In this document: positions 1 to 56,410 of the stretch, one piece after another
How the letters are laid out: each line of letters begins with the position of its first letter
How positions within the stretch are numbered: position 1 is the stretch's first letter
Assembly: GCA_025356475.1 (NCBI GenBank)
Contig: JANXSX010000176.1
Coordinates: forward strand, 1-56,410
DNA from: Isosphaeraceae bacterium
GTDB taxonomy: Bacteria > Planctomycetota > Planctomycetia > Isosphaerales > Isosphaeraceae
Reading direction: 5' to 3'
Length of the DNA stretch: 56,410 nt
The notes under the pieces: generated by a model
The model's input: the letters and a program-made list of their open reading frames with translations, nothing else
Database searches by the model: none
Told to the model about the DNA's origin: nothing
Translations under genes and position numbers: made by a program

Positions 1-944
1 CTTCGATTAAACTCCGGCAATTCATCGAGAAATAAAACACCTTTATGGGCGAGTGAGATTTCACCGGGTTGAGGGATACTCCCTCCTCCCACAAGACCGG
101 CATCGCTGACCGAGTGGTGGGGTGCTCGGAATGGTCGAGTGGCCAGCAGTGGCTCACCAGCGCGTAATAATCCCATCGCGCTATAGATGCGCGTGGTTTC
201 AAGACTTTCACAGGGCGAGAGAGGTGGCAGGATCGTGGGAAGTCGCTTGGCGAGCAGTGTTTTCCCCGTGCCGGGCGGGCCAATCATCAGGAGGTTATGG
301 TGGCCCGAGGCGGCGACGATCATCGCACGTTTGGCGTACGCTTGACCCTTAACATCACTGAAATCTTCATCAAAGTGCGCAAGCCGCCTGACAACTGCTT
401 CAAGATCAACATCTCTCGGCTCGATATCGACCGCTCCCGAGAGAAAGCCCACGGCTTCGGTCAAGCTACCGATCGGGAAGACGTCGATTCCCTCGACCAC
501 AGCGGCCTCGGAAGCGTTGGCGGCGGGGACAAGGAACCCCGTCTTTCCATCTGCCGCCGCTTGCATTGCCATGGACAGAACCCCTCGGACGGGCCGGGTC
601 TCGCCATCAAGGCCAAGCTCGCCGACCACCGCGTACGAACCGGGACGTTCCAAGGCAAGCTGGCCATTGCCGACCAGCAGCCCCAGCGCAATGGGCAAGT
701 CAAATCCACCGGCGTCTTTCCTCAGGTCGGCAGGAGCCAAATTGATCACAACGCGATCGATGGGTCGCCGATATCCCGAGTTCACCAAGGCACGCTCAAC
801 CCGATAGGTGCTCTCTTTGACCGCGGTCTCGGCCATACCGACCAGGATCATCTTGGGCGACGTCGAAGCGGCCACATCAACCTCGACATCGACCGGGGCC
901 GCATCGATCCCGACGAGGGTATAGGACGATAGCTTGGCGAGCAT
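1..944 (-). CDS. YifB/ComM-family Mg-chelatase-like AAA+ ATPase, C-terminus beyond window edge
   Basis: Reading the minus strand from an ATG at 944 gives an open frame of 314 codons that runs off the left edge. It starts [15 protein letters not shown] and continues with the Lon-protease-like (ChlI) N-terminal domain typical of YifB. Next come a Walker A motif [12 protein letters not shown] near residue 220 and the Walker B region [13 protein letters not shown] at the very edge. Members of this family (ComM in transformable bacteria) are hexameric helicases that promote branch migration during natural transformation; in many other bacteria the role is unclear. The remaining roughly 190 residues (sensor regions and C-terminal domain) are not in the window. 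There is no gene immediately upstream in the same direction, so it is probably transcribed alone or with genes to its left. Family assignment is confident; a competence role is only inferred. Confidence 0.93.
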
Positions 945-1134
945 AACGTGGAGCCGCCGTGGGTCGTGGACGCTCGTCTTCGAGTGCTTCCGCAATATGA
1001 AGATAGCTCATGGTCAGAGGAGGTTCACCCTCGCGACACAATTCGGTCCTCAGGAAGTCTCTCCTGCCTCTGGAAATTGGTTCCACCCGCAGCCTGAGTA
1101 GCTCGAGGGCCTCGCTCGGGTCGGTCGACTTCCA

Positions 1135-1302
1135 TCAGGTCATCGGCAAGGAGACGGTGAATGTCGTCCCATGCTCCAGAAGGCTCTCGACCTGAATGGT
1201 ACCGCCGTGGGCTTCGACAATCCATTTGCAAATGCTCAGCCCGAGCCCGTAGCCTTCGCCCGTGCGAGCTTGACTGGCCTGATAGAATCGCTCAAAAATG
1301 CC
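1135..1302 (-). pseudogene. C-terminal remnant of a sensor histidine kinase
   Basis: The minus strand encodes about 55 residues that match the end of a HATPase_c domain. They comprise the F-box-like stretch GIFERFY, the G2-box GEGYGLGLSICKWIVEAHGG, and the terminal strand HGTTFTVSLP followed by a TGA at 1135-1137. The preceding codons do not continue into a recognisable N-box or the D-x-G-x-G motif. The homology starts abruptly at the residues that normally follow DTGIGI. No start codon or ribosome-binding site supports expression. This is best read as the left-over end of a deleted kinase gene. It is not connected in frame to the yifB-like gene. Confidence 0.7.
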
Positions 1303-1778
1303 TAGCGCCCGCGAGTTGGTGCGCCCGTTTGGGGAGGAACTGCGTCTTATTGGGTATTCAACCGCTCGCGGTTTTTGTTTTGGAAGACATTGCGTTTTTT
1401 CCCTAAAGGGGCACGACAGATCAGCCTAGGGCACCGCCCTAGGGAGGGCGACCGTGCCTCAAGAAAACCCGTCGACGGCTGCGTCACCCCTCCCCTGTGC
1501 GATGCCCAGGGCTGGTTTGTGGCCGCCCTTACAGGGCGACAAAACTCATGAGGACAAGATGTTACACCAGATTTTTCCTCCTCGGCCACCAGAGACCAAC
1601 ACACAGGGGAGCTAAGTTCATTGCTCTGGGAACGAGCTTACTCAGAACTTGCCATCTACCCAGACCTGCGCACCATCTGCCGAGCGCTAGGCGAGAACCT
1701 GATGGATCAGGTCACGTTCTGCTACGCAGACCCGGACCTCTCGGCATGTACCAATGTTGGTTCTTGACTGACGGGTCC
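1303..1778. other. Gene-free stretch with small hairpins
   Basis: No convincing gene was found in these 476 bases. Two hairpins are visible. One at 1360-1373 (AACCG, CTCG loop, CGGTT) is followed by TTTGTTTT and could act as a weak intrinsic terminator on the plus strand. The other is a perfect 8-bp stem CCTAGGGC/GCCCTAGG with a 3-base loop at 1425-1443. The plus strand around 1550-1765 has an open frame of about 70 codons with no recognisable start or family. The stretch looks like degraded sequence next to the kinase remnant. Confidence 0.4.
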
Positions 1779-3797
1779 TCAACTCACAGCGAACACCGCG
1801 TCGTCCCCTCCGACCCCATCGCGATTTCCGTCGAGTGGATTACCGGCCAAGTCATGAATCCCGGTGTGCGGTGGTCCGGCGAAGACGGTCAGACGCAATC
1901 CGCCTGGCAATCCTCCAGTGATCGCGGGAACGAGCGTCAAGGTGCGCGATCCAACATCGTAGGAGGCACTTCTGAAGCCGATAGCGATTCGAGGGATTGG
2001 GCTCCCTCGCTTGGCTCGACCGGGCTTGGTGAGCTGGAAGTTCTGGAGATCCTGCGCCTGGCCGGGGTTAATCGCCTCACTGAACGTGACGATAAACGAG
2101 ACTTTTCGCTTGTTGCCCTTGCCAGTGACCACGATTCGAACATTGCCGACGATCGTAGGTGGGGTCGTGTCTGGTGGGATCGGTTTGGGAGAGACGGTTG
2201 CATTCACCAAGACGGTGTTGTTGCCGGGCGATGGGTCCGCTTGTTGGGCAGCCGCGTTGATCGTGAAGCTCAGGTTGCCGGTAACATTCGGTACGACGGT
2301 GATCTGCACTGACCCCGAGATATTCGGGGCGAGGGTGCCGAACTCGACGGTGAGGACTCCCCCCACTAGTGTCACAGGGAAGCCCCCACTCGTGAATGCT
2401 AGGACATACGTGACCGACGAGGGCAGGGTCTCGGTGAGCCGGACTGAGCCCGCCGCGTCCGGTCCTGTGTTCGTCACTGTGACGGTGTAGACATACGGAC
2501 TTCCTTGAACAACCGTCGGGGGGGCGGCCACCTGGACCGAGATGTCGGCTGAGGTTCCGCCACTGACCGGGTCAAGCCTCAGCGAGAGGTCGTAATCTCC
2601 GGTCGGCCCGGCAACCCTGCGGGCCAAGTCTTCCAACGGCGAGTAAGCTGCGTTCCCAGCTCCCGAAACCCCTAAGTAATAGCTGCCATTGGCTGGAAGC
2701 TGATAGGAAAGCGTGTCATAAAGGCCATTGTTGGCGGCCTTTAACTCGGTGCCGGCGGCGTTGAAGAGTCGGAGGCATGTATCGACTGATGTTCCACCAG
2801 CGTGAGGTAAAGTCGTTGCAGTGAAAACTTGACCTGCCTGACCGACAATCTTGAACATGTCGACATCGCTAGGATCAGCAGGACCGATCGACAGACCAAC
2901 TAAAGAGTTGGAGCCGAGGCCGTTGAGTTGGGATGTCGTCGCCTGCGGGATCGTCCCGTCAGTGTCGGAGTTCAGAGTCCAGCCCAAGTCTTGGAGCCCT
3001 GCAAAATCCAATCGGGTCAGGAGCTTTCGTGTCCCTTGGAGGAGGTTCGGGTCCATCACGGTCTCGGTGCCGCCGTCGGTTGTTCCTTGGGCCCAGTGGC
3101 CCTTATCCGGCGAGACAGAGAGGATGCCTGGGCCATCGAATGCGGCGTTGGAGGCGGCGCCGAGAAACTGATTTGTGGGAGAGACGAGAGCCTGCCAAGA
3201 GGCTGAGGTTCCGAACCCGATCAGGTGTTCAAACTCGTGAAAAGCAACAGACAGAAAATCATTTTGGCTGGATGCAAGCCCTGAGGCATCTTTGCCAAAG
3301 TACCAAGAGGCGTTCGTGTCGAACGTGATCGCACCGCCCCAAGGACCAACGTCGGTCGGTGTCGCGGCCAACGCACCGCTCTGACCACGTGCCGTCACGA
3401 GATCGTTCCAGGCGGCACTCCCGCTGGAATTGAACCCACCAGATCCACCGATCCCGAGTTCGCTTCCCCCCAGAGGCTGGCCCCCCGCGAAGACGAGGAT
3501 CGTATTTGCGGGGACAGTCGGATTGTTCAGCGAGACAATCGACCCCGTCCCAGGCGCGTTGAAGTTGGCGGTCCAACTATTCGTCCCGCCCGGCTGGATC
3601 GCCAGCAAGTTGTCCGCGAGTCGGGATCCGATGGTGTCGCCGACCGCCTGCAGGAGGTCTCGTCTCGCCTGGGTATTGAAGAACCCGTTCGAGTCGTACG
3701 AATAGTCGATCTGGAACGTCACACTTAACAGTGAGCGAACTTCCAGGGCTTCCGGCGCTGGACGAAATCGGACGGAAGAACCGCTGCGCCGGGCCAT
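1779..3797 (-). CDS. Secreted metallopeptidase-like mosaic protein (planctomycete extracellular motif, PPC, DUF11, Ig-like)
   Basis: A protein of about 672 residues that begins with the planctomycete export/anchor motif PEALEVRSLLS (Planc_extracel type). A zinc-metallopeptidase-like region follows with HEFEHLIGFG near residue 190, the HExxH of metzincin-type enzymes. The usual third ligand at HExxHxxGxxH is a Thr here. Further on are a pre-peptidase C-terminal (PPC) beta-sandwich (about 300-410), a DUF11 repeat starting ADISVQV (about 415-530), and a C-terminal SbsA-like Ig domain (DTTPPTIVGNV to LAGNPLDGN). The start at 3797 is chosen because GGAGG lies 8 nt upstream; the ATG two codons earlier is only 2 nt from it. 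It probably acts outside the cytoplasm. Proteolytic activity is inferred and uncertain given the atypical motif. The gene stands alone, with no operon partner visible. Confidence 0.85.
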   Translation of the reverse strand: MARRSGSSVRFRPAPEALEVRSLLSVTFQIDYSYDSNGFFNTQARRDLLQAVGDTIGSRLADNLLAIQPGGTNSWTANFNAPGTGSIVSLNNPTVPANTILVFAGGQPLGGSELGIGGSGGFNSSGSAAWNDLVTARGQSGALAATPTDVGPWGGAITFDTNASWYFGKDASGLASSQNDFLSVAFHEFEHLIGFGTSASWQALVSPTNQFLGAASNAAFDGPGILSVSPDKGHWAQGTTDGGTETVMDPNLLQGTRKLLTRLDFAGLQDLGWTLNSDTDGTIPQATTSQLNGLGSNSLVGLSIGPADPSDVDMFKIVGQAGQVFTATTLPHAGGTSVDTCLRLFNAAGTELKAANNGLYDTLSYQLPANGSYYLGVSGAGNAAYSPLEDLARRVAGPTGDYDLSLRLDPVSGGTSADISVQVAAPPTVVQGSPYVYTVTVTNTGPDAAGSVRLTETLPSSVTYVLAFTSGGFPVTLVGGVLTVEFGTLAPNISGSVQITVVPNVTGNLSFTINAAAQQADPSPGNNTVLVNATVSPKPIPPDTTPPTIVGNVRIVVTGKGNKRKVSFIVTFSEAINPGQAQDLQNFQLTKPGRAKRGSPIPRIAIGFRSASYDVGSRTLTLVPAITGGLPGGLRLTVFAGPPHTGIHDLAGNPLDGNRDGVGGDDAVFAVS

Positions 3798-3997
3798 GGT
3801 CATGACCTCCGGTAGGGAAATCGCGGGGAGGAAACGAACAGAGACGAGTCGAGCACCCGTTCCAAGCCTACGACTTCGGAAAGGTTGATGGCCAGTCTCG
3901 AATACAACTCACAACATCGCGTGGCTTTCAAACCATTCTAACGCGATCGGATGGTCATAGGCGTAGCAATTTCATGAATTGGGCCAGAAGCGTGCGA

Positions 3998-4315
3998 TCA
4001 TCCGTTGGAATGATAACTCCCCCGACGAATCCCCTTTAGGGCCGCTTCGACTGCAAGGTTGTATGCGACAATAATATCCGGGTCGGGGTCAGATCCGCCG
4101 TGGGCGTGGACTGGGTTAGAGAGGAACTCAACGAGGACTTTGAGGCGCTCAGTTTCAGCTCGGTGCCAGTCGAGTTGATGCTGGGCTTGCCACTCTGCCT
4201 TCGAGTCCTCGACGAGTGGAGCGTCTTGCTCTTCACTCGCGGCGAGGGCAAGGCCGGGAATCTGCGCTGGTTGGACAAGAGGAAACTTGGGGTTGGGCAC
4301 TGCGGGGCTCCTCAT
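3998..4315 (-). CDS. Small hypothetical protein
   Basis: An open frame of 105 codons with an ATG start. The middle (EDSKAEWQAQHQLDWHRAETERLKVLVEFL) is charged and likely alpha-helical. The tail HGGSDPDPDIIVAYNLAVEAALKGIRRG looks like a structured helix. There is no signal peptide, membrane segment or recognised domain. No clear Shine-Dalgarno sequence precedes the ATG. It lies between two secreted-protein genes on the same strand but is separated from both by untranslated DNA. The amino-acid composition is more protein-like than in the overlapping frames, which is the main reason for calling it. Function unknown. Confidence 0.5.
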   Translation of the reverse strand: MRSPAVPNPKFPLVQPAQIPGLALAASEEQDAPLVEDSKAEWQAQHQLDWHRAETERLKVLVEFLSNPVHAHGGSDPDPDIIVAYNLAVEAALKGIRRGSYHSNG

Positions 4316-4384
4316 TGAACGCGCAGTCAGGGAAGGCGGAGAACGGCGTGGCTGAGACCGTTCTACCGCCTCATCGTCGCTTCA

Positions 4385-5182
4385 TCAAGCCGATCGATTT
4401 ACCTTGACACCCACGATCCTGGCCATCGTCGACTCAGGGACAAAACTCCCGACCGACTCGATGCCGCCGTTCACGTCGGACTTGGTCCAAAAACTAAATC
4501 TGTAAGCGCTCGTCGGCAGCCCTTTTGAGGGCAAGAGTGATGGCGCGACATAGACGCGTAAGGTGGACCCGGTCGTTGTGATTTGCGAAGGGTCAAGCGC
4601 AGTTGTGTGATTGTTAGTCAGATCGGTCACGGTGCCTGTTGCAGTCCCGGCGGTGAATGTCACGCTGACCAACGCGTCGATCTTGATGTTGGGTCGACTG
4701 CCGAAAGGCGTGCTGGTCGCCGCTCCTTTCCCGCGATCGATGCCGAAGACGTAGGTGCTCGGCTGGGGGAGATGGATTGAGCCCAGCAAGATCGCTCCAA
4801 ACTCATAAGTCCCGTTCTTGAGCTTCAAACCTCCTGCTGCGATCCCACCAAGTTGGTCATAATGGGGTCCTGTGTAAGCTTCCTGGAACTGAGGAATCTT
4901 GAAGGCGATTCCGGGGATGCTGTACTCGGTCCTGGTGCCACTGACGAACTGATTGACGATCTTGGGTAGGCTTCGAATCTGTCCCTTGAGCAGCGATGTG
5001 AATTCTGACCCTGGGCCCCCTTTGAGAGCCGATAGGATCGCGGCGACGCCGGCGGGATCGGTGACGATACTCTTGGGGGAGAGGGCAATATGTGCGGTCG
5101 GGTGGATCGATGTGCCTGGGCCACTGAGCAGGGCCCGGCCTTCAAGAGTTTCCACTCGCGGAGCGCTCGGGCGGAGACGCAT
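4385..5182 (-). CDS. Secreted planctomycete protein with LEGRALLS motif, function unknown
   Basis: The ATG at 5182 gives a protein of 265 residues starting MRLRPSAPRVETLEGRALLS, the planctomycete extracellular N-terminal signature. A longer frame upstream begins at a TTG (5245) and adds 21 low-complexity residues; the ATG fits this family better. The rest is rich in Gly, Ser and Thr and predicted to be mostly beta strands (for example VSVTFTAGTATGTVTDL and STLRVYVAPSLL). No catalytic motif is seen. The same type of N-terminus occurs in the larger metallopeptidase-like protein 1.4 kb away, so both are probably handled by the same export or attachment route. Role unknown; a surface or cell-envelope location is inferred. 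Confidence 0.75.
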   Translation of the reverse strand: MRLRPSAPRVETLEGRALLSGPGTSIHPTAHIALSPKSIVTDPAGVAAILSALKGGPGSEFTSLLKGQIRSLPKIVNQFVSGTRTEYSIPGIAFKIPQFQEAYTGPHYDQLGGIAAGGLKLKNGTYEFGAILLGSIHLPQPSTYVFGIDRGKGAATSTPFGSRPNIKIDALVSVTFTAGTATGTVTDLTNNHTTALDPSQITTTGSTLRVYVAPSLLPSKGLPTSAYRFSFWTKSDVNGGIESVGSFVPESTMARIVGVKVNRSA

Positions 5183-5285
5183 AGGGGGTCGCTCGTCTGG
5201 TGGGAGGTTCGATGATGATAGAGAGGATGCTTCGACTCTACCCAAACCATACGAACTTAGGAAAGGCTCGAGGTTGCCACAATGA

Positions 5286-5972
5286 TTATCGTCGAGAGGC
5301 GAAAGGGCTCAGTCCGCGAGCCTGATAGGGTGCTGACCCTGCCGCATGGTTTGTGAGGTCATGAATCCGGCCGATCTCAGGAACCTCATCACGAATTGCA
5401 GCATCGACCCCGTGTCTCAAGGTCACATCAGCGAGCCCGCAGCCCTGGCAACCACCCGACATTCGCAGGTAGACCACATTGTCGATCAGGTCGACCAATT
5501 CGACTCCACCCCCGTGACTTGCCACGACCGGGTTGACTCGTTCATTGAGGACACTTTGCACTCGCTGACGAAGCTGCTCGGCTCTCGGCATCGAGTCGAT
5601 CAAGTCACGACTCAACGGTGTGATCGTGGAGTTGAGTTGGGAGCGTAAAACCTTACCAACGTCCCTCCCCAGAGTTTTCCAATCGATCGGGCTTCGAGCC
5701 GACCGGTCACCCAGCGCGCGACGCACCATACGAACATAAGGTCCGACCAGGGGAAGGCCGGAATCGCCCTCACGCGTCACAAGAACGAGGTCGTGAGAAA
5801 TCAGGACCGAGGCGATACCTTCAATCGTAAAAAGGCCCTCGGCCAGAGGCGAACCCTGTGCAGTCACGCGGTCAGGCACATAGGCCCACTGGTCGAGCGC
5901 AACCGGTTGGCTCACGAGAAAGAGGCAACGCGGGCCGGTCAGTGGTTCTGCGGTGATCGTGATCTCAGGCAT
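5286..5972 (-). CDS. Nfu/NifU-type iron-sulfur scaffold protein
   Basis: A protein of about 228 residues with an Nfu N-terminal domain (PEITITAEPLTGPRCLFLV onward) and a C-terminal NifU-like domain. The latter carries the conserved CxxC in GGCQGCGLADVTLRHG, which binds a transient [4Fe-4S] cluster in this family. The family builds or carries Fe-S clusters to apoproteins. A GTG at 6008 gives 12 extra residues (MSQTPESPRDRF); the ATG at 5972 matches the usual N-terminus better, though neither has a strong ribosome-binding site. It is divergent from the NtrC-like regulator, with about 100 bp between the starts, so both promoters lie in that gap. Clients could include the Fe-S protein ActB of this window, but that link is speculative. 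Confidence 0.85.
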   Translation of the reverse strand: MPEITITAEPLTGPRCLFLVSQPVALDQWAYVPDRVTAQGSPLAEGLFTIEGIASVLISHDLVLVTREGDSGLPLVGPYVRMVRRALGDRSARSPIDWKTLGRDVGKVLRSQLNSTITPLSRDLIDSMPRAEQLRQRVQSVLNERVNPVVASHGGGVELVDLIDNVVYLRMSGGCQGCGLADVTLRHGVDAAIRDEVPEIGRIHDLTNHAAGSAPYQARGLSPFASRR

Positions 5973-6078
5973 GAACCGATCTCTGGGAGATTCTGGGGTC
6001 TGGCTCACGCGTCGACCGGGTCTTGCTCCGTATTGTAAGATATCCGTTCCGTCTCTCCCCTGCGCGAGGTTCAGGCCG

Positions 6079-7875
<1,797 letters not shown>

Positions 7876-7888
7876 GATTATATCCTGT

Positions 7889-7981
7889 CTTCCCGACGAG
7901 AGCTTTGACAAGCTCCCTACGGATCTCGCAGAACAGCACGATCCTTACATTTACGGCATTCCAAAGCGGTCGCATTCGTGA
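7889..7981 (+). pseudogene. C-terminal remnant of an antitoxin-like gene upstream of a PIN toxin remnant
   Basis: The plus strand encodes LPDESFDKLPTDLAEQHD followed by PYIYGIPKRSHS and a TGA at 7979-7981. This reads as the acidic C-terminal end of a small antitoxin. Its stop overlaps the GTG of the downstream PIN-like frame by GTGA, the usual coupling of toxin-antitoxin pairs. The N-terminal part is missing because the frame runs back into the end of the NtrC-like gene. The antitoxin identity rests on context and on resemblance to small proteins that precede PIN toxins, so it is tentative. Confidence 0.5.
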
Positions 7982-8110
7982 AACGGATTTTTGCGGATAC
8001 ACTTTACTGGGTGGCGATCTCCCACCGAAGAGATCAATGGCATCAAGCGACCGCACATGTCAGTCGTACGTTGGGCGATTGCCATTTGGTGACGATCGAC
8101 AACGAGCCGA
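7978..8110 (+). pseudogene. Truncated PIN-domain (VapC-like) toxin remnant
   Basis: From the GTG at 7978 the frame reads KRIFADTLYWVAI, then HRRDQWHQATA, then GDCHLVTIDNE. This matches the first third of PIN-domain ribonucleases: the first catalytic Asp in FADT, and a later helix and strand. Full PIN proteins have about 130-145 residues; here the homology stops after about 43, and the frame then runs through a terminator-like hairpin. The later acidic residues of the active site are absent, so the product would be inactive. The reading is a decayed toxin-antitoxin locus left between two convergent genes. Confidence 0.6.
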
Positions 8111-8120
8111 GTAAGCAAAA

Positions 8121-8166
8121 CAAAACTCCGCAATCCAGCAGGATTTTGCCGGATTGCGGAGTTTTG
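8121..8166. terminator. Perfect 16-bp inverted repeat, probable bidirectional terminator
   Basis: Arms 8121-8136 (CAAAACTCCGCAATCC) and 8151-8166 (GGATTGCGGAGTTTTG) are perfect complements around a 14-base loop. The stem core is GC-rich and the ends are A/T-rich, giving AAAAC on one side and GTTTT on the other. It sits between the plus-strand regulator/toxin remnant and the end of the minus-strand cyanophycin synthetase gene, 20 bp from the latter's stop, as expected for a shared terminator of convergent genes. Confidence 0.75.
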
Positions 8167-8185
8167 GTGTGTGGATCTTGATTGC

Positions 8186-10852
8186 TCAGTCGACTCTCAG
8201 GGCCACGCCTCGTTTGACCGGTGTCTCAAATTGTTCGACCACTTCGCCATGCCGTCCTTCAAGGCGAGTCTTGACGTACTGATACGCCTTCTCGACCGAA
8301 TCGGGCTGGATCAGGAGCAGGTGGCCCGGGGCGAGGTCATCGAGTGCGATGTCGATGGCTTTGAACTCGTTCAGGCTCTCGAAGACCTCACGAGCGCGAG
8401 TGGTCGTAGACATGCCTTCACGCAAGAGTTCGATGATCTGACCGACGGGTCGACCTCGCCGGAAGTTGTCTTCAAACAGAACCACGCGGTCGAACGAGTG
8501 ACCAAGAACCTCGCCAAGCCGCTTGATATCGACGTCACGGCGATCGCCGACCGCAGTGAAGACGGTCGAGAGCTTGTTGTGAGGGAACCTTACGAGCGAT
8601 TCGACCAAGGCGATCAACGCTGAGGGGTTGTGACCGTAGTCGAGAATTACGGTCGCACCGCCGCCATGGAGTACGTTGAACCGACCGGGGGTCTGACGAT
8701 CATCGTTATGAAAGCTGGCGAGACCGTTGCGAATCGAGTCGAGTGGGACCCCTAAGGCCCAGGCTGCGCTCGAGGCGGCCAGCGCGTTCTCGATTTGGAA
8801 CCCAACGCGACCGTTGTGTGTCAGCGGGACCATTGCCAAAGGAGCGAGCCGGATCTCGTCAGGGCCATCGGCAAGGATGATCGAGTCATCACGCACGAAC
8901 GCGACCTTGCCACCTTTCGAGCGATGTTCGGCCAGCACGAGGTTGGCCTCGCTCCTGGCGAAGAAAACCACTGAGCCGCGACAACTCTCGGCCATAATGG
9001 CGACAAAGGGGTCAGCCGCGTTCAGCACGGCGTGACCTGTCTTGGCCACAGTATCGACGATCGTCGATTTCACCGTTGCCAGCTTCTCGACCGTTTCAAC
9101 ATCGGAGAGGCCGAGGTGATCGCCCTCTCCGATATTGGTGACGACCGCCACGTCACAGAGGTCGAAGGCCAACCCTTCGCGGAGGATGCCACCCCGGGCC
9201 GTCTCAAGCACGGCGGCATCGACCGCCGGGTTCAGGAGGACGGAGCGAGCACTCGCCGGGCCGCTGCAATCGCCAGTGTCCACGAGTCGGCTGTTGACAA
9301 AGATCCCATCAGTGCAGGTCATGCCCACGGTTTTGCCGGTCGTGCCGATTAAGTGGGCGATGAGACGGGTCGTCGTGGTCTTGCCGTTCACACCTGTGAT
9401 TGCGACGATCGGTATCCGACCGTTCTCCCCGTTCGGGAAGAGGTGCTCGACGATCGCCTCAGCCACTGGCCGAGGCTGGCCGACCGATGGTTCCAAGTGC
9501 ATTCGAAGGCCAGGACCTGCGTTGACCTCGCAGACGATCCCCCCCTGTTCTTCCATGGGGCGACGGATGTCCTTGATAATGACATCAATCCCCGCAACGT
9601 CGAGGCCGATCACGCGAGCGGCGTCAATGGCCCGGGCGATGACGTCGGGGTGGACCTCGTCGGTGACGTCGGTGGCCGTGCCCCCGGTCGAAAGGTTCGC
9701 ATTTCGACGGATCAGCACCACTTGTCCGGTTGCCGGAATCGATTCGGGCTTGAACCCTTGATCGGCCAGGACGGTCAGGGCGATGGCGTCGAGCGTGATC
9801 TTGGTCAGGACACAGCCGTGATCATCACCCCGGCGAGGGTCGCGATTCACCTCGGTCACAAGCTCGCGGACGGTGTGAACACCATCTCCGACAACCTGGG
9901 CGGGGTCGCGTTTGGCGGCGGCAACGACCTTGTTGTTGACCACGAAGAGCCGGTAATCGTCGCCAGGGGCGAAGCTCTCGACCATGATGGAGGACGCGAC
10001 CTCAAGAGCATTGGCGTAGGCGGCTAGCACTGATTCCCGGGTCGTCAGGTTCGTGGTCACTCCACGCCCGTGATTGCCGTACTGAGGTTTGACAACGACC
10101 GCGCCGCCGATTTCCTGAGCGGCGGTCCAAGCATCCTCAGCGTCGGCAACTGCGCGTCCCCTGGGGACGGGAACCCCCACGGCGGAGAGCAAAGCCCTCG
10201 TCATCTCTTTGTCTTGGGCGAGCGCCTCGGCGATTGCCCCCGTCCGGCAGGTTTCGGTCGCCACGATCCGCCGCTGCTTTGAACCAAAGCCGAGCAGAAC
10301 GAGGCTATCTTTGTTCAAGCGACGGCTGGGGATGCCTCGCTTCTTGGCGGCTGCGACAATCGCCCCGGTACTTGGCCCCAAGCAAACTTTTTCTTTGAGT
10401 GCGCGAAGTTTGATAAGTTCCGCTTCGGTATCGAAGGGCTTGTCGTAAACGGCGGCGTCGAGCATCCTGCGAGCGACCTCGAGGCACTCACGCCCCAGGG
10501 TTTCATCTTCGTACTTGACGACGACTTTGTAGACCCCTTCCTCGGAGGTCTCGCGTGCTTTTCCGAACCCGACATCGGTCCCTGCGAGCGTTTGCAACTC
10601 CAGAGTCACGTGTTCCAGGATGTGCCCCTGGTACGTGCCGTCGCGGAGTCGCTCAAAGAAGCCGCCTCGGTAGCCGAGTCCGCAACGATGTTCGATCATC
10701 GTTGGCAACCAGGCCATGAGCCGGTCATTGAAGCCAGGGAGTTCGTTCGAGGGGGAATGTTTCAATGGCCCGAGATCGACCCAGGCCTCCAGCACTGGGA
10801 ATCTCGCCCAGACGTTGGGACCACGTAGGGCCAGCACCTTCCGGAATTCCAT
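8186..10852 (-). CDS. cphA: Cyanophycin synthetase
   Basis: 888 residues from the ATG at 10852, which has GGAGAG 7 nt upstream; the open frame extends further upstream but lacks homology there. The protein polymerises Asp backbone with Arg side chains into cyanophycin, an ATP-dependent nitrogen store. The N-terminal domain (LRGPNVWARFPVLEAWVDLG) is followed by an ATP-grasp domain (about 225-480; VVVKPQYGNHGRGVT and EVNAGPGLRMHLEPS). A Mur-ligase-like domain comes next (P-loop AITGVNGKTTTTRLIAHL; GEGDHLGLSD; ILDYGHNPSA). Length and order match CphA of cyanobacteria and other bacteria. No cyanophycinase is in the window. The nearby ABC exporter and DUF1854 genes belong to families linked to cyanophycin metabolism, which supports a working pathway. 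Highly confident. Confidence 0.96.
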   Translation of the reverse strand: MEFRKVLALRGPNVWARFPVLEAWVDLGPLKHSPSNELPGFNDRLMAWLPTMIEHRCGLGYRGGFFERLRDGTYQGHILEHVTLELQTLAGTDVGFGKARETSEEGVYKVVVKYEDETLGRECLEVARRMLDAAVYDKPFDTEAELIKLRALKEKVCLGPSTGAIVAAAKKRGIPSRRLNKDSLVLLGFGSKQRRIVATETCRTGAIAEALAQDKEMTRALLSAVGVPVPRGRAVADAEDAWTAAQEIGGAVVVKPQYGNHGRGVTTNLTTRESVLAAYANALEVASSIMVESFAPGDDYRLFVVNNKVVAAAKRDPAQVVGDGVHTVRELVTEVNRDPRRGDDHGCVLTKITLDAIALTVLADQGFKPESIPATGQVVLIRRNANLSTGGTATDVTDEVHPDVIARAIDAARVIGLDVAGIDVIIKDIRRPMEEQGGIVCEVNAGPGLRMHLEPSVGQPRPVAEAIVEHLFPNGENGRIPIVAITGVNGKTTTTRLIAHLIGTTGKTVGMTCTDGIFVNSRLVDTGDCSGPASARSVLLNPAVDAAVLETARGGILREGLAFDLCDVAVVTNIGEGDHLGLSDVETVEKLATVKSTIVDTVAKTGHAVLNAADPFVAIMAESCRGSVVFFARSEANLVLAEHRSKGGKVAFVRDDSIILADGPDEIRLAPLAMVPLTHNGRVGFQIENALAASSAAWALGVPLDSIRNGLASFHNDDRQTPGRFNVLHGGGATVILDYGHNPSALIALVESLVRFPHNKLSTVFTAVGDRRDVDIKRLGEVLGHSFDRVVLFEDNFRRGRPVGQIIELLREGMSTTTRAREVFESLNEFKAIDIALDDLAPGHLLLIQPDSVEKAYQYVKTRLEGRHGEVVEQFETPVKRGVALRVD

Positions 10853-11763
10853 TGCCCAACTCTCCGCCGCAGTTCGCGTGACTGTTCGTTCAGGGTTTGA
10901 AACCGACCAACACACCTGGAACCGACCCAGACAGACCACCTCAAGTCCAAACAATTCCCATCGCGGAGGACGTACGCCCTCGCCTTCCTGGTGCGAGCGA
11001 ATCAACCATGATGTGGGTCGTAGGGTTCGGGGTGGGGGCGAAACGGGTTGTCAAACCGGATCGCGCTGAGAATCCTCTGTGTACTCGCTCAGTATGAATG
11101 AGGCGACGCGTAAGGAACTGCTCATGCGCACTCATGGACAGTCCCAAGGTAACCTCTCGACTGGGGAGAACACGATTATTCGCCACGGCCCAGGTAAACT
11201 CAATACGGGCCTGAACTCGAATTCGTTGGGACCCATTATGGATTTTCCATTCCGACAATTTCAGTGATGAGTCAGGCCCTTCGGCCCGACTCAACCGACG
11301 ACTCGAAGAGTGAAAAGACAGCAAGGATGGACTCACGGAGTTCCGCGACCGAAGGATCGGAGGGCGACCGGACGGTCGGATCGCCATCGCAATCACTGCT
11401 GTGCACGATTTGCATTCTTCAGGTCGGCCAACGTAACCGATTTGCAGGCAAATGCTTACGCTCGGTAGACGTGATGGTTCTGATGATTCAATTGAGACTG
11501 CGTTCGCATTCTGGATCGTCGCCAGTGTTGCCACTTAGTCAGCCGTTAAATATCGGTTGGTAGGGTATGACGGCATCACCCCCTCCTGCCCGACCCTTGA
11601 GGATGCTAGCGGCCATCACGCGCACGTGTTGGGTCCGCTGATCACCGAGTCCTCTCCGAGCAGCGACCCCGGGGAGTGATTTAAGAGGAGTCGCTTGCAA
11701 CTCGGACTGCCGTCTGCTCCAGCTTTACCTGGACTCACGTTCGGGACGCTTGATTCCTGCGGC
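10853..11763. other. Gene-free stretch upstream of cphA
   Basis: No credible coding region was found in these 911 bases. The longest open frame (minus, 10941-11534) has a biased Ser/Arg composition and no ribosome-binding site, and resembles no family. The part nearest 10853 must hold the cphA promoter; no clear -35/-10 or sigma-54 motif could be picked out by eye. Confidence 0.5.
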
Positions 11764-13629
11764 TCAAGGTTTGGGAGGTTGCTCTACAAGTGGTCCCGGC
11801 AAGCTGAAGTCCACGACAACGTCCTTGACTTTGCCCCTTAGTTCAACCTTGACTACGACCGCTCCTTGCCAGGGCTCGGCCAACTTGGCGAAGTCTTCCC
11901 TCTTGGCCTCTTGGATGATGTGCGGATCCTGATAGTCGTCGTGACCGGCCTTGAGACCGTATTTACCGGGCGGGAGGCCATCGAGTCGGAATGTCCGGTC
12001 GGGCTTCACGCGAACCTCACGCAAGACAACTCCGTCCGAAAACGCGACAACCCACACGTTTCCCGCAAGTCCATAAGGGATGTTGGTTACTTTCCCTTCA
12101 ATGCTTCCCGATTCGGTCAGGGCGAGCGGAATCGAACGATTCATTTCCCCCTTCATAAGCTTGGTCGGTCCCACGACTGTGGTGCGGTTGTCCAAGTCCT
12201 CAACGACAAAAAACCATGAGACGGGTTCGAGTAAGTTGAACTCGTAGCTGCCATCGGTTCTGGTCATTGTTGCCGCGAACTCAAACCCGCTCGGCTCTAC
12301 GGTGCGTCCACGATGAACTGTCACGTTGACGCGATCCATCTCACGGCGCTTCCGCCAGGCACCGATCCGCTGGCCTGCGATTGGCACGCCGTCACGTGTG
12401 ACTTTTCCAGTCACATTGACGCGTTCCGTGTTTGGCTTTCCGACCTTGGATTGACTCAGTTTAATGACGATTCCGTCGATATTTTGCTCTGCGGCGATCG
12501 GTTCCATGAACAGTTCGCCATCAATGTAGCCCTCGGCTGAGATCGCAATGTGGTAGGTGTCTGCTTCGCCTTCGTACATGATGCCGAACCTCCCGGGCTC
12601 GGTCTGCTCAAAGTCGCTCAGTCACCCCTGGAGGACAGTTGCACCGTCCAATCCCTTGCGCACCTGGCAAAGTTGGGCGTGGGCGATATCGATCAATTCT
12701 CCGGTTTCAGCGTCAACAACCTTGCCCTTGATCTGAAAGGCCTGCTGAATCGGCAACTTGAGGTTGAGGCGATCCCCTTCGATCGGGAGCGGCTGGGGTG
12801 CAAAGTGCGACTTGGAGTTGAGAGTGATCGTTTTCGCGTCTCCGCCCAGCCCCTTGAGCTGGAATCGGCCCTCAGTATCGGTCGTGACGGCGTTCGCGTA
12901 GCCGTAATCGGCAAAGACCGAGACTTCCGGCACCCCCTTACCGCTCTTCTTGTCCACAACAATACCGGCGGTCGCAACCTCGGGTTCGAGCGTGAGATCA
13001 CCAAGTTCGACCCGACCAAGTCGTGCATCGACGTGTTTCCTTGTGGTCGTGGAAGCTCGACCCGAGGCTTTGAGTTGGATCGTCACCGATCCTGCCGGAA
13101 GGGGCGGAGTTGCGAAGACTCCATCAGCTCCAGTGGTCAGCTTCCAATCTGGCCCGTTGGTGTCGATCGTGTGACCGAGGATGTACCGATGGCTCTCGAT
13201 TGTGATCGAGGCACCCGTGAGGGGCTTACCGTTCTGATCAACGGCTCGTCCGGTGATTTCAGTACCTGCCCCGAGGGTCAAGTCGCCGATATCATGAGTC
13301 TTGCCTGGGAAAATCGCAACCTGATCGATTCGGTCCCGAGCCAGTTCCGACGTCTCCGCCCAAACTGTCAGTCGATTGGGGTAGGTAAGAGTCGGGGTCT
13401 TCTTGAACACCGCGATCGGCCCGAGTTGGAATCGGCCCTGTTCGTCGCTTTCAGTCTTCAGGAGAACATCCTGCCGATCCTGACACCAGACCGCTGCCCT
13501 GGGGATCGGTTTTCCGTCGATCGTCACAACTCGTCCCGAGATTGAACCTGTGATCAGAGGATCGTCGGCGCGGGAGTGGCCTAGCCACCCCGTCATTAAC
13601 AGCGAAAAGACGATGATTCGAGTTCGCAT
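11764..13629 (-). pseudogene. Secreted carboxypeptidase-regulatory-like repeat protein interrupted by an in-frame TGA
   Basis: Two open frames lie in the same reading frame and are separated only by a TGA at 12622-12624. The upstream part starts at the ATG at 13629 (AAGGAGA 6-7 nt upstream) with a signal peptide MRTRIIVFSLLMTGWLGHSRA. It contains repeated carboxypeptidase-regulatory-like beta-sandwich units (ITGSISGRVVTIDGKPIPRA; EITGRAVDQNGKPLTGASI; IKGKVVDAETGELIDIAHAQ). After the TGA the protein sequence continues without a break (LSDFEQTEPGRFGIMYEGEA) and goes on with two more such units (VNVTGKVTRDGVPIAGQRI; SIEGKVTNIPYGLAGNV) to a stop at 11764. The whole would be about 621 residues, a secreted protein of unknown function common in planctomycetes. 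A nonsense mutation, a sequencing error or stop readthrough are all possible. Confidence 0.8.
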
Positions 13630-13925
13630 TCTTAGTCTCCTTGAAGCTTGGCGTCCATGTTGCCTCGTCCGAGAGAGTCGCATTATCATTGAATCAAAGC
13701 AAGCTCTACGGTGCCAGGGCAAGTTCGACGTTTGTCCGAGCCTAGGATGGCACTTTTCCGGAGCCTGAAATTCTTACCCCAACGTCAAGGCCTCACAAGT
13801 CGGTTTGGCCCTTCGCGAGTGCCCGTCTCGAATTCCGAACTGCCCGACTTTTGGGAACGGCTCGGATTCGTTCTTAGTTGTCTTGACCTGATCGCTTAGA
13901 ATGGTGGACTCACCCCCGTGATCCG

Positions 13926-16190
13926 TTGACTTCGAATAAACCACGAGGCGATCCAACGTTGAGTACGACCCCCGACCAACGACCTTCGGCACCTCTGCCC
14001 GAGAGCGGGCGCGAACGTGTCGCTCCCCATCTTGCAAACGGCGAGGTCGTCCTCGCGTGGTGTGCGGTCGATCTTGACGAGCAACTCCAGTTTAATGAGG
14101 GCCTGATGGTCCTGACCGACCGTCGCCTGTTAGACCCAGGGACTGAGGGACGAGGGTGGCGCGAGTGGTCAGTCAACCCGAGCTTAAAGCTAACGACGAC
14201 AGATCGTTCTGGGCTCGGGATGATGGCCCTCACCGATGCTGACGGTCGGCTCGCGCATTGGCGATACACGATCGGTCGCTCCTCCGCAGTCCGTCGGCTG
14301 GCGTTCCGCTTTGATTCGGTCGCTAAGTCAATCGCGATTCCCGTCGACGTCACCCCGACGTGCCCCTCGTGTGGGGCGGAACTTGCCGCTGCTGGCGACC
14401 TTTGTGAAGCCTGCGCTCCTGCACTTTTAGGGACAGTGTCGACCTTATTCCGGCTTCTGAACTTCGCCCGACCCCGCTTCAAAGTCATCCTGTTGGGCTT
14501 CATTCTCAGCATTGCTAGCAGTGCGGCAACTCTTGTGCCCACAGGGGTGACGATCTCGCTGATCGAGAATGTCTTGATTCCCTTCCGAGCTGGTCTGCCG
14601 ACCGATTGGGGTTTGGTCCCATGGTATCTCGGCGCGGCTTTGGCCTCCTCGATCCTTGCTTGGCTCCTCTCCTGGGCATGCACCTTCGTCCTCTCCTGGG
14701 TCAGCGAGCGAATCAGTGCGGATCTTCGCAACAAAACTTACAAGCATCTTCAGACGTTGTCGCTCGAATATTTCGGTGGCAAGCGAACTGGTGACCTGAT
14801 GTCACGGATCGGTAGCGACACCGACCGGATATGCAACTTCCTTTCCGTGAACTTGCTCGATTTCGGCAACAATGTCATTCTGTTTTTTCTGACCGTCGCC
14901 TACATGATTTCATGGGACCCCATGCTCACCTTGGTGACATTGGCTCCGTTCCCAATGATTGCCTGGCTCGTTCAAGTGGTTCGCGTCCGCTTACGGAATG
15001 GCTTCAATCGGGGCTATCGCGCCTGGGGAGAGATGACGAGTGTCCTCGCGGACACGATCCCCGGCATTCGCGTCGTCAAAGCCTTCGCACAAGAGCAACG
15101 TGAGACCGATCGATTTCAGCACGCGAACGATCATGTCGTCGCCATGAACGACCGGGTGAACCGAGTCTGGTCGTTCTTCGGGCCGATGGCAACTCTTCTG
15201 ACCGAACTCGGCCTCCTGACCGTTTGGGGGTTTGGCACTTGGGGCGTTGCCCACGGCCAAGTAAAGGTCGGTGTCATGATCGGCTTCGCAACCTACATGA
15301 CCGGCTTTTATGCTCGGCTCGAATCGATGAGTCGGATGGTCCAGGCCACGCAACGTGCAGCGTCCGCCTCCCAGCGTGTCTTTGAGATCCTCGACCGGGC
15401 TCCCAGCGTCGCCGAGCCGACGAAGCCCGTCCACCCGATTGGGCTCAAGGGAGGGATCGAACTCCGTAATGTTGGATTCCGCCACGGTAACCGCCAGATC
15501 CTGAGTGGGTTGAACCTGATCGTCAAGCCGGGCGAGATGATTGGTGTTGTCGGACCGAGCGGGGCCGGCAAGAGCACACTTGTCAATCTTGTCTGTCGAT
15601 TCTATGACGTCAGCGACGGCGCGATTCTTGTTGACGGGACCGACATCCGCTCGTTCCCAATCAGTGAATATCGCCGCAACATCGGCATCGTGCTTCAGGA
15701 GCCGTTCCTGTTCTATGGGACGATCGCCGAGAATATCGCTTACGGTCGCCCTGACGCCAGTCGAAGCGAGATCGTAACAGCCGCTCGTGCCGCTCGTGCT
15801 CATGAGTTCATCCTCAAGCTGGCCGATGGCTACGACACCATGGTCGCCGAGCGGGGTCAGTCGCTTTCAGGGGGCGAGCGCCAGCGAATCTCGATCGCGC
15901 GAGCACTTTTGATTGATCCCAAGATCCTGATTCTCGACGAAGCGACCTCCGCCGTGGACACCGAGACGGAACGCGAGATCCAAGAGGCGCTCGATAACCT
16001 CGTTCGAGGACGGACCACAATTGCGATCGCCCACCGACTCAGCACCTTGCGCAAGGCAGATCGAATCGTCGTTCTCGAACGGGGTAAGATTGTGGAAGTT
16101 GGCGATCATCTCGACCTCTTGAGTCGCAACGGAGTTTACACCCGTCTCCACCAAGCTCAACTGGAACTCGCCAACGGAGGGACGGCCTGA
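13926..16190 (+). CDS. Cyanophycin-metabolism-associated ABC exporter with N-terminal PH-like and zinc-ribbon regions
   Basis: A 754-residue half-transporter. Residues about 30-135 form a beta-rich domain (GEVVLAWCAVDLDEQ, LMVLTDRRLL) resembling bacterial PH/GRAM folds. A zinc-ribbon pair CPSCGAEL...LCEAC follows (about 140-160). Then come a six-helix ABC exporter membrane domain (about 180-460) and an ATPase domain with Walker A GPSGAGKSTL, signature LSGGERQRISIARALL, Walker B ILILDEATS and the switch His in AIAHRLSTL. It ends in a TGATG overlap with the DUF1854 gene, so the two are co-translated. This ABC plus DUF1854 pair is known as cyanophycin-metabolism-associated, and cphA lies 3 kb away on the other strand. 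The substrate is unknown. The start is uncertain: TTG at 13926 is the longest option, and a later TTG is also possible. Confidence 0.88.
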   Translation: MTSNKPRGDPTLSTTPDQRPSAPLPESGRERVAPHLANGEVVLAWCAVDLDEQLQFNEGLMVLTDRRLLDPGTEGRGWREWSVNPSLKLTTTDRSGLGMMALTDADGRLAHWRYTIGRSSAVRRLAFRFDSVAKSIAIPVDVTPTCPSCGAELAAAGDLCEACAPALLGTVSTLFRLLNFARPRFKVILLGFILSIASSAATLVPTGVTISLIENVLIPFRAGLPTDWGLVPWYLGAALASSILAWLLSWACTFVLSWVSERISADLRNKTYKHLQTLSLEYFGGKRTGDLMSRIGSDTDRICNFLSVNLLDFGNNVILFFLTVAYMISWDPMLTLVTLAPFPMIAWLVQVVRVRLRNGFNRGYRAWGEMTSVLADTIPGIRVVKAFAQEQRETDRFQHANDHVVAMNDRVNRVWSFFGPMATLLTELGLLTVWGFGTWGVAHGQVKVGVMIGFATYMTGFYARLESMSRMVQATQRAASASQRVFEILDRAPSVAEPTKPVHPIGLKGGIELRNVGFRHGNRQILSGLNLIVKPGEMIGVVGPSGAGKSTLVNLVCRFYDVSDGAILVDGTDIRSFPISEYRRNIGIVLQEPFLFYGTIAENIAYGRPDASRSEIVTAARAARAHEFILKLADGYDTMVAERGQSLSGGERQRISIARALLIDPKILILDEATSAVDTETEREIQEALDNLVRGRTTIAIAHRLSTLRKADRIVVLERGKIVEVGDHLDLLSRNGVYTRLHQAQLELANGGTA

Positions 16191-16693
16191 TGATCGACAT
16201 CCACGAGATGGACGCGCCTCTTCCCGACGAACGTGTGTTCGCCCTCACCCATGACAGTTTCGGTCGATTGGTCTTGATCGATGCGGACGGGGTTCGCCAC
16301 ACCGGTGTCGAACCCATCCGAGGTTTTCCGCTAACTGAACCTAGTCGATTCATCTCGATTGTCAGCTCGCTCGGCAGTGAGGTCGCGTTTATCGAGGACC
16401 TGAACCAACTCGTTAGCGAGACGCGCCAGATCCTTGAGCAAGAACTCCGACTTCGCGAGTTCATCCCCGTGATCCAGAAGATCATGGCGATCTCCGGCGA
16501 TGGATCTGCGGGGGATTGGGATGTCCTGACTGATCACGGCAAGACGCGATTCAGCCTCGAAGATGAGGAGGATATTCGCAAGATGGGTCCCTACAATGTC
16601 TTGATCACCGACATCACCGGCGTTCGTTACCTGATCGCCGATACTCGGGCTCTTGACACCCCGAGCCGAAGGCTGCTTGAAAAGTATCTATAA
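16190..16693 (+). CDS. DUF1854 family protein, cyanophycin-metabolism associated
   Basis: 167 residues, ATG overlapping the ABC exporter stop (TGATG). The sequence fits DUF1854 over its full length: FALTHDSFGRLVLIDADGVR, then RGFPLTEPSRFISIV, ELRLREFIPVIQKIM, and the conserved end FSLEDEEDIRKM ... YLIADTRALDTPSRRLLEKYL. There is no signal peptide or membrane segment, so the protein is cytoplasmic and may act as a partner of the exporter's soluble domains. The biochemical role of DUF1854 is not established. Its fixed pairing with the ABC gene and the presence of cphA nearby are the only functional clues. Confidence 0.9.
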   Translation: MIDIHEMDAPLPDERVFALTHDSFGRLVLIDADGVRHTGVEPIRGFPLTEPSRFISIVSSLGSEVAFIEDLNQLVSETRQILEQELRLREFIPVIQKIMAISGDGSAGDWDVLTDHGKTRFSLEDEEDIRKMGPYNVLITDITGVRYLIADTRALDTPSRRLLEKYL

Positions 16694-17369
16694 GAGAATT
16701 ACCTTGCCGTTCATGTGACACAGCGATGTCGCTCGCGGTACGATGGGTTAGACTCTGGAGAGAGTTCTGACCCAATCGTCGTGAGAGTTTCCGACCGATG
16801 CTTAACAACTGGGTCAATATGCCTCGGGCAACTCACCCCTCGCCTTCTTTGCAAACCGCTGTTCGCGACACCATCCGGTCGGGTGTTACCTTTCGGTGGT
16901 TTCTTGCGGGAGAGATCGGGAAGATCTTCAGGGAATCGGACCCACTCCTGGTAAGTTGACCGACCTGCTGCGGCTAAAGCAAAAGTCTCAGACAGGGAAA
17001 AGAAGTCGGTCTAGATTTACCGCTTGTGAAAATGGGCAGCATAGAATATCCCTGAGCCAACCAGAGACAGCACTCCGACCACAAAAAGTTCTAACCGTGT
17101 CCTGTCGCCCCGAGTTGATTTCGAAATCCTTGCAAATTGGCCTGATTACAGAGAATCTGAGGTTCAAACGTCTCGGCTCAAAGTTGGCAATCGCAGTCTG
17201 TCTTTCCATAAACCTTGTTTCTATAGGCATTTATGAGGTTCAAATCCCGTCGCTACTTTTCCCCTGCTAACATGGTTTATGGTCCGTCACAAGGAATTCC
17301 GACTGCCGTCTTGCTCCATCGAACCTTTTGGACGTACTACTTGTCGAAACTGCAGTGGGGGAATAGCCG
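16694..17369. other. Gene-free stretch containing one copy of a dispersed repeat
   Basis: No gene is supported in these 676 bases. The stretch holds the left copy of a 45-bp repeat (17070-17114). Short open frames on both strands lack ribosome-binding sites and family resemblance. The sequence just before 17370 must carry the promoter and the G-rich ribosome-binding region (GGGG, 8-9 nt before the ATG) of the downstream gene. Confidence 0.45.
17070..17114 (+). repeat. Left copy of 45-bp direct repeat flanking the HEPN-type gene
   Basis: Matches 18395-18439 at 41 of 45 positions in the same orientation. The core AGTTCTAAC followed by GTGTCCTGTCGCCCCGAG is identical except for one base between the two blocks. 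On the minus strand both copies encode the peptide SGRQDTVRTF within short open frames. Weaker similarity continues for about 35 bp beyond the 45-bp block towards lower coordinates (GGGCA...ATCCC). Confidence 0.85.
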
Positions 17370-18182
17370 ATGGCGAAGATCGAGTGCTTCAGTCCGAACA
17401 ATATCGAGCAGATCGCACGTATCCTTCAGGGCTGCATGTCGCATGCGGAATTAAATATGTATTTTGAGTCCAATAATCTGGACAGCATGTGTGGCCAAAG
17501 CAGCTCCGCCAAGTGGTCTCGCATCAACGCCACGTTCTTGAACGAACAGAACAAGCATCAGTGTAGTAATCACCTCTGCAAATTCATCCACCATTTGCTT
17601 GAGCCAGTCCGGTTCTGCGGACGCCCCGATGACTTTCGGGATCTCAGAGACCAACTGAACGAGGTTCTGGCCTACAACGGGATGCAGGTGGGCGAAGATG
17701 GCAAACTCAGACCTGTGAAGGCTGCAAAAACCCAATCAGACGCGATGGAACGAGTCGGCAGGCTAAAGGCCGCCTTGCAGCATCGAGGTGTACATGCCGA
17801 CGTGCTTAAGTTCTGCCGGGAGGAGCTTATCCAGCAAAACTACTTCCATGCCGTTTTGGAAGCGACCAAGAGCGTGGCGGACAAGATCCGTAGTAGGACG
17901 GGACTGACTGGCGACGGGTACGAGATCGTCGATCAAGCATTCAACGTTAAGACGCCCATGCTTGCGATCAACAGTCTCCGTACGGATACCGAGCGAAGCG
18001 AGCATACTGGCTTCGCGACTCTTCTGAAGGGTACGTTCGGCACGTTTCGCAACCCGCACGCCCACGCGCCTAAGATTTCCTGGCCTATCAGCGAGGAAGA
18101 CGCTTTGGACTTGCTGACTCTGGTCTCCTACCTGCATCGCAGGCTAGACAAGGCGGTTCTCGTCCCTCGCCTAACGTCGTGA
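17370..18182 (+). CDS. Ymh/TIGR02391-family HEPN-type protein, probable defence or abortive-infection factor
   Basis: 270 residues from an ATG preceded by GGGG at 8-9 nt. The C-terminal half (about 120-265) matches the Hypoth_Ymh (TIGR02391) family: HADVLKFCREELIQQNYFHA, a helical core around AVLEATKSVADKIR, and the conserved GTFGTFRNPHAHAPK near residue 225. The R-N-x-x-x-H there is the HEPN RNase-type motif. The N-terminal 100 residues are a separate helical region with several Cys and His residues (MSHAELNMYF, CSNHLCKFIHHLL). Family members are often found in defence islands and phage-linked regions. No partner antitoxin or methyltransferase gene is visible, so this is a lone gene. It lies between two direct repeats, suggesting arrival as a cassette. 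RNase activity is inferred, not shown. Confidence 0.8.
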   Translation: MAKIECFSPNNIEQIARILQGCMSHAELNMYFESNNLDSMCGQSSSAKWSRINATFLNEQNKHQCSNHLCKFIHHLLEPVRFCGRPDDFRDLRDQLNEVLAYNGMQVGEDGKLRPVKAAKTQSDAMERVGRLKAALQHRGVHADVLKFCREELIQQNYFHAVLEATKSVADKIRSRTGLTGDGYEIVDQAFNVKTPMLAINSLRTDTERSEHTGFATLLKGTFGTFRNPHAHAPKISWPISEEDALDLLTLVSYLHRRLDKAVLVPRLTS

Positions 18183-18306
18183 ACTCATCCCAAAGGCGGA
18201 AGCAAGAATGCCTAAAGTGCCATCCAGAATTCATGACGCAATCTGCGCTACTTTGGAAAGGATCGAACTCCCGAATAGCTGCACGCCTGCATGCAGAAGT
18301 TCAATA

Positions 18307-18332
18307 GGGGGGGCAAACGGGGGGGGAACGGG
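18307..18332 (+). other. G-run cluster with G-quadruplex potential
   Basis: Runs of 7, 7 and 4 guanines (18307-18313, 18319-18325, 18329-18332) are separated by CAAAC and AAC. The two long runs can each supply two G3 tracts, so an intramolecular quadruplex is possible. It lies 125 bp after the HEPN-type gene and 114 bp before the binding-protein gene, on their shared coding strand. Confidence 0.6.
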
Positions 18333-18394
18333 GACATCTTGAATGTTGAACGCAGGCTACACAAGATGGGCAATTTTTGGATCCCGGAACAACC

Positions 18395-18439
18395 GCACGC
18401 CCACCAGAAAAAGTTCTAACGGTGTCCTGTCGCCCCGAG
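18395..18439 (+). repeat. Right copy of 45-bp direct repeat, abutting the next gene's start
   Basis: Same element as 17070-17114 (41/45 identical, same orientation). It ends 6 bp before the ATG at 18446, so any transcript of the binding-protein gene begins in or upstream of it. The spacing between the copies is 1325 bp. Confidence 0.85.
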
Positions 18440-18445
18440 AGTCTC

Positions 18446-19831
18446 ATGCCCGTGACGTTTCGATCTGGAACCATCGCACTTGGTTTTGGGGCCATCGTTC
18501 TGGGTCTCCTGATGACTTATACCCTCGTCTACGACGGGGTCACGTCTCCACGCGTCGACGATGCGAGGAACCGCGATCTTGTCGAGGTCGTTGTCTTCTT
18601 CCCCGCAGTGAGTGAGTGGCATGAATTCGTAGAGGGTGTCGATCTCTGCGAGCGTTTGGGGATCACCCGCATCGTCGAGCGCACTCCGGAGTCGTTGATC
18701 CTCGCGAGCCCTGAGCAGGGTCGCCGTCTTCGCCTCGTCTGGAACTCCACGAGCGGCCTCCGTGGTTCGCGCGACCAGGTGCGGGAACTCTGCCGACGTG
18801 CCAGCCCTCCGATCGGGCTAATTGGCTCGGCGACCTCAATGTTGACCATTGCACTCGCGGAGCAACTCAGGGAGGAGTCGCGCGGGGGATCGGACTCACT
18901 CCCGATACTGCTGATCCCCTGGGCAACCACCGTGATGGTCGAACGCGACGACCCCGCCGATGGGCCGATAGCGTTGCTTGACTTATATCCTGGTCGATCG
19001 TTTCGATATTGCCCCAATAATCGTCGTCAGGCAGATTTCATCACCGACTGCGTTGTTGATTCTGAAGTGGACAAGAAGCCCCCAGGGCGAGTTTATCTGG
19101 TCGTAGATCGCAAGGACCTGTACTCGACTGATCTTGCGGAGGCCTTTCGCCGGTCGGTTGCACGCGTATCTCCCGAGGCTGAAATCATTGAGGAACCCGA
19201 GGTTGTCACCGGACAGGGACCGCCGGATACCCCGACACCGAGTGAGATCGCCCTGGCGGAACGGATCTGGTCCGACCTGTTAAAGTCCGCGAATCCAACT
19301 CCCACTTGGGTCGTGCTTCCTCTGCAAGGTGAGCCGTGCCGACGGATGCTTGCCGCCTTGCGTCTCCGTGCGAGACCTTCGACTTCAGGCCCCGACTCAA
19401 TTCGGGTCCTCTGTGGTGATGGCATTGGGCTTAACGAACTCTCGCTCCACGTGACGAACGCTGAGTTCCCGGTCTGGTGCGTCTCGTCGAGTGTCTCCCC
19501 AAGAAAGAGCAAGAGCGACGGGGTCACCGCCAAGGTTCCCGCCGAGATCGTCGCCTCGCTCATGAAGGCTCTGGATTCGAAAGTCCCAATACCCCTCTCC
19601 GCCAGCATTTTAGGGCAGATCCTTAAGAAAATGGAGATCGGAGACAGAGACAACGACAGCTTTGGCCGACCGATCGCTTTTGTAGCGTCGGGTGAACGGA
19701 CAGCGAGTGCATCAGGATATATCCTTGCCGCCAGACCTGGTTCAACTCAGGTTGTCGCAATCGATCGCGACGGCGAGGGGCACTGGCTCAAGCCCCTCCC
19801 GCTGCCTTCAACGCCGACAATCCGACCATGA
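18446..19831 (+). CDS. Membrane-anchored periplasmic-binding-protein-like sensor component
   Basis: 461 residues beginning MPVTFRSGTIALGFGAIVLG, with one N-terminal transmembrane segment (about 8-29); the rest is predicted to be outside the cytoplasm. The body alternates strands and helices like a type 1 periplasmic binding protein (PPIGLIGSATSMLTIALAEQ near 130; PGRVYLVVDRKDLYSTDLAEA near 215; TWVVLPLQGEPCRRMLAALR near 290; IRVLCGDGIGLNEL). The family could not be pinned down further. Its stop overlaps the start of the kinase gene by ATGA, so the two are made together and probably form a ligand-sensing pair. The longer frame upstream of 18446 translates the direct repeat and is not part of the gene. 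The ligand is unknown. Confidence 0.7.
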   Translation: MPVTFRSGTIALGFGAIVLGLLMTYTLVYDGVTSPRVDDARNRDLVEVVVFFPAVSEWHEFVEGVDLCERLGITRIVERTPESLILASPEQGRRLRLVWNSTSGLRGSRDQVRELCRRASPPIGLIGSATSMLTIALAEQLREESRGGSDSLPILLIPWATTVMVERDDPADGPIALLDLYPGRSFRYCPNNRRQADFITDCVVDSEVDKKPPGRVYLVVDRKDLYSTDLAEAFRRSVARVSPEAEIIEEPEVVTGQGPPDTPTPSEIALAERIWSDLLKSANPTPTWVVLPLQGEPCRRMLAALRLRARPSTSGPDSIRVLCGDGIGLNELSLHVTNAEFPVWCVSSSVSPRKSKSDGVTAKVPAEIVASLMKALDSKVPIPLSASILGQILKKMEIGDRDNDSFGRPIAFVASGERTASASGYILAARPGSTQVVAIDRDGEGHWLKPLPLPSTPTIRP

Positions 19832-21291
19832 GATATCTCGACCGTCCTCTCGCTCTTGGTCGTCGGTTGCACATGGTCCTGGGAGGGCCGGGAATCCTGA
19901 TTGCGGTCTTCTCCGTGGTCTCGTTCGTCTTTGGACTCGGGGTTCTGATCCGCGAGTACAACCGACCCCGCTCGGTCGGCGAGTCGGCTCTTCATGCGAC
20001 GATTGATGGCTGGGCTCGGTCTCCGGACTACCTGGGACTCACCCTTGGCGATCATGTCGATCTCTGGCGCCGCGCCGACTCGAGCGCCGAGGTCTACCGT
20101 CGGGGAGAGGTCGAAGCCGCTCTCGAACGACTTGGAGACGAGCTCGATCATTACGGAAGCCGCTATCCTCTCGTCCGTCCGGTTGACATGGAGCTCATGG
20201 ATGCGGATGGTTCGACTATCGCCCACTGGCAGCCGCGAACGGACCTTGGTGACCTGCCGACCGATGTCACCAAGCATGTCCGGATTGACCAAGGGGGGAA
20301 GCCGACGACACTGATCATCCGCTCTCGAATCGCCCCTGCGATTGGCAGAGCCGCGCTCGGCCTGGAAACCTCGTATCGCCGATTGTTGTTAGCTTTGCTC
20401 GGCATGTCAGGATATTCGTTGCTCTGCCTGGGATACATGGTCCTCCATGCGCGGAATCTTCGCGATCGAGCTGCGCGTGATGCGGCTCGTGAGGCCACTC
20501 TTGACCTGGCCGACCGCACTTGCCACGAGCTTGGCAACGGCGTGTTTGTCCTCTCCAACGAGCGCCGCAACCTCTCCGACCACCTCGATCTTATCGAATC
20601 CTTCATCGACGCCGAACCGATCGCCCGAGCTGCAGCCGCTGACCGGGCGGGGCTTGACCCTAATCAAGTTGCCCGGTTTGAGCATGCATTGAAACGAGAA
20701 TACGCCGAGCGTGGCATCGATCCTGCGCTCGAACTGACTCGAAGTACGGAGCTTGCCCGTCACGTCTGCCGACAGATCGGAGTAAGCAGCGATTACATTG
20801 CCCTCACAGTTCGCGAACTCGACGGGTATTTGAAGTCATCCTCGCTCCCGCTTCTGCATGAACTTGTGGATGTGAAGAGCTGCCTGGATGAAGCCTTCGC
20901 ACTCCTGGGACCCAAACTCCAGTCGGAGGACGCCCGGGTCGAACGTCGCGACATGGAACAAGGCGACTCGACCGTCCTTGCCGACCGCCGCCTACTCATT
21001 CATGTATTTGTCAACTTGATCAAGAATGCGATCGAGGCAGCCGAACATCCTGTGATCGTAACCAGCTTACGTATTGACCGCGATCGTCTCTGGGTGTCGA
21101 TCGCGGACAATGGCCCAGGACTCGGCAACATAGCCAAGATCTTTGTGGATGGGTTCTCGACCAAAGGCCCAGGCCGAGGCCGTGGGCTGGCGATTGTCCA
21201 TGAGTCGGTTGAGACTTTGGGCGCGGAGTTGAAAGTCGAGAGCCGACCAGAAAAAGGGACAGTCTTCATGGTCGGCCTGAAAATCCAATGA
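19828..21291 (+). CDS. Transmembrane sensor histidine kinase
   Basis: 487 residues. Transmembrane segments lie at about 20-42 and 170-193, enclosing an extracytoplasmic sensor domain of about 125 residues. The probable phospho-acceptor His is in DRTCHELGNGVFVLSNERRN (about 235-255). The catalytic domain has the N-box HVFVNLIKNAIEAAEH, G1 IADNGPGLGNI and G2 KGPGRGRGLAIVHES. The dimerisation helix region is longer than usual, with about 100 residues between the H-box and the ATP domain. Its start overlaps the binding-protein-like gene (ATGA), so that protein is the likely input. No response regulator lies next to it; the gene downstream is convergent with only 5 bp between the stops, so the partner must be elsewhere. 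Confidence 0.88.
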   Translation: MRYLDRPLALGRRLHMVLGGPGILIAVFSVVSFVFGLGVLIREYNRPRSVGESALHATIDGWARSPDYLGLTLGDHVDLWRRADSSAEVYRRGEVEAALERLGDELDHYGSRYPLVRPVDMELMDADGSTIAHWQPRTDLGDLPTDVTKHVRIDQGGKPTTLIIRSRIAPAIGRAALGLETSYRRLLLALLGMSGYSLLCLGYMVLHARNLRDRAARDAAREATLDLADRTCHELGNGVFVLSNERRNLSDHLDLIESFIDAEPIARAAAADRAGLDPNQVARFEHALKREYAERGIDPALELTRSTELARHVCRQIGVSSDYIALTVRELDGYLKSSSLPLLHELVDVKSCLDEAFALLGPKLQSEDARVERRDMEQGDSTVLADRRLLIHVFVNLIKNAIEAAEHPVIVTSLRIDRDRLWVSIADNGPGLGNIAKIFVDGFSTKGPGRGRGLAIVHESVETLGAELKVESRPEKGTVFMVGLKIQ

Positions 21292-21296
21292 TGTTG

Positions 21297-22658
21297 CTAT
21301 TCTTTCACGGGTAACAATTCCTGATCTATCAGAGTCACACTCTTCGTCGAGAAGCCTGCGCCAGACGCGGTCGTAACGGTATGTTCGGCTGGGAGATCAA
21401 GGCCCGCGACACGCTGCCAACGATCACGCACGGTTTCCACTCGATCGAGGCTGCCTGTCTTCGCGTCCCAGTACTGGACCAGATACCCGCGTGGCAGAGA
21501 ACGCCCTTCAGAATTCCGCTCATTCTCAAGCGTCGTGATTGTCATGTTTGACTTGCCGACATGACGGTTCACCGTGGTAATCGCGCCATCTTTGATGCGA
21601 TAGCTCGACGCAAACCGACCACCGTCGAACGTGAGAAGTCGACCAAGAGGATGGCTCTCATTGGCATCAGCGAAGCGAAGGACCGGCTTCGGAGTGGGAG
21701 TCGAACTCGTCTTGCGATGCATTACCAAGGAGCTGAGCTGATCGGTGACCCAGTCGTGGGCTGTCGGGTCATCGACATCGACATTGATCGTCCCGCCGGG
21801 CTCAACGGTCAGCTTACCGTTGAAGGCTCGTCCGTCCAGGTCACCATTGAGGTTCGCCTTGAAGCCTGGGAAGTCGGTCCCCCACTGCGCCCGATCGGCA
21901 ACGGCCTGCTCGAACAGGCTTACAGCCTCGGGATCGGCCCCCTCGCGAACGAGCGGCCAGTCAAATGCGATCGTGGCGAAGTCGCGAATTTCGGTGTAAT
22001 GCTTGCCATCATGATCGCCATCAACCTTTGTGTCGTGACGAATCATGACAGAATATCGCCCAGGTGTGGGCGGAGTCCACTGGATCGTCCCATCGGCACC
22101 TGCCTTGATGGTACTGTTGCTCAAGTCTGAGTCAATAGTTGTAAAGACTGCTGACGCAAGCGGCTCACCCTTCAGGAACGCTTGCAACTCGATCGCCTTG
22201 CCCCCATCCACGATCTTGGGAGCGATTTCCAGCGGGGTTCCGCTCAGTCCCTTGAACCCGTTGATCTCGTCGGGCTTGCCGGCGATTCCCTTGGCATAAT
22301 GACGGAGCAGAAACGCCGGCTTAGGTGTCGGACCGCCGAGGACTCCGTAGACGCAATCCGCATAGACACTCATTGCCCCGCTAGCCGGCACCGTTGCACG
22401 GACTCGGTCCGAAGCCACCGAGGCCTTCAAGGTCTCAAATTGTCCCGACTCGGTCTGAATCCTCAACGACGTTCCCGCCGCGACCTTGGCGATGTAGCGA
22501 GGGTCGCCCGCCTCCGCAAATTCGCTGAAATAGACTTCCGCCGACCGGCCCCCTTCTGCCATCGGCCCGACCTTGATGAACAAGAAGTGGGCATGTGAAT
22601 GAGAGGCAAGGGTAGCAATGGTGAACAGACTCAGACTGATGGCTCGGATGCGGTTCAT
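21297..22658 (-). CDS. Secreted DUF4198-DUF3386 protein at end of respiratory locus
   Basis: 453 residues from the ATG at 22658 (GGAG 8 nt upstream). A signal peptide MNRIRAISLSLFTIATLA ends around HSHAHF. The N-terminal half resembles DUF4198-type beta-sandwich proteins linked to metal uptake (LQAFLKGEPLASAVF, TPPTPGRYSVMIRHD). The C-terminal about 200 residues resemble DUF3386 (WGTDFPGFKANLNGDLDGR; DWVTDQLSSLVMHRKT). Its start lies 71 bp after the P1B ATPase stop on the same strand. Position and the DUF4198 part suggest a role in metal handling for the oxidase, but this is an inference. An upstream extension to 22757 overlaps the ATPase gene and has no support. Confidence 0.75.
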   Translation of the reverse strand: MNRIRAISLSLFTIATLASHSHAHFLFIKVGPMAEGGRSAEVYFSEFAEAGDPRYIAKVAAGTSLRIQTESGQFETLKASVASDRVRATVPASGAMSVYADCVYGVLGGPTPKPAFLLRHYAKGIAGKPDEINGFKGLSGTPLEIAPKIVDGGKAIELQAFLKGEPLASAVFTTIDSDLSNSTIKAGADGTIQWTPPTPGRYSVMIRHDTKVDGDHDGKHYTEIRDFATIAFDWPLVREGADPEAVSLFEQAVADRAQWGTDFPGFKANLNGDLDGRAFNGKLTVEPGGTINVDVDDPTAHDWVTDQLSSLVMHRKTSSTPTPKPVLRFADANESHPLGRLLTFDGGRFASSYRIKDGAITTVNRHVGKSNMTITTLENERNSEGRSLPRGYLVQYWDAKTGSLDRVETVRDRWQRVAGLDLPAEHTVTTASGAGFSTKSVTLIDQELLPVKE

Positions 22659-22729
22659 GGCGAATACTCCAGTCGGTTCGTTGCCACAGTGGCTCAATAG
22701 TTTTACCCAAAATCGATGCCTGAGCCAAG

Positions 22730-25414
22730 TCAAACTCGGATAAAGCACTCTGTGCATTTCAAACTAGCGGGATGAGCGATCTGCATCCCCGCGACCATCC
22801 CGGCCAGCATCGCAGCGTCGGAACCGAAGAGATTCCACGACATGCGTTCTGCCAAGACTGCACCCGCCGCCATGCCGATCACCATTCCCACATGCCCCGC
22901 GATTAACTCAAACCATCCCATTGGAGGCCGCTGCTGGTCTCGGCCCAATCTCGTCATTGCAACATGCCCAAGAGTGATCATGCCTATCCACATTCCGGGG
23001 GCCACCGAACCCGAGAAGCACTGGCACCTCGACACCGGTTGAAATCCTCCGCTCACCCACCAACCGAGCAACATCCCCGTATTCCCGAGCGTCGCCATCC
23101 CAAACGCCATATCAACCACATGTGGAATCGAGCTCCAACCGATCCAAAGCCAAACGACGACAATCGCCAATACAATCGAGGCGATCGTCAGATCCAAGCC
23201 CGATAGAAAACCGACATCAGACAGAAGCCCAAGTAACGGACCCTGAACCGCAAGCGAAAGAAAATGGAATGTTGCATGGGCGCGAAGAGAGTGATCACGT
23301 GCTTGAGCCGGCAACTCAATTCGATCCTCAGCGACTTTACCAGCGGACCGTTCCCACAGCGATGTGACAGGTAACGATCGACTGAGAACCGATGAACCCT
23401 CTTCATGTTCGAGTCGGCTCACCCGTGAAACGACCCAGAGGCTTGAACCCACCATCAAGAACGCAGCCATGATCGGGTGAAGCAGGCCACATACAGCAAT
23501 CAACATGCCAATGGCATTATAGACTGCGGCTGTGAGGATTGTCCGGCGCACGAGTTGAACAACCTTGCGACTGAAGCCAATCGACCAAGCCAGGGTTTCG
23601 AGGTCATCGCCAAAGAGTGTGGCCGAGGCTATGACTGTGGCAAGCTCCGACCCTGATGCGGGTGCGATCGAGACGAATGCCTCAGCAATTGCAGGTGCGT
23701 CGTTCAGCCCATCGCCGACAAATAACGGGAGATGCCCCTGAGCTTTACAGTCCGCAACGATCTGTCGCTTTACTTCCGGTGAAAGGTTGCTAATGGCCTG
23801 AGGCCAGCCCGCTTGTGCAGAGTGCGCAGAGGTATCGCCTGTCAACACATCAAGATGAAGACCAAGAGATCTAAGCTTGGCCACTCCAGCCGCCGCCGAC
23901 CCCCGAGGGGTCTCAGCGAGACTTACCATTCCGCACAATCGATCATTAATGGCTATGAACACTTGTCGATTTTCATCGACAACATTCACTGCCAAAGACT
24001 CATCAACATCGGCAACCCATTCGCGACGTCCGACACGGAGCATATGGGGATCATTCGTCCCAACCTGTACGAGTGCCTCGACCCCCGAGCCGGCTTCGAC
24101 ACGCCGGCGGAGGATCTTAAAATCTTCTGGGATAGGACTCATCCCGACGAACGAGCGAAGCACTGGGTGCGAGTCGTCGCGACCAAGAGCCGCTAACCAG
24201 CCGCGTAGTTCATCTCGTGTGATTGGGATGTCGTCGGAAGTGACCAAGTCGACTACGAGGAGTCGGCCCTCGGTCAACGTGCCCGTTTTATCGATGAAGA
24301 CTGTGTCGACTTGCGATAGGCGTTCAACAAGGTCGCCGTCTCGAGCGACCAATCCCCGTTTCGCCAATTTGCCGAGGCTGGTCCAGACGATGACCGGAGT
24401 CGCGAGTCCGAGCGCGCAAGGGCAGGCAACCAACAAGACTGATAACGCATGAAACAGCCCGATATCGACGCCGGAATGCCAGCTCCAGCCGGTGAACGTG
24501 GCGAGAGCGACCATTGAGACCACAGGTAGAAAGATTCCTGACAATCGATCGGCTTGACGTTGCAGAGAACCAGGCTGGGATCGAGCACTATCAACGGCCT
24601 CGATCAATCGATCCACTCGTCGATGATCACCTTCGCACTCAGCGCGAATCCAAATATCGGCATCTTCACAAGCGGTACCAGCCCAGACATGATCACCCGG
24701 CCTCCGAACCACGGGAGCCGCCTCGCCACTGAGCAACGCCTCGCGAACGAAGGCCGAGCCTGACACGATCACGCCGTCGATCGCTAAGATTTCACCAGGA
24801 GAAACCAGAACAAGATCACCTGGCCGAATGGAACGGACATCCACTCGCACTGGTGCCCCTGATGCATCAACACGGCGACACGTGCGGGGAACGTCGAGCC
24901 AGGCGAGCGATGATGTAATCGCTCTCGCTTTGCTGCGTGCAGCGACGGATCGACCCAACGTATACACCACAAGAAGAACCGCCACGACCTCAGTGTAGAT
25001 CGGTCCTCTGCCGCGATTCATCGACTGGATCGAGATTCCCAGAGATCCCACGATCCCCGAGATAAACAGAAGCTCGACTTGAATCTTTCCATGGATCAGT
25101 GCTCTGATCGCTTCCATGGCGAGCGGCGCGCCGAGCAGGATAGCGACACCCAGGTTCGCGACCAGCACGATCGCCTGTAATCGATGCAATGTCGATGGTT
25201 CTGGAGGTGAAAGGTTGATCGCCAGCGAGAGCACCATCGACTGCGCTGCGACGAGGATTCCGACTCCGAGCCGCACTGGTAAACTTGCCCCAACTCCATT
25301 CTCACTCATGGACTGGCAGGTGCGACTGCAGAAACGTGCGTGGTCTCCCGAGGGGTGCTCGTGATCTGGTCCACGCAGAGGGACTTGGCAGTAATGACAT
25401 GTCGATGAGGTCAT
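22730..25414 (-). CDS. P1B-type copper-transporting ATPase (CcoI/FixI-like) with extra C-terminal membrane domain
   Basis: 894 residues. The N-terminus has a Cys cluster (CHYC ... FCSRTC) in place of a ferredoxin-like metal-binding domain. The P-type core has the A-domain LLSGEA, the membrane metal motif LLVACPCALGLATP, the phosphorylation site DKTGTLTEG, an HP motif (DDSHPVL) and the hinge VGDGLNDAPAIAEA. The core ends near residue 690. About 200 further residues follow, with five or so hydrophobic segments rich in Met and His (GMWIGMITLGHVAMTRLG, GHVGMVIGMAAGAVL, MLAGMVAGMQIAHP) and a terminal CTEC. That extension is not part of ordinary CcoI. It is in the oxidase operon, 14 bp after the cytochrome c gene, so copper delivery to the CcoN active site is the likely role. 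Confidence 0.88.
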   Translation of the reverse strand: MTSSTCHYCQVPLRGPDHEHPSGDHARFCSRTCQSMSENGVGASLPVRLGVGILVAAQSMVLSLAINLSPPEPSTLHRLQAIVLVANLGVAILLGAPLAMEAIRALIHGKIQVELLFISGIVGSLGISIQSMNRGRGPIYTEVVAVLLVVYTLGRSVAARSKARAITSSLAWLDVPRTCRRVDASGAPVRVDVRSIRPGDLVLVSPGEILAIDGVIVSGSAFVREALLSGEAAPVVRRPGDHVWAGTACEDADIWIRAECEGDHRRVDRLIEAVDSARSQPGSLQRQADRLSGIFLPVVSMVALATFTGWSWHSGVDIGLFHALSVLLVACPCALGLATPVIVWTSLGKLAKRGLVARDGDLVERLSQVDTVFIDKTGTLTEGRLLVVDLVTSDDIPITRDELRGWLAALGRDDSHPVLRSFVGMSPIPEDFKILRRRVEAGSGVEALVQVGTNDPHMLRVGRREWVADVDESLAVNVVDENRQVFIAINDRLCGMVSLAETPRGSAAAGVAKLRSLGLHLDVLTGDTSAHSAQAGWPQAISNLSPEVKRQIVADCKAQGHLPLFVGDGLNDAPAIAEAFVSIAPASGSELATVIASATLFGDDLETLAWSIGFSRKVVQLVRRTILTAAVYNAIGMLIAVCGLLHPIMAAFLMVGSSLWVVSRVSRLEHEEGSSVLSRSLPVTSLWERSAGKVAEDRIELPAQARDHSLRAHATFHFLSLAVQGPLLGLLSDVGFLSGLDLTIASIVLAIVVVWLWIGWSSIPHVVDMAFGMATLGNTGMLLGWWVSGGFQPVSRCQCFSGSVAPGMWIGMITLGHVAMTRLGRDQQRPPMGWFELIAGHVGMVIGMAAGAVLAERMSWNLFGSDAAMLAGMVAGMQIAHPASLKCTECFIRV

Positions 25415-25428
25415 AGATGCCTCGTCGC

Positions 25429-26154
25429 TCAGGGCTTCGCGCGTTGGGCAGGTTTCTCGACCGGGGCTGCAACCTTGTCTTCCGAGGTGATTGCCATGAG
25501 CTCTCCCGCATTCCAGGCGTTCGAGTGATCCTTGGTCGCCTCACGCGCGGCTGCGATCGACTCGGTCGTGATCGCCTCAGCTTGATTGCCCCACTCTTGA
25601 CGGAGGTATGTGAGCACTGCTGCGATTTGTTCATCCTTGAGCTTCGTCCCAAACGCGGGCATATTTCCGTTGTAGGTCTGATCTAGTACTTTGACATCGC
25701 CTTGAAGCCCTTGTAACAGGATCCGACTGAGGCGAGCTGCAGAACCAGCAACCCATTCGGACTTGGCCACTGGCGGGATTGCTCCAGCTTGCCCCATACC
25801 GTTGGCTTGATGGCATGATACGCATCCCTGAGTGGCGTACAGTCGCTTACCAACAGCGATGGGATCGACGGGCTTTTGGTCCTTCTTCGCGGACGCGCCG
25901 ATGGCTGGGCGCCGCTCTTCATAAATATCAGCGCGGAAGTCTCCGCTATAACGTTGAAGATACATGCCACCCATGAAAACAACGATCCCGAAGATGCCCG
26001 CCATCCAGGGGGGGATCGGCTCAAACCCATCTCGTGGATCCGCCTTCTCCCGCATGATCGGAGCGTGTAAGCCCTGAACATCGTGGCCCTCACCTGTCTC
26101 GACCTGACCGCTAAATTGGCTTTCCGATCTGCCGGGAGAATTGGCTGAGCTCAC
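25429..26154 (-). CDS. Membrane-anchored monohaem cytochrome c of the cbb3-like oxidase
   Basis: 241 residues from a GTG (GGAG 8 nt upstream), starting 2 nt after the ccoO stop. The N-terminal about 45 residues are cytoplasmic, then comes one transmembrane segment (PWMAGIFGIVVFMGGMYL). A cytochrome c domain follows with haem motif CVSCH near residue 110 and a distal Met in YNGNMPAFGTKLKDEQI. The tail is an Ala- and Lys-rich extension. CcoP of classical cbb3 oxidases has two haems; this protein has only one CxxCH. It takes the CcoP position and probably passes electrons from the complex III side or a soluble carrier to CcoO. Confidence 0.88.
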   Translation of the reverse strand: MSSANSPGRSESQFSGQVETGEGHDVQGLHAPIMREKADPRDGFEPIPPWMAGIFGIVVFMGGMYLQRYSGDFRADIYEERRPAIGASAKKDQKPVDPIAVGKRLYATQGCVSCHQANGMGQAGAIPPVAKSEWVAGSAARLSRILLQGLQGDVKVLDQTYNGNMPAFGTKLKDEQIAAVLTYLRQEWGNQAEAITTESIAAAREATKDHSNAWNAGELMAITSEDKVAAPVEKPAQRAKP

Positions 26155-26156
26155 AG

Positions 26157-26774
26157 TTATTGCTCCTCGGCTTCGGGCAACGGAGTGGTATGGTCAAGAG
26201 CCTGGAGGTAAGCAACCAGAGCCTTGGCATGATCCGATGGAACGATTTCATAACCATCTGCGAGCGGATAACCTTTAGGAATCGGCAGAGCATCAACCGA
26301 CTTCTGGCCCACGATCTTCCGCGTCTCATAAAGGAACGAGAACGGTGACATGATCGAGCCGGGCGAGGTCCAAGTGGGGTTGAATAGGTGACGGTGATGC
26401 CACTGGGCGCTCGGTTGCCGGGCACCAATGTTCGCCAGGTCAGGCCCGGTGCGCATCGAACCTAACAGGTGGGGACTGTCATAGATGTAGTCGCGAGCCA
26501 CCGTGCGTCGCGGTCCCCAACCTCGCGCGATATCGGTACCGAATCGTTCGGACCGAATCTGTTGACTGTGACAATAAATGCAACCGTTTACGCGATAGAT
26601 CACTCGGCCTTGAGCCGCGAGCCCGCCGAGTGGTCGGGGATAGGCGTCTCCTCCCTCCGCAGGAACGACCGGGGCAAGGCCGCTGAGCTGTGCGTAAGGG
26701 GCGAAGATAAGCCCAAGCCACGCGCTAGCGAAGACCAGAAAGACCCCTAAAAAGATGGCCGGTGCGTTATTCAT
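26157..26774 (-). CDS. ccoO: cbb3-type cytochrome c oxidase monohaem subunit II (CcoO-like)
   Basis: 205 residues; the ATG overlaps the ccoN stop by one base (TGATGA). An N-terminal anchor AIFLGVFLVFASAWLGLI is followed by the haem-binding region NGCIYCHSQQIRSERFGTD, which is diagnostic of CcoO. The typical RTGPDLANIGAR and the distal-Met region PGSIMSPFSFLYE are also present. It carries electrons into the binuclear centre of CcoN. Confidence 0.92.
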   Translation of the reverse strand: MNNAPAIFLGVFLVFASAWLGLIFAPYAQLSGLAPVVPAEGGDAYPRPLGGLAAQGRVIYRVNGCIYCHSQQIRSERFGTDIARGWGPRRTVARDYIYDSPHLLGSMRTGPDLANIGARQPSAQWHHRHLFNPTWTSPGSIMSPFSFLYETRKIVGQKSVDALPIPKGYPLADGYEIVPSDHAKALVAYLQALDHTTPLPEAEEQ

Positions 26775-28243
26775 CAGTGCGAACTCCCGAGGACTGGCGG
26801 TGCCTGGGCCGATTCGGTAGCGACGTTATCATCGTTATCGCCAAGTAGGGTCGGTTCCGTGCGACGTTCCCCAAGATGCAAGAGGTTCATGGCGAAGAGG
26901 GCCGCGAAGACCAAGTGGCCTGTTGTCATCAGGACTCCTGAAAACGTCCGGGACCAGAGGTAGGGAATCGTCCGCTTCATGATCGTCATGAACGGGAGGT
27001 CCGAGTCATTCAACTCGATCCCCTGCATCAACCCTCCCCAAGTCAAAATCGTCCAGTACGACCCAATCCCCAAAGCGGTGGTCCAGAAGTGAATCTTGAT
27101 CATCCGGGACGAGGCCCATTCCCAGCCTGTGAGTCGTGGCATAATGTAGTAAATGCATCCGAACATGACCATTGAGAAGAACCCATAGAGTCCCAGGTGT
27201 GCATGCGCGACGGTATAATGAGTGAAATGTGTCACCTGGTTCAAGGTTCGGAACGATTGAGACATCCCCTGAAGGCTCACCGCCGTGTAGCACATCGAAC
27301 CGAAGACGATGAACCGCAATGTTGGGCTATATTTGAGCACGTGAAAATAACCCCACATAGTCATGTGATGATTAATTGCCACCGCGCCGACCGGGATGAT
27401 CATCATACCGCTCGCAACGCTGCTTACGGTTACGAGCCACGCCGGCACAGGCCCGCCGATTAAGTGGTGCGCACCGTTCCAATTGTAAAATAGGGCGAGC
27501 GCCCAGAATCCCAGGATCGATAGGTAGTAACTATGGATTGGGCGTCCAATCACTTTCGGGATCAGATAGTACGCTGCCGCCAGGCCGATCGGGGTGAACC
27601 AGAGACCGAGCGCATTATGACCATACCACCAGTTGACCGAGGCCTGAGTCACTCCGGTGATCGGCTGGTAAACCATCAATAGGTTGGTGACTGTATAGAG
27701 CCATGGGAACCAGAAAATCGCGCCAAAAAGATACCATTGTGAAACGTAGACGTGCTTCTCACGACGGTCGCGAAATGTCACCACGGCCCACACCCCGACT
27801 ATCGCATAGGCAGCCACCAAGATCGGTGGGACATAAGGCGGAAACTCGAGCCACTCGATTCCCGAACTCTGCCCAGACAGGATGCCGACGATCCCTAACA
27901 AAATCCCGACGTTCCAGATCCCTCCTGCAACTGCCAAGAGCCACGGATAACGTAACTCCGCGCGTGAGAGCCTGGCCATTAGCCAGAGTAAAACACCAAT
28001 GCCCGCCATTGATGCCCAGCCATAGGCCACGGCATTAAGATGAGCTGGCCGGACACGTCCGAACGTGAGCCAAGAGGTCGATGCAAGAAACCCCGGTGTA
28101 TGCATCTTGATCGAGGCCAGGATCGCCAAGAATGACCCGGTAACCAGCCAGAACACGGCACTGGTGAAGAACACTAAGACAGGGAGTCGCGTCGATGCAT
28201 CAATCGATACACGTCGATCCGGCGGGCGAGTTACGAGACTCAT
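26774..28243 (-). CDS. ccoN: cbb3-type cytochrome c oxidase catalytic subunit I (CcoN-like)
   Basis: 489 residues with about 12 transmembrane helices. It has the conserved features of the C-family haem-copper oxidases: the haem b His in RVRPAHLNAVAYGWASMAG, SVNWWYGHNALGLWFTP (CuB His region), NGAHHLIGGPVPAWL, and HFTHYTVAHAHLGLYGF near the haem ligands. It reduces O2 to water and pumps protons. The start overlaps the ccoS stop by ATGA. The C-terminal tail after MNLLHLGERR is longer and acidic. Confidence 0.94.
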   Translation of the reverse strand: MSLVTRPPDRRVSIDASTRLPVLVFFTSAVFWLVTGSFLAILASIKMHTPGFLASTSWLTFGRVRPAHLNAVAYGWASMAGIGVLLWLMARLSRAELRYPWLLAVAGGIWNVGILLGIVGILSGQSSGIEWLEFPPYVPPILVAAYAIVGVWAVVTFRDRREKHVYVSQWYLFGAIFWFPWLYTVTNLLMVYQPITGVTQASVNWWYGHNALGLWFTPIGLAAAYYLIPKVIGRPIHSYYLSILGFWALALFYNWNGAHHLIGGPVPAWLVTVSSVASGMMIIPVGAVAINHHMTMWGYFHVLKYSPTLRFIVFGSMCYTAVSLQGMSQSFRTLNQVTHFTHYTVAHAHLGLYGFFSMVMFGCIYYIMPRLTGWEWASSRMIKIHFWTTALGIGSYWTILTWGGLMQGIELNDSDLPFMTIMKRTIPYLWSRTFSGVLMTTGHLVFAALFAMNLLHLGERRTEPTLLGDNDDNVATESAQAPPVLGSSH

Positions 28244-28437
28244 CGAAACTTCTCCACTTGCCCGGTTGGAAAGCCATCAGTCCGCAATCCGACCGGCTCA
28301 TCATCATCAAAAATCGAGGTGGCCGCCCCGTTCAGATCGTCAAGCTGGCCCGCACGAACCGACCAAGACAGTCCCCAGACGGCAGTACCACCGAAGATGA
28401 ACGCGCAGGCCATCCAGATGATTTCCGTGAGCGTCAT
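28240..28437 (-). CDS. ccoS: cbb3-type oxidase assembly protein CcoS
   Basis: 65 residues: a single transmembrane helix (MTLTEIIWMACAFIFGGTAV) followed by SVRAGQLDDLNGAATSIFDDDE, the CcoS signature (R-x-G-Q-x-D-D-L ... DDD). CcoS is needed to insert haem b and CuB into CcoN. It overlaps the genes on both sides (ATGA at each junction). Its presence shows the locus carries assembly factors as well as structural genes. Confidence 0.9.
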   Translation of the reverse strand: MTLTEIIWMACAFIFGGTAVWGLSWSVRAGQLDDLNGAATSIFDDDEPVGLRTDGFPTGQVEKFR

Positions 28438-28817
28438 TTTGGCTCCTTTGAGAGTCCTAGAGCCTTCGAATTGGCTGCGTCTGCGGCCTGAAGTTCCATC
28501 GCCCGCTCAATAGGGATGTAGGCCGTTTTCGCTTTGAAATCAACCCAGCCGTACGTTGTTAATCGTTTCTGATCTTCGCTTTGGCGTTCGCGCAACTTCT
28601 GTTCAGGCGATAATTGGGTACTATCAACTTTCGCTGGTGAGGCGATCAGAAACATGAGTTGGACGATCCCGATAAAGAGCAAAAGCCCGATTGGTACGAC
28701 AATCACGGTCCCGATCGGCCAAGTTTTCGGGCCTTCGTCATCATCTTGAGACGGCGAACGATCGGGAGTCTCGCGTGCTTGTGGCGTACCCGCAGTTTGA
28801 GTCGAAGATTCGGACAT
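28434..28817 (-). CDS. Small membrane protein between actF and ccoS
   Basis: 127 residues. An acidic, disordered N-terminus is followed by one transmembrane helix (WPIGTVIVVPIGLLLFIGIV, about 33-58). The C-terminal domain contains QKRLTTYGWVDFKAKTAYI and IPIERAMEL, a motif seen in small proteins encoded beside cytochrome oxidases, where YGWVD and IPI-RAM are conserved. Its job is unknown; a link or assembly role between complex III and the oxidase is an inference from position. The start is an ATG with purine-rich GGGGGAAAGTAGGG upstream. Confidence 0.75.
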   Translation of the reverse strand: MSESSTQTAGTPQARETPDRSPSQDDDEGPKTWPIGTVIVVPIGLLLFIGIVQLMFLIASPAKVDSTQLSPEQKLRERQSEDQKRLTTYGWVDFKAKTAYIPIERAMELQAADAANSKALGLSKEPK

Positions 28818-28835
28818 CCCTACTTTCCCCCTGAG

Positions 28836-30017
28836 TCAAGAGCTGTGAAATGCGAGCGATTCGCTCAGCCGAGGATCTCCGACAGGGACCAGCGGCTTGC
28901 CCAGGCTCAACCACGTTGTCAGTGCGAGCGTTCCTGAAAGCATGGCCACGGGGATTGTGAGGTCAAGCCAGTGGACCCGGACGCCCTCGGAATGGAGTGT
29001 CGGCATGACTAACCAGTACATGTCCACATAGTGAAATAATAAAATCCAAGCCGCCGCAAAGCCCAGAATCGGAGCATTCCTCTTGAACGTTCGGGGCATC
29101 AGCAATAGAAAAGGGACGAGAAATTGACCGATCGCCAACGACCAACTCAGTCCGTTCCAACTTCCTGTCCGTCGGGCGATGAAGTATGACGTCTCTTCAG
29201 GTAAGTTGGCGTACCAGATCAAGAAGTATTGAGAGAATGCGATGTAGGCCCAAAAAATCGTGAAGCCGAACATCAGCTTACCCAGGTCGTGCAAGTGCTC
29301 GGTTCTGATCGTGTTTCGTAACCAGCCCGCAGCATGCAACCCCAGGATAGCGAGGGTCAGTAAGGCCAGGGAGCCGACGATCGATCCCGCCCAAAAATAG
29401 ACTCCGAAGATCGTTGACGACCATGTGGGTTCGAGCGACATCAGCCAGTCGAAAGAGGCGTAGGTTGTCGTAAGCGCCAGTACGATTAATCCCGGTGCGC
29501 TGGCACCTTGCATCCGCTTCGAGCTTGCAGGATCGGCGGTCGCATCTTGACGCGACGATGTCGTCGCCAACCACCATGCGAGGCCCGACCAGATCAAGAG
29601 ATAAATGGCTCCTCGGATGGCGAAGAACGGAAGATTCAGCCAGGATTGCTTCGCGAGTACACTCTCTTCGACCGAGGTTGTCCAGCGGTAAACCAGCTCC
29701 GCGTTCATGACGATTGGAACGAACAGCACTAATAGGAGGGGCAGCGACTTTGAATAGTTCTCGAGGAGGCGTCGCAGGACAACCGACCAGCCGGCGTCCG
29801 TAATATGGTGGATCATGATCCAGAAAAGCGTACCTGTGCCTAAACTCGCGATAAATGTAAAGCCAGTCAGATATGAAAAGCCAAACTGACGTTGATTTGA
29901 CGCCAGACCTAGCATCGAGAGCAAACCAAGGCCCAGAGAGAGACTGATCAATCCGAAGAGTAATCGCCAACCACGCGGTCGGGGAACAGAGAGTTGGTCG
30001 TTTGAACTGACTTTCAT
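28836..30017 (-). CDS. actF: Alternative complex III subunit ActF
   Basis: 393 residues with about ten transmembrane helices and no cofactor motif, as expected for the ActF membrane subunit of the quinol:cytochrome c oxidoreductase (alternative complex III). Recognisable stretches are SYLTGFTFIASLGTGTLFWI, YASFDWLMSLEPTWSSTIFG and FWAYIAFSQYFLIWYANLPE. The ATG overlaps the actE stop (ATGA). ActF is paralogous to ActC and lies in the membrane part of the complex. Confidence 0.92.
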   Translation of the reverse strand: MKVSSNDQLSVPRPRGWRLLFGLISLSLGLGLLSMLGLASNQRQFGFSYLTGFTFIASLGTGTLFWIMIHHITDAGWSVVLRRLLENYSKSLPLLLVLFVPIVMNAELVYRWTTSVEESVLAKQSWLNLPFFAIRGAIYLLIWSGLAWWLATTSSRQDATADPASSKRMQGASAPGLIVLALTTTYASFDWLMSLEPTWSSTIFGVYFWAGSIVGSLALLTLAILGLHAAGWLRNTIRTEHLHDLGKLMFGFTIFWAYIAFSQYFLIWYANLPEETSYFIARRTGSWNGLSWSLAIGQFLVPFLLLMPRTFKRNAPILGFAAAWILLFHYVDMYWLVMPTLHSEGVRVHWLDLTIPVAMLSGTLALTTWLSLGKPLVPVGDPRLSESLAFHSS

Positions 30018-30670
30018 TGGTTGAGCTCCGCGCGGGCTGAGGCGGGAATATCGTTTACCGAGGCATTCTGGCTTCGCTGGAGGGCTCGGATGTATGCAAC
30101 AATTGCCCAGCGATCGCGGACCGCAACCTGATGGCCATAAGCGGTCATTGTGTTTTTGCCATTCGTAATGGTGTTGTAGATCTCGCCGTCGGGCATGGTA
30201 CGGATTCGGTTATCGTGATAACTCGGCACCCCCATAAGTCCATATTGCGTTGTGATGCCGTTAGCAAACCCAGTCGCTCCATGACAAACTGCGCAGTGGA
30301 TGTTGAAACGTTCACGGCCTCGTCGCAATAACGGAAGATCGACCTCGATCGGAGCCTTTGATACGAATGTCTTCCCGACCTTGCCTCGATAGAATGCATC
30401 ATCTTCAGCGAGTAGATCCCCATTCTTACGGGGCGATCCCGCGTCGCTGAAGTAATCGAGCCCACCGAATGCAACGACGCCGGCGGGGGTCGGACGCATC
30501 GTCCGGCCATCCGCAAAGAATGCACTCTCAGCCTGGGCGTCGTACCTTGGCTGAATATCCATGTCGGGAATAAGCATTAACGGACGCCGCACCGAGGTCA
30601 TTCCTCGCCAGCCCATAAGGGCAATAATCAGGAGGATTACGGCGAGAAACCCGGCAAGTACCCAACGCAT
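30014..30670 (-). CDS. actE: Alternative complex III monohaem cytochrome c subunit ActE
   Basis: 218 residues with an N-terminal transmembrane or lipid-anchor segment (MRWVLAGFLAVILLIIALMG) and an exported domain. That domain carries one haem motif CAVCH near residue 128 and a distal Met region YGLMGVPSYHD. The stretch RRPLMLIPDMDIQPRYDAQ is typical of ActE. It takes electrons from the ActA/ActB branch and passes them towards the oxidase. Confidence 0.92.
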   Translation of the reverse strand: MRWVLAGFLAVILLIIALMGWRGMTSVRRPLMLIPDMDIQPRYDAQAESAFFADGRTMRPTPAGVVAFGGLDYFSDAGSPRKNGDLLAEDDAFYRGKVGKTFVSKAPIEVDLPLLRRGRERFNIHCAVCHGATGFANGITTQYGLMGVPSYHDNRIRTMPDGEIYNTITNGKNTMTAYGHQVAVRDRWAIVAYIRALQRSQNASVNDIPASARAELNQ

Positions 30671-30674
30671 CGGG

Positions 30675-31211
30675 TTAGTCCTCCATGTCGAGTGTAGTCA
30701 CGTCATGCCCGCCACAGGACGCGAGTAGCTCCGAGATCGCTTGCCGATCCTGGGGTACTTCGAAAATCCTTACCGTCAAAAAGAAGCCATCATTTGTTGC
30801 TCGTGAGAACGTCGGCACATCAAATAGAGGGTGATGAAGTCGCGGCAATCGATTGAAGAGAAACATACCACCAATGGCGCTGAATGCTGCGAATAAGATC
30901 GTCATTTCAAATGTGATCGGAATCCAGGCCTCGCGACTATCGTAGGGCTTACCGCCGACAATCAGAGGATATTCAACAACACTCAAATACCATTGCACAA
31001 GATACCCGGAAATCGCTCCGAACAACCCCCCTACCAGGACGACCCAAGGAAGCTTCGACCTTTGACGACCGAGGGCTTCGTCGATCCCATGGATAGGGAA
31101 TGGTGTGTAGGCTTCGATTTCTGAGAAACCTGCCTCCCGTAAGGTTCGGATTGCAGACATCAAGTGGTCTGGACTGTCGAAGCGAGCGATCGCGCCTGTG
31201 GCTGACTTCAT
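30675..31211 (-). CDS. actD: Alternative complex III subunit ActD (DUF3341)
   Basis: 178 residues of the DUF3341 family: the N-terminal ferredoxin-fold-like part [20 protein letters not shown] and [16 protein letters not shown], then two transmembrane helices ([40 protein letters not shown]), and a C-terminal soluble part VFEVPQ-like ending in [15 protein letters not shown]. The ATG overlaps the actC stop by ATGA. It is a peripheral structural subunit of the complex with no cofactor. Confidence 0.92.
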
Positions 31212-32602
31212 GACGCCGCCCTTTCGACATGTTGCATCTCGTGATTCTGGTCGGAGAGCACGGCTTTGACCTCGCTAAGAGCGACGATCGGCACGAACCT
31301 CACGAAGATGAGAAAGAGCGTGAAGAAGAGTCCGAACGTGCCAATAAACTCGAAAATATCCACCCAGGTCGGCACGAACATTCCCCAGCTTGACGGTAAG
31401 AAATCCCGGTGAAGACTAGTAACAATGATCACGAACCGCTCGAACCACATGCCAATATTTACGAAAATTGAGATGACGAACATGATCCAAGGTGTCGTCC
31501 TCGCCTTCTTGAACCAGAAAATCTGCGGGCTGAGTACGTTGCAGGTCACCATCACCCAGTAGGCCCATCCATAAGGGCCGAACGCTCTATTCATGAACGT
31601 GAATCGCTCATACGGATTACCACCATACCAGGCGATGAAGAACTCGGTACTGTAGGCATAACCGACCATGAGACCGGTCGCGAGCAAGATTTTGCAGATA
31701 TTCTCAAGATGCCGAGTTGTCACGATGTTTTCTAGCCCGAAGATCACACGTGACGGGACCATCAATGTGAGAACCATCGCAAATCCCGAAAACACTGCCC
31801 CAGCCACAAAGTAGGGGGGAAAGATCGTCGCGTGCCAGCCCGGTAGGATTGAGGTGGCAAAATCCATACTGACAATCGTATGAACACTGATGACAAGAGG
31901 TGTTGCAATTCCTGCGAGAAGTAAGTAAGCCATCTCATAATGTTGCCAGTGTCGGGCTGCGCCACGCCATCCCAAGGCGAAAAAGCCGTAGATTCGTTGG
32001 CGAAGCCCTGGGGCGGCTCGATCGCGCAACGTGGCGAGATCGGGAATCAAGCCAACGTACCAGAAGAGTAATGACACAATGGCATACGTGGACACGGCCG
32101 CCACGTCCCACATCAATGGGCTACGGAAGTTGGGGTAGATCGCGTTCGCATTAGGAGCGGGGAAGAGCCACCACATCAGCCAGACACGACCTAAGTGGAT
32201 GAGTGGATAAATCCCAGCGCATGCCACTGCGAAGAGTGTCATTGCCTCAGCGAATCGGTTGATACTCGTCCGCCACTTCTGCCGGAACAAAAAGAGTATC
32301 GCTGAGATCAACGTTCCCGCGTGACCGATCCCGATCCAGAAAACGAAGTTGGTAATATCGAATGCCCAGCCGACCGGACTGTTCAGGCCCCAGACACCAA
32401 TTCCCGTCGAGATGAGGTAGGCGGCCATCCCGACTCCGACGCTTAACACCGTGAGGCTCGTCAGGAACGCGGGCCACCACCACTTGGGTGTCGATGCTTC
32501 GGTGATGCCGCTAACCAGATTGGTGAGCGAGCCGAAGGTCTGACCCCCCTGGACAAGGGCGACTCGTCCCCCAGGGCGGGCTGGCACATGAATTTCACTC
32601 AT
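31208..32602 (-). CDS. actC: Alternative complex III membrane subunit ActC (NrfD family)
   Basis: 464 residues of the NrfD/PsrC membrane family with about ten helices. Recognisable parts are [40 protein letters not shown] (conserved [10 protein letters not shown] of ActC), [20 protein letters not shown] and [15 protein letters not shown]. In this family ActC holds the quinol-oxidising site facing ActB. Both junctions overlap by ATGA (actB stop, actD start). Confidence 0.94.
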
Positions 32603-35600
32603 GCGTGGCCTCCTGGCTGGCTCATCTTCGGGTTAGGATTCTTCAGTCTCGCTCCGTACGTGGTGCGTGGTTTCGTATTGAGCTCACCGAGCAAGGCATA
32701 ATCACGTTGGTTGGCCTTCAACTGGGAGACTCGACTCTTAGGGTCGGAAATATCACCGAACACGATGGCTTGAGCAGGACAGGTTTGGGCACAGGCTGGG
32801 GTGATTGTTCCGTCGGGAATCTTGCCTGGTACGGAATCGGCCGCCGCGACTTTGACGCCAATTTTGGCCCTTTCGACGCGTTGAACACAGTAGGTACACT
32901 TTTCCATCACGCCCCGAATCCGGACGGTCACGTCAGGATTCTTCTGCATTTGCAGGGTCTCCGGCATCCCCTTTTCCGCGAACGGTCCCAACCGCAACTG
33001 ATCGAGCGGTCGCTCATTGTAGTTAAAGAAGTTAAAGCGGCGAACTTTATATGGACAGTTATTGGCGCAGTAGCGTGTACCAACACAGCGGTTGTAGACT
33101 TGAAGATTCAATCCATCTAGGCTGTGAACGGTGGCATTGACCGGGCAAACAACCTCGCAGGGGGCGTTCTCACACTGGACGCAGGCCACAGGTTGGTGAA
33201 CCATTCCTGGGTCATCTTCCTCGCCCGAGAAGTATCGATCGTTGCGAATCCAATGCATCTCTCGACCGAGTGCCACTTCGTCTTTGCCAACAATCGGGAT
33301 ATTGTTCTCAGCTTGACAGGCGACCATGCAGGCGTTACAGCCGATGCACGAATTCAGGTCGATCGCCATCCCCCATTGATGTTCACCAGTGAACTCAGGT
33401 TGTGGATAAAGTGCTCCACGCTCCTCGATTTCGCTGCGATGTTTCGACCACTCCTCGGCCTTCCCCACTAGATCCTCAAGGCTGACCTCGCGAACGATAT
33501 CACGCCCCTCCATCGTGTGATGGTCTTGAGTACGCACTAGCTTATGGGTCTTGCCGGTCTTCGCAATCGTAAGCCCGGTCGCAAAGCCTGGACTCCGGCT
33601 CGTTCGGAGGGGATAAGCATCGAATCCAACGTGGCGACCGACGCGCCCGGTGACTTTTCGTCCGTATCCAAGGGGTACGGCTACTGTGAATTCAGCCTGG
33701 CCCGGCATCCGGAGCGCAGCGATTTCAACCGAACGTCCATTGAGGGTAAGCTTGAGCATATCGCCATCTTTGATCCCCATCGCGTCGGCGGTCTTGGGGC
33801 TCAGGGCAGCGGCGTTGTCCCAGACCAGTTTCGTGACAGGATCGGGGCACTCCTGCATCCAGCCGTTGTTGGCGAATCTCCCATCGTCGAGACTGGAATC
33901 GCGTTGATAGACCAGCTCCAGATTCTGGGCCGAGAGGGGTGGCAAGGGATCGGGTAGAACCAGGGGAGTCGGGCTCAACGTCACCTCCTGAGGCTTTGTA
34001 CCCGACCCTTCAAGGAAACCGTCGTGAAGGAATCTTCTCCAAGCAGTCTCGAAGTCATCATTGGCCGTGAACGATTTGAAGGCTTCGCGAACGACTTCGT
34101 AAGCGGAGTGCGTTTTGTAGCCGCTAATCCTTGCCACCAGCTCGATTGCAGTCATTCCGTCGAACAGTGGTTCAATCTGTGGCTGGATGGCCAGCAAAGA
34201 TCCATCACTCGCTCGGCAATCGCCCCAAGATTCAAGAGGATGAGCCTGGGGCACATGCCATTTTGCGAGTTCTGATGTCTCATCAACATGAAGGCCGAGG
34301 CGAATGACAGTCTCAGCCTTACCGATCAACTCCCCTAACCCCAAGTCAGCAGGAGCATCGTAGGCAGGGTTCCCTCCCAGAATCACCAGAGTCGTCACCT
34401 TTCCGGCTTTGAGATCGTCGGCAAGGCTCTGGATTGATCCCGCCGGCTCGGAGTTTTCGGTCGGAGAGAACGCGACCGTTTTGCCGATGTTCCCGAGCTT
34501 GGCATTGATCGAATAGGCCAAGGCGTGAACCGCAACGGGTTGGCGGTGGCCCACGACGACCAAACTCTGACCTGGCTTGGACAGCAGATCAGCCGCGACT
34601 TCATCGATCCACTTCAAGTCGCCAGGGGGTGTCCACGTGGACTGCTCCGTCCCCATGACCCCGAGTGACTTAGCGAGGGCGAAGAGATAGCCATGGGCAG
34701 AACTTGCCGGAAGCCGAAGTCTGTGATCGGCCATTGCCCCGGTCAGGGTGAAATGAGGTTCGACCACGTAGAGACGATTCATGGCTTCGGTCGATCGAGC
34801 CTTGGCAAAGCCCCGGATCTGGGCGATGTCGCCATCCCCTGCCCCCAGGAAGTCACAATCCACCGCGACTACGACCGATGCGTCATGGAACTTGTATTGC
34901 GGCTTGACTGGTGTTCCAAAGGCGCGACTTCCGGCTTCGACAGCGTTCGCATTGTCGATCGGAGTATAGGTATGCCAAGATGCGTGCGGCAACGTCCTCT
35001 TGAGATGCGATTGAAGCAGCAAGATCGAGGGCGCATCACTCGGCTCTGCCAGAATGCGGAACCCTTCGCCGCCAGTCGCTGCAAGAGATTTCGACTTGGT
35101 GGCGAGCAGGTCGACGAGTGTCTCGATTGTTGAGGGAAGACCACCGAAGACGACGGTTCGCGATCGATCGGGGTCATACAGGTCGAGTACGGAAGCCTGT
35201 GCCCACGCGTCGGCAGCTCCCTGCGTCAGAGGGTGGTTGGGATGCCCTTCGATCTTGGTTGGACGACCTTCATGGGTCTCGACCAGAATCGGCACGGAAC
35301 CGTTCGGTCGGGGCAACGCGGTGGCGTAATAGGTGGGCAGTCCGGCAATGACGTTCTCTTGCTTCTTAGCGTAGGGCAAGATTTTGATCGATGGCCGTCG
35401 GCAACCCGTCAACCCGGCAAGGCTAAGCGAGGCGGCCATGAGTGTTAGAAACTTACGCCGATCAATCGCGCCATCAAGTAACTCACTCATTGATGCGGGA
35501 TATGTCTTCAAGACGAACTCACGGAACTCGGCGGTATCCGCGAGTTGATCGAGGCTCCGCCAGTAGACTTGGCCGCAGGCCAGATTCGCAGGCTGTTCTA

Positions 35601-35610
35601 GCGATGGCAC
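32599..35610 (-). CDS. actB: Alternative complex III iron-sulfur subunit ActB
   Basis: 1003 residues starting from GTG at 35610 (GGAG 8 nt upstream; another GTG at 35619 is less well placed). A Tat-like signal [20 protein letters not shown] is followed by a Cys in a lipobox-like LTGC, suggesting a Tat-exported, lipid-anchored protein. The first part is a molybdopterin-oxidoreductase-like fold that in ActB has lost its cofactor. The C-terminal ferredoxin-like part has the cluster-binding Cys series [40 protein letters not shown] and CTYCVQR. The start lies inside the end of actA (overlap of about 13 bp). Confidence 0.94.
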
Positions 35611-36251
35611 GCCGAGCACTCCACCGGGGCTTTGATCCCGTACTGTTGTTGAATTTGCTTGCCAACTTCGGACTGGGTTTGGCCAAGGAGTGGCTTCCAG
35701 TCGAGTTGATAGACATGTTCATTTGGGCGGAGGTTTTGTTCGGGATGGCGATGGCAGTCGAGGCACCAACCCATACTTAACGGCTTGTCGTGTCGAACGA
35801 CAGTCATCTCATTGACCTTGCCGTGGCAGCTCACACAGCTTACGCCCCGGTTGACATGGACCGAGTGGTTGAATTGAACGTAGTCTGGAACTTGATGGAT
35901 ACGTTCCCAGGCTAGCGGGTTGCCATTGCTATAACTTTCGCGGACGAGAGTCAATAAAGGACTCGTCGCCTTGATAGCGGTGTGACAATTCATGCACGTT
36001 TGAGATGTTGGTACATTGGCATGTGGTGATTGTTCGACATTCGTATGGCAATAGAGACAGGACATGCCGAGTTGTCCCACATGCTGAGCGTGAGAGAAGG
36101 CCACAGGTTGGCTTGGGGCATATCCAACCCTGGTGTACTCAGGTGGGCCATAGTAATAGACGCACGTCACCAGAAGGGCTCCGCCCAGAACCAAACTTAG
36201 AAAGATTCGACCGAGCCAAACATCCGCGCTCGGTGTGAAGACTTGCGGCAA
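35598..36251 (-). CDS. actA: Alternative complex III pentahaem cytochrome c subunit ActA
   Basis: Five CxxCH haem motifs are visible: CLYCH, CMNCH, CVSCH, CLDCH and CSACH, the last at the extreme C-terminus. One transmembrane anchor lies near the N-terminus (LGRIFLSLVLGGALLVTCVY). The open frame can be extended to 36389, but that part is Arg/Lys-rich and unlike the family. A TTG at 36251 gives the expected N-terminus (PQVFTPSADVW) and is preceded by GGGAGGGAGAG, so it is the preferred start (217 residues). It is the first gene of the long respiratory operon; electrons flow from its haems to ActE. Confidence 0.9.
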   Translation of the reverse strand: MPQVFTPSADVWLGRIFLSLVLGGALLVTCVYYYGPPEYTRVGYAPSQPVAFSHAQHVGQLGMSCLYCHTNVEQSPHANVPTSQTCMNCHTAIKATSPLLTLVRESYSNGNPLAWERIHQVPDYVQFNHSVHVNRGVSCVSCHGKVNEMTVVRHDKPLSMGWCLDCHRHPEQNLRPNEHVYQLDWKPLLGQTQSEVGKQIQQQYGIKAPVECSACHR

Positions 36252-36604
36252 CGACTCTCCCTCCCTCTCGAATTTGGGATCGACGGTTCTATTTCGTCGA
36301 TTAGTTTTAAGCCACGAGTCTATACCAACGCAATCCTTGCGCCACTTGGTTCTCGACCTCTTCGATTTCAGAGCCTTGATACGATACAAGCTTGCCGGTT
36401 CTCGACTTACGGCATTCTCCCACTGAGGGATGCCCCAATGCGCGCCACGCGAGAATTCTCATTCTTGGGAACCGACGTTGTCGGCATCGGGAACCAAGCG
36501 GTCCCAGACGCGCTCTCTGAAACCAGCGCCCTGTTGTCGAGATCACGGCGGGACGCCACAATAGGCCCGACTCATAGCCTGTCTTTCGTGCGAGGGGCGA
36601 ACGG
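36252..36604. promoter_or_regulatory. Divergent promoter region between actA and the NADH dehydrogenase gene
   Basis: About 350 bases with no supported gene separate the minus-strand respiratory operon and the plus-strand NADH dehydrogenase gene. Both transcripts must start here. No clear -35/-10, sigma-54 or palindromic operator could be identified by eye. Short open frames in both directions have no family resemblance. Confidence 0.5.
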
Positions 36605-37879
36605 ATGGCGGAACCGATCGAGCCCAAGGTCATCATTCTGGGAGGGGGCTTTGGCGGCCTCTCCGCAGCCCAGGCGCTCAAGAATGCCCCCGTTCGTGTC
36701 ACTCTGATCGACCGTCGTAATCATCACTTGTTTCAACCTTTGTTGTATCAGGTTGCGACTGCGGCACTGAACCCCAGCAGCATTGCCAGCCCGATTCGCC
36801 GGATACTGCGGTATCAAACGAATGCTGACGTGGTGATGGATGAAGCGAGATCGATCGACCTGGTTCACAAGACGGTGGAGCTAAGTAATTCGGTAGTCCC
36901 GTTTGACTTTCTGATCGTTGCGACCGGAGCGACCCACGCTTATTTTGGTCGCGATGATTGGGAGCCATTCGCACCCGGGTTGAAGACGATCGAAGATGCA
37001 CTTGAGATCCGTCGTCGGACGCTGCTTGCTTATGAAGCGGCGGAACGTGAACCCGACTCCGAGCACCGCAGTGCGTACCTCACCTTCGTCGTCATCGGTG
37101 CTGGCCCCACCGGAGTCGAGATGGCGGGGAGCTTGATCGAAATCGCGCGCCATGTTGTGTCACGCGACTTCCGACACTTCGATCCACGTGACGCCCGCGT
37201 GGTCCTGGTCGAAGCAGGTCCGCGCATTCTGAGTGGATTCGACCCGGAACTCTCGGCGAAGGCGGAGACGGATCTGGAAACGCTTGGGGTTGAGGTCTTG
37301 CTCAACACACGAGTGACGGGGATCGATGCCAAAGGTGTTGATCTTGGAGAACGTCGAATTGAAGCGCGTACGGTTGTTTGGGCGGCCGGGGTGGCGGCCT
37401 CTCCGTTGGGAAAAACACTGGGGGTCCCGGTCGATCGCGTAGGTCGGGTCCAGGTTCACCAGGACTTGACCGTTCCGGGAGCCCCCGAGGTCTATATCAT
37501 CGGTGATCTTGCCGCACTCGAACAAGGCGGCAAGCCCCTTCCGGGTGTGGCCCAGGTTGCGATTCAAGGGGGTACGTATGTCGCCAAATCGATACTTCAC
37601 CGACTCAATCAAGAGCCCGTCGCACCGTTTCGCTACCACGACAAAGGATCGATGGCGACGATCGGTCGGGCCTCGGCAGTCGCGCAGATCGGTAAGACTA
37701 ACCTCTCCGGATTTATCGCCTGGTTGGCGTGGCTCTTCGTGCATATCGTCTTCTTGATCGGATTTCGGAACCGATTGGCGGTGCTCTGGGAGTGGGCGTG
37801 GGTCTACCTGACCTACGAACGAGGGGCACGCCTGATCACAGGTCGAATTGATGAAAAGACCTCGGATCGAACGCAGTGA
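36605..37879 (+). CDS. Type II NADH:quinone oxidoreductase-like FAD protein (NDH-2)
   Basis: 424 residues. FAD-binding Rossmann motif VIILGGGFGGLSAAQAL at the N-terminus; NDH-2 signature NHHLFQPLLYQVATAALNPSSI; second Rossmann fold for NADH FVVIGAGPTGVEMAGSLIEI (about 160-180). The FAD-contacting AAGVAASPLGKTL and VYIIGDLAALEQGGKPLPGV follow, with the C-terminal membrane-binding region WLAWLFVHIVFLIGFRNRLA. GAGG lies 9 nt upstream of the ATG. It oxidises NADH and reduces quinone without pumping protons. Divergent placement next to alternative complex III suggests that it supplies quinol to it. The stop is only 7 bp from the stop of the convergent hybrid-kinase gene. Confidence 0.92.
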   Translation: MAEPIEPKVIILGGGFGGLSAAQALKNAPVRVTLIDRRNHHLFQPLLYQVATAALNPSSIASPIRRILRYQTNADVVMDEARSIDLVHKTVELSNSVVPFDFLIVATGATHAYFGRDDWEPFAPGLKTIEDALEIRRRTLLAYEAAEREPDSEHRSAYLTFVVIGAGPTGVEMAGSLIEIARHVVSRDFRHFDPRDARVVLVEAGPRILSGFDPELSAKAETDLETLGVEVLLNTRVTGIDAKGVDLGERRIEARTVVWAAGVAASPLGKTLGVPVDRVGRVQVHQDLTVPGAPEVYIIGDLAALEQGGKPLPGVAQVAIQGGTYVAKSILHRLNQEPVAPFRYHDKGSMATIGRASAVAQIGKTNLSGFIAWLAWLFVHIVFLIGFRNRLAVLWEWAWVYLTYERGARLITGRIDEKTSDRTQ

Positions 37880-37886
37880 TGACGAG

Positions 37887-39407
37887 TTAAAGGAGGCGTT
37901 CAATGGCGGCTTTTAGCGCTGGTGATTGAATGGGTTTTGCAAGATAGTCGATCATCCCCGCCTCTTTGCAAGCGGCGATATCCTGAGGTGTGACCGCTCC
38001 GGTCAGAGCGATAATCTTGGGCCTGGTCTCGACCGGCCAGCCGGCCCGGATCTTGTGGGCGGCTTCCAGACCGTCCATCTCAGGCATGTTCACATCCATG
38101 AGAATGAGATCGTAGTGGGATTTGCGGAGCATTGCCAGGACTTCCAGTCCGTTGGAGGCAACATCGGCCTCGCGCCCGATTCTCTTGAGGATCGAACGCA
38201 TCAACGACTGATTGACGGGGCTGTCCTCTGCGAGCAAAATTTTCAAGGGTCGCGGGTCGGCTTCCACATGCGACGATTGAGCGGGTCGCTCGGTGTATTC
38301 GTACGCGGACGACGATTGGCCCGGCGGAATTGAGATATGGATGGATATTCCGTTATCGTCGCTGACCTGAATCGAACCTCCCATGATCTGAACGACGCGA
38401 TGGGCGAGCGCCAAGCCCAGACAGAGACCGCCCGCTTTGGCGAGCAAGTCGGGTTGGGCTCGATTGAGGGGGCCCAGGGCCTGGCGAATTTCGTTAGCGT
38501 TCAGGCCGAACTTGGGAGCGGTCAAGCAAATGCTGAGGTTTTCACCTGTGCGATTGCCGTGGAGTGAGACCGGTCCCGTTCCGCCCTGGCGAACGACCTT
38601 GATGAAGGCCGAAATGGTCTGCCGGAACCGGCGCGCGTCCGTTGTGATCAACGTAGGGGCATCGGCCTCGAACCGATCCTCGATCGTGACGGGCGGGAGC
38701 GAGGCGTCCGCCTGAATCTCGGACTTGAGGGTTTCGATAGCCTCACGGGCGGGGAAGCTCTGGGTAACAAGTGTCAATTGCCCGAGATCCGCTCTGGCAA
38801 GGTCGACCACCTCATCGACCATTGCGAGCATTCGTTCGCCCGCTCCATGGATCCGCCGCACATCAAGGGAAAGGCTTGCCTCGCCCAGATCCGCGACTTC
38901 ATCAGCGAGCATGTCGCTGAAACCGAGTATCGCGTTCAATGGGGTACGCAAGTCGTGTCCAAGATGCGCTAATAAATGAAGGAGACCCGACACCGAGGCA
39001 GGTTCAGATGGGGGAGAACCAGGCTTAGAGACCGATTCGTGTACACTATTGCCGTTGGTTATTGTTGTGAACGCGGTAGAAAGATAATTCTGGAGCGTTT
39101 CTTGATCGAAGGGTCGCAGCAAGACTTTGTGAGTAACGGTAAGTTGGGGCCCGTCGGCCTGCCCTGTCTCGTCGGGATTCGCTACGACGATGATCGGGAT
39201 TGTGTTGACCGAAGCCAAGAAACCGTCCGAGCGGTCATTCACCCGACCCAGGTCGATCAGGATGGCGTCGGGGCGGTCTGTGGCGAGCAGGCCGACCGCT
39301 TCCTCGTTGGACGAAGCGAGGAGGACCCGGTGGCCCAGACGCTCGGCCATGAGGCGGAGTTGGAGGCGATTGGTTGCGGAAGGGTCGACAACGAGTAACG
39401 TGTTCAT
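37887..39407 (-). CDS. Receiver-HisKA-degenerate ATPase-receiver hybrid, last gene of the chemosensory operon
   Basis: 506 residues. N-terminal receiver (about 1-115; LLVVDPSATNRLQLRLM, phospho-Asp region DAILIDLGRV, Lys in KVLLRPFD). A HisKA dimerisation helix with H-box LAHLGHDLRTPLNAILGFSD (about 150) follows. Next is a HATPase_c-like domain lacking the normal N-box and D-x-G-x-G (only AGGLCLGLALAHRVVQIMGG remains). The C-terminal receiver (about 385-506) is intact: LLAEDSPVNQSLMRSILKRI, phospho-Asp in LILMDVNMPEMDGLE, and LAKPIQS. It starts 14 bp after cheB and takes the place where Wsp-type operons carry a GGDEF output protein. It may relay phosphate from CheA through its receivers; kinase activity of its own looks doubtful. 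Confidence 0.82.
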   Translation of the reverse strand: MNTLLVVDPSATNRLQLRLMAERLGHRVLLASSNEEAVGLLATDRPDAILIDLGRVNDRSDGFLASVNTIPIIVVANPDETGQADGPQLTVTHKVLLRPFDQETLQNYLSTAFTTITNGNSVHESVSKPGSPPSEPASVSGLLHLLAHLGHDLRTPLNAILGFSDMLADEVADLGEASLSLDVRRIHGAGERMLAMVDEVVDLARADLGQLTLVTQSFPAREAIETLKSEIQADASLPPVTIEDRFEADAPTLITTDARRFRQTISAFIKVVRQGGTGPVSLHGNRTGENLSICLTAPKFGLNANEIRQALGPLNRAQPDLLAKAGGLCLGLALAHRVVQIMGGSIQVSDDNGISIHISIPPGQSSSAYEYTERPAQSSHVEADPRPLKILLAEDSPVNQSLMRSILKRIGREADVASNGLEVLAMLRKSHYDLILMDVNMPEMDGLEAAHKIRAGWPVETRPKIIALTGAVTPQDIAACKEAGMIDYLAKPIQSPALKAAIERLL

Positions 39408-39421
39408 TGGTGTTCGCTCCC

Positions 39422-40468
39422 TTATCGGGTGGGGCCCCCATGACGGCCCAGATCAATGAGGTTGCGGACAATCGCTTCAAGACCAAGCGATTGCTCGACC
39501 GCCCCAAGTTCGACGGCCACCTTGGGCATACCATAAACAACACATGATCTGGCGTCTTGGGCGAGGGTCACGGCCCCACGGTCACGCATGGCCTTGAGGC
39601 CGATCGCGCCGTCGTCCCCCATGCCAGTCAGCACCACACCTACGGCCTCGGGTCCATAAATCCTAGCGACCGAGTTGAAGAGCACGGTCGCTGACGGCTT
39701 GACGTAGCTCACCTGCGGACCGTCGACCGGTGCCAGCATCCCTCGCGAGAGGAACTCGAGATGTCGCGTGTCGGGTGCGAAGTAGACGTGTCCAGGGCGA
39801 ATGGTGAGCGGGGCTTCGACGAGAGTGAGCGGCAACTTGCACTCAGCACTCAGCCAATCGACCAACCCCTTCATGAAACCAATTGTCATATGCTGGACAA
39901 TAACGATCGGCAAGGAAAAGTCGGCGGGAATCGATCGGAGAATCGTGTTGAGCACGGCGGGGCCACCAGTCGACGACCCGATGGCAACAACACTCAGGGC
40001 TCGCTTCAGCGGATGTTCGGGCGGAGCGAAGGTCAACGGGCCAGGAGCGGACGCGCGACGGCGGATGACCTTCACTCCCGACATGACCTTGACTGCCGAT
40101 AGGAGCCGGTCGCGGATCGACTCATAATCTTTGTGGGTCTGGCCGACCGGCTTCTCGACGACGTCAAGGGCACCGGCCTTGAGGGCATTGAATGAAATCC
40201 GCAGGTCGGGTGCCTCAATCGCGGCACTCACAATGACGATCGGAGTTGGGCAGTTCTCGAGGATTCTCCTGGTCGCTTCCAGGCCATCCATCCCCGGCAT
40301 TCGAATATCCATAGTGATCAGGTCGGGCTTGAGCGTCTGAGTCTGAGCAAACGCATCCATTCCATCGACCGCCTGGCCGACGACACTGATGCCGGGGTCC
40401 GTCTGGAGGATCGCGATCAGCATGGCCCGGGTCGTTACTGAATCATCCACCACGAGCACGCGAATCAT
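39422..40468 (-). CDS. cheB: Chemotaxis methylesterase/response regulator CheB
   Basis: 348 residues from the ATG at 40468 (MIRVLVVDDSVTTRAMLI). The receiver domain has phospho-Asp in DLITMDIRMPGMDGLEATRR and KPVGQT. The methylesterase domain has the catalytic Ser in VAIGSSTGGPAVL, His in PIVIVQHMTIGFM and Asp in GMGDDGAIGLKAMRDRG. It removes methyl groups from the receptor and is activated by phosphorylation from CheA. The open frame continues upstream to 40555 without homology and would overlap the gap after cheA; it is not used. Confidence 0.93.
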   Translation of the reverse strand: MIRVLVVDDSVTTRAMLIAILQTDPGISVVGQAVDGMDAFAQTQTLKPDLITMDIRMPGMDGLEATRRILENCPTPIVIVSAAIEAPDLRISFNALKAGALDVVEKPVGQTHKDYESIRDRLLSAVKVMSGVKVIRRRASAPGPLTFAPPEHPLKRALSVVAIGSSTGGPAVLNTILRSIPADFSLPIVIVQHMTIGFMKGLVDWLSAECKLPLTLVEAPLTIRPGHVYFAPDTRHLEFLSRGMLAPVDGPQVSYVKPSATVLFNSVARIYGPEAVGVVLTGMGDDGAIGLKAMRDRGAVTLAQDARSCVVYGMPKVAVELGAVEQSLGLEAIVRNLIDLGRHGGPTR

Positions 40469-40538
40469 GATTGGGATCGCTTCTAGAGAATGACAGCGAA
40501 GGGCAAGTCGAACAGTGATGTCCCGACACCCCCTTAGC

Positions 40539-43340
40539 CTATACCAGACGACCAACCGTCGCGAGCAGACTCTGCTGGTCGAACTGCCCTTTCACGATAT
40601 ACGCGTCGGCCCCAGCCTTGATCCCACGCTCGCGATCTTGGGGCGCATCGAGCGAAGAAACCAGCACAACCGGCAGATGCTTCATGGTCGGGTGCTCGCG
40701 AACTTTGGTGGTAAGCTCGTAGCCGGTCATGTTGGGCATCTCAATGTCAGACACCAACAAGTCGCAACCTCCCGCGTCCAGGATTTTCCAGGCGTCGAGC
40801 CCGTCGGCAGCCGTTTTGACAGTGTAGCCTGCCCCTTCAAGGATCCCTCGAACCAACGATCGGGTCGTGAACGAATCGTCGGCAACGACCACAACCCGCG
40901 ACTCGACGACGGGCGTGAGGTCCGTTTTCACGGTTTCCAAGCGTGGGGCAACCCGCCTTGTGGTGAAGTTTGCCATGCGGAGTAGGTCGGCAACATTCAG
41001 AATCACGACGACTTGACCGGTCCCCAGAATCGTTGCCCCCGCGACCCGCTTGAGTCGAACAAAGGGGCGTGGCAAGCTCTTGATCACGACCTCCTGCGCC
41101 CCCAACACGCCATCAACCTCAAAGGCGATTCGGGACTCGGCCGAGCCGAGAATCATCGCCATTCGCATTCCACTCCGGGGAGTGCTCGGGAGTTCCAAGG
41201 TGTCGGCCAGCCGTGTCAGAGGCAACGGGCGTCCGTCGACCGGAATCACCACGCGTCCTGCGGCTTGACCGACCTGCTCGGGTCGGACGCGTGCAAGACG
41301 GATCACGTTATGAACTGGTACGGCGAAGGTTTGGCCGCCCGCCTCGACCAGCAAGCAAAGCGTGGTCGCCACGGTCAGGGGGAGACTTACCGAGAACCTG
41401 GAACCATGACCGAGCTTGGTATCAACATCGATCAAACCACCAAGTTTCTCGACATTTTCACGGACCACGTCAAGTCCCACTCCTCGACCGGAGAGGTCGG
41501 TGACCTCACTCCGTGTCGAAAGGCCCGAGCGGAAGATCAACCAGAGCGCTTCTTGATCAGTGAGGGAGGCGGCAGCTTCGGGGGTGAGTAGCCCCTTCTT
41601 AACCGCACCGGCGCGAACTTTGGCCAGGTCGATGCCGCCTCCGTCGTCGCTGATCTCAACGAGAATACTCCCGCCTCGCTGGGCGGCCGAGAGCTTGATC
41701 GTACCGCGACGTGGTTTGCCGGCGGCCTCGCGTGTCTGAGGCGATTCGAGGCCATGGTCGACACTATTGCGGATCAAGTGGACGAGCGGGCCGTGGACCT
41801 GTTCCAGGACCGAACGATCCATCTCGTTCTCACCCCCCTGAATCTCCAGGGCCACATCCTTGCCGAGCGACCTGGCGATATCGCGCACCATCCGTGGAAA
41901 TACTTCGAAGACGGTCGAGATCGGCAGCATCCGGACGCGGCGGACATCCTCCTGGAGATCGGCGGCCACCTGGGCCATCCGTCGCCCATCGGAGACCACA
42001 GATCGCTTAAGATCGGTTAAGTGTCCATGTGTGGAACGGATCCGGTCCTCGCTGGCGTCGAGCCACTCACCGAGCGCGACCACCGATCGGCTCTCGGGGC
42101 CTGCTTGATTCTTGAGCGAGTCGAGGAGTTTGCGTGACTCGGGTCGGACCTTCCGCCAGTGCGATTCCCAGATTTCCAAGGTTTCGAGGAGTTCGGTCAG
42201 TTCGGTGACACGAGACTCGGCCCCGATCCGCGTGACTTGCAACTCACCCACCTGAGCCATCAACGCATCTAGCTTCGAGATTGTCACTCGAACCGTCTCT
42301 TCGACCACCCGCTCGGCCTTCTGGACCCCCGGGGCAGCGTCGAGCACGGGCGAGTTGGACGGTTGAGTTGCAATCACGGTGGGCTGCTCCGCGACCAGGA
42401 TTGGCGCATCCGTCGGGGCGGGTTGTGGGCTTGTGGTGATGGTGCCGACTTGTTCGAGCCGGGCGAAAATTCCGGCGAGATCCAACGGGGATGGCAACGA
42501 CTGACCGACCGCTTCTCGAACGAGCGCACCCAACGCATCCGCCGCCTGGTAAAGCGGGTCAAAGGTCGCGGTCGTGACGGTCGCCGGCGAGCCCTGGAGC
42601 CGGATCAATGCGGTTTCGAGCCGATGGGCAAACAGTTCCACATTCGTGAGCGAGAGCCCCCGAGCCGTCCCCTTCAGCGTATGGGCCTCACGGAGGATCC
42701 CTTCAAGCGTCGCAGTCGTTTTCGGTGATGTCGGGTCATGTTCAATTGCGAGTAAGTGCCGATTGATTGTCTGGATTCGTTCACGTGCTTCAACATCGAA
42801 ACTGGTCAGCAACTGCTGGGTCAGGTCATCCTCAATGCGCGAAGCGACTGCCGGCGTTGCCGATTCGGGTGGATCGACGACCGTCGGCGGAACTTCGACT
42901 GGAGGTACCGGGGCGGTCCCTGGGGTTTTTCCTTCGGCAATCGCATCGAGATCGGCACAGATCGCGGCGACATTGAAGCGACTCGCAGACGGACCTCCCG
43001 CCCCTTCTTCGACGATGGCTCCGATCGCGTCAAGGCTGGTGTAGATCCGGTCGAAGACCTCGGGACGGGGTGGGAGCTGACCCGACTGAAACTTTCCGAA
43101 CAGGGTTTCGAGACGGTGACCGATCGACTCGACATCCTTGAGCCCGAGCCCTGCTGCGGTTCCCTTGAGGGTGTGAGCTTCACGAAAGATCGCCTTGAGC
43201 CGACCGGCGGCCTCGGGGCCTGTCGGAGTTTGCTCAAGCGCAAGAAGCTGGTCGTTGAGGGCTTGCAAACGCTCTCGGGCTTCAATGCTGAAGTCCTCAA
43301 GCAGCCCCTTCATCAACGCCTCGTGGAATCCTTCAACCAT
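40539..43340 (-). CDS. cheA: CheA-type histidine kinase with two Hpt domains and C-terminal receiver (WspE-like)
   Basis: 933 residues from the ATG at 43340 (MVEGFHEALMKGLLEDF); a GTG further upstream adds 15 unsupported residues. Two Hpt domains each carry REAHTLKGTA (about residues 54-63 and 225-235), so there are two candidate phospho-His sites. Then come a dimerisation region, an HATPase_c domain (HLIRNSVDHGLESPQ; DDGGGIDLAKVR; LSGRGVGLDVVRENVEKLGG), a CheW-like domain (FAVPVHNVIRLARV) and a receiver (VVVADDSFTTRSLVRGIL; LLVSDIEMPNMTGYEL; IVKGQFD). Domain order corresponds to CheA-receiver hybrids of ACF/Wsp-class pathways. It lies 70 bp before cheB on the same strand. Confidence 0.93.
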   Translation of the reverse strand: MVEGFHEALMKGLLEDFSIEARERLQALNDQLLALEQTPTGPEAAGRLKAIFREAHTLKGTAAGLGLKDVESIGHRLETLFGKFQSGQLPPRPEVFDRIYTSLDAIGAIVEEGAGGPSASRFNVAAICADLDAIAEGKTPGTAPVPPVEVPPTVVDPPESATPAVASRIEDDLTQQLLTSFDVEARERIQTINRHLLAIEHDPTSPKTTATLEGILREAHTLKGTARGLSLTNVELFAHRLETALIRLQGSPATVTTATFDPLYQAADALGALVREAVGQSLPSPLDLAGIFARLEQVGTITTSPQPAPTDAPILVAEQPTVIATQPSNSPVLDAAPGVQKAERVVEETVRVTISKLDALMAQVGELQVTRIGAESRVTELTELLETLEIWESHWRKVRPESRKLLDSLKNQAGPESRSVVALGEWLDASEDRIRSTHGHLTDLKRSVVSDGRRMAQVAADLQEDVRRVRMLPISTVFEVFPRMVRDIARSLGKDVALEIQGGENEMDRSVLEQVHGPLVHLIRNSVDHGLESPQTREAAGKPRRGTIKLSAAQRGGSILVEISDDGGGIDLAKVRAGAVKKGLLTPEAAASLTDQEALWLIFRSGLSTRSEVTDLSGRGVGLDVVRENVEKLGGLIDVDTKLGHGSRFSVSLPLTVATTLCLLVEAGGQTFAVPVHNVIRLARVRPEQVGQAAGRVVIPVDGRPLPLTRLADTLELPSTPRSGMRMAMILGSAESRIAFEVDGVLGAQEVVIKSLPRPFVRLKRVAGATILGTGQVVVILNVADLLRMANFTTRRVAPRLETVKTDLTPVVESRVVVVADDSFTTRSLVRGILEGAGYTVKTAADGLDAWKILDAGGCDLLVSDIEMPNMTGYELTTKVREHPTMKHLPVVLVSSLDAPQDRERGIKAGADAYIVKGQFDQQSLLATVGRLV

Positions 43341-43381
43341 CGTCCACCCTTTGTACTTTCCGAGCGAGAAGTGCTTGCCCG

Positions 43382-43696
43382 TCACACACGGCGCTTTGTT
43401 CCGGTCAGATCTTTCAACTGGTCCGCAAGCACATTTAAGCTCTCGGTCGCCGTGCGGGACTGGATTGCGACAGCCGCAAACTGCTGTGTACTCTCATTGA
43501 TCTCTCGCATTGCCTGGGAGATCTGATCCATGCCCACCGACTGTTGATATTCAGACGCGACGATCTGCTGGGCCGACTGCGAGGCTATCCGGATGCCCTC
43601 ACTCAGCTTGCGGATCGTCTCGCCGGCGCGTTCGGCCAGCCCCAGGCCCGCTTCGACCCCTCTAGTCCCTCGCTCTGTTGCAATCACAGCCGTGTG
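43382..43696 (-). pseudogene. C-terminal remnant of a second methyl-accepting chemotaxis protein
   Basis: About 104 residues that closely match the last 100 residues of the intact mcp just upstream: HTAVIATERGTRGVEAGLGL against HTAVMATEQGSKGVDAGMGL, and later MDQISQAMREINESTQQF against MDQIAQAMREINQSTQQF, ending ESLNVLADQLKDLTG. The similarity starts abruptly at HTAV, only 23 bp after the stop of the intact gene, and the rest of a receptor is missing. It looks like what is left after deletion between two tandem paralogues. It could be translated from a GTG at 43687, but a lone adaptor-free coiled-coil end is unlikely to function. Confidence 0.8.
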
Positions 43697-43719
43697 TCCA
43701 CCCGATGATCCCGGCCACC

Positions 43720-45366
43720 TTACGAATGCCGATCTGATCCCGCGAGGGATTGTAGCTGATCGGCGAGCACGTTAAGGCTCTCGGCGGCGGCTCTTGACTG
43801 TCGTCCTCCGGCAACGAACTGCTGGGTGCTTTGATTAATCTCACGCATCGCCTGCGCAATTTGATCCATGCCCGTCGATTGCTGCGACGCCGACGCAACA
43901 ATCTGCTGAACCGCTTGCGAGGCGGTGCGAATCGAGTCGGTCAGCTTGCGAATCGTCTCACCAGCCCGCTCGGCCAGGCCCATTCCCGCGTCGACCCCTT
44001 TGCTTCCCTGCTCGGTCGCCATGACAGCGGTATGAGTCGCCTTTTGGATATCACCGAGGATCGCCCGGACCTTGGCGGTCGATTGCTTCGACTGTTCGGC
44101 CAGATTGCGGACCTCGGCGGCGACGACGGCAAACCCCTTGCCTTGGTCACCCGCTTTGGCGGCTTCGATGGTCGCATTCAGCGCAAGGAGCTTCGACTGG
44201 TCCGCGATATCATTGACAGCAGCCGTGATCTCGCCAATCTGTTGGGTCTGCTCGGAAAGTGAGAGGATATCCTGGGCGATCGCCTCGACCCGTTCGCGAA
44301 TCGCCTGCATCCCCTTGAGGATCGCCTCGACCGCTTGCGCCCCTTCCATCCCGACTCCTACGCTCGCCTGGGCCATTTGAGCGACTTCACTCGCCTTGCG
44401 ACTGGTTTGTTCGGCGATGGCGCGAAGTTCGTCGACCGTAGCGGTCGCCTGACTGATCGCTGCGGCCTGCTCGTTCGCGCTGCCGGTAAATTGCGTCACT
44501 GTTGCCAGGATCTCGGTGCTCGCCGAGCCCAGCGATTGAACACCGTCGCGGAGCGAACTCTTGGTGCGCAATTCGGTCGTAGAGGCCAACTGGAGTTTGT
44601 CGGCCATCACGTTGAAGTCGATCGCGAGTTGGGAAAGCTCGTCCGAACCATGAACAAGCGCCCGTTGGGTGAGGTCGCCACTCGCGAGACTGCGGACCGC
44701 TTGTGCCAGCGAGGAGGCTTTCTGCGAGATGTTCCGGGAGATCAAGGTGGCGAGTAATGCCCCGACCAAAATGGTGACCGCGACGAGCGAGATTCCGAAG
44801 ACCGCAGAATTCCGGGCTGCCTCCTGGGTTTCGTTCATCTGGGTCTTGGTCCTGGCCTCCTTCAGCTTAATCAGGTCGGCAATCGCTCCATTCAAGATCG
44901 CGAACTTGGGGGCCGTCTCTTCCTCGATCGCTTTTTGTGCTTCCTGATTCTTGCTCAGCCGCGAGGGAGGGAGGACCTTGGTATCGCGGAGATCCTTCCA
45001 AAGTCCCCAATTCTCATCGATCTTACGTGCGATCGCTTGTTCTTCTGAATTTGACCCCGCAGAGAGCTTCACTGCAGCAAGCGCTTTGGAAACACGATCG
45101 TCACCTTTGAGGATCTGTTCGTCCATCCGTTTCATCGCCACGTCGTCCAATGAAATTGTGTGGAGAAACATGATCGATCGAGTGACCTGAGCGCTGTTAA
45201 TTAACTCGACGAGGTCGATGAGTCCGAGGACATTCGACTCGAAGCCCTTGCGGGTATCGGCCTGAGCCGTCTGGCTGCTGTAGATGCCAATTCCAGCGAC
45301 GAGGGCGGTCATGCCGAGAATAACGGCGAACGAGGCAGCGAGCTTGCCACCGATCGAGAATTTCAT
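43720..45366 (-). CDS. Methyl-accepting chemotaxis protein (transmembrane receptor)
   Basis: 548 residues. TM1 at about 9-30 (LAASFAVILGMTALVAGIGI), an extracytoplasmic four-helix-bundle-type domain (about 32-188), TM2 at about 190-210 (FGISLVAVTILVGALLATLI) and a HAMP domain (about 212-265; LTQRALVHGSDELSQLAIDF). The long cytoplasmic coiled coil has the kinase-contacting tip IADQSKLLALNATIEAAKAG and AEVRNLAEQSKQST. It is the only full receptor in the operon and is the input to the CheA hybrid. In Wsp systems the equivalent protein (WspA) senses surface contact; whether that applies here is unknown. Confidence 0.92.
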   Translation of the reverse strand: MKFSIGGKLAASFAVILGMTALVAGIGIYSSQTAQADTRKGFESNVLGLIDLVELINSAQVTRSIMFLHTISLDDVAMKRMDEQILKGDDRVSKALAAVKLSAGSNSEEQAIARKIDENWGLWKDLRDTKVLPPSRLSKNQEAQKAIEEETAPKFAILNGAIADLIKLKEARTKTQMNETQEAARNSAVFGISLVAVTILVGALLATLISRNISQKASSLAQAVRSLASGDLTQRALVHGSDELSQLAIDFNVMADKLQLASTTELRTKSSLRDGVQSLGSASTEILATVTQFTGSANEQAAAISQATATVDELRAIAEQTSRKASEVAQMAQASVGVGMEGAQAVEAILKGMQAIRERVEAIAQDILSLSEQTQQIGEITAAVNDIADQSKLLALNATIEAAKAGDQGKGFAVVAAEVRNLAEQSKQSTAKVRAILGDIQKATHTAVMATEQGSKGVDAGMGLAERAGETIRKLTDSIRTASQAVQQIVASASQQSTGMDQIAQAMREINQSTQQFVAGGRQSRAAAESLNVLADQLQSLAGSDRHS

Positions 45367-45470
45367 GGTTGTTCATCAACCTCTCATCTAAAGATGTCAA
45401 ACACGATGTGGTTTAGATCGGCGAACGACGGAAACGACGGTGGGCGGTCCCACCCTTCAGAAATATGCAA

Positions 45471-45992
45471 TCAATCGCTATTGACGACCAATTTGGGGTC
45501 GTTGAACACAGCGTTGAGGTCAAGTACGGTCAATAGGTTGGGAGTGATTCCGCGAATGATCTCGCGTCCGTCGGCAGTCGCAGGTCCGATCTCGTCGCTC
45601 CGAATCCGGACGACCTCGGCGACCTCATCGACCAGCAGCGCGACCATGAGCCCGGCGCCAGAAGCGACCACAATCTGGGCTCCCGACTCGTACGATCTCG
45701 GCTCCCTCAGACCCAGGTAGGCTCCCAGGTCGAGCACCGGATGGAGCCGACCGCGAAGGTTCACGACCCCCGACCAAATTCTGGGAATGCCCGGCACCGG
45801 GGCAAGCCCGCGTAGGGGTTGGATCTCCTCTACATGGTGAAGTTCAACCCCGTAGCGTTCGCGACCGAGGCTCAGCACCAAGAGGTCAACCATCGGGCCG
45901 GCGGGCTCGGATTCGGGAGACCGGGCGAGGACCTCAGCACGGGCTACCAAGATGGCGCGAATTTGATCGCGATCGAGCGTGGTGTCGGTCAT
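45471..45992 (-). CDS. cheW: CheW coupling protein (second copy)
   Basis: 173 residues, a single CheW domain with a 30-residue leader: DLLVLSLGRERYGVELHHVE, IQPLRGLAPVPGIPRIWSGV, VNLRGRLHPVLDL and LLVDEVAEVVRIRSDEI. The ATG overlaps the cheR stop by ATGA. Two different CheW proteins in one operon match the WspB/WspD arrangement. It bridges the receptor and the CheA kinase. A 6-bp GC hairpin (45439-45454) lies in the gap before mcp. Confidence 0.9.
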   Translation of the reverse strand: MTDTTLDRDQIRAILVARAEVLARSPESEPAGPMVDLLVLSLGRERYGVELHHVEEIQPLRGLAPVPGIPRIWSGVVNLRGRLHPVLDLGAYLGLREPRSYESGAQIVVASGAGLMVALLVDEVAEVVRIRSDEIGPATADGREIIRGITPNLLTVLDLNAVFNDPKLVVNSD

Positions 45993-47425
45993 GATGTGGT
46001 CCGTCCGCGAAGGAGCGTTTGCAGTCGACCGACCGTCAAGCCATCCCCTTCGGCAATCAAGTCATGTTCGGGGCGAGCGGCAAGCAGGTCGATGGCGGTT
46101 TGCCTCGCCGCGCGAGCCCGCCGCGGCTCGCCGGCTCGGTCGAGTAGGTCGGCAAGTGCAGTATGCCCGAGCACGAAATTTGGGTCGGCGAATATCGAGC
46201 GTCGCACAGCCCCGACCGCTGCGTCGATCTGGCCACGTTCGCCAAGGATCAACCCATGCAGATAATGCGATCGGGCAGAGTATGGCTCACACGCGAGATC
46301 TCGCTCGATCCAAACCTGGGCCCCTGCCCAATCGGTCTGGTCGGCCAAGACACGTGCTGCCCAGAAATAGACCGGGATCACCCCCGATTTTGCCGCCTCC
46401 TCGATCAGCCGATTCGCTTCCTCACTTCGCCCCGCCAGAGCCTCTCGGACGTCGGCCAAGCTCCCGAGCTTCTTAGAAGGAGGCGCAGGGGACGCGATGT
46501 TCGGAGTGGAGGTGAGCGGAGACGATTCGAGCCAGTGAATCTCGGATTGGGAATCCTGAGCATCGAATTTCGGGACGGGCGTCGTCGTCTTGCGATACAA
46601 CACCGCTGCGGGAAAGTTCACAGGTTCAAACATGTCGAAGCTAGCTTGCGATAGCTCGGAAGGGGCCACAACCAGCCATCCGCTCGGTGTCAGCGCCTGA
46701 TGGAACCGACGCGCCACTCGCTCGATCGCTCCCCGGGAGAGGTAGATCAAGACATTTCGGCAAAGGATCAAATCCAGGTCTCGCAGGGGCAAGTTGGCTG
46801 GGAATTCTTCGCCCAGATTCAACTCGGCAAACGTGACTTTCGACCGGATGGTCGGATTGATCGTGTACCTTGCGCCAGCCGGAGTGAAGAAGCGTTCCTT
46901 GACCCCATCGGGAGCTTGGCGAAACGACCACGGGCCATAAACACCCTTCCGCGCGGTCTCGAGCGATGTTGGGTTGACGTCCGTCCCGAGGATCGTCACC
47001 TTCCAGCCGGCCAGACGCGCTGAGAAGTCTTCGAGAGCGATCGCCAACGAGTACGGCTCTTCGCCTGTTGAGCAGCCCGCGCTCCAGATTCGAAGCGTGC
47101 GTGTCAGGCTGCGACGTTCGATCAACTCGGGAATCACGGTGGATCGGAGCGCATCGAACTGGGCGGAGTCTCTGAAGAAATAGGTCTCGCCCACCGTCAA
47201 TCCGGCGATGGCCCGCTTGAGTGACTCGCGACCTTGCACCGGGTCGGACCAGTAGCGATGTAATTCGTCATTCGATCGCAGACCCGCTTCCAGCTTGCCC
47301 GTCTCGACAACGCGTTGGAGGTCCGCAATGCGGATCTCGGGCAGATCCATTCCACTGGCGTCATGCACCAGGCCGCAGAATCGCGTGAAATCGTCGGCTC
47401 GGAGGGTGTGGGAAATTATCGCCAT
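45989..47425 (-). CDS. cheR: CheR methyltransferase with C-terminal TPR domain (WspC-like)
   Basis: About 478 residues. The N-terminal helical domain (DDFTRFCGLVHDASGMDLPE) is followed by the SAM-dependent methyltransferase core: LTVGETYFFRDSAQFDALRS, the SAM motif RIWSAGCSTGEEPYSLAIAL, and DLDLILCRNVLIYLSRGAIE. The C-terminal part (about 340-475) contains TPR-like repeats (YFWAARVLADQTDWAGAQVW; SHYLHGLILGERGQIDAAVG; LGHTALADLLDRAGEPRRAR). It methylates receptor glutamates. The ATG at 47425 is 5 nt after the upstream cheW stop; a TTG at 47434 overlaps that stop and is an alternative. Confidence 0.92.
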   Translation of the reverse strand: MAIISHTLRADDFTRFCGLVHDASGMDLPEIRIADLQRVVETGKLEAGLRSNDELHRYWSDPVQGRESLKRAIAGLTVGETYFFRDSAQFDALRSTVIPELIERRSLTRTLRIWSAGCSTGEEPYSLAIALEDFSARLAGWKVTILGTDVNPTSLETARKGVYGPWSFRQAPDGVKERFFTPAGARYTINPTIRSKVTFAELNLGEEFPANLPLRDLDLILCRNVLIYLSRGAIERVARRFHQALTPSGWLVVAPSELSQASFDMFEPVNFPAAVLYRKTTTPVPKFDAQDSQSEIHWLESSPLTSTPNIASPAPPSKKLGSLADVREALAGRSEEANRLIEEAAKSGVIPVYFWAARVLADQTDWAGAQVWIERDLACEPYSARSHYLHGLILGERGQIDAAVGAVRRSIFADPNFVLGHTALADLLDRAGEPRRARAARQTAIDLLAARPEHDLIAEGDGLTVGRLQTLLRGRTTS

Positions 47426-47430
47426 CGCGA

Positions 47431-47856
47431 TCAAGTCCTCGCTACGACGTGTCGAGAAAAGTCGAGTAAGAAAGGCAGGTCCAAGACCAGAATCGTTTTA
47501 GTCCCCGAATGCGTGATCGCCTTCAGACCACCGCCACTGCCGGTGGGCTCTTCCAGATTTTCGTCGGGGATCTCGACCACTTCGGCAACCTCATCGACGA
47601 CCAATCCCACATTCCTGCCCGAGTTCTCCACCACGACAATCGCAGCGTCGAGCCCGAACTCGATCGGTGCCAGTCCGAGTCTCCTCCGAAGATCAAGGAC
47701 CGGCACACCCTTTCCTCGCAGGTTGAGCATCCCCAACATCCAGGGAGGGGCGTCCGGCAGGGGCGTAAGCGCCACCAGCCTAAGCACTTCCACCACAACG
47801 CCGACCGGCACGGCGTAGTCTTGTTTCTCCAGCCGCGCTAGTACCCATTGGGCCAT
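47431..47856 (-). CDS. cheW: CheW coupling protein (first gene of the chemosensory operon)
   Basis: 141 residues from the ATG at 47856 (MAQWVLARLEKQDYAVPVGV). A compact CheW domain: VVEVLRLVALTPLPDAPPWM, LGMLNLRGKGVPVLDLRRRL, VGLVVDEVAEVVEIPDENL. It is the most upstream gene of the operon cheW-cheR-cheW-mcp-cheA-cheB-hybrid. The open frame to 47919 includes an unrelated 21-residue extension. The promoter must lie between 47857 and the short inverted-repeat element at 47986. Confidence 0.9.
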   Translation of the reverse strand: MAQWVLARLEKQDYAVPVGVVVEVLRLVALTPLPDAPPWMLGMLNLRGKGVPVLDLRRRLGLAPIEFGLDAAIVVVENSGRNVGLVVDEVAEVVEIPDENLEEPTGSGGGLKAITHSGTKTILVLDLPFLLDFSRHVVART

Positions 47857-47985
47857 GATCGACGACCTCGTTGCCAATCCCGCCAGACGGCAGACTTTTC
47901 CCGAGCTACGTAATCCCACTAATCTAGCATATGAAGACTAGGATCCTAAAAAATCGTAGTCATTGGGAGAATAATGTGAGTTTAG

Positions 47986-48132
47986 TAGGAGTTACGCAGT
48001 TGGCTTGCACCTACTGCCGAAGTATGAGCCAATTGGGCGGGTGGAGAGGTCAGTGGTGACTACCTGCTTCGCTTGATCATCCCAATGCCCCATGCACCTG
48101 TCGCCGCCTGTCAACCAACTGCGTAACTCCTA
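47986..48132. mobile_element. 147-bp MITE-like element with 18-bp perfect terminal inverted repeats
   Basis: TAGGAGTTACGCAGTTGG at 47986-48003 is the exact reverse complement of 48115-48132. The interior (about 110 bp) is too small for a transposase. On the minus strand it holds a 33-codon frame (48093-47992: MGHWDDQAKQVVTTDLSTRP ...) that ends in a TAA inside the terminal repeat, which could be the remnant of a parent element. No clear target-site duplication was seen. It fills most of the gap between the chemosensory operon and the polysaccharide cluster, which are divergently transcribed. Confidence 0.75.
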
Positions 48133-48188
48133 ATATCTTTTAATTCCGTATAAATCCTTGCGGCTGTCATTGGGTAAACTGTACATCT

Positions 48189-49373
48189 ATGCGAATTCTT
48201 GTTTTGACAAATCTCTATCCTCGACCCCATCACGAAACACTCGCGCCTTTTAATCGTCAGCAGTTTCACGCACTCGTTCCTGAACATGAGGTCCGGATTA
48301 TCGCCCCCGTCTCATGGACCGAAGAGATTCGCGATCGACTCCATGGTCGTGGGACAATAAGTCCTCGACTGACCGATGACGGTGTAACGGTCGAGCACCC
48401 TCTCTTTTTCTTTCCACCCAAAATAGTTCCGCACCTGTATGGAACATTCTTTCTCCAGAGCGTTCGGAACGCATTCCGTCGTGCAGTGCGGGAATTTCGC
48501 CCTGATTTGATTTTGGCGGCATGGGCCCATCCTGACGGGTGGGCAGCGGTTAAGTTGGCTCGCGAGGCAAAGTTGCCATGTGTCATCAAAGTCCATGGTT
48601 CCGATGTCCTAATCAATGCTAAGTCTGGACGTAGACGCATTGAGATTTCATCCGCTCTTCGACAGGCGGACCGTGTGCTGGTGGTTAGTCAAGATCTGGC
48701 TAAGCGGGTTGTTGATCTCGGAGTCAACCCTGAACGGATTGTGGTATTGCTTGAAGGGCTTGATGGAAGTGCGTTCGTTCCGGGCTCTAAGGTTGTTTCG
48801 CGATTAGCACTTGGAATCCCTGTTGAATCTCGTCAGATCCTATTTGTTGGTAACCTGCTTTTGACGAAGGGGTTGGGCGTTTTAGTCCAAGCGTGCAAAA
48901 TTTTAGTCAATCAAGGTGTTGTGTTCGAATGCCGGCTTGTTGGACGTGGACGAGATGAAACCCGGATTCGAAACCTCGTTGCAGCCGCTGGCCTTAATGG
49001 TCAGATGCTGTTTATGGGGCCCAGGCCGCATAGAGAGCTACCTGACTGGTATCGCGCGAGCGATCTCTTGGTCCTACCAAGCTTCTCCGAGGGCATTCCC
49101 AACGTGTTGCGAGAAAGTGTCGCATGTGGATGCCCGTATGTTGCGACAACAGTCGGTGGTATTCCAGAAATTTCAAATCCACAAGCCAGTATTCTCGTTG
49201 AACCGAGAGATCCAGTTGCCTTGGCAACCGCCATGCGAATGATGTTGGATTCTTCTCCCACCTCTGAGAGAGTCCAGGCAACTGCTCGGCATGTGACTTG
49301 GTCCGAGACCGCACAGCAATTGACGGAGGTTTTTCACCTAGTCACGCAATCCAAGGAAGCGGCAGGGCTCTGA
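48189..49373 (+). CDS. GT4-type glycosyltransferase
   Basis: 394 residues of the GT-B fold. The N-terminal Rossmann domain starts MRILVLTNLYPRPHHETLAP. The C-terminal nucleotide-sugar-binding domain has ILFVGNLLLTKGLGVLVQAC, LVGRGRDETRIRNLVAAAGL and the conserved acidic loop SFSEGIPNVLRESVACGCPY, with VGGIPEI. It probably adds a sugar to a growing surface polysaccharide or lipid-linked intermediate in the cytoplasm. No strong ribosome-binding site precedes the ATG. It is the first gene of the cluster and overlaps the next by one base (TGATG). Confidence 0.9.
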   Translation: MRILVLTNLYPRPHHETLAPFNRQQFHALVPEHEVRIIAPVSWTEEIRDRLHGRGTISPRLTDDGVTVEHPLFFFPPKIVPHLYGTFFLQSVRNAFRRAVREFRPDLILAAWAHPDGWAAVKLAREAKLPCVIKVHGSDVLINAKSGRRRIEISSALRQADRVLVVSQDLAKRVVDLGVNPERIVVLLEGLDGSAFVPGSKVVSRLALGIPVESRQILFVGNLLLTKGLGVLVQACKILVNQGVVFECRLVGRGRDETRIRNLVAAAGLNGQMLFMGPRPHRELPDWYRASDLLVLPSFSEGIPNVLRESVACGCPYVATTVGGIPEISNPQASILVEPRDPVALATAMRMMLDSSPTSERVQATARHVTWSETAQQLTEVFHLVTQSKEAAGL

Positions 49374-50608
49374 TGGCGATGAAAATCCTCTTTATCCATA
49401 AACAGGTTCTATTTCCACACAATACTGGTGGAAAGATACGCGCCTTGAATGTATTGCGACACCTTTCCAGATCTCATGAGGTCACGTATCTTTGCAACTT
49501 GCGCCCTGGTGAAGAGGCAAGCGTGTCGGCCATGGAAGAGATGGGAATGCAAGTTCAGACCACTCCGGCTCGTGAGTCAAAGCGGGGTAGTGTCCGATTC
49601 TATCTCGATTTAATTGCGAACCTCGCCTCACCACGACCTTTCACTGTCGATCGCAATTTCGATCCACTACTACGCGAACGTGCAGCAAGTTTGCATCTGC
49701 ATGAGAAGTTCGACATAGTCGTATGCGATTGTGTCCAGATGGCACGTCATGTCGAGGGGCTCAAGGGAGCCTCATTGATCCTCTTTCAGCATAATGTTGA
49801 GGCACAAATCCTCAAACGTCACTCAGAGAAGAGTCGGGGGCCGTTAGCTTCCTACATGGCACTTCAGTGGAAGAAAATGGCTCGATTCGAGTCAAATGTC
49901 GGTTCATGGTTTGATGCAGTCATCGCGATTAGCGAACCAGACAAATCGATGTTCCAGGCGATTTACGGGTGGAGTCATGTGACAGCCATCGACACTGCGG
50001 TCGACGTGGAGTTTTTTCGTCCTGATGCTCTGCCTGGTTCGGAGCAAGAAGACCGCGTCGTTTTTGTCGGGTCGATGGATTGGCTTCCAAATCAGGAAGG
50101 GGTACGCCATTTCCTTCGTGAAATCTGGCCCAAGGTTCGAGAGAAGCGACCTAACGCCATAGTTCAAATCGTAGGACGAAATCCACCTGCCGAAATTCTG
50201 AATCACGATGGGCAAAACGGTATCGAAGTCATTGGTCAGGTAGCTGACACTCGCCCCTACCTTATTGAGGCCACCGTTTCCGTTGTGCCGATCCTTGTAG
50301 GAGGCGGTACCAGGCTTAAGATTTTCGAGGCTATGGCAATGCGAAAGGCCGTGGTGAGCACTACCATCGGTGCTGAGGGATTGCCCGTACGACCCGGTGA
50401 ACACATCCTCTTAGCTGATACGCCCGAACTCTTTGCTGCCGAGGTCGTGGATCTTCTTGCAAACCGCAGCCGTCGGGCGGCTATCGCGGAAGCCGCACAC
50501 TCGTTGGTTAACCAGCGATTCAGGGCAGATCTCGTCGCAAGTCAGTTTGAGGAGATTTGTCGGAACTCACTGATCAACCAATCTGAGATCGCGACATCAT
50601 CGGTTTAG
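49373..50608 (+). CDS. GT4-type glycosyltransferase
   Basis: 411 residues; the ATG at 49373 shares its A with the previous stop (TGATG), and a second ATG two codons later (MKILFIHKQVLFPHNTGGKI) is equally plausible. N-terminal domain about 1-200. The C-terminal domain has VVFVGSMDWLPNQEGVRHFL, IVQIVGRNPPAEIL, VVPILVGGGTRLKIFEAMAM and STTIGAEGLPVRPG. These are typical of GT4 enzymes such as those of wcaI/stp1-like exopolysaccharide loci. Donor and acceptor are unknown. Tight coupling with the previous transferase implies sequential sugar additions. Confidence 0.9.
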   Translation: MAMKILFIHKQVLFPHNTGGKIRALNVLRHLSRSHEVTYLCNLRPGEEASVSAMEEMGMQVQTTPARESKRGSVRFYLDLIANLASPRPFTVDRNFDPLLRERAASLHLHEKFDIVVCDCVQMARHVEGLKGASLILFQHNVEAQILKRHSEKSRGPLASYMALQWKKMARFESNVGSWFDAVIAISEPDKSMFQAIYGWSHVTAIDTAVDVEFFRPDALPGSEQEDRVVFVGSMDWLPNQEGVRHFLREIWPKVREKRPNAIVQIVGRNPPAEILNHDGQNGIEVIGQVADTRPYLIEATVSVVPILVGGGTRLKIFEAMAMRKAVVSTTIGAEGLPVRPGEHILLADTPELFAAEVVDLLANRSRRAAIAEAAHSLVNQRFRADLVASQFEEICRNSLINQSEIATSSV

Positions 50609-50657
50609 TTTAGTTGAGTATTGTCTCGGTGCAGCGTTCATTGACGGAGAACGACGA

Positions 50658-51959
50658 GTGAGTGATATCTCCGTGTTTGGGATCGGATACGTTGGCTGTG
50701 TGACAGCCGCGTGTCTGGGACGTGACGGTCATCGAGTCGTGGGCGTTGATGTTGATCCAGCGAAAGTCGCCGAGTTGAACGAAGGAATGTCGCCTATCAG
50801 TGAACCCGGGCTTGATAGTCTCATCGCTGAACAAGTAGGTGCCGGTCGTCTAAGTGCGACAACGAATGTCGTTGATGCCGTCAGTCGTAGTGATATGGCT
50901 CTCGTCACGGTCGGTACTCCCTCGGCTGAGGATGGTTCGGTCGGTATCCAAGCCGTGGAACAAGTCACAGCAGCGATTGGACGAGCGGTCCGTGAGTCCG
51001 GGCGAACTTCTTACGGAATCGTCATTCGTTCGACACTTCTCCCCGGCATACTGGAGGAACGACTGATTCCACTTTTAGCAGAGACCTCAGGTGGGACTGT
51101 CTGGTTGGCGAACAACCCCGAGTTTCTCCGCGAAGGCACCGCTATTCGTGACTATGACACTCCCCCGTTCGTACTTGTGGGGGCATCGCATGAACTCGCA
51201 TCTCAGGCGGTCCTCGGGCTTTACGCCGATCTTGATTCCAACATCGATCGTATTGTTACGGATACGCGTACAGCATCCCTCGTAAAATATGCATGTAACG
51301 CGTTCCACGCAGTCAAGGTTGCGTTCGCCAATGAGATTGGTAGCCTTGCCCGCTCGCTCGGAGCCGTTGGGCATGAAGTGATGGAGATCGTTTGCCGCGA
51401 CCATCGACTGAACATTTCACCGGCGTACATGAAGCCGGGATTCGCGTTCGGCGGTTCCTGTCTCCCCAAAGATGTTCGTGCCCTGTGTCGACACGCTGAG
51501 CAGCAGGCACTTGGGCTTAACCTCTTGGCATCTGTGCTTCCCTCAAACGAAGCCCATATGAGACGAGCACTGCGAATGGTTCACGAGTCCGGAAAGCGCA
51601 AACTCGGGTTGGTCGGACTAAGTTTTAAAGCTGGTACCGATGATCTTCGTGAGAGTCCTCAGGTAATTTTGGTTGAGACCTTACTCGGTCGAGGGTACGA
51701 TATCAAAATTTACGATCCCGGCGTGGCACTCGGTCGCCTCCGCGGGCGGAATCTGGCCTATGTCGATCGTCACTTGCCGCATCTCGCAGCTTTGCTTGTC
51801 GAGAATGCTCAGGTTCTCTACAGTCATGCTGAACTCTTGATTCTTGGTACCGACATAGCTAACGAACTTGACTGGTCCAAGTCATTTTTAGGATCTGTTC
51901 TCGACTTGCGTCGTGATCTCGCACGCCCCGAAATCACTTCAGGAATACCAGTTCTTTGA
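50658..51959 (+). CDS. UDP-glucose/GDP-mannose 6-dehydrogenase family protein
   Basis: 433 residues from a GTG with GGAG 8 nt upstream. N-terminal NAD-binding domain ISVFGIGYVGCVTAACLGRD; VTVGTPSAEDG; substrate region NNPEFLREGTAIRDY; catalytic Cys in FAFGGSCLPKDVRALCRHA; C-terminal UDP-binding domain GLVGLSFKAGTDDLRESPQV. The enzyme oxidises a nucleotide hexose to the uronic acid. The FGGSCLPKD spacing and overall length are closest to GDP-mannose dehydrogenases (AlgD-like), but UDP-glucose cannot be excluded. It implies an acidic (uronic-acid-containing) polysaccharide. Confidence 0.92.
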   Translation: MSDISVFGIGYVGCVTAACLGRDGHRVVGVDVDPAKVAELNEGMSPISEPGLDSLIAEQVGAGRLSATTNVVDAVSRSDMALVTVGTPSAEDGSVGIQAVEQVTAAIGRAVRESGRTSYGIVIRSTLLPGILEERLIPLLAETSGGTVWLANNPEFLREGTAIRDYDTPPFVLVGASHELASQAVLGLYADLDSNIDRIVTDTRTASLVKYACNAFHAVKVAFANEIGSLARSLGAVGHEVMEIVCRDHRLNISPAYMKPGFAFGGSCLPKDVRALCRHAEQQALGLNLLASVLPSNEAHMRRALRMVHESGKRKLGLVGLSFKAGTDDLRESPQVILVETLLGRGYDIKIYDPGVALGRLRGRNLAYVDRHLPHLAALLVENAQVLYSHAELLILGTDIANELDWSKSFLGSVLDLRRDLARPEITSGIPVL

Positions 51960-51983
51960 GTTGCAGTCGGGAAGTGCGTCCAT

Positions 51984-52161
51984 CCCTAAAGAGTCTTGCA
52001 CGATCCTGGGACGTGACAGGCGACCGAGTCTTGGATTAAGACTAGGTGCAAAGAACCGGTCAGGAGCGGATCGCTCGTAGGGCCGGTAGCTGACACGTCC
52101 CAAGTCCTTGCCAGCCATGCCTAAACGAAGCGTCCCAGGATTGTACAAGGCTATTTTAGGG
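51984..52161. mobile_element. About 178-bp element with imperfect 30/31-bp terminal inverted repeats
   Basis: The left arm 51984-52013 and the reverse complement of 52131-52161 match at 26 of 31 aligned positions (one gap). Both begin CCCTAAA and end ATCCTGGGACG. A further small hairpin (AGTCTT/AAGACT, 52027-52043) lies inside. The size excludes a transposase gene. It starts 24 bp after the dehydrogenase stop and ends 44 bp before the next start. It is either a MITE-like insertion or a large folded intergenic RNA structure. Confidence 0.6.
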
Positions 52162-52205
52162 TACTCAAGGTTTTCTCTTGAATTGTCTCTGGGGAGTGAT
52201 TTGCG

Positions 52206-53093
52206 ATGGTGACAGCACTTGATCTTGAGGTCAGCGATGACCTGAAGTTGCGATACGAGGGCCAAGGATTTCTCCACCTTCCGGGAGTCATTCCTCCGAC
52301 AATCGTTGCAGAGACGCAACGCGCCTTCGATGTCGCCTCGAAGAAGCATTACGATATCTGGCAGGGACAAGTTAGTCGTGGCGAGGCCCCGAAAGCTTAC
52401 TACGACATTCCGAGCATTTTGGACTGCGGAGATTGCTTCGTCGATCTTGTCGACCTTGATTCGATGATGCCGATCCTGCTTGAAACCGTGGGCGCGGATA
52501 TCCAGCTCAACCATACCCACGCCCGTGTTTTTCCACCGGGTAAGACCTTCACAGCCCCATGGCACAGTGATCTCGCTGACGTGATTGGGATCGATCTAGG
52601 GCATAGTCACAACTTTTTCGTCAAGGTCCACTACTTCTTCGAGGATCTAAGCCCCGATCAAGGCTGTCTGGCATTCATTCCCGGCTCACACACGCAACCA
52701 CCGGATCGACCCCGTCCTAATATTCGTGAAAACGATCCTGGGGTTGTGAAGATGGTGCCGAAGGCCGGCGATGCCGTGCTCTTTAACACGCATGTCATGC
52801 ATATGGCGCTTGACAATACAAGCAACAAAACAAGAAAGTCGCTGATCTACGCTTATTCACATTTTTGGGTCAAAAACTACGCCAATGCAGTGCCAACAGA
52901 GTTGGATAAGTACGCGACAACAACACTACGCCGTCAGATGTTCGGAGTGGATGAAGAGGGAGTTTCGTACTTTGACCGTCGTTACGATGGTTCGCTCCCT
53001 GGTGGCAATCCCCATGAACAGAACACCTTCCGGTCGGCGAGTTCGCGTCTCTTGAAGCGAATTCTGGGAAAATCGTCGGTTACCCGAAAATAA
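52206..53093 (+). CDS. Phytanoyl-CoA dioxygenase (PhyH)-like Fe(II)/2-oxoglutarate oxygenase
   Basis: 295 residues with GGGGAG 9 nt upstream of the ATG. Jelly-roll oxygenase with the iron ligands H-x-D in FTAPWHSDLADVIG and the distal His in AVLFNTHVMHMALDNTS; the 2-oxoglutarate Arg is probably in NKTRKSLIYAYSHFW. QGCLAFIPGSHTQPP is the typical PhyH turn. The family hydroxylates small molecules or lipid/sugar intermediates. Inside a polysaccharide cluster it may modify a sugar, lipid carrier or cap, but the substrate cannot be read from sequence. It is followed by the acetyltransferase gene after 23 bp. Confidence 0.85.
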   Translation: MVTALDLEVSDDLKLRYEGQGFLHLPGVIPPTIVAETQRAFDVASKKHYDIWQGQVSRGEAPKAYYDIPSILDCGDCFVDLVDLDSMMPILLETVGADIQLNHTHARVFPPGKTFTAPWHSDLADVIGIDLGHSHNFFVKVHYFFEDLSPDQGCLAFIPGSHTQPPDRPRPNIRENDPGVVKMVPKAGDAVLFNTHVMHMALDNTSNKTRKSLIYAYSHFWVKNYANAVPTELDKYATTTLRRQMFGVDEEGVSYFDRRYDGSLPGGNPHEQNTFRSASSRLLKRILGKSSVTRK

Positions 53094-53116
53094 GTCTCAC
53101 TAGGATTCCGATCGCC

Positions 53117-53644
53117 ATGGAACTCTTTGGGACAATTCGTGGCGATCTCCGGCAGAAAGCACTCTGGCTTTATGAGAGCGATCGTCATGTGTCAGTACTG
53201 AAAGTTCTGCTGACGGATGGTACGGTGGCGATGATTCTTTATCGACTCATGCAAGCTTCCCGACGCTGGAGAATTACGCCGTTGGAGATGATCTTCAACA
53301 AACTCAACGGCGTTTTCTGTGCATGCATCATCGGTCGAGGCGCTGAGTTCGGTCCAGGACTTGTTCTTGTTCATTCCAACGGGATTGTAATCAATGGAAA
53401 GGTTCGAGGTGGCGCTCGCATCCATATTGAACATCAAGTGACGATTGGAGCCGATCGTCGCCAAAGCCCTATTCTAGGCGATGACGTTTTCATCGGGGCA
53501 GGCGCGAAAATTATCGGGCCGGTAACGATAGGAAACGGAGCCAAAATTGGAGCCAATGCCGTCGTAGTCCACGATGTCCCTGCTGGTGAAACTGCTGTGG
53601 GTGTTCCAGCACGAGTGGTGAATCGCTCAAAACCTGGCATTTAG
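53117..53644 (+). CDS. Serine acetyltransferase-like left-handed beta-helix acyltransferase
   Basis: 175 residues. An N-terminal helical part (about 1-65) is followed by hexapeptide repeats: CIIGRGAEFGPGLVLVHSNG, IVINGKVRGGARIHIEHQV, GDDVFIGAGAKIIGPVTIGN, and the end AKIGANAVVVHDVPAGETAV with VPARVV. This is the serine O-acetyltransferase type (CysE/WcaB-like). His in LVHSNG and HIEHQV match catalytic positions. In a polysaccharide cluster it more probably acetylates a sugar than serine. The next gene starts only 4 bp after its stop. Confidence 0.85.
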   Translation: MELFGTIRGDLRQKALWLYESDRHVSVLKVLLTDGTVAMILYRLMQASRRWRITPLEMIFNKLNGVFCACIIGRGAEFGPGLVLVHSNGIVINGKVRGGARIHIEHQVTIGADRRQSPILGDDVFIGAGAKIIGPVTIGNGAKIGANAVVVHDVPAGETAVGVPARVVNRSKPGI

Positions 53645-53648
53645 GCTC

Positions 53649-54917
53649 GTGCCTCACAGTTCCCCGCCGCTCATCTTATTACCCTCCATGCCCGAAGGAA
53701 GAGCCAACTTGCTGTTTGCCATGTCTCCTGAGGGAGCGCTCGCCTTCGGATTCTGGACGTGTTGGTTGCTGGTCCTATACAGCTACGCTCTGTATCCAGT
53801 TGTAATCTGGGTTTGTTCACGTCTCTTTGGTCAAGAAAAGCTTGTTCCTGTCGAGCCGATCACATGGCCTGCCGTCACACTTCTTATCGCTGCCTATAAC
53901 GAGGAACATGTCATAGGCCAGACGATTCGGAAGGCATTGGACAGCGGCTACCCTCAAGACAAATTTCAAATTGTGGTGGGATCGGATGGAAGCACAGATC
54001 GCACTGTTCCACTTGCAATTGAGGCTGGAGGCGATCGAATACGTGTCTTTGATTTTAAACAGAGGCGAGGCAAAGCCTCGGTCCTAAACACGTCAATTCA
54101 GGAAATCCACGACGACATCGTGATTCTCTCCGATGCGAACACCGAGATTGATTCTGACGCTGTACATCACTTAGTCCGCTGGTTCTCTGACCCCACAGTT
54201 GGCGCTGTATGCGGTCGACTCGTGCTGACAGACCACATCACAGGCAATAACGTCGACGGTCTTTACTGGAAGTACGAAACGTTCCTTAAGCTCTGCGAGG
54301 CTCGGTTGGGAGCACTCCTTGGAGCGAACGGTGCGATCTACGCCATCCGTCGTGATCTCTATCTACCGATATCGCCTAAGACAATCGTCGACGATTTCGT
54401 GATCCCACTCCTGGCCAAGCAACGATCCAACTGCCGCATACTTTACGAGACCAAGGCCATCGCGCGGGAAGAGACAGCCGTCGACGTTTCGGCCGAGTTT
54501 CATAGACGAAGCCGAATTGGGGCAGGGGGGTTCCAAGCTATCGGGATGTTGTGGCGGATGCTTGATCCCCGACGTGGTTGGGTCGCGTTTAGCTTCCTAT
54601 CACACAAGGTTTTGCGCTGGCTCTGTCCTTTCTTTCTGATAGGGATGCTCGCTACGAATCTCGCACTGGTAGTTCTTGGCAAACCATTATATGCGGGACT
54701 GTTAGTTGGGCAAATATTGTTCTATCTCATAGCTGCGATCTCTGCCGTTGTTCCAGGCCATCATCGATATCTCAAATTTATTAAGTTGACGACTATGTTC
54801 GCAAGCATGAACATCGCGCTTCTTTTCGGATTCTGGCGTTGGCTTGGGGGCACACAGAAAGGCGTTTGGCGGAGGACGATTCGGCAAGGCAATGAAAAAG
54901 AGATGACCAGATCATGA
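53649..54917 (+). CDS. Membrane-bound GT2 glycosyltransferase
   Basis: 422 residues from a GTG at 53649; ATGs at 53688 and 53721 are alternatives and no strong ribosome-binding site decides. One N-terminal transmembrane helix (about 30-55) precedes a GT-A domain with VTLLIAAYNEEHVIGQTIRK, the nucleotide-binding VGSDGSTDRT, metal site VILSDANTEIDSDA, acceptor region GANGAIYAIRRDLY, and the FHRRSRIGAGGFQ loop. Three C-terminal helices follow (about 315-405). The build resembles processive synthases, such as those making hyaluronan- or cellulose-type chains, but without a PilZ domain. Its stop overlaps the next start (ATGA). Confidence 0.88.
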   Translation: MPHSSPPLILLPSMPEGRANLLFAMSPEGALAFGFWTCWLLVLYSYALYPVVIWVCSRLFGQEKLVPVEPITWPAVTLLIAAYNEEHVIGQTIRKALDSGYPQDKFQIVVGSDGSTDRTVPLAIEAGGDRIRVFDFKQRRGKASVLNTSIQEIHDDIVILSDANTEIDSDAVHHLVRWFSDPTVGAVCGRLVLTDHITGNNVDGLYWKYETFLKLCEARLGALLGANGAIYAIRRDLYLPISPKTIVDDFVIPLLAKQRSNCRILYETKAIAREETAVDVSAEFHRRSRIGAGGFQAIGMLWRMLDPRRGWVAFSFLSHKVLRWLCPFFLIGMLATNLALVVLGKPLYAGLLVGQILFYLIAAISAVVPGHHRYLKFIKLTTMFASMNIALLFGFWRWLGGTQKGVWRRTIRQGNEKEMTRS

Positions 54918-56041
54918 AACTAATCCGCGATATCGATATCTGGATACCAGATTACTTGCGTCATTTTTCACAACGGGTGTCACCAAAACCGGGCGATCCT
55001 GTACATTTACTGCTCTGTATCGCTGATCACTACGAACCGAAGTGGAATCAACCTACCCCCTTGGTTGCACAGTCGCGAGTCGACAATTGGGTTGAGCGGT
55101 ACCCTACCTTGTTTGACCGATTTCGTGATGCTGATGGCCGGCCACCACAGCACTCATTTTTCTTCCCAATCGAGGAATATGAGACTAGTTACTTTGACGG
55201 TTTGACTCAACTGTGTCGCGCAGGCTATGGAGAAGTCGAAGTTCATCTGCATCATGACAACGATACCGCCGAGAATCTTCGTACAACACTCGATCAGTTC
55301 AAGACATTACTTTCAGAACGCCACGGACTTTTGTCGAAAGACCCAGTGACCGGGAAAGTGGCTTATGCATTTATCCACGGGAACTGGGCGCTCGATAATT
55401 GCCGACCCGACGGTCGCTACTGTGGTGTCAATAATGAAATTGATATCTTAATTGACACTGGATGTTACGTTGACATGACGTTTCCTTCCGCGCCAAGCCC
55501 AACACAGCCTCCAACGATCAACAGTATGTATTACGCCGTTGATGATCCTCTTAAGCCACGATCTCATGATCGAGGTGTTTTCGTAGGCGCTGGCCCGAAG
55601 CCGGCAAATGCTCTGATGTTGATCCAGGGACCTCTTGTTTTGGACTGGTCGCGTCGGAAGCTAGGAATGATTCCTCGCATCGAAAACGCGTGTCTACAAG
55701 GAAACCAAGCGCCGAGCATGCATCGTCTTGATCATTGGTTGCGTGCGCGAGTCCAAGTTCCTACGCGGCCCGACTGGTTTTTCGTAAAATTGCATACGCA
55801 TGGGGCACCTGAAGGCAACCAAGCTACCTTGTTAGGGGACGCTACAGTTCGCTTCCACAGTGATCTTGCAAAGCGATCTGCCGCAGATCCCAATTTTCAC
55901 GTCCACTACGTGACTGCACGTGAAATGTACAACTTGGCGAAAGCGGCGGAGGCGGGCTGGACAGGTTCAGTGAACGACGCACGCGACTTCTTGCTCAAGG
56001 CCCCGGAAATTATGAACCGTCATCTGTCCGGAGTTGCGTGA
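54914..56041 (+). CDS. Polysaccharide-deacetylase-related protein of exopolysaccharide cluster
   Basis: 375 residues. The start overlaps the GT2 stop by ATGA, so the products are linked. The sequence has features of a NodB-like fold: an early HLLLCIADHYEPKW with Asp-His, FFFPIEEYETSYFDGL, EVEVHLHHDNDTAENLR with a His-rich metal-binding site, and YAFIHGNWALDNCRPDGRYC. WFFVKLHTHGAPEGNQ lies near the end. There is no signal peptide. Such proteins sit in exopolysaccharide loci and are annotated as deacetylases or as unknown. Metal-dependent deacetylation of a sugar is a reasonable inference but not proven by a canonical NodB motif set. Confidence 0.7.
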   Translation: MKLIRDIDIWIPDYLRHFSQRVSPKPGDPVHLLLCIADHYEPKWNQPTPLVAQSRVDNWVERYPTLFDRFRDADGRPPQHSFFFPIEEYETSYFDGLTQLCRAGYGEVEVHLHHDNDTAENLRTTLDQFKTLLSERHGLLSKDPVTGKVAYAFIHGNWALDNCRPDGRYCGVNNEIDILIDTGCYVDMTFPSAPSPTQPPTINSMYYAVDDPLKPRSHDRGVFVGAGPKPANALMLIQGPLVLDWSRRKLGMIPRIENACLQGNQAPSMHRLDHWLRARVQVPTRPDWFFVKLHTHGAPEGNQATLLGDATVRFHSDLAKRSAADPNFHVHYVTAREMYNLAKAAEAGWTGSVNDARDFLLKAPEIMNRHLSGVA

Positions 56042-56158
56042 TCACCAAATGCGACCATCTCGATGGATACTAGTCTGGTATTTACAAAGGCAACATTGCC
56101 TGATTTGCATGTAGTCACTTCCGTGTTGCATGTTCAGATTTTTAGATTGGGGTTTTAA

Positions 56159-56410
56159 GTGGCTGGATCTACGATTTCGGTACACGAGGTTTACTGGAAG
56201 CGACTTCTGTTGCTAATGGTAGTCGGCTTTGTGCTGCGGTTCGCGCTTGCAATCGGCTGGGCAGGATTGAACACTCCCCCTGAGGACGGTGCCGACCCTC
56301 AAGAATACGACACTTATGCTTGGAACCTCGCACAGGGCCGTGGTTATCGCGGCATGAGCCCAGATGTGAAAGATCAAGATCATCTGACTGCTTATCGACC
56401 TCCAGGAATC
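56159..56410 (+). CDS. GT39-like polytopic membrane glycosyltransferase, N-terminal part only
   Basis: From a GTG at 56159 (GGGG about 6 nt upstream) the frame stays open for 84 codons to the window edge. It begins VAGSTISVHEVYWKRLLLLM, with a first transmembrane helix, then an extracytoplasmic loop EDGADPQEYDTYAWNLAQGR, then DHLTAYRPPGI. The acidic pair followed by Y-x-x-x-A-x-x-L-x-x-G-x-G and RPPG is typical of PMT/ArnT-type (GT39/GT83) lipid-linked sugar transferases. About 117 bp separate it from the previous gene, so it may start its own transcript. The rest is outside the window. Confidence 0.75.
   Translation, partial: MAGSTISVHEVYWKRLLLLMVVGFVLRFALAIGWAGLNTPPEDGADPQEYDTYAWNLAQGRGYRGMSPDVKDQDHLTAYRPPGI

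Follow-up and report, generated by a model that had tools for sequence, protein, structure and literature searches.

A methionine-rich six-helix membrane domain at the C-terminus of a CcoI-like copper ATPase encoded with a cbb3 oxidase in an Isosphaeraceae bacterium

The copper ATPase gene and its operon

The window analyzed here, the whole 56,410-nucleotide stretch of DNA from an Isosphaeraceae bacterium, carries on its reverse strand an alternative-complex-III/cbb3 operon comprising actB-F, a 127-aa open reading frame, ccoN, ccoO, ccoP, and, as its last gene, an ATPase encoded by a single intact open reading frame of 894 aa. The features at the locus, all on the reverse strand (-), are as follows.

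28434..35619 (-): 127-aa open reading frame with actF, actE, actD, actC, and actB (ActD, NrfD, cytochrome c, and 4Fe-4S matches)
26774..28243 (-): ccoN, the catalytic subunit that would hold CuB (COX1 match)
26157..26774 (-): ccoO (FixO match)
25429..26154 (-): ccoP-like cytochrome c gene, directly upstream of the ATPase gene (Cytochrome_CBB3 match)
22730..25414 (-): whole ATPase gene, CcoI-like P1B copper ATPase plus C-terminal six-helix tail, 894 aa
25286..25414 (-): N-terminal Cys cluster, C-x2-C...C-x3-C, residues 1-43 (from the sequence; no HMA match; pLDDT below 50)
23399..25285 (-): ATPase core, residues 44-672 (CPC at 331-333, DKTGT from 375, YN at 632-633, MxxSS at 654-658)
23309..23398 (-): variable linker, residues 673-702 (low model confidence)
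22733..23308 (-): Met-rich six-helix tail domain, residues 703-894 (alignment of relatives, predicted structure)

The matches to COX1, FixO, and Cytochrome_CBB3 bear out the cbb3-like character of the adjacent oxidase that had been proposed in an earlier, sequence-only reading. The 127-aa open reading frame and actF had no Pfam match, and some act genes, actF among them, were named by gene order. Downstream of the ATPase gene lies a gene (21297-22757, -) that matches DUF3386 (E 3e-32) and, weakly, DUF4198, and for which no match was found in 37 loci, some with little downstream sequence; if translation is taken to begin at the first ATG, its reading frame shares 28 bases with the end of the ATPase gene, and the true start may be a Met further on, ahead of a signal-like stretch.

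Judged by its domains and motifs, the gene product is a CcoI/FixI-like (CopA2-type) P1B copper ATPase of a known kind with an added tail. Assignment to the P1B heavy-metal ATPases follows from the presence of the E1-E2 ATPase and hydrolase (HAD) domains (PF00122, 142.6 bits; PF00702, 65.4 bits), the DKTGT motif, and a score of 382.2 bits against the family model TIGR01525 (cut-off, 346.25; residues 114-664 covered), and assignment to the P1B-1 Cu(I) subgroup follows from CPC in M6, YN in M7, and MxxSS in M8. Except for the first Ser, these Cu(I)-type membrane motifs were invariant in eight aligned proteins (C331, P332, C333, Y632, N633, M654, and S658). The score against the copper-translocating model TIGR01511 was 331.3 bits, below its cut-off of 397. 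The best PDB match of the full-length structural model (pLDDT 76.5, with values below 50 at residues 1-43 and 673-701; pTM 0.62) was the copper ATPase 4bbj (E 2.4e-35).

The sequence-only reading had described an N-terminal Cys cluster in place of an HMA domain. The four Cys are present in the window protein (C6-x2-C9...C29-x3-C33), Pfam and NCBIfam scans found no HMA domain (CopZ-like N-MBS2) there, and, of the 14 relatives in alignment A4 whose start is intact, 10 share the CxxC...CxxxC pattern, all ten in the form CxxC...YCCxGC. The family identity of the cluster is less firmly drawn: among six N-termini scanned, only that of L011 had matches to a TRASH model (E 0.0056) and to ATPase-cat_bd (PF12156; E 0.0087); neither reached its cut-off, and zinc-ribbon models followed closely. 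The window N-terminus matched zf-FCS alone (E 1.7), and the remaining four had no match. An own-genome paralogue, L110, has an HMA-like start, by eye. The window pump resembles the Rhodobacter capsulatus CcoI/FixI (CopA2-type P1B-1) in its Cu(I) motifs, adjacency to ccoNOP, and N-terminal Cys motif. In the available text of PMC8475189, TM8 is the last CcoI helix named, whereas the window protein continues into a six-helix tail, and the CopZ-like N-MBS2 and ccoGHIS cluster described in the available part of PMC7558416 contrast with the lack of an HMA match in the window protein and of CcoG-, CcoH-, or CcoS-like genes among the 10 neighbors scanned in the window.

The C-terminal tail and its conserved residues

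An extra region C-terminal to the CcoI-like core had been noticed in the sequence alone, and it was confirmed. The solved copper ATPase 3rfu aligns with residues 135-666, and solved copper ATPases reach residues 651-666; the P-type core ends at about residue 670 (664-672), the last core helix ends at residue 678 in the full-length model, and about 190 residues extend beyond the core. About five hydrophobic segments had been counted there; the AlphaFold model of the tail, based on a 27-row alignment (mean pLDDT 88.0, pTM 0.82), instead contains six long membrane helices, preceded by one short, less certain helix, and the six are retained in the full-length model. The elements of the second half of the tail are given below.

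23057..23116 (-): TM11, residues 767-786 (DMxxGMxTxGNxGMLLGWW; M769xxxM773; H765 just before)
22994..23056 (-): TM11-12 loop, residues 787-807, predicted periplasmic (CQC 797-799 at 23018-23026)
22943..22993 (-): TM12, residues 808-824 (MWxGM...[N/H]xAM; M808xxxM812)
22844..22903 (-): TM13, residues 838-857 (G[N/H]xGMxxGM; M844xxxM848)
22763..22819 (-): TM14, residues 866-884 (M869xxxM873xxxM877)
22745..22756 (-): terminal CTEC, residues 887-890 (absent from relatives)

Loops 10-11 and 12-13 and the C-terminus carry net charges of +1.4 to +2.1, compared with -1.0 to +0.04 for loops 9-10, 11-12, and 13-14 (mean for loop 11-12, -0.96), so that the former are predicted to lie inside and the Cys-bearing loop 11-12 outside, the segment preceding TM9, like loops 9-10 and 13-14, being near neutral and contributing little topological information. 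This arrangement agrees with the cytoplasmic location of the C-terminus of the P1B core.

Profile searches of the tail, which the sequence-only reading had proposed together with structure prediction, revealed no shared family. The window tail matched no Pfam or NCBIfam family at E values up to 1, and none was common to the 27 tails in Pfam (best, DUF456; one row, E 0.0067) or NCBIfam (best, TsgA of the MFS; 2 of 27 rows, E 0.0024); MFS families and PF02630 (SCO1/SenC) were absent among the Pfam matches of these tails at E values up to 10. PDB sequences yielded only two matches to the tail, both near E 1. A known fold was considered and set aside, as nothing stood out among the matches listed by Foldseek (none in the PDB at E 0.001 or better; best, 0.19) or VIA-align (4q2e, Z 6.5; TRIC channels, 5.7-6.1; AmtB, 4.5), Z values of a range that the VIA-align notes describe as common for helical bundles. 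The tail is thus a conserved membrane domain named by none of the libraries searched (Pfam, NCBIfam, and PDB), and the earlier remark that no described domain of such layout was known on a P-type ATPase held for these libraries and for the literature searched, in the available text of which no description of such a tail on a P1B ATPase was found.

Across the 27 aligned rows, 11 to 12 Met columns of the tail are conserved at a level of at least 85%, as are other residues, mainly Gly but also Trp, Leu, some Asn, D768, D788, H717, H765, and C799. Conserved Met columns are enriched in the tail (11 of 181) over the core (3 of 612; p 1.3e-5), as they are when only helices are compared (11 of 147 versus 3 of 245; p 0.003), and, from their helix positions, they appear to span the depth of the membrane. 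Five MxxxM pairs across TM11-TM14 occur in 27, 27, 25, 27, and 25 of the 27 rows; the probability of five such i,i+4 pairs by chance was 0.0011 in a simple simulation of four helices of 20 residues with three Met apiece. An MxxxM motif within a helix is also a feature of the Ctr copper transporters, which are three-helix trimers; no Ctr-like family was present among the Pfam families listed for the tail. HxxxM is found at the base of TM11 in 25 of 27 rows, and a second HxxxM, which the window protein lacks, precedes TM13 in 20 of 27. At least two Cys occupy the TM11-12 loop in every row, a conserved feature (CQC 797-799 in the window protein) missing from the sequence-only reading.

That reading had pointed to a tail dotted with Met and His and ending in CTEC. 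The emphasis on Met was justified; the conserved His are H765 (25 of 27 rows) and H717 (23 of 27), whereas 24 of 27 rows have Asn at the position of the helix residue H817 and 26 have it at that of H841, and these two His were rejected as conserved ligands. The terminal CTEC, private to the window protein, was discarded as a metal clamp. Similarity scores between TM11 and TM13 (16.1) and between TM13 and TM14 (15.3) exceed the maximum of 10.5 in 200 shuffles and suggest a repeated Met/Gly pattern, possibly arising from duplicated hairpins; a clean hairpin duplication was not retained, as TM13 also resembles TM14 and a general Met/Gly pattern is possible.

Distribution, oxidase linkage, and exceptions

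A tail query (residues 689-894) identified relatives in 10 of 59 panel genomes, its own included, and in 5 of 45 genomes of the order, a set partly overlapping with the panel; a whole-protein query against genome contigs found no relative. The profile from ten tails was then applied as a pattern scan to the genomes of 84,980 species and recovered 26 distinct tail loci, several of them apparently duplicates of panel loci. By title, 25 are planctomycete (14 Gemmataceae or its genera, presumed to include Fimbriiglobus; two Isosphaera or Singulisphaera; nine other planctomycetes) and one is Bacteroidales, in a scan that sees close motif matches only and from which a restriction to Planctomycetota is not to be read. 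Tail and DKTGT core share one open reading frame in 16 of the 26 loci, the core lies upstream in another frame in four (L023, L028, L040, and L041), and the contig begins inside the gene in six. The locus filed as Bacteroidales, L045, encodes a tailed ATPase with planctomycete-like neighbors, by eye, in a genome with ccoN, and is probably a mislabeled or mixed bin. The tail was present in 34 of 95 genomes of the family of G038 and, with either profile, in 3 of 392 genomes of an even phylum sample (union of both profiles: G000, G172, G228, and a weak G162), and it is therefore a minority feature; G228 and G172 lie outside the class.

The survey of related pumps, another of the checks proposed at the outset, revealed a recurrent ccoN-ccoO-ccoP-ATPase order among tail loci. 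In 13 of the 18 assessable loci, those of the 26 with enough upstream sequence, ccoP lies directly upstream (within about 330 bases), and in the remaining five (L028, L037, L041, L044, and L045) ccoN was invariably found elsewhere in the genome; L047 was left out of this count because its match is a KdpB gene and its contig starts inside the gene. With ccoN presence defined by E 1e-60 or better, and with kinship ignored, the 59-genome panel contained 10 genomes with tail and ccoN, one with ccoN only, none with the tail only, and 48 with neither. Kinship was likewise ignored in the finding that ccoN is present in all 19 tail genomes searched whole (10 panel genomes, G172, G228, and seven further genomes, represented by eight handles of which two are apparently one genome). 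The weak G162 match, if real, is an exception to this co-occurrence.

In genome G039, a tail-less ATPase (L092:13542-15734 (+)) ends after TM8 and is located approximately 1.4 kb past act and cco genes, and the window tail had no match in the genome; the occurrence of a tail-less pump next to this gene set shows that the tail can be dispensed with. In a phylogeny of 28 cores for which three own-genome paralogues were the sole outgroup, the G039 core falls within the operon clade (100/99), in an unresolved fork, and a decision between gain and loss of the tail was accordingly abandoned. In G513 (L106:5184-7919 (+)) the tail is decayed, with TM11-12 motifs lost and TM13-14 partly retained, and the actF-ccoNOP-ATPase order is nevertheless intact; in G279 (83% complete), ccoNOP is followed, by eye, by a dehydrogenase gene, and no tail match was found. 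A free-standing 210-aa open frame of G162 (L121:9258-9887 (-)) matches the tail profile at E 1.4e-5 over most of its length and has few Met motifs; we did not accept it as an established free-standing homologue, as the 17 genomes of its order contained no second match. In some Gemmata copies, the linker contains GC-rich, repeat-like sequence (L040:7880-7990; L015:9195-9400), with 14-mers that recur three to four times per locus in L040 and L015 and not in the L041 stretch checked. Tail and core are in different frames in L040, L041, and L102, which may reflect sequencing error, decay, or real gene splitting.

Possible roles of the tail

In the assembly of cbb3 oxidases, it has yet to be settled how copper travels from CcoI to the buried CuB site. 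According to the available text of PMC8475189, the Cu(I) destined for CuB of cbb3 oxidases is pumped by CcoI to the periplasmic side, the first periplasmic acceptor in R. capsulatus (SenC, PccA, or another) was unknown, and a fusion of SenC to the C-terminus of CcoI is fully functional; the part of PMC10732223 available names 'ccoII', not CcoI. Because a C-terminal domain with periplasmic Cys and Met-rich helices is kept with this oxidase, we suggest that the tail may be a built-in membrane acceptor or relay that takes up Cu(I) where it exits a CcoI-type pump, and we consider the chances of this to be about even. The suggestion builds on the domain, its conservation, predicted helices, and charge-based topology, and its operon and genome linkage, all directly supported; from these we infer Cu(I) binding, the direction of transfer, and contact with CcoN. 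On the periplasmic side, Cu(I) released by the pump would be captured by the TM11-12 loop Cys and the Met of TM11-TM14, from where it would reach either CuB in CcoN of the co-encoded cbb3 oxidase or the last chaperone of that oxidase. In this scheme, the tail would act as a covalent exit-side acceptor, the natural counterpart of the artificial CcoI-SenC fusion in Rhodobacter; SenC in that construct is a Sco-type chaperone joined via its N-terminal anchor helix, as far as the available text describes it, whereas the tail is a six-helix Met-rich membrane domain. Sco/SenC-like proteins were found in all 12 genomes searched (11 tailed genomes and G039), above cut-off in 11, which indicates that the tail adds to the usual chaperones and does not simply replace Sco, and a role as Sco/SenC replacement was dismissed. 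The exit-side copper module tied to cbb3 that the sequence-only reading envisaged retains its fit with the Met and Cys residues, topology, operon, and co-occurrence, and has lost the His and CTEC cues; copper binding by such a module would be a matter of inference. That the tail forms an undescribed metal-handling domain, in which Met-ladder hairpins and a periplasmic Cys clamp would hand Cu(I) straight to CuB inside the membrane and bypass soluble chaperones, we regard as improbable.

Several points weigh against a relay: the subthreshold TIGR01511 score, the full-length pTM of 0.62, the retention of gene order in G513 after loss of the TM11-12 motifs, the tail-less pump of G039, and the capacity of Met/Gly-rich helices simply to pack tightly. 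Such packing is central to the alternative in which the tail serves as a structural or docking module, holding the pump against the ACIII-cbb3 complex without metal, with Met, Gly, and Asn as packing residues or, in a variant, with the tail taking over a membrane-anchor role like that of CcoH or CcoS. Conserved Gly columns are as many as those of Met (13 versus 11), the helix similarities fit a structural repeat, the 10 neighbors scanned include no CcoG/H/S-like match, and extra "support" helices vary among P-type ATPases (PMC10654040, available text); since this module would leave unexplained both the loop Cys of all 27 rows and the five MxxxM pairs, we find it rather unlikely, in either form. 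Those same pairs recall the copper importers CcoA and CalT, which share MxxxM and HxxxM in membrane helices, CcoA serving a cbb3 oxidase; in the available text of PMC6362234, both motifs are required for copper uptake by CcoA and are good predictors of copper transport in its family. A tail resembling CcoA by motif, not by family, could thus be an importer module that supplies its own pump from the cytoplasmic side and combines uptake and export for cbb3 on one chain, and the spread of Met over the membrane depth and the weak fold likeness to TRIC (best Z, 6.1) and AmtB (best Z, 4.5) channels are compatible with this. Those importers are described as MFS carriers, however, whereas the tail had no MFS match in Pfam and is far smaller than a 12-helix carrier, the fold likeness is in the range common for helical bundles, and import fused to export looks futile unless tightly gated, all of which makes an importer very unlikely. 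We are equally skeptical of a copper sensor or autoinhibitor that gates the pump: metal sensing and regulation are possible functions of the terminal metal-binding domains in P1B ATPases, but those described in the available parts of PMC11970713 and PMC10654040 are cytosolic, and the tail lies in the membrane and has Cys that are predicted to face outside.

The tail adds a membrane, not a soluble, accessory domain to P1B ATPases, and the natural pump-tail fusion, together with its tail-less counterpart in G039 as a natural control, makes the CcoI-to-CuB step directly testable. A minor peculiarity of the window protein is that it alone has His at both 817 (22964-22966, TM12) and 841 (22892-22894, TM13), perhaps a lineage-specific ligand swap and perhaps a coincidence.
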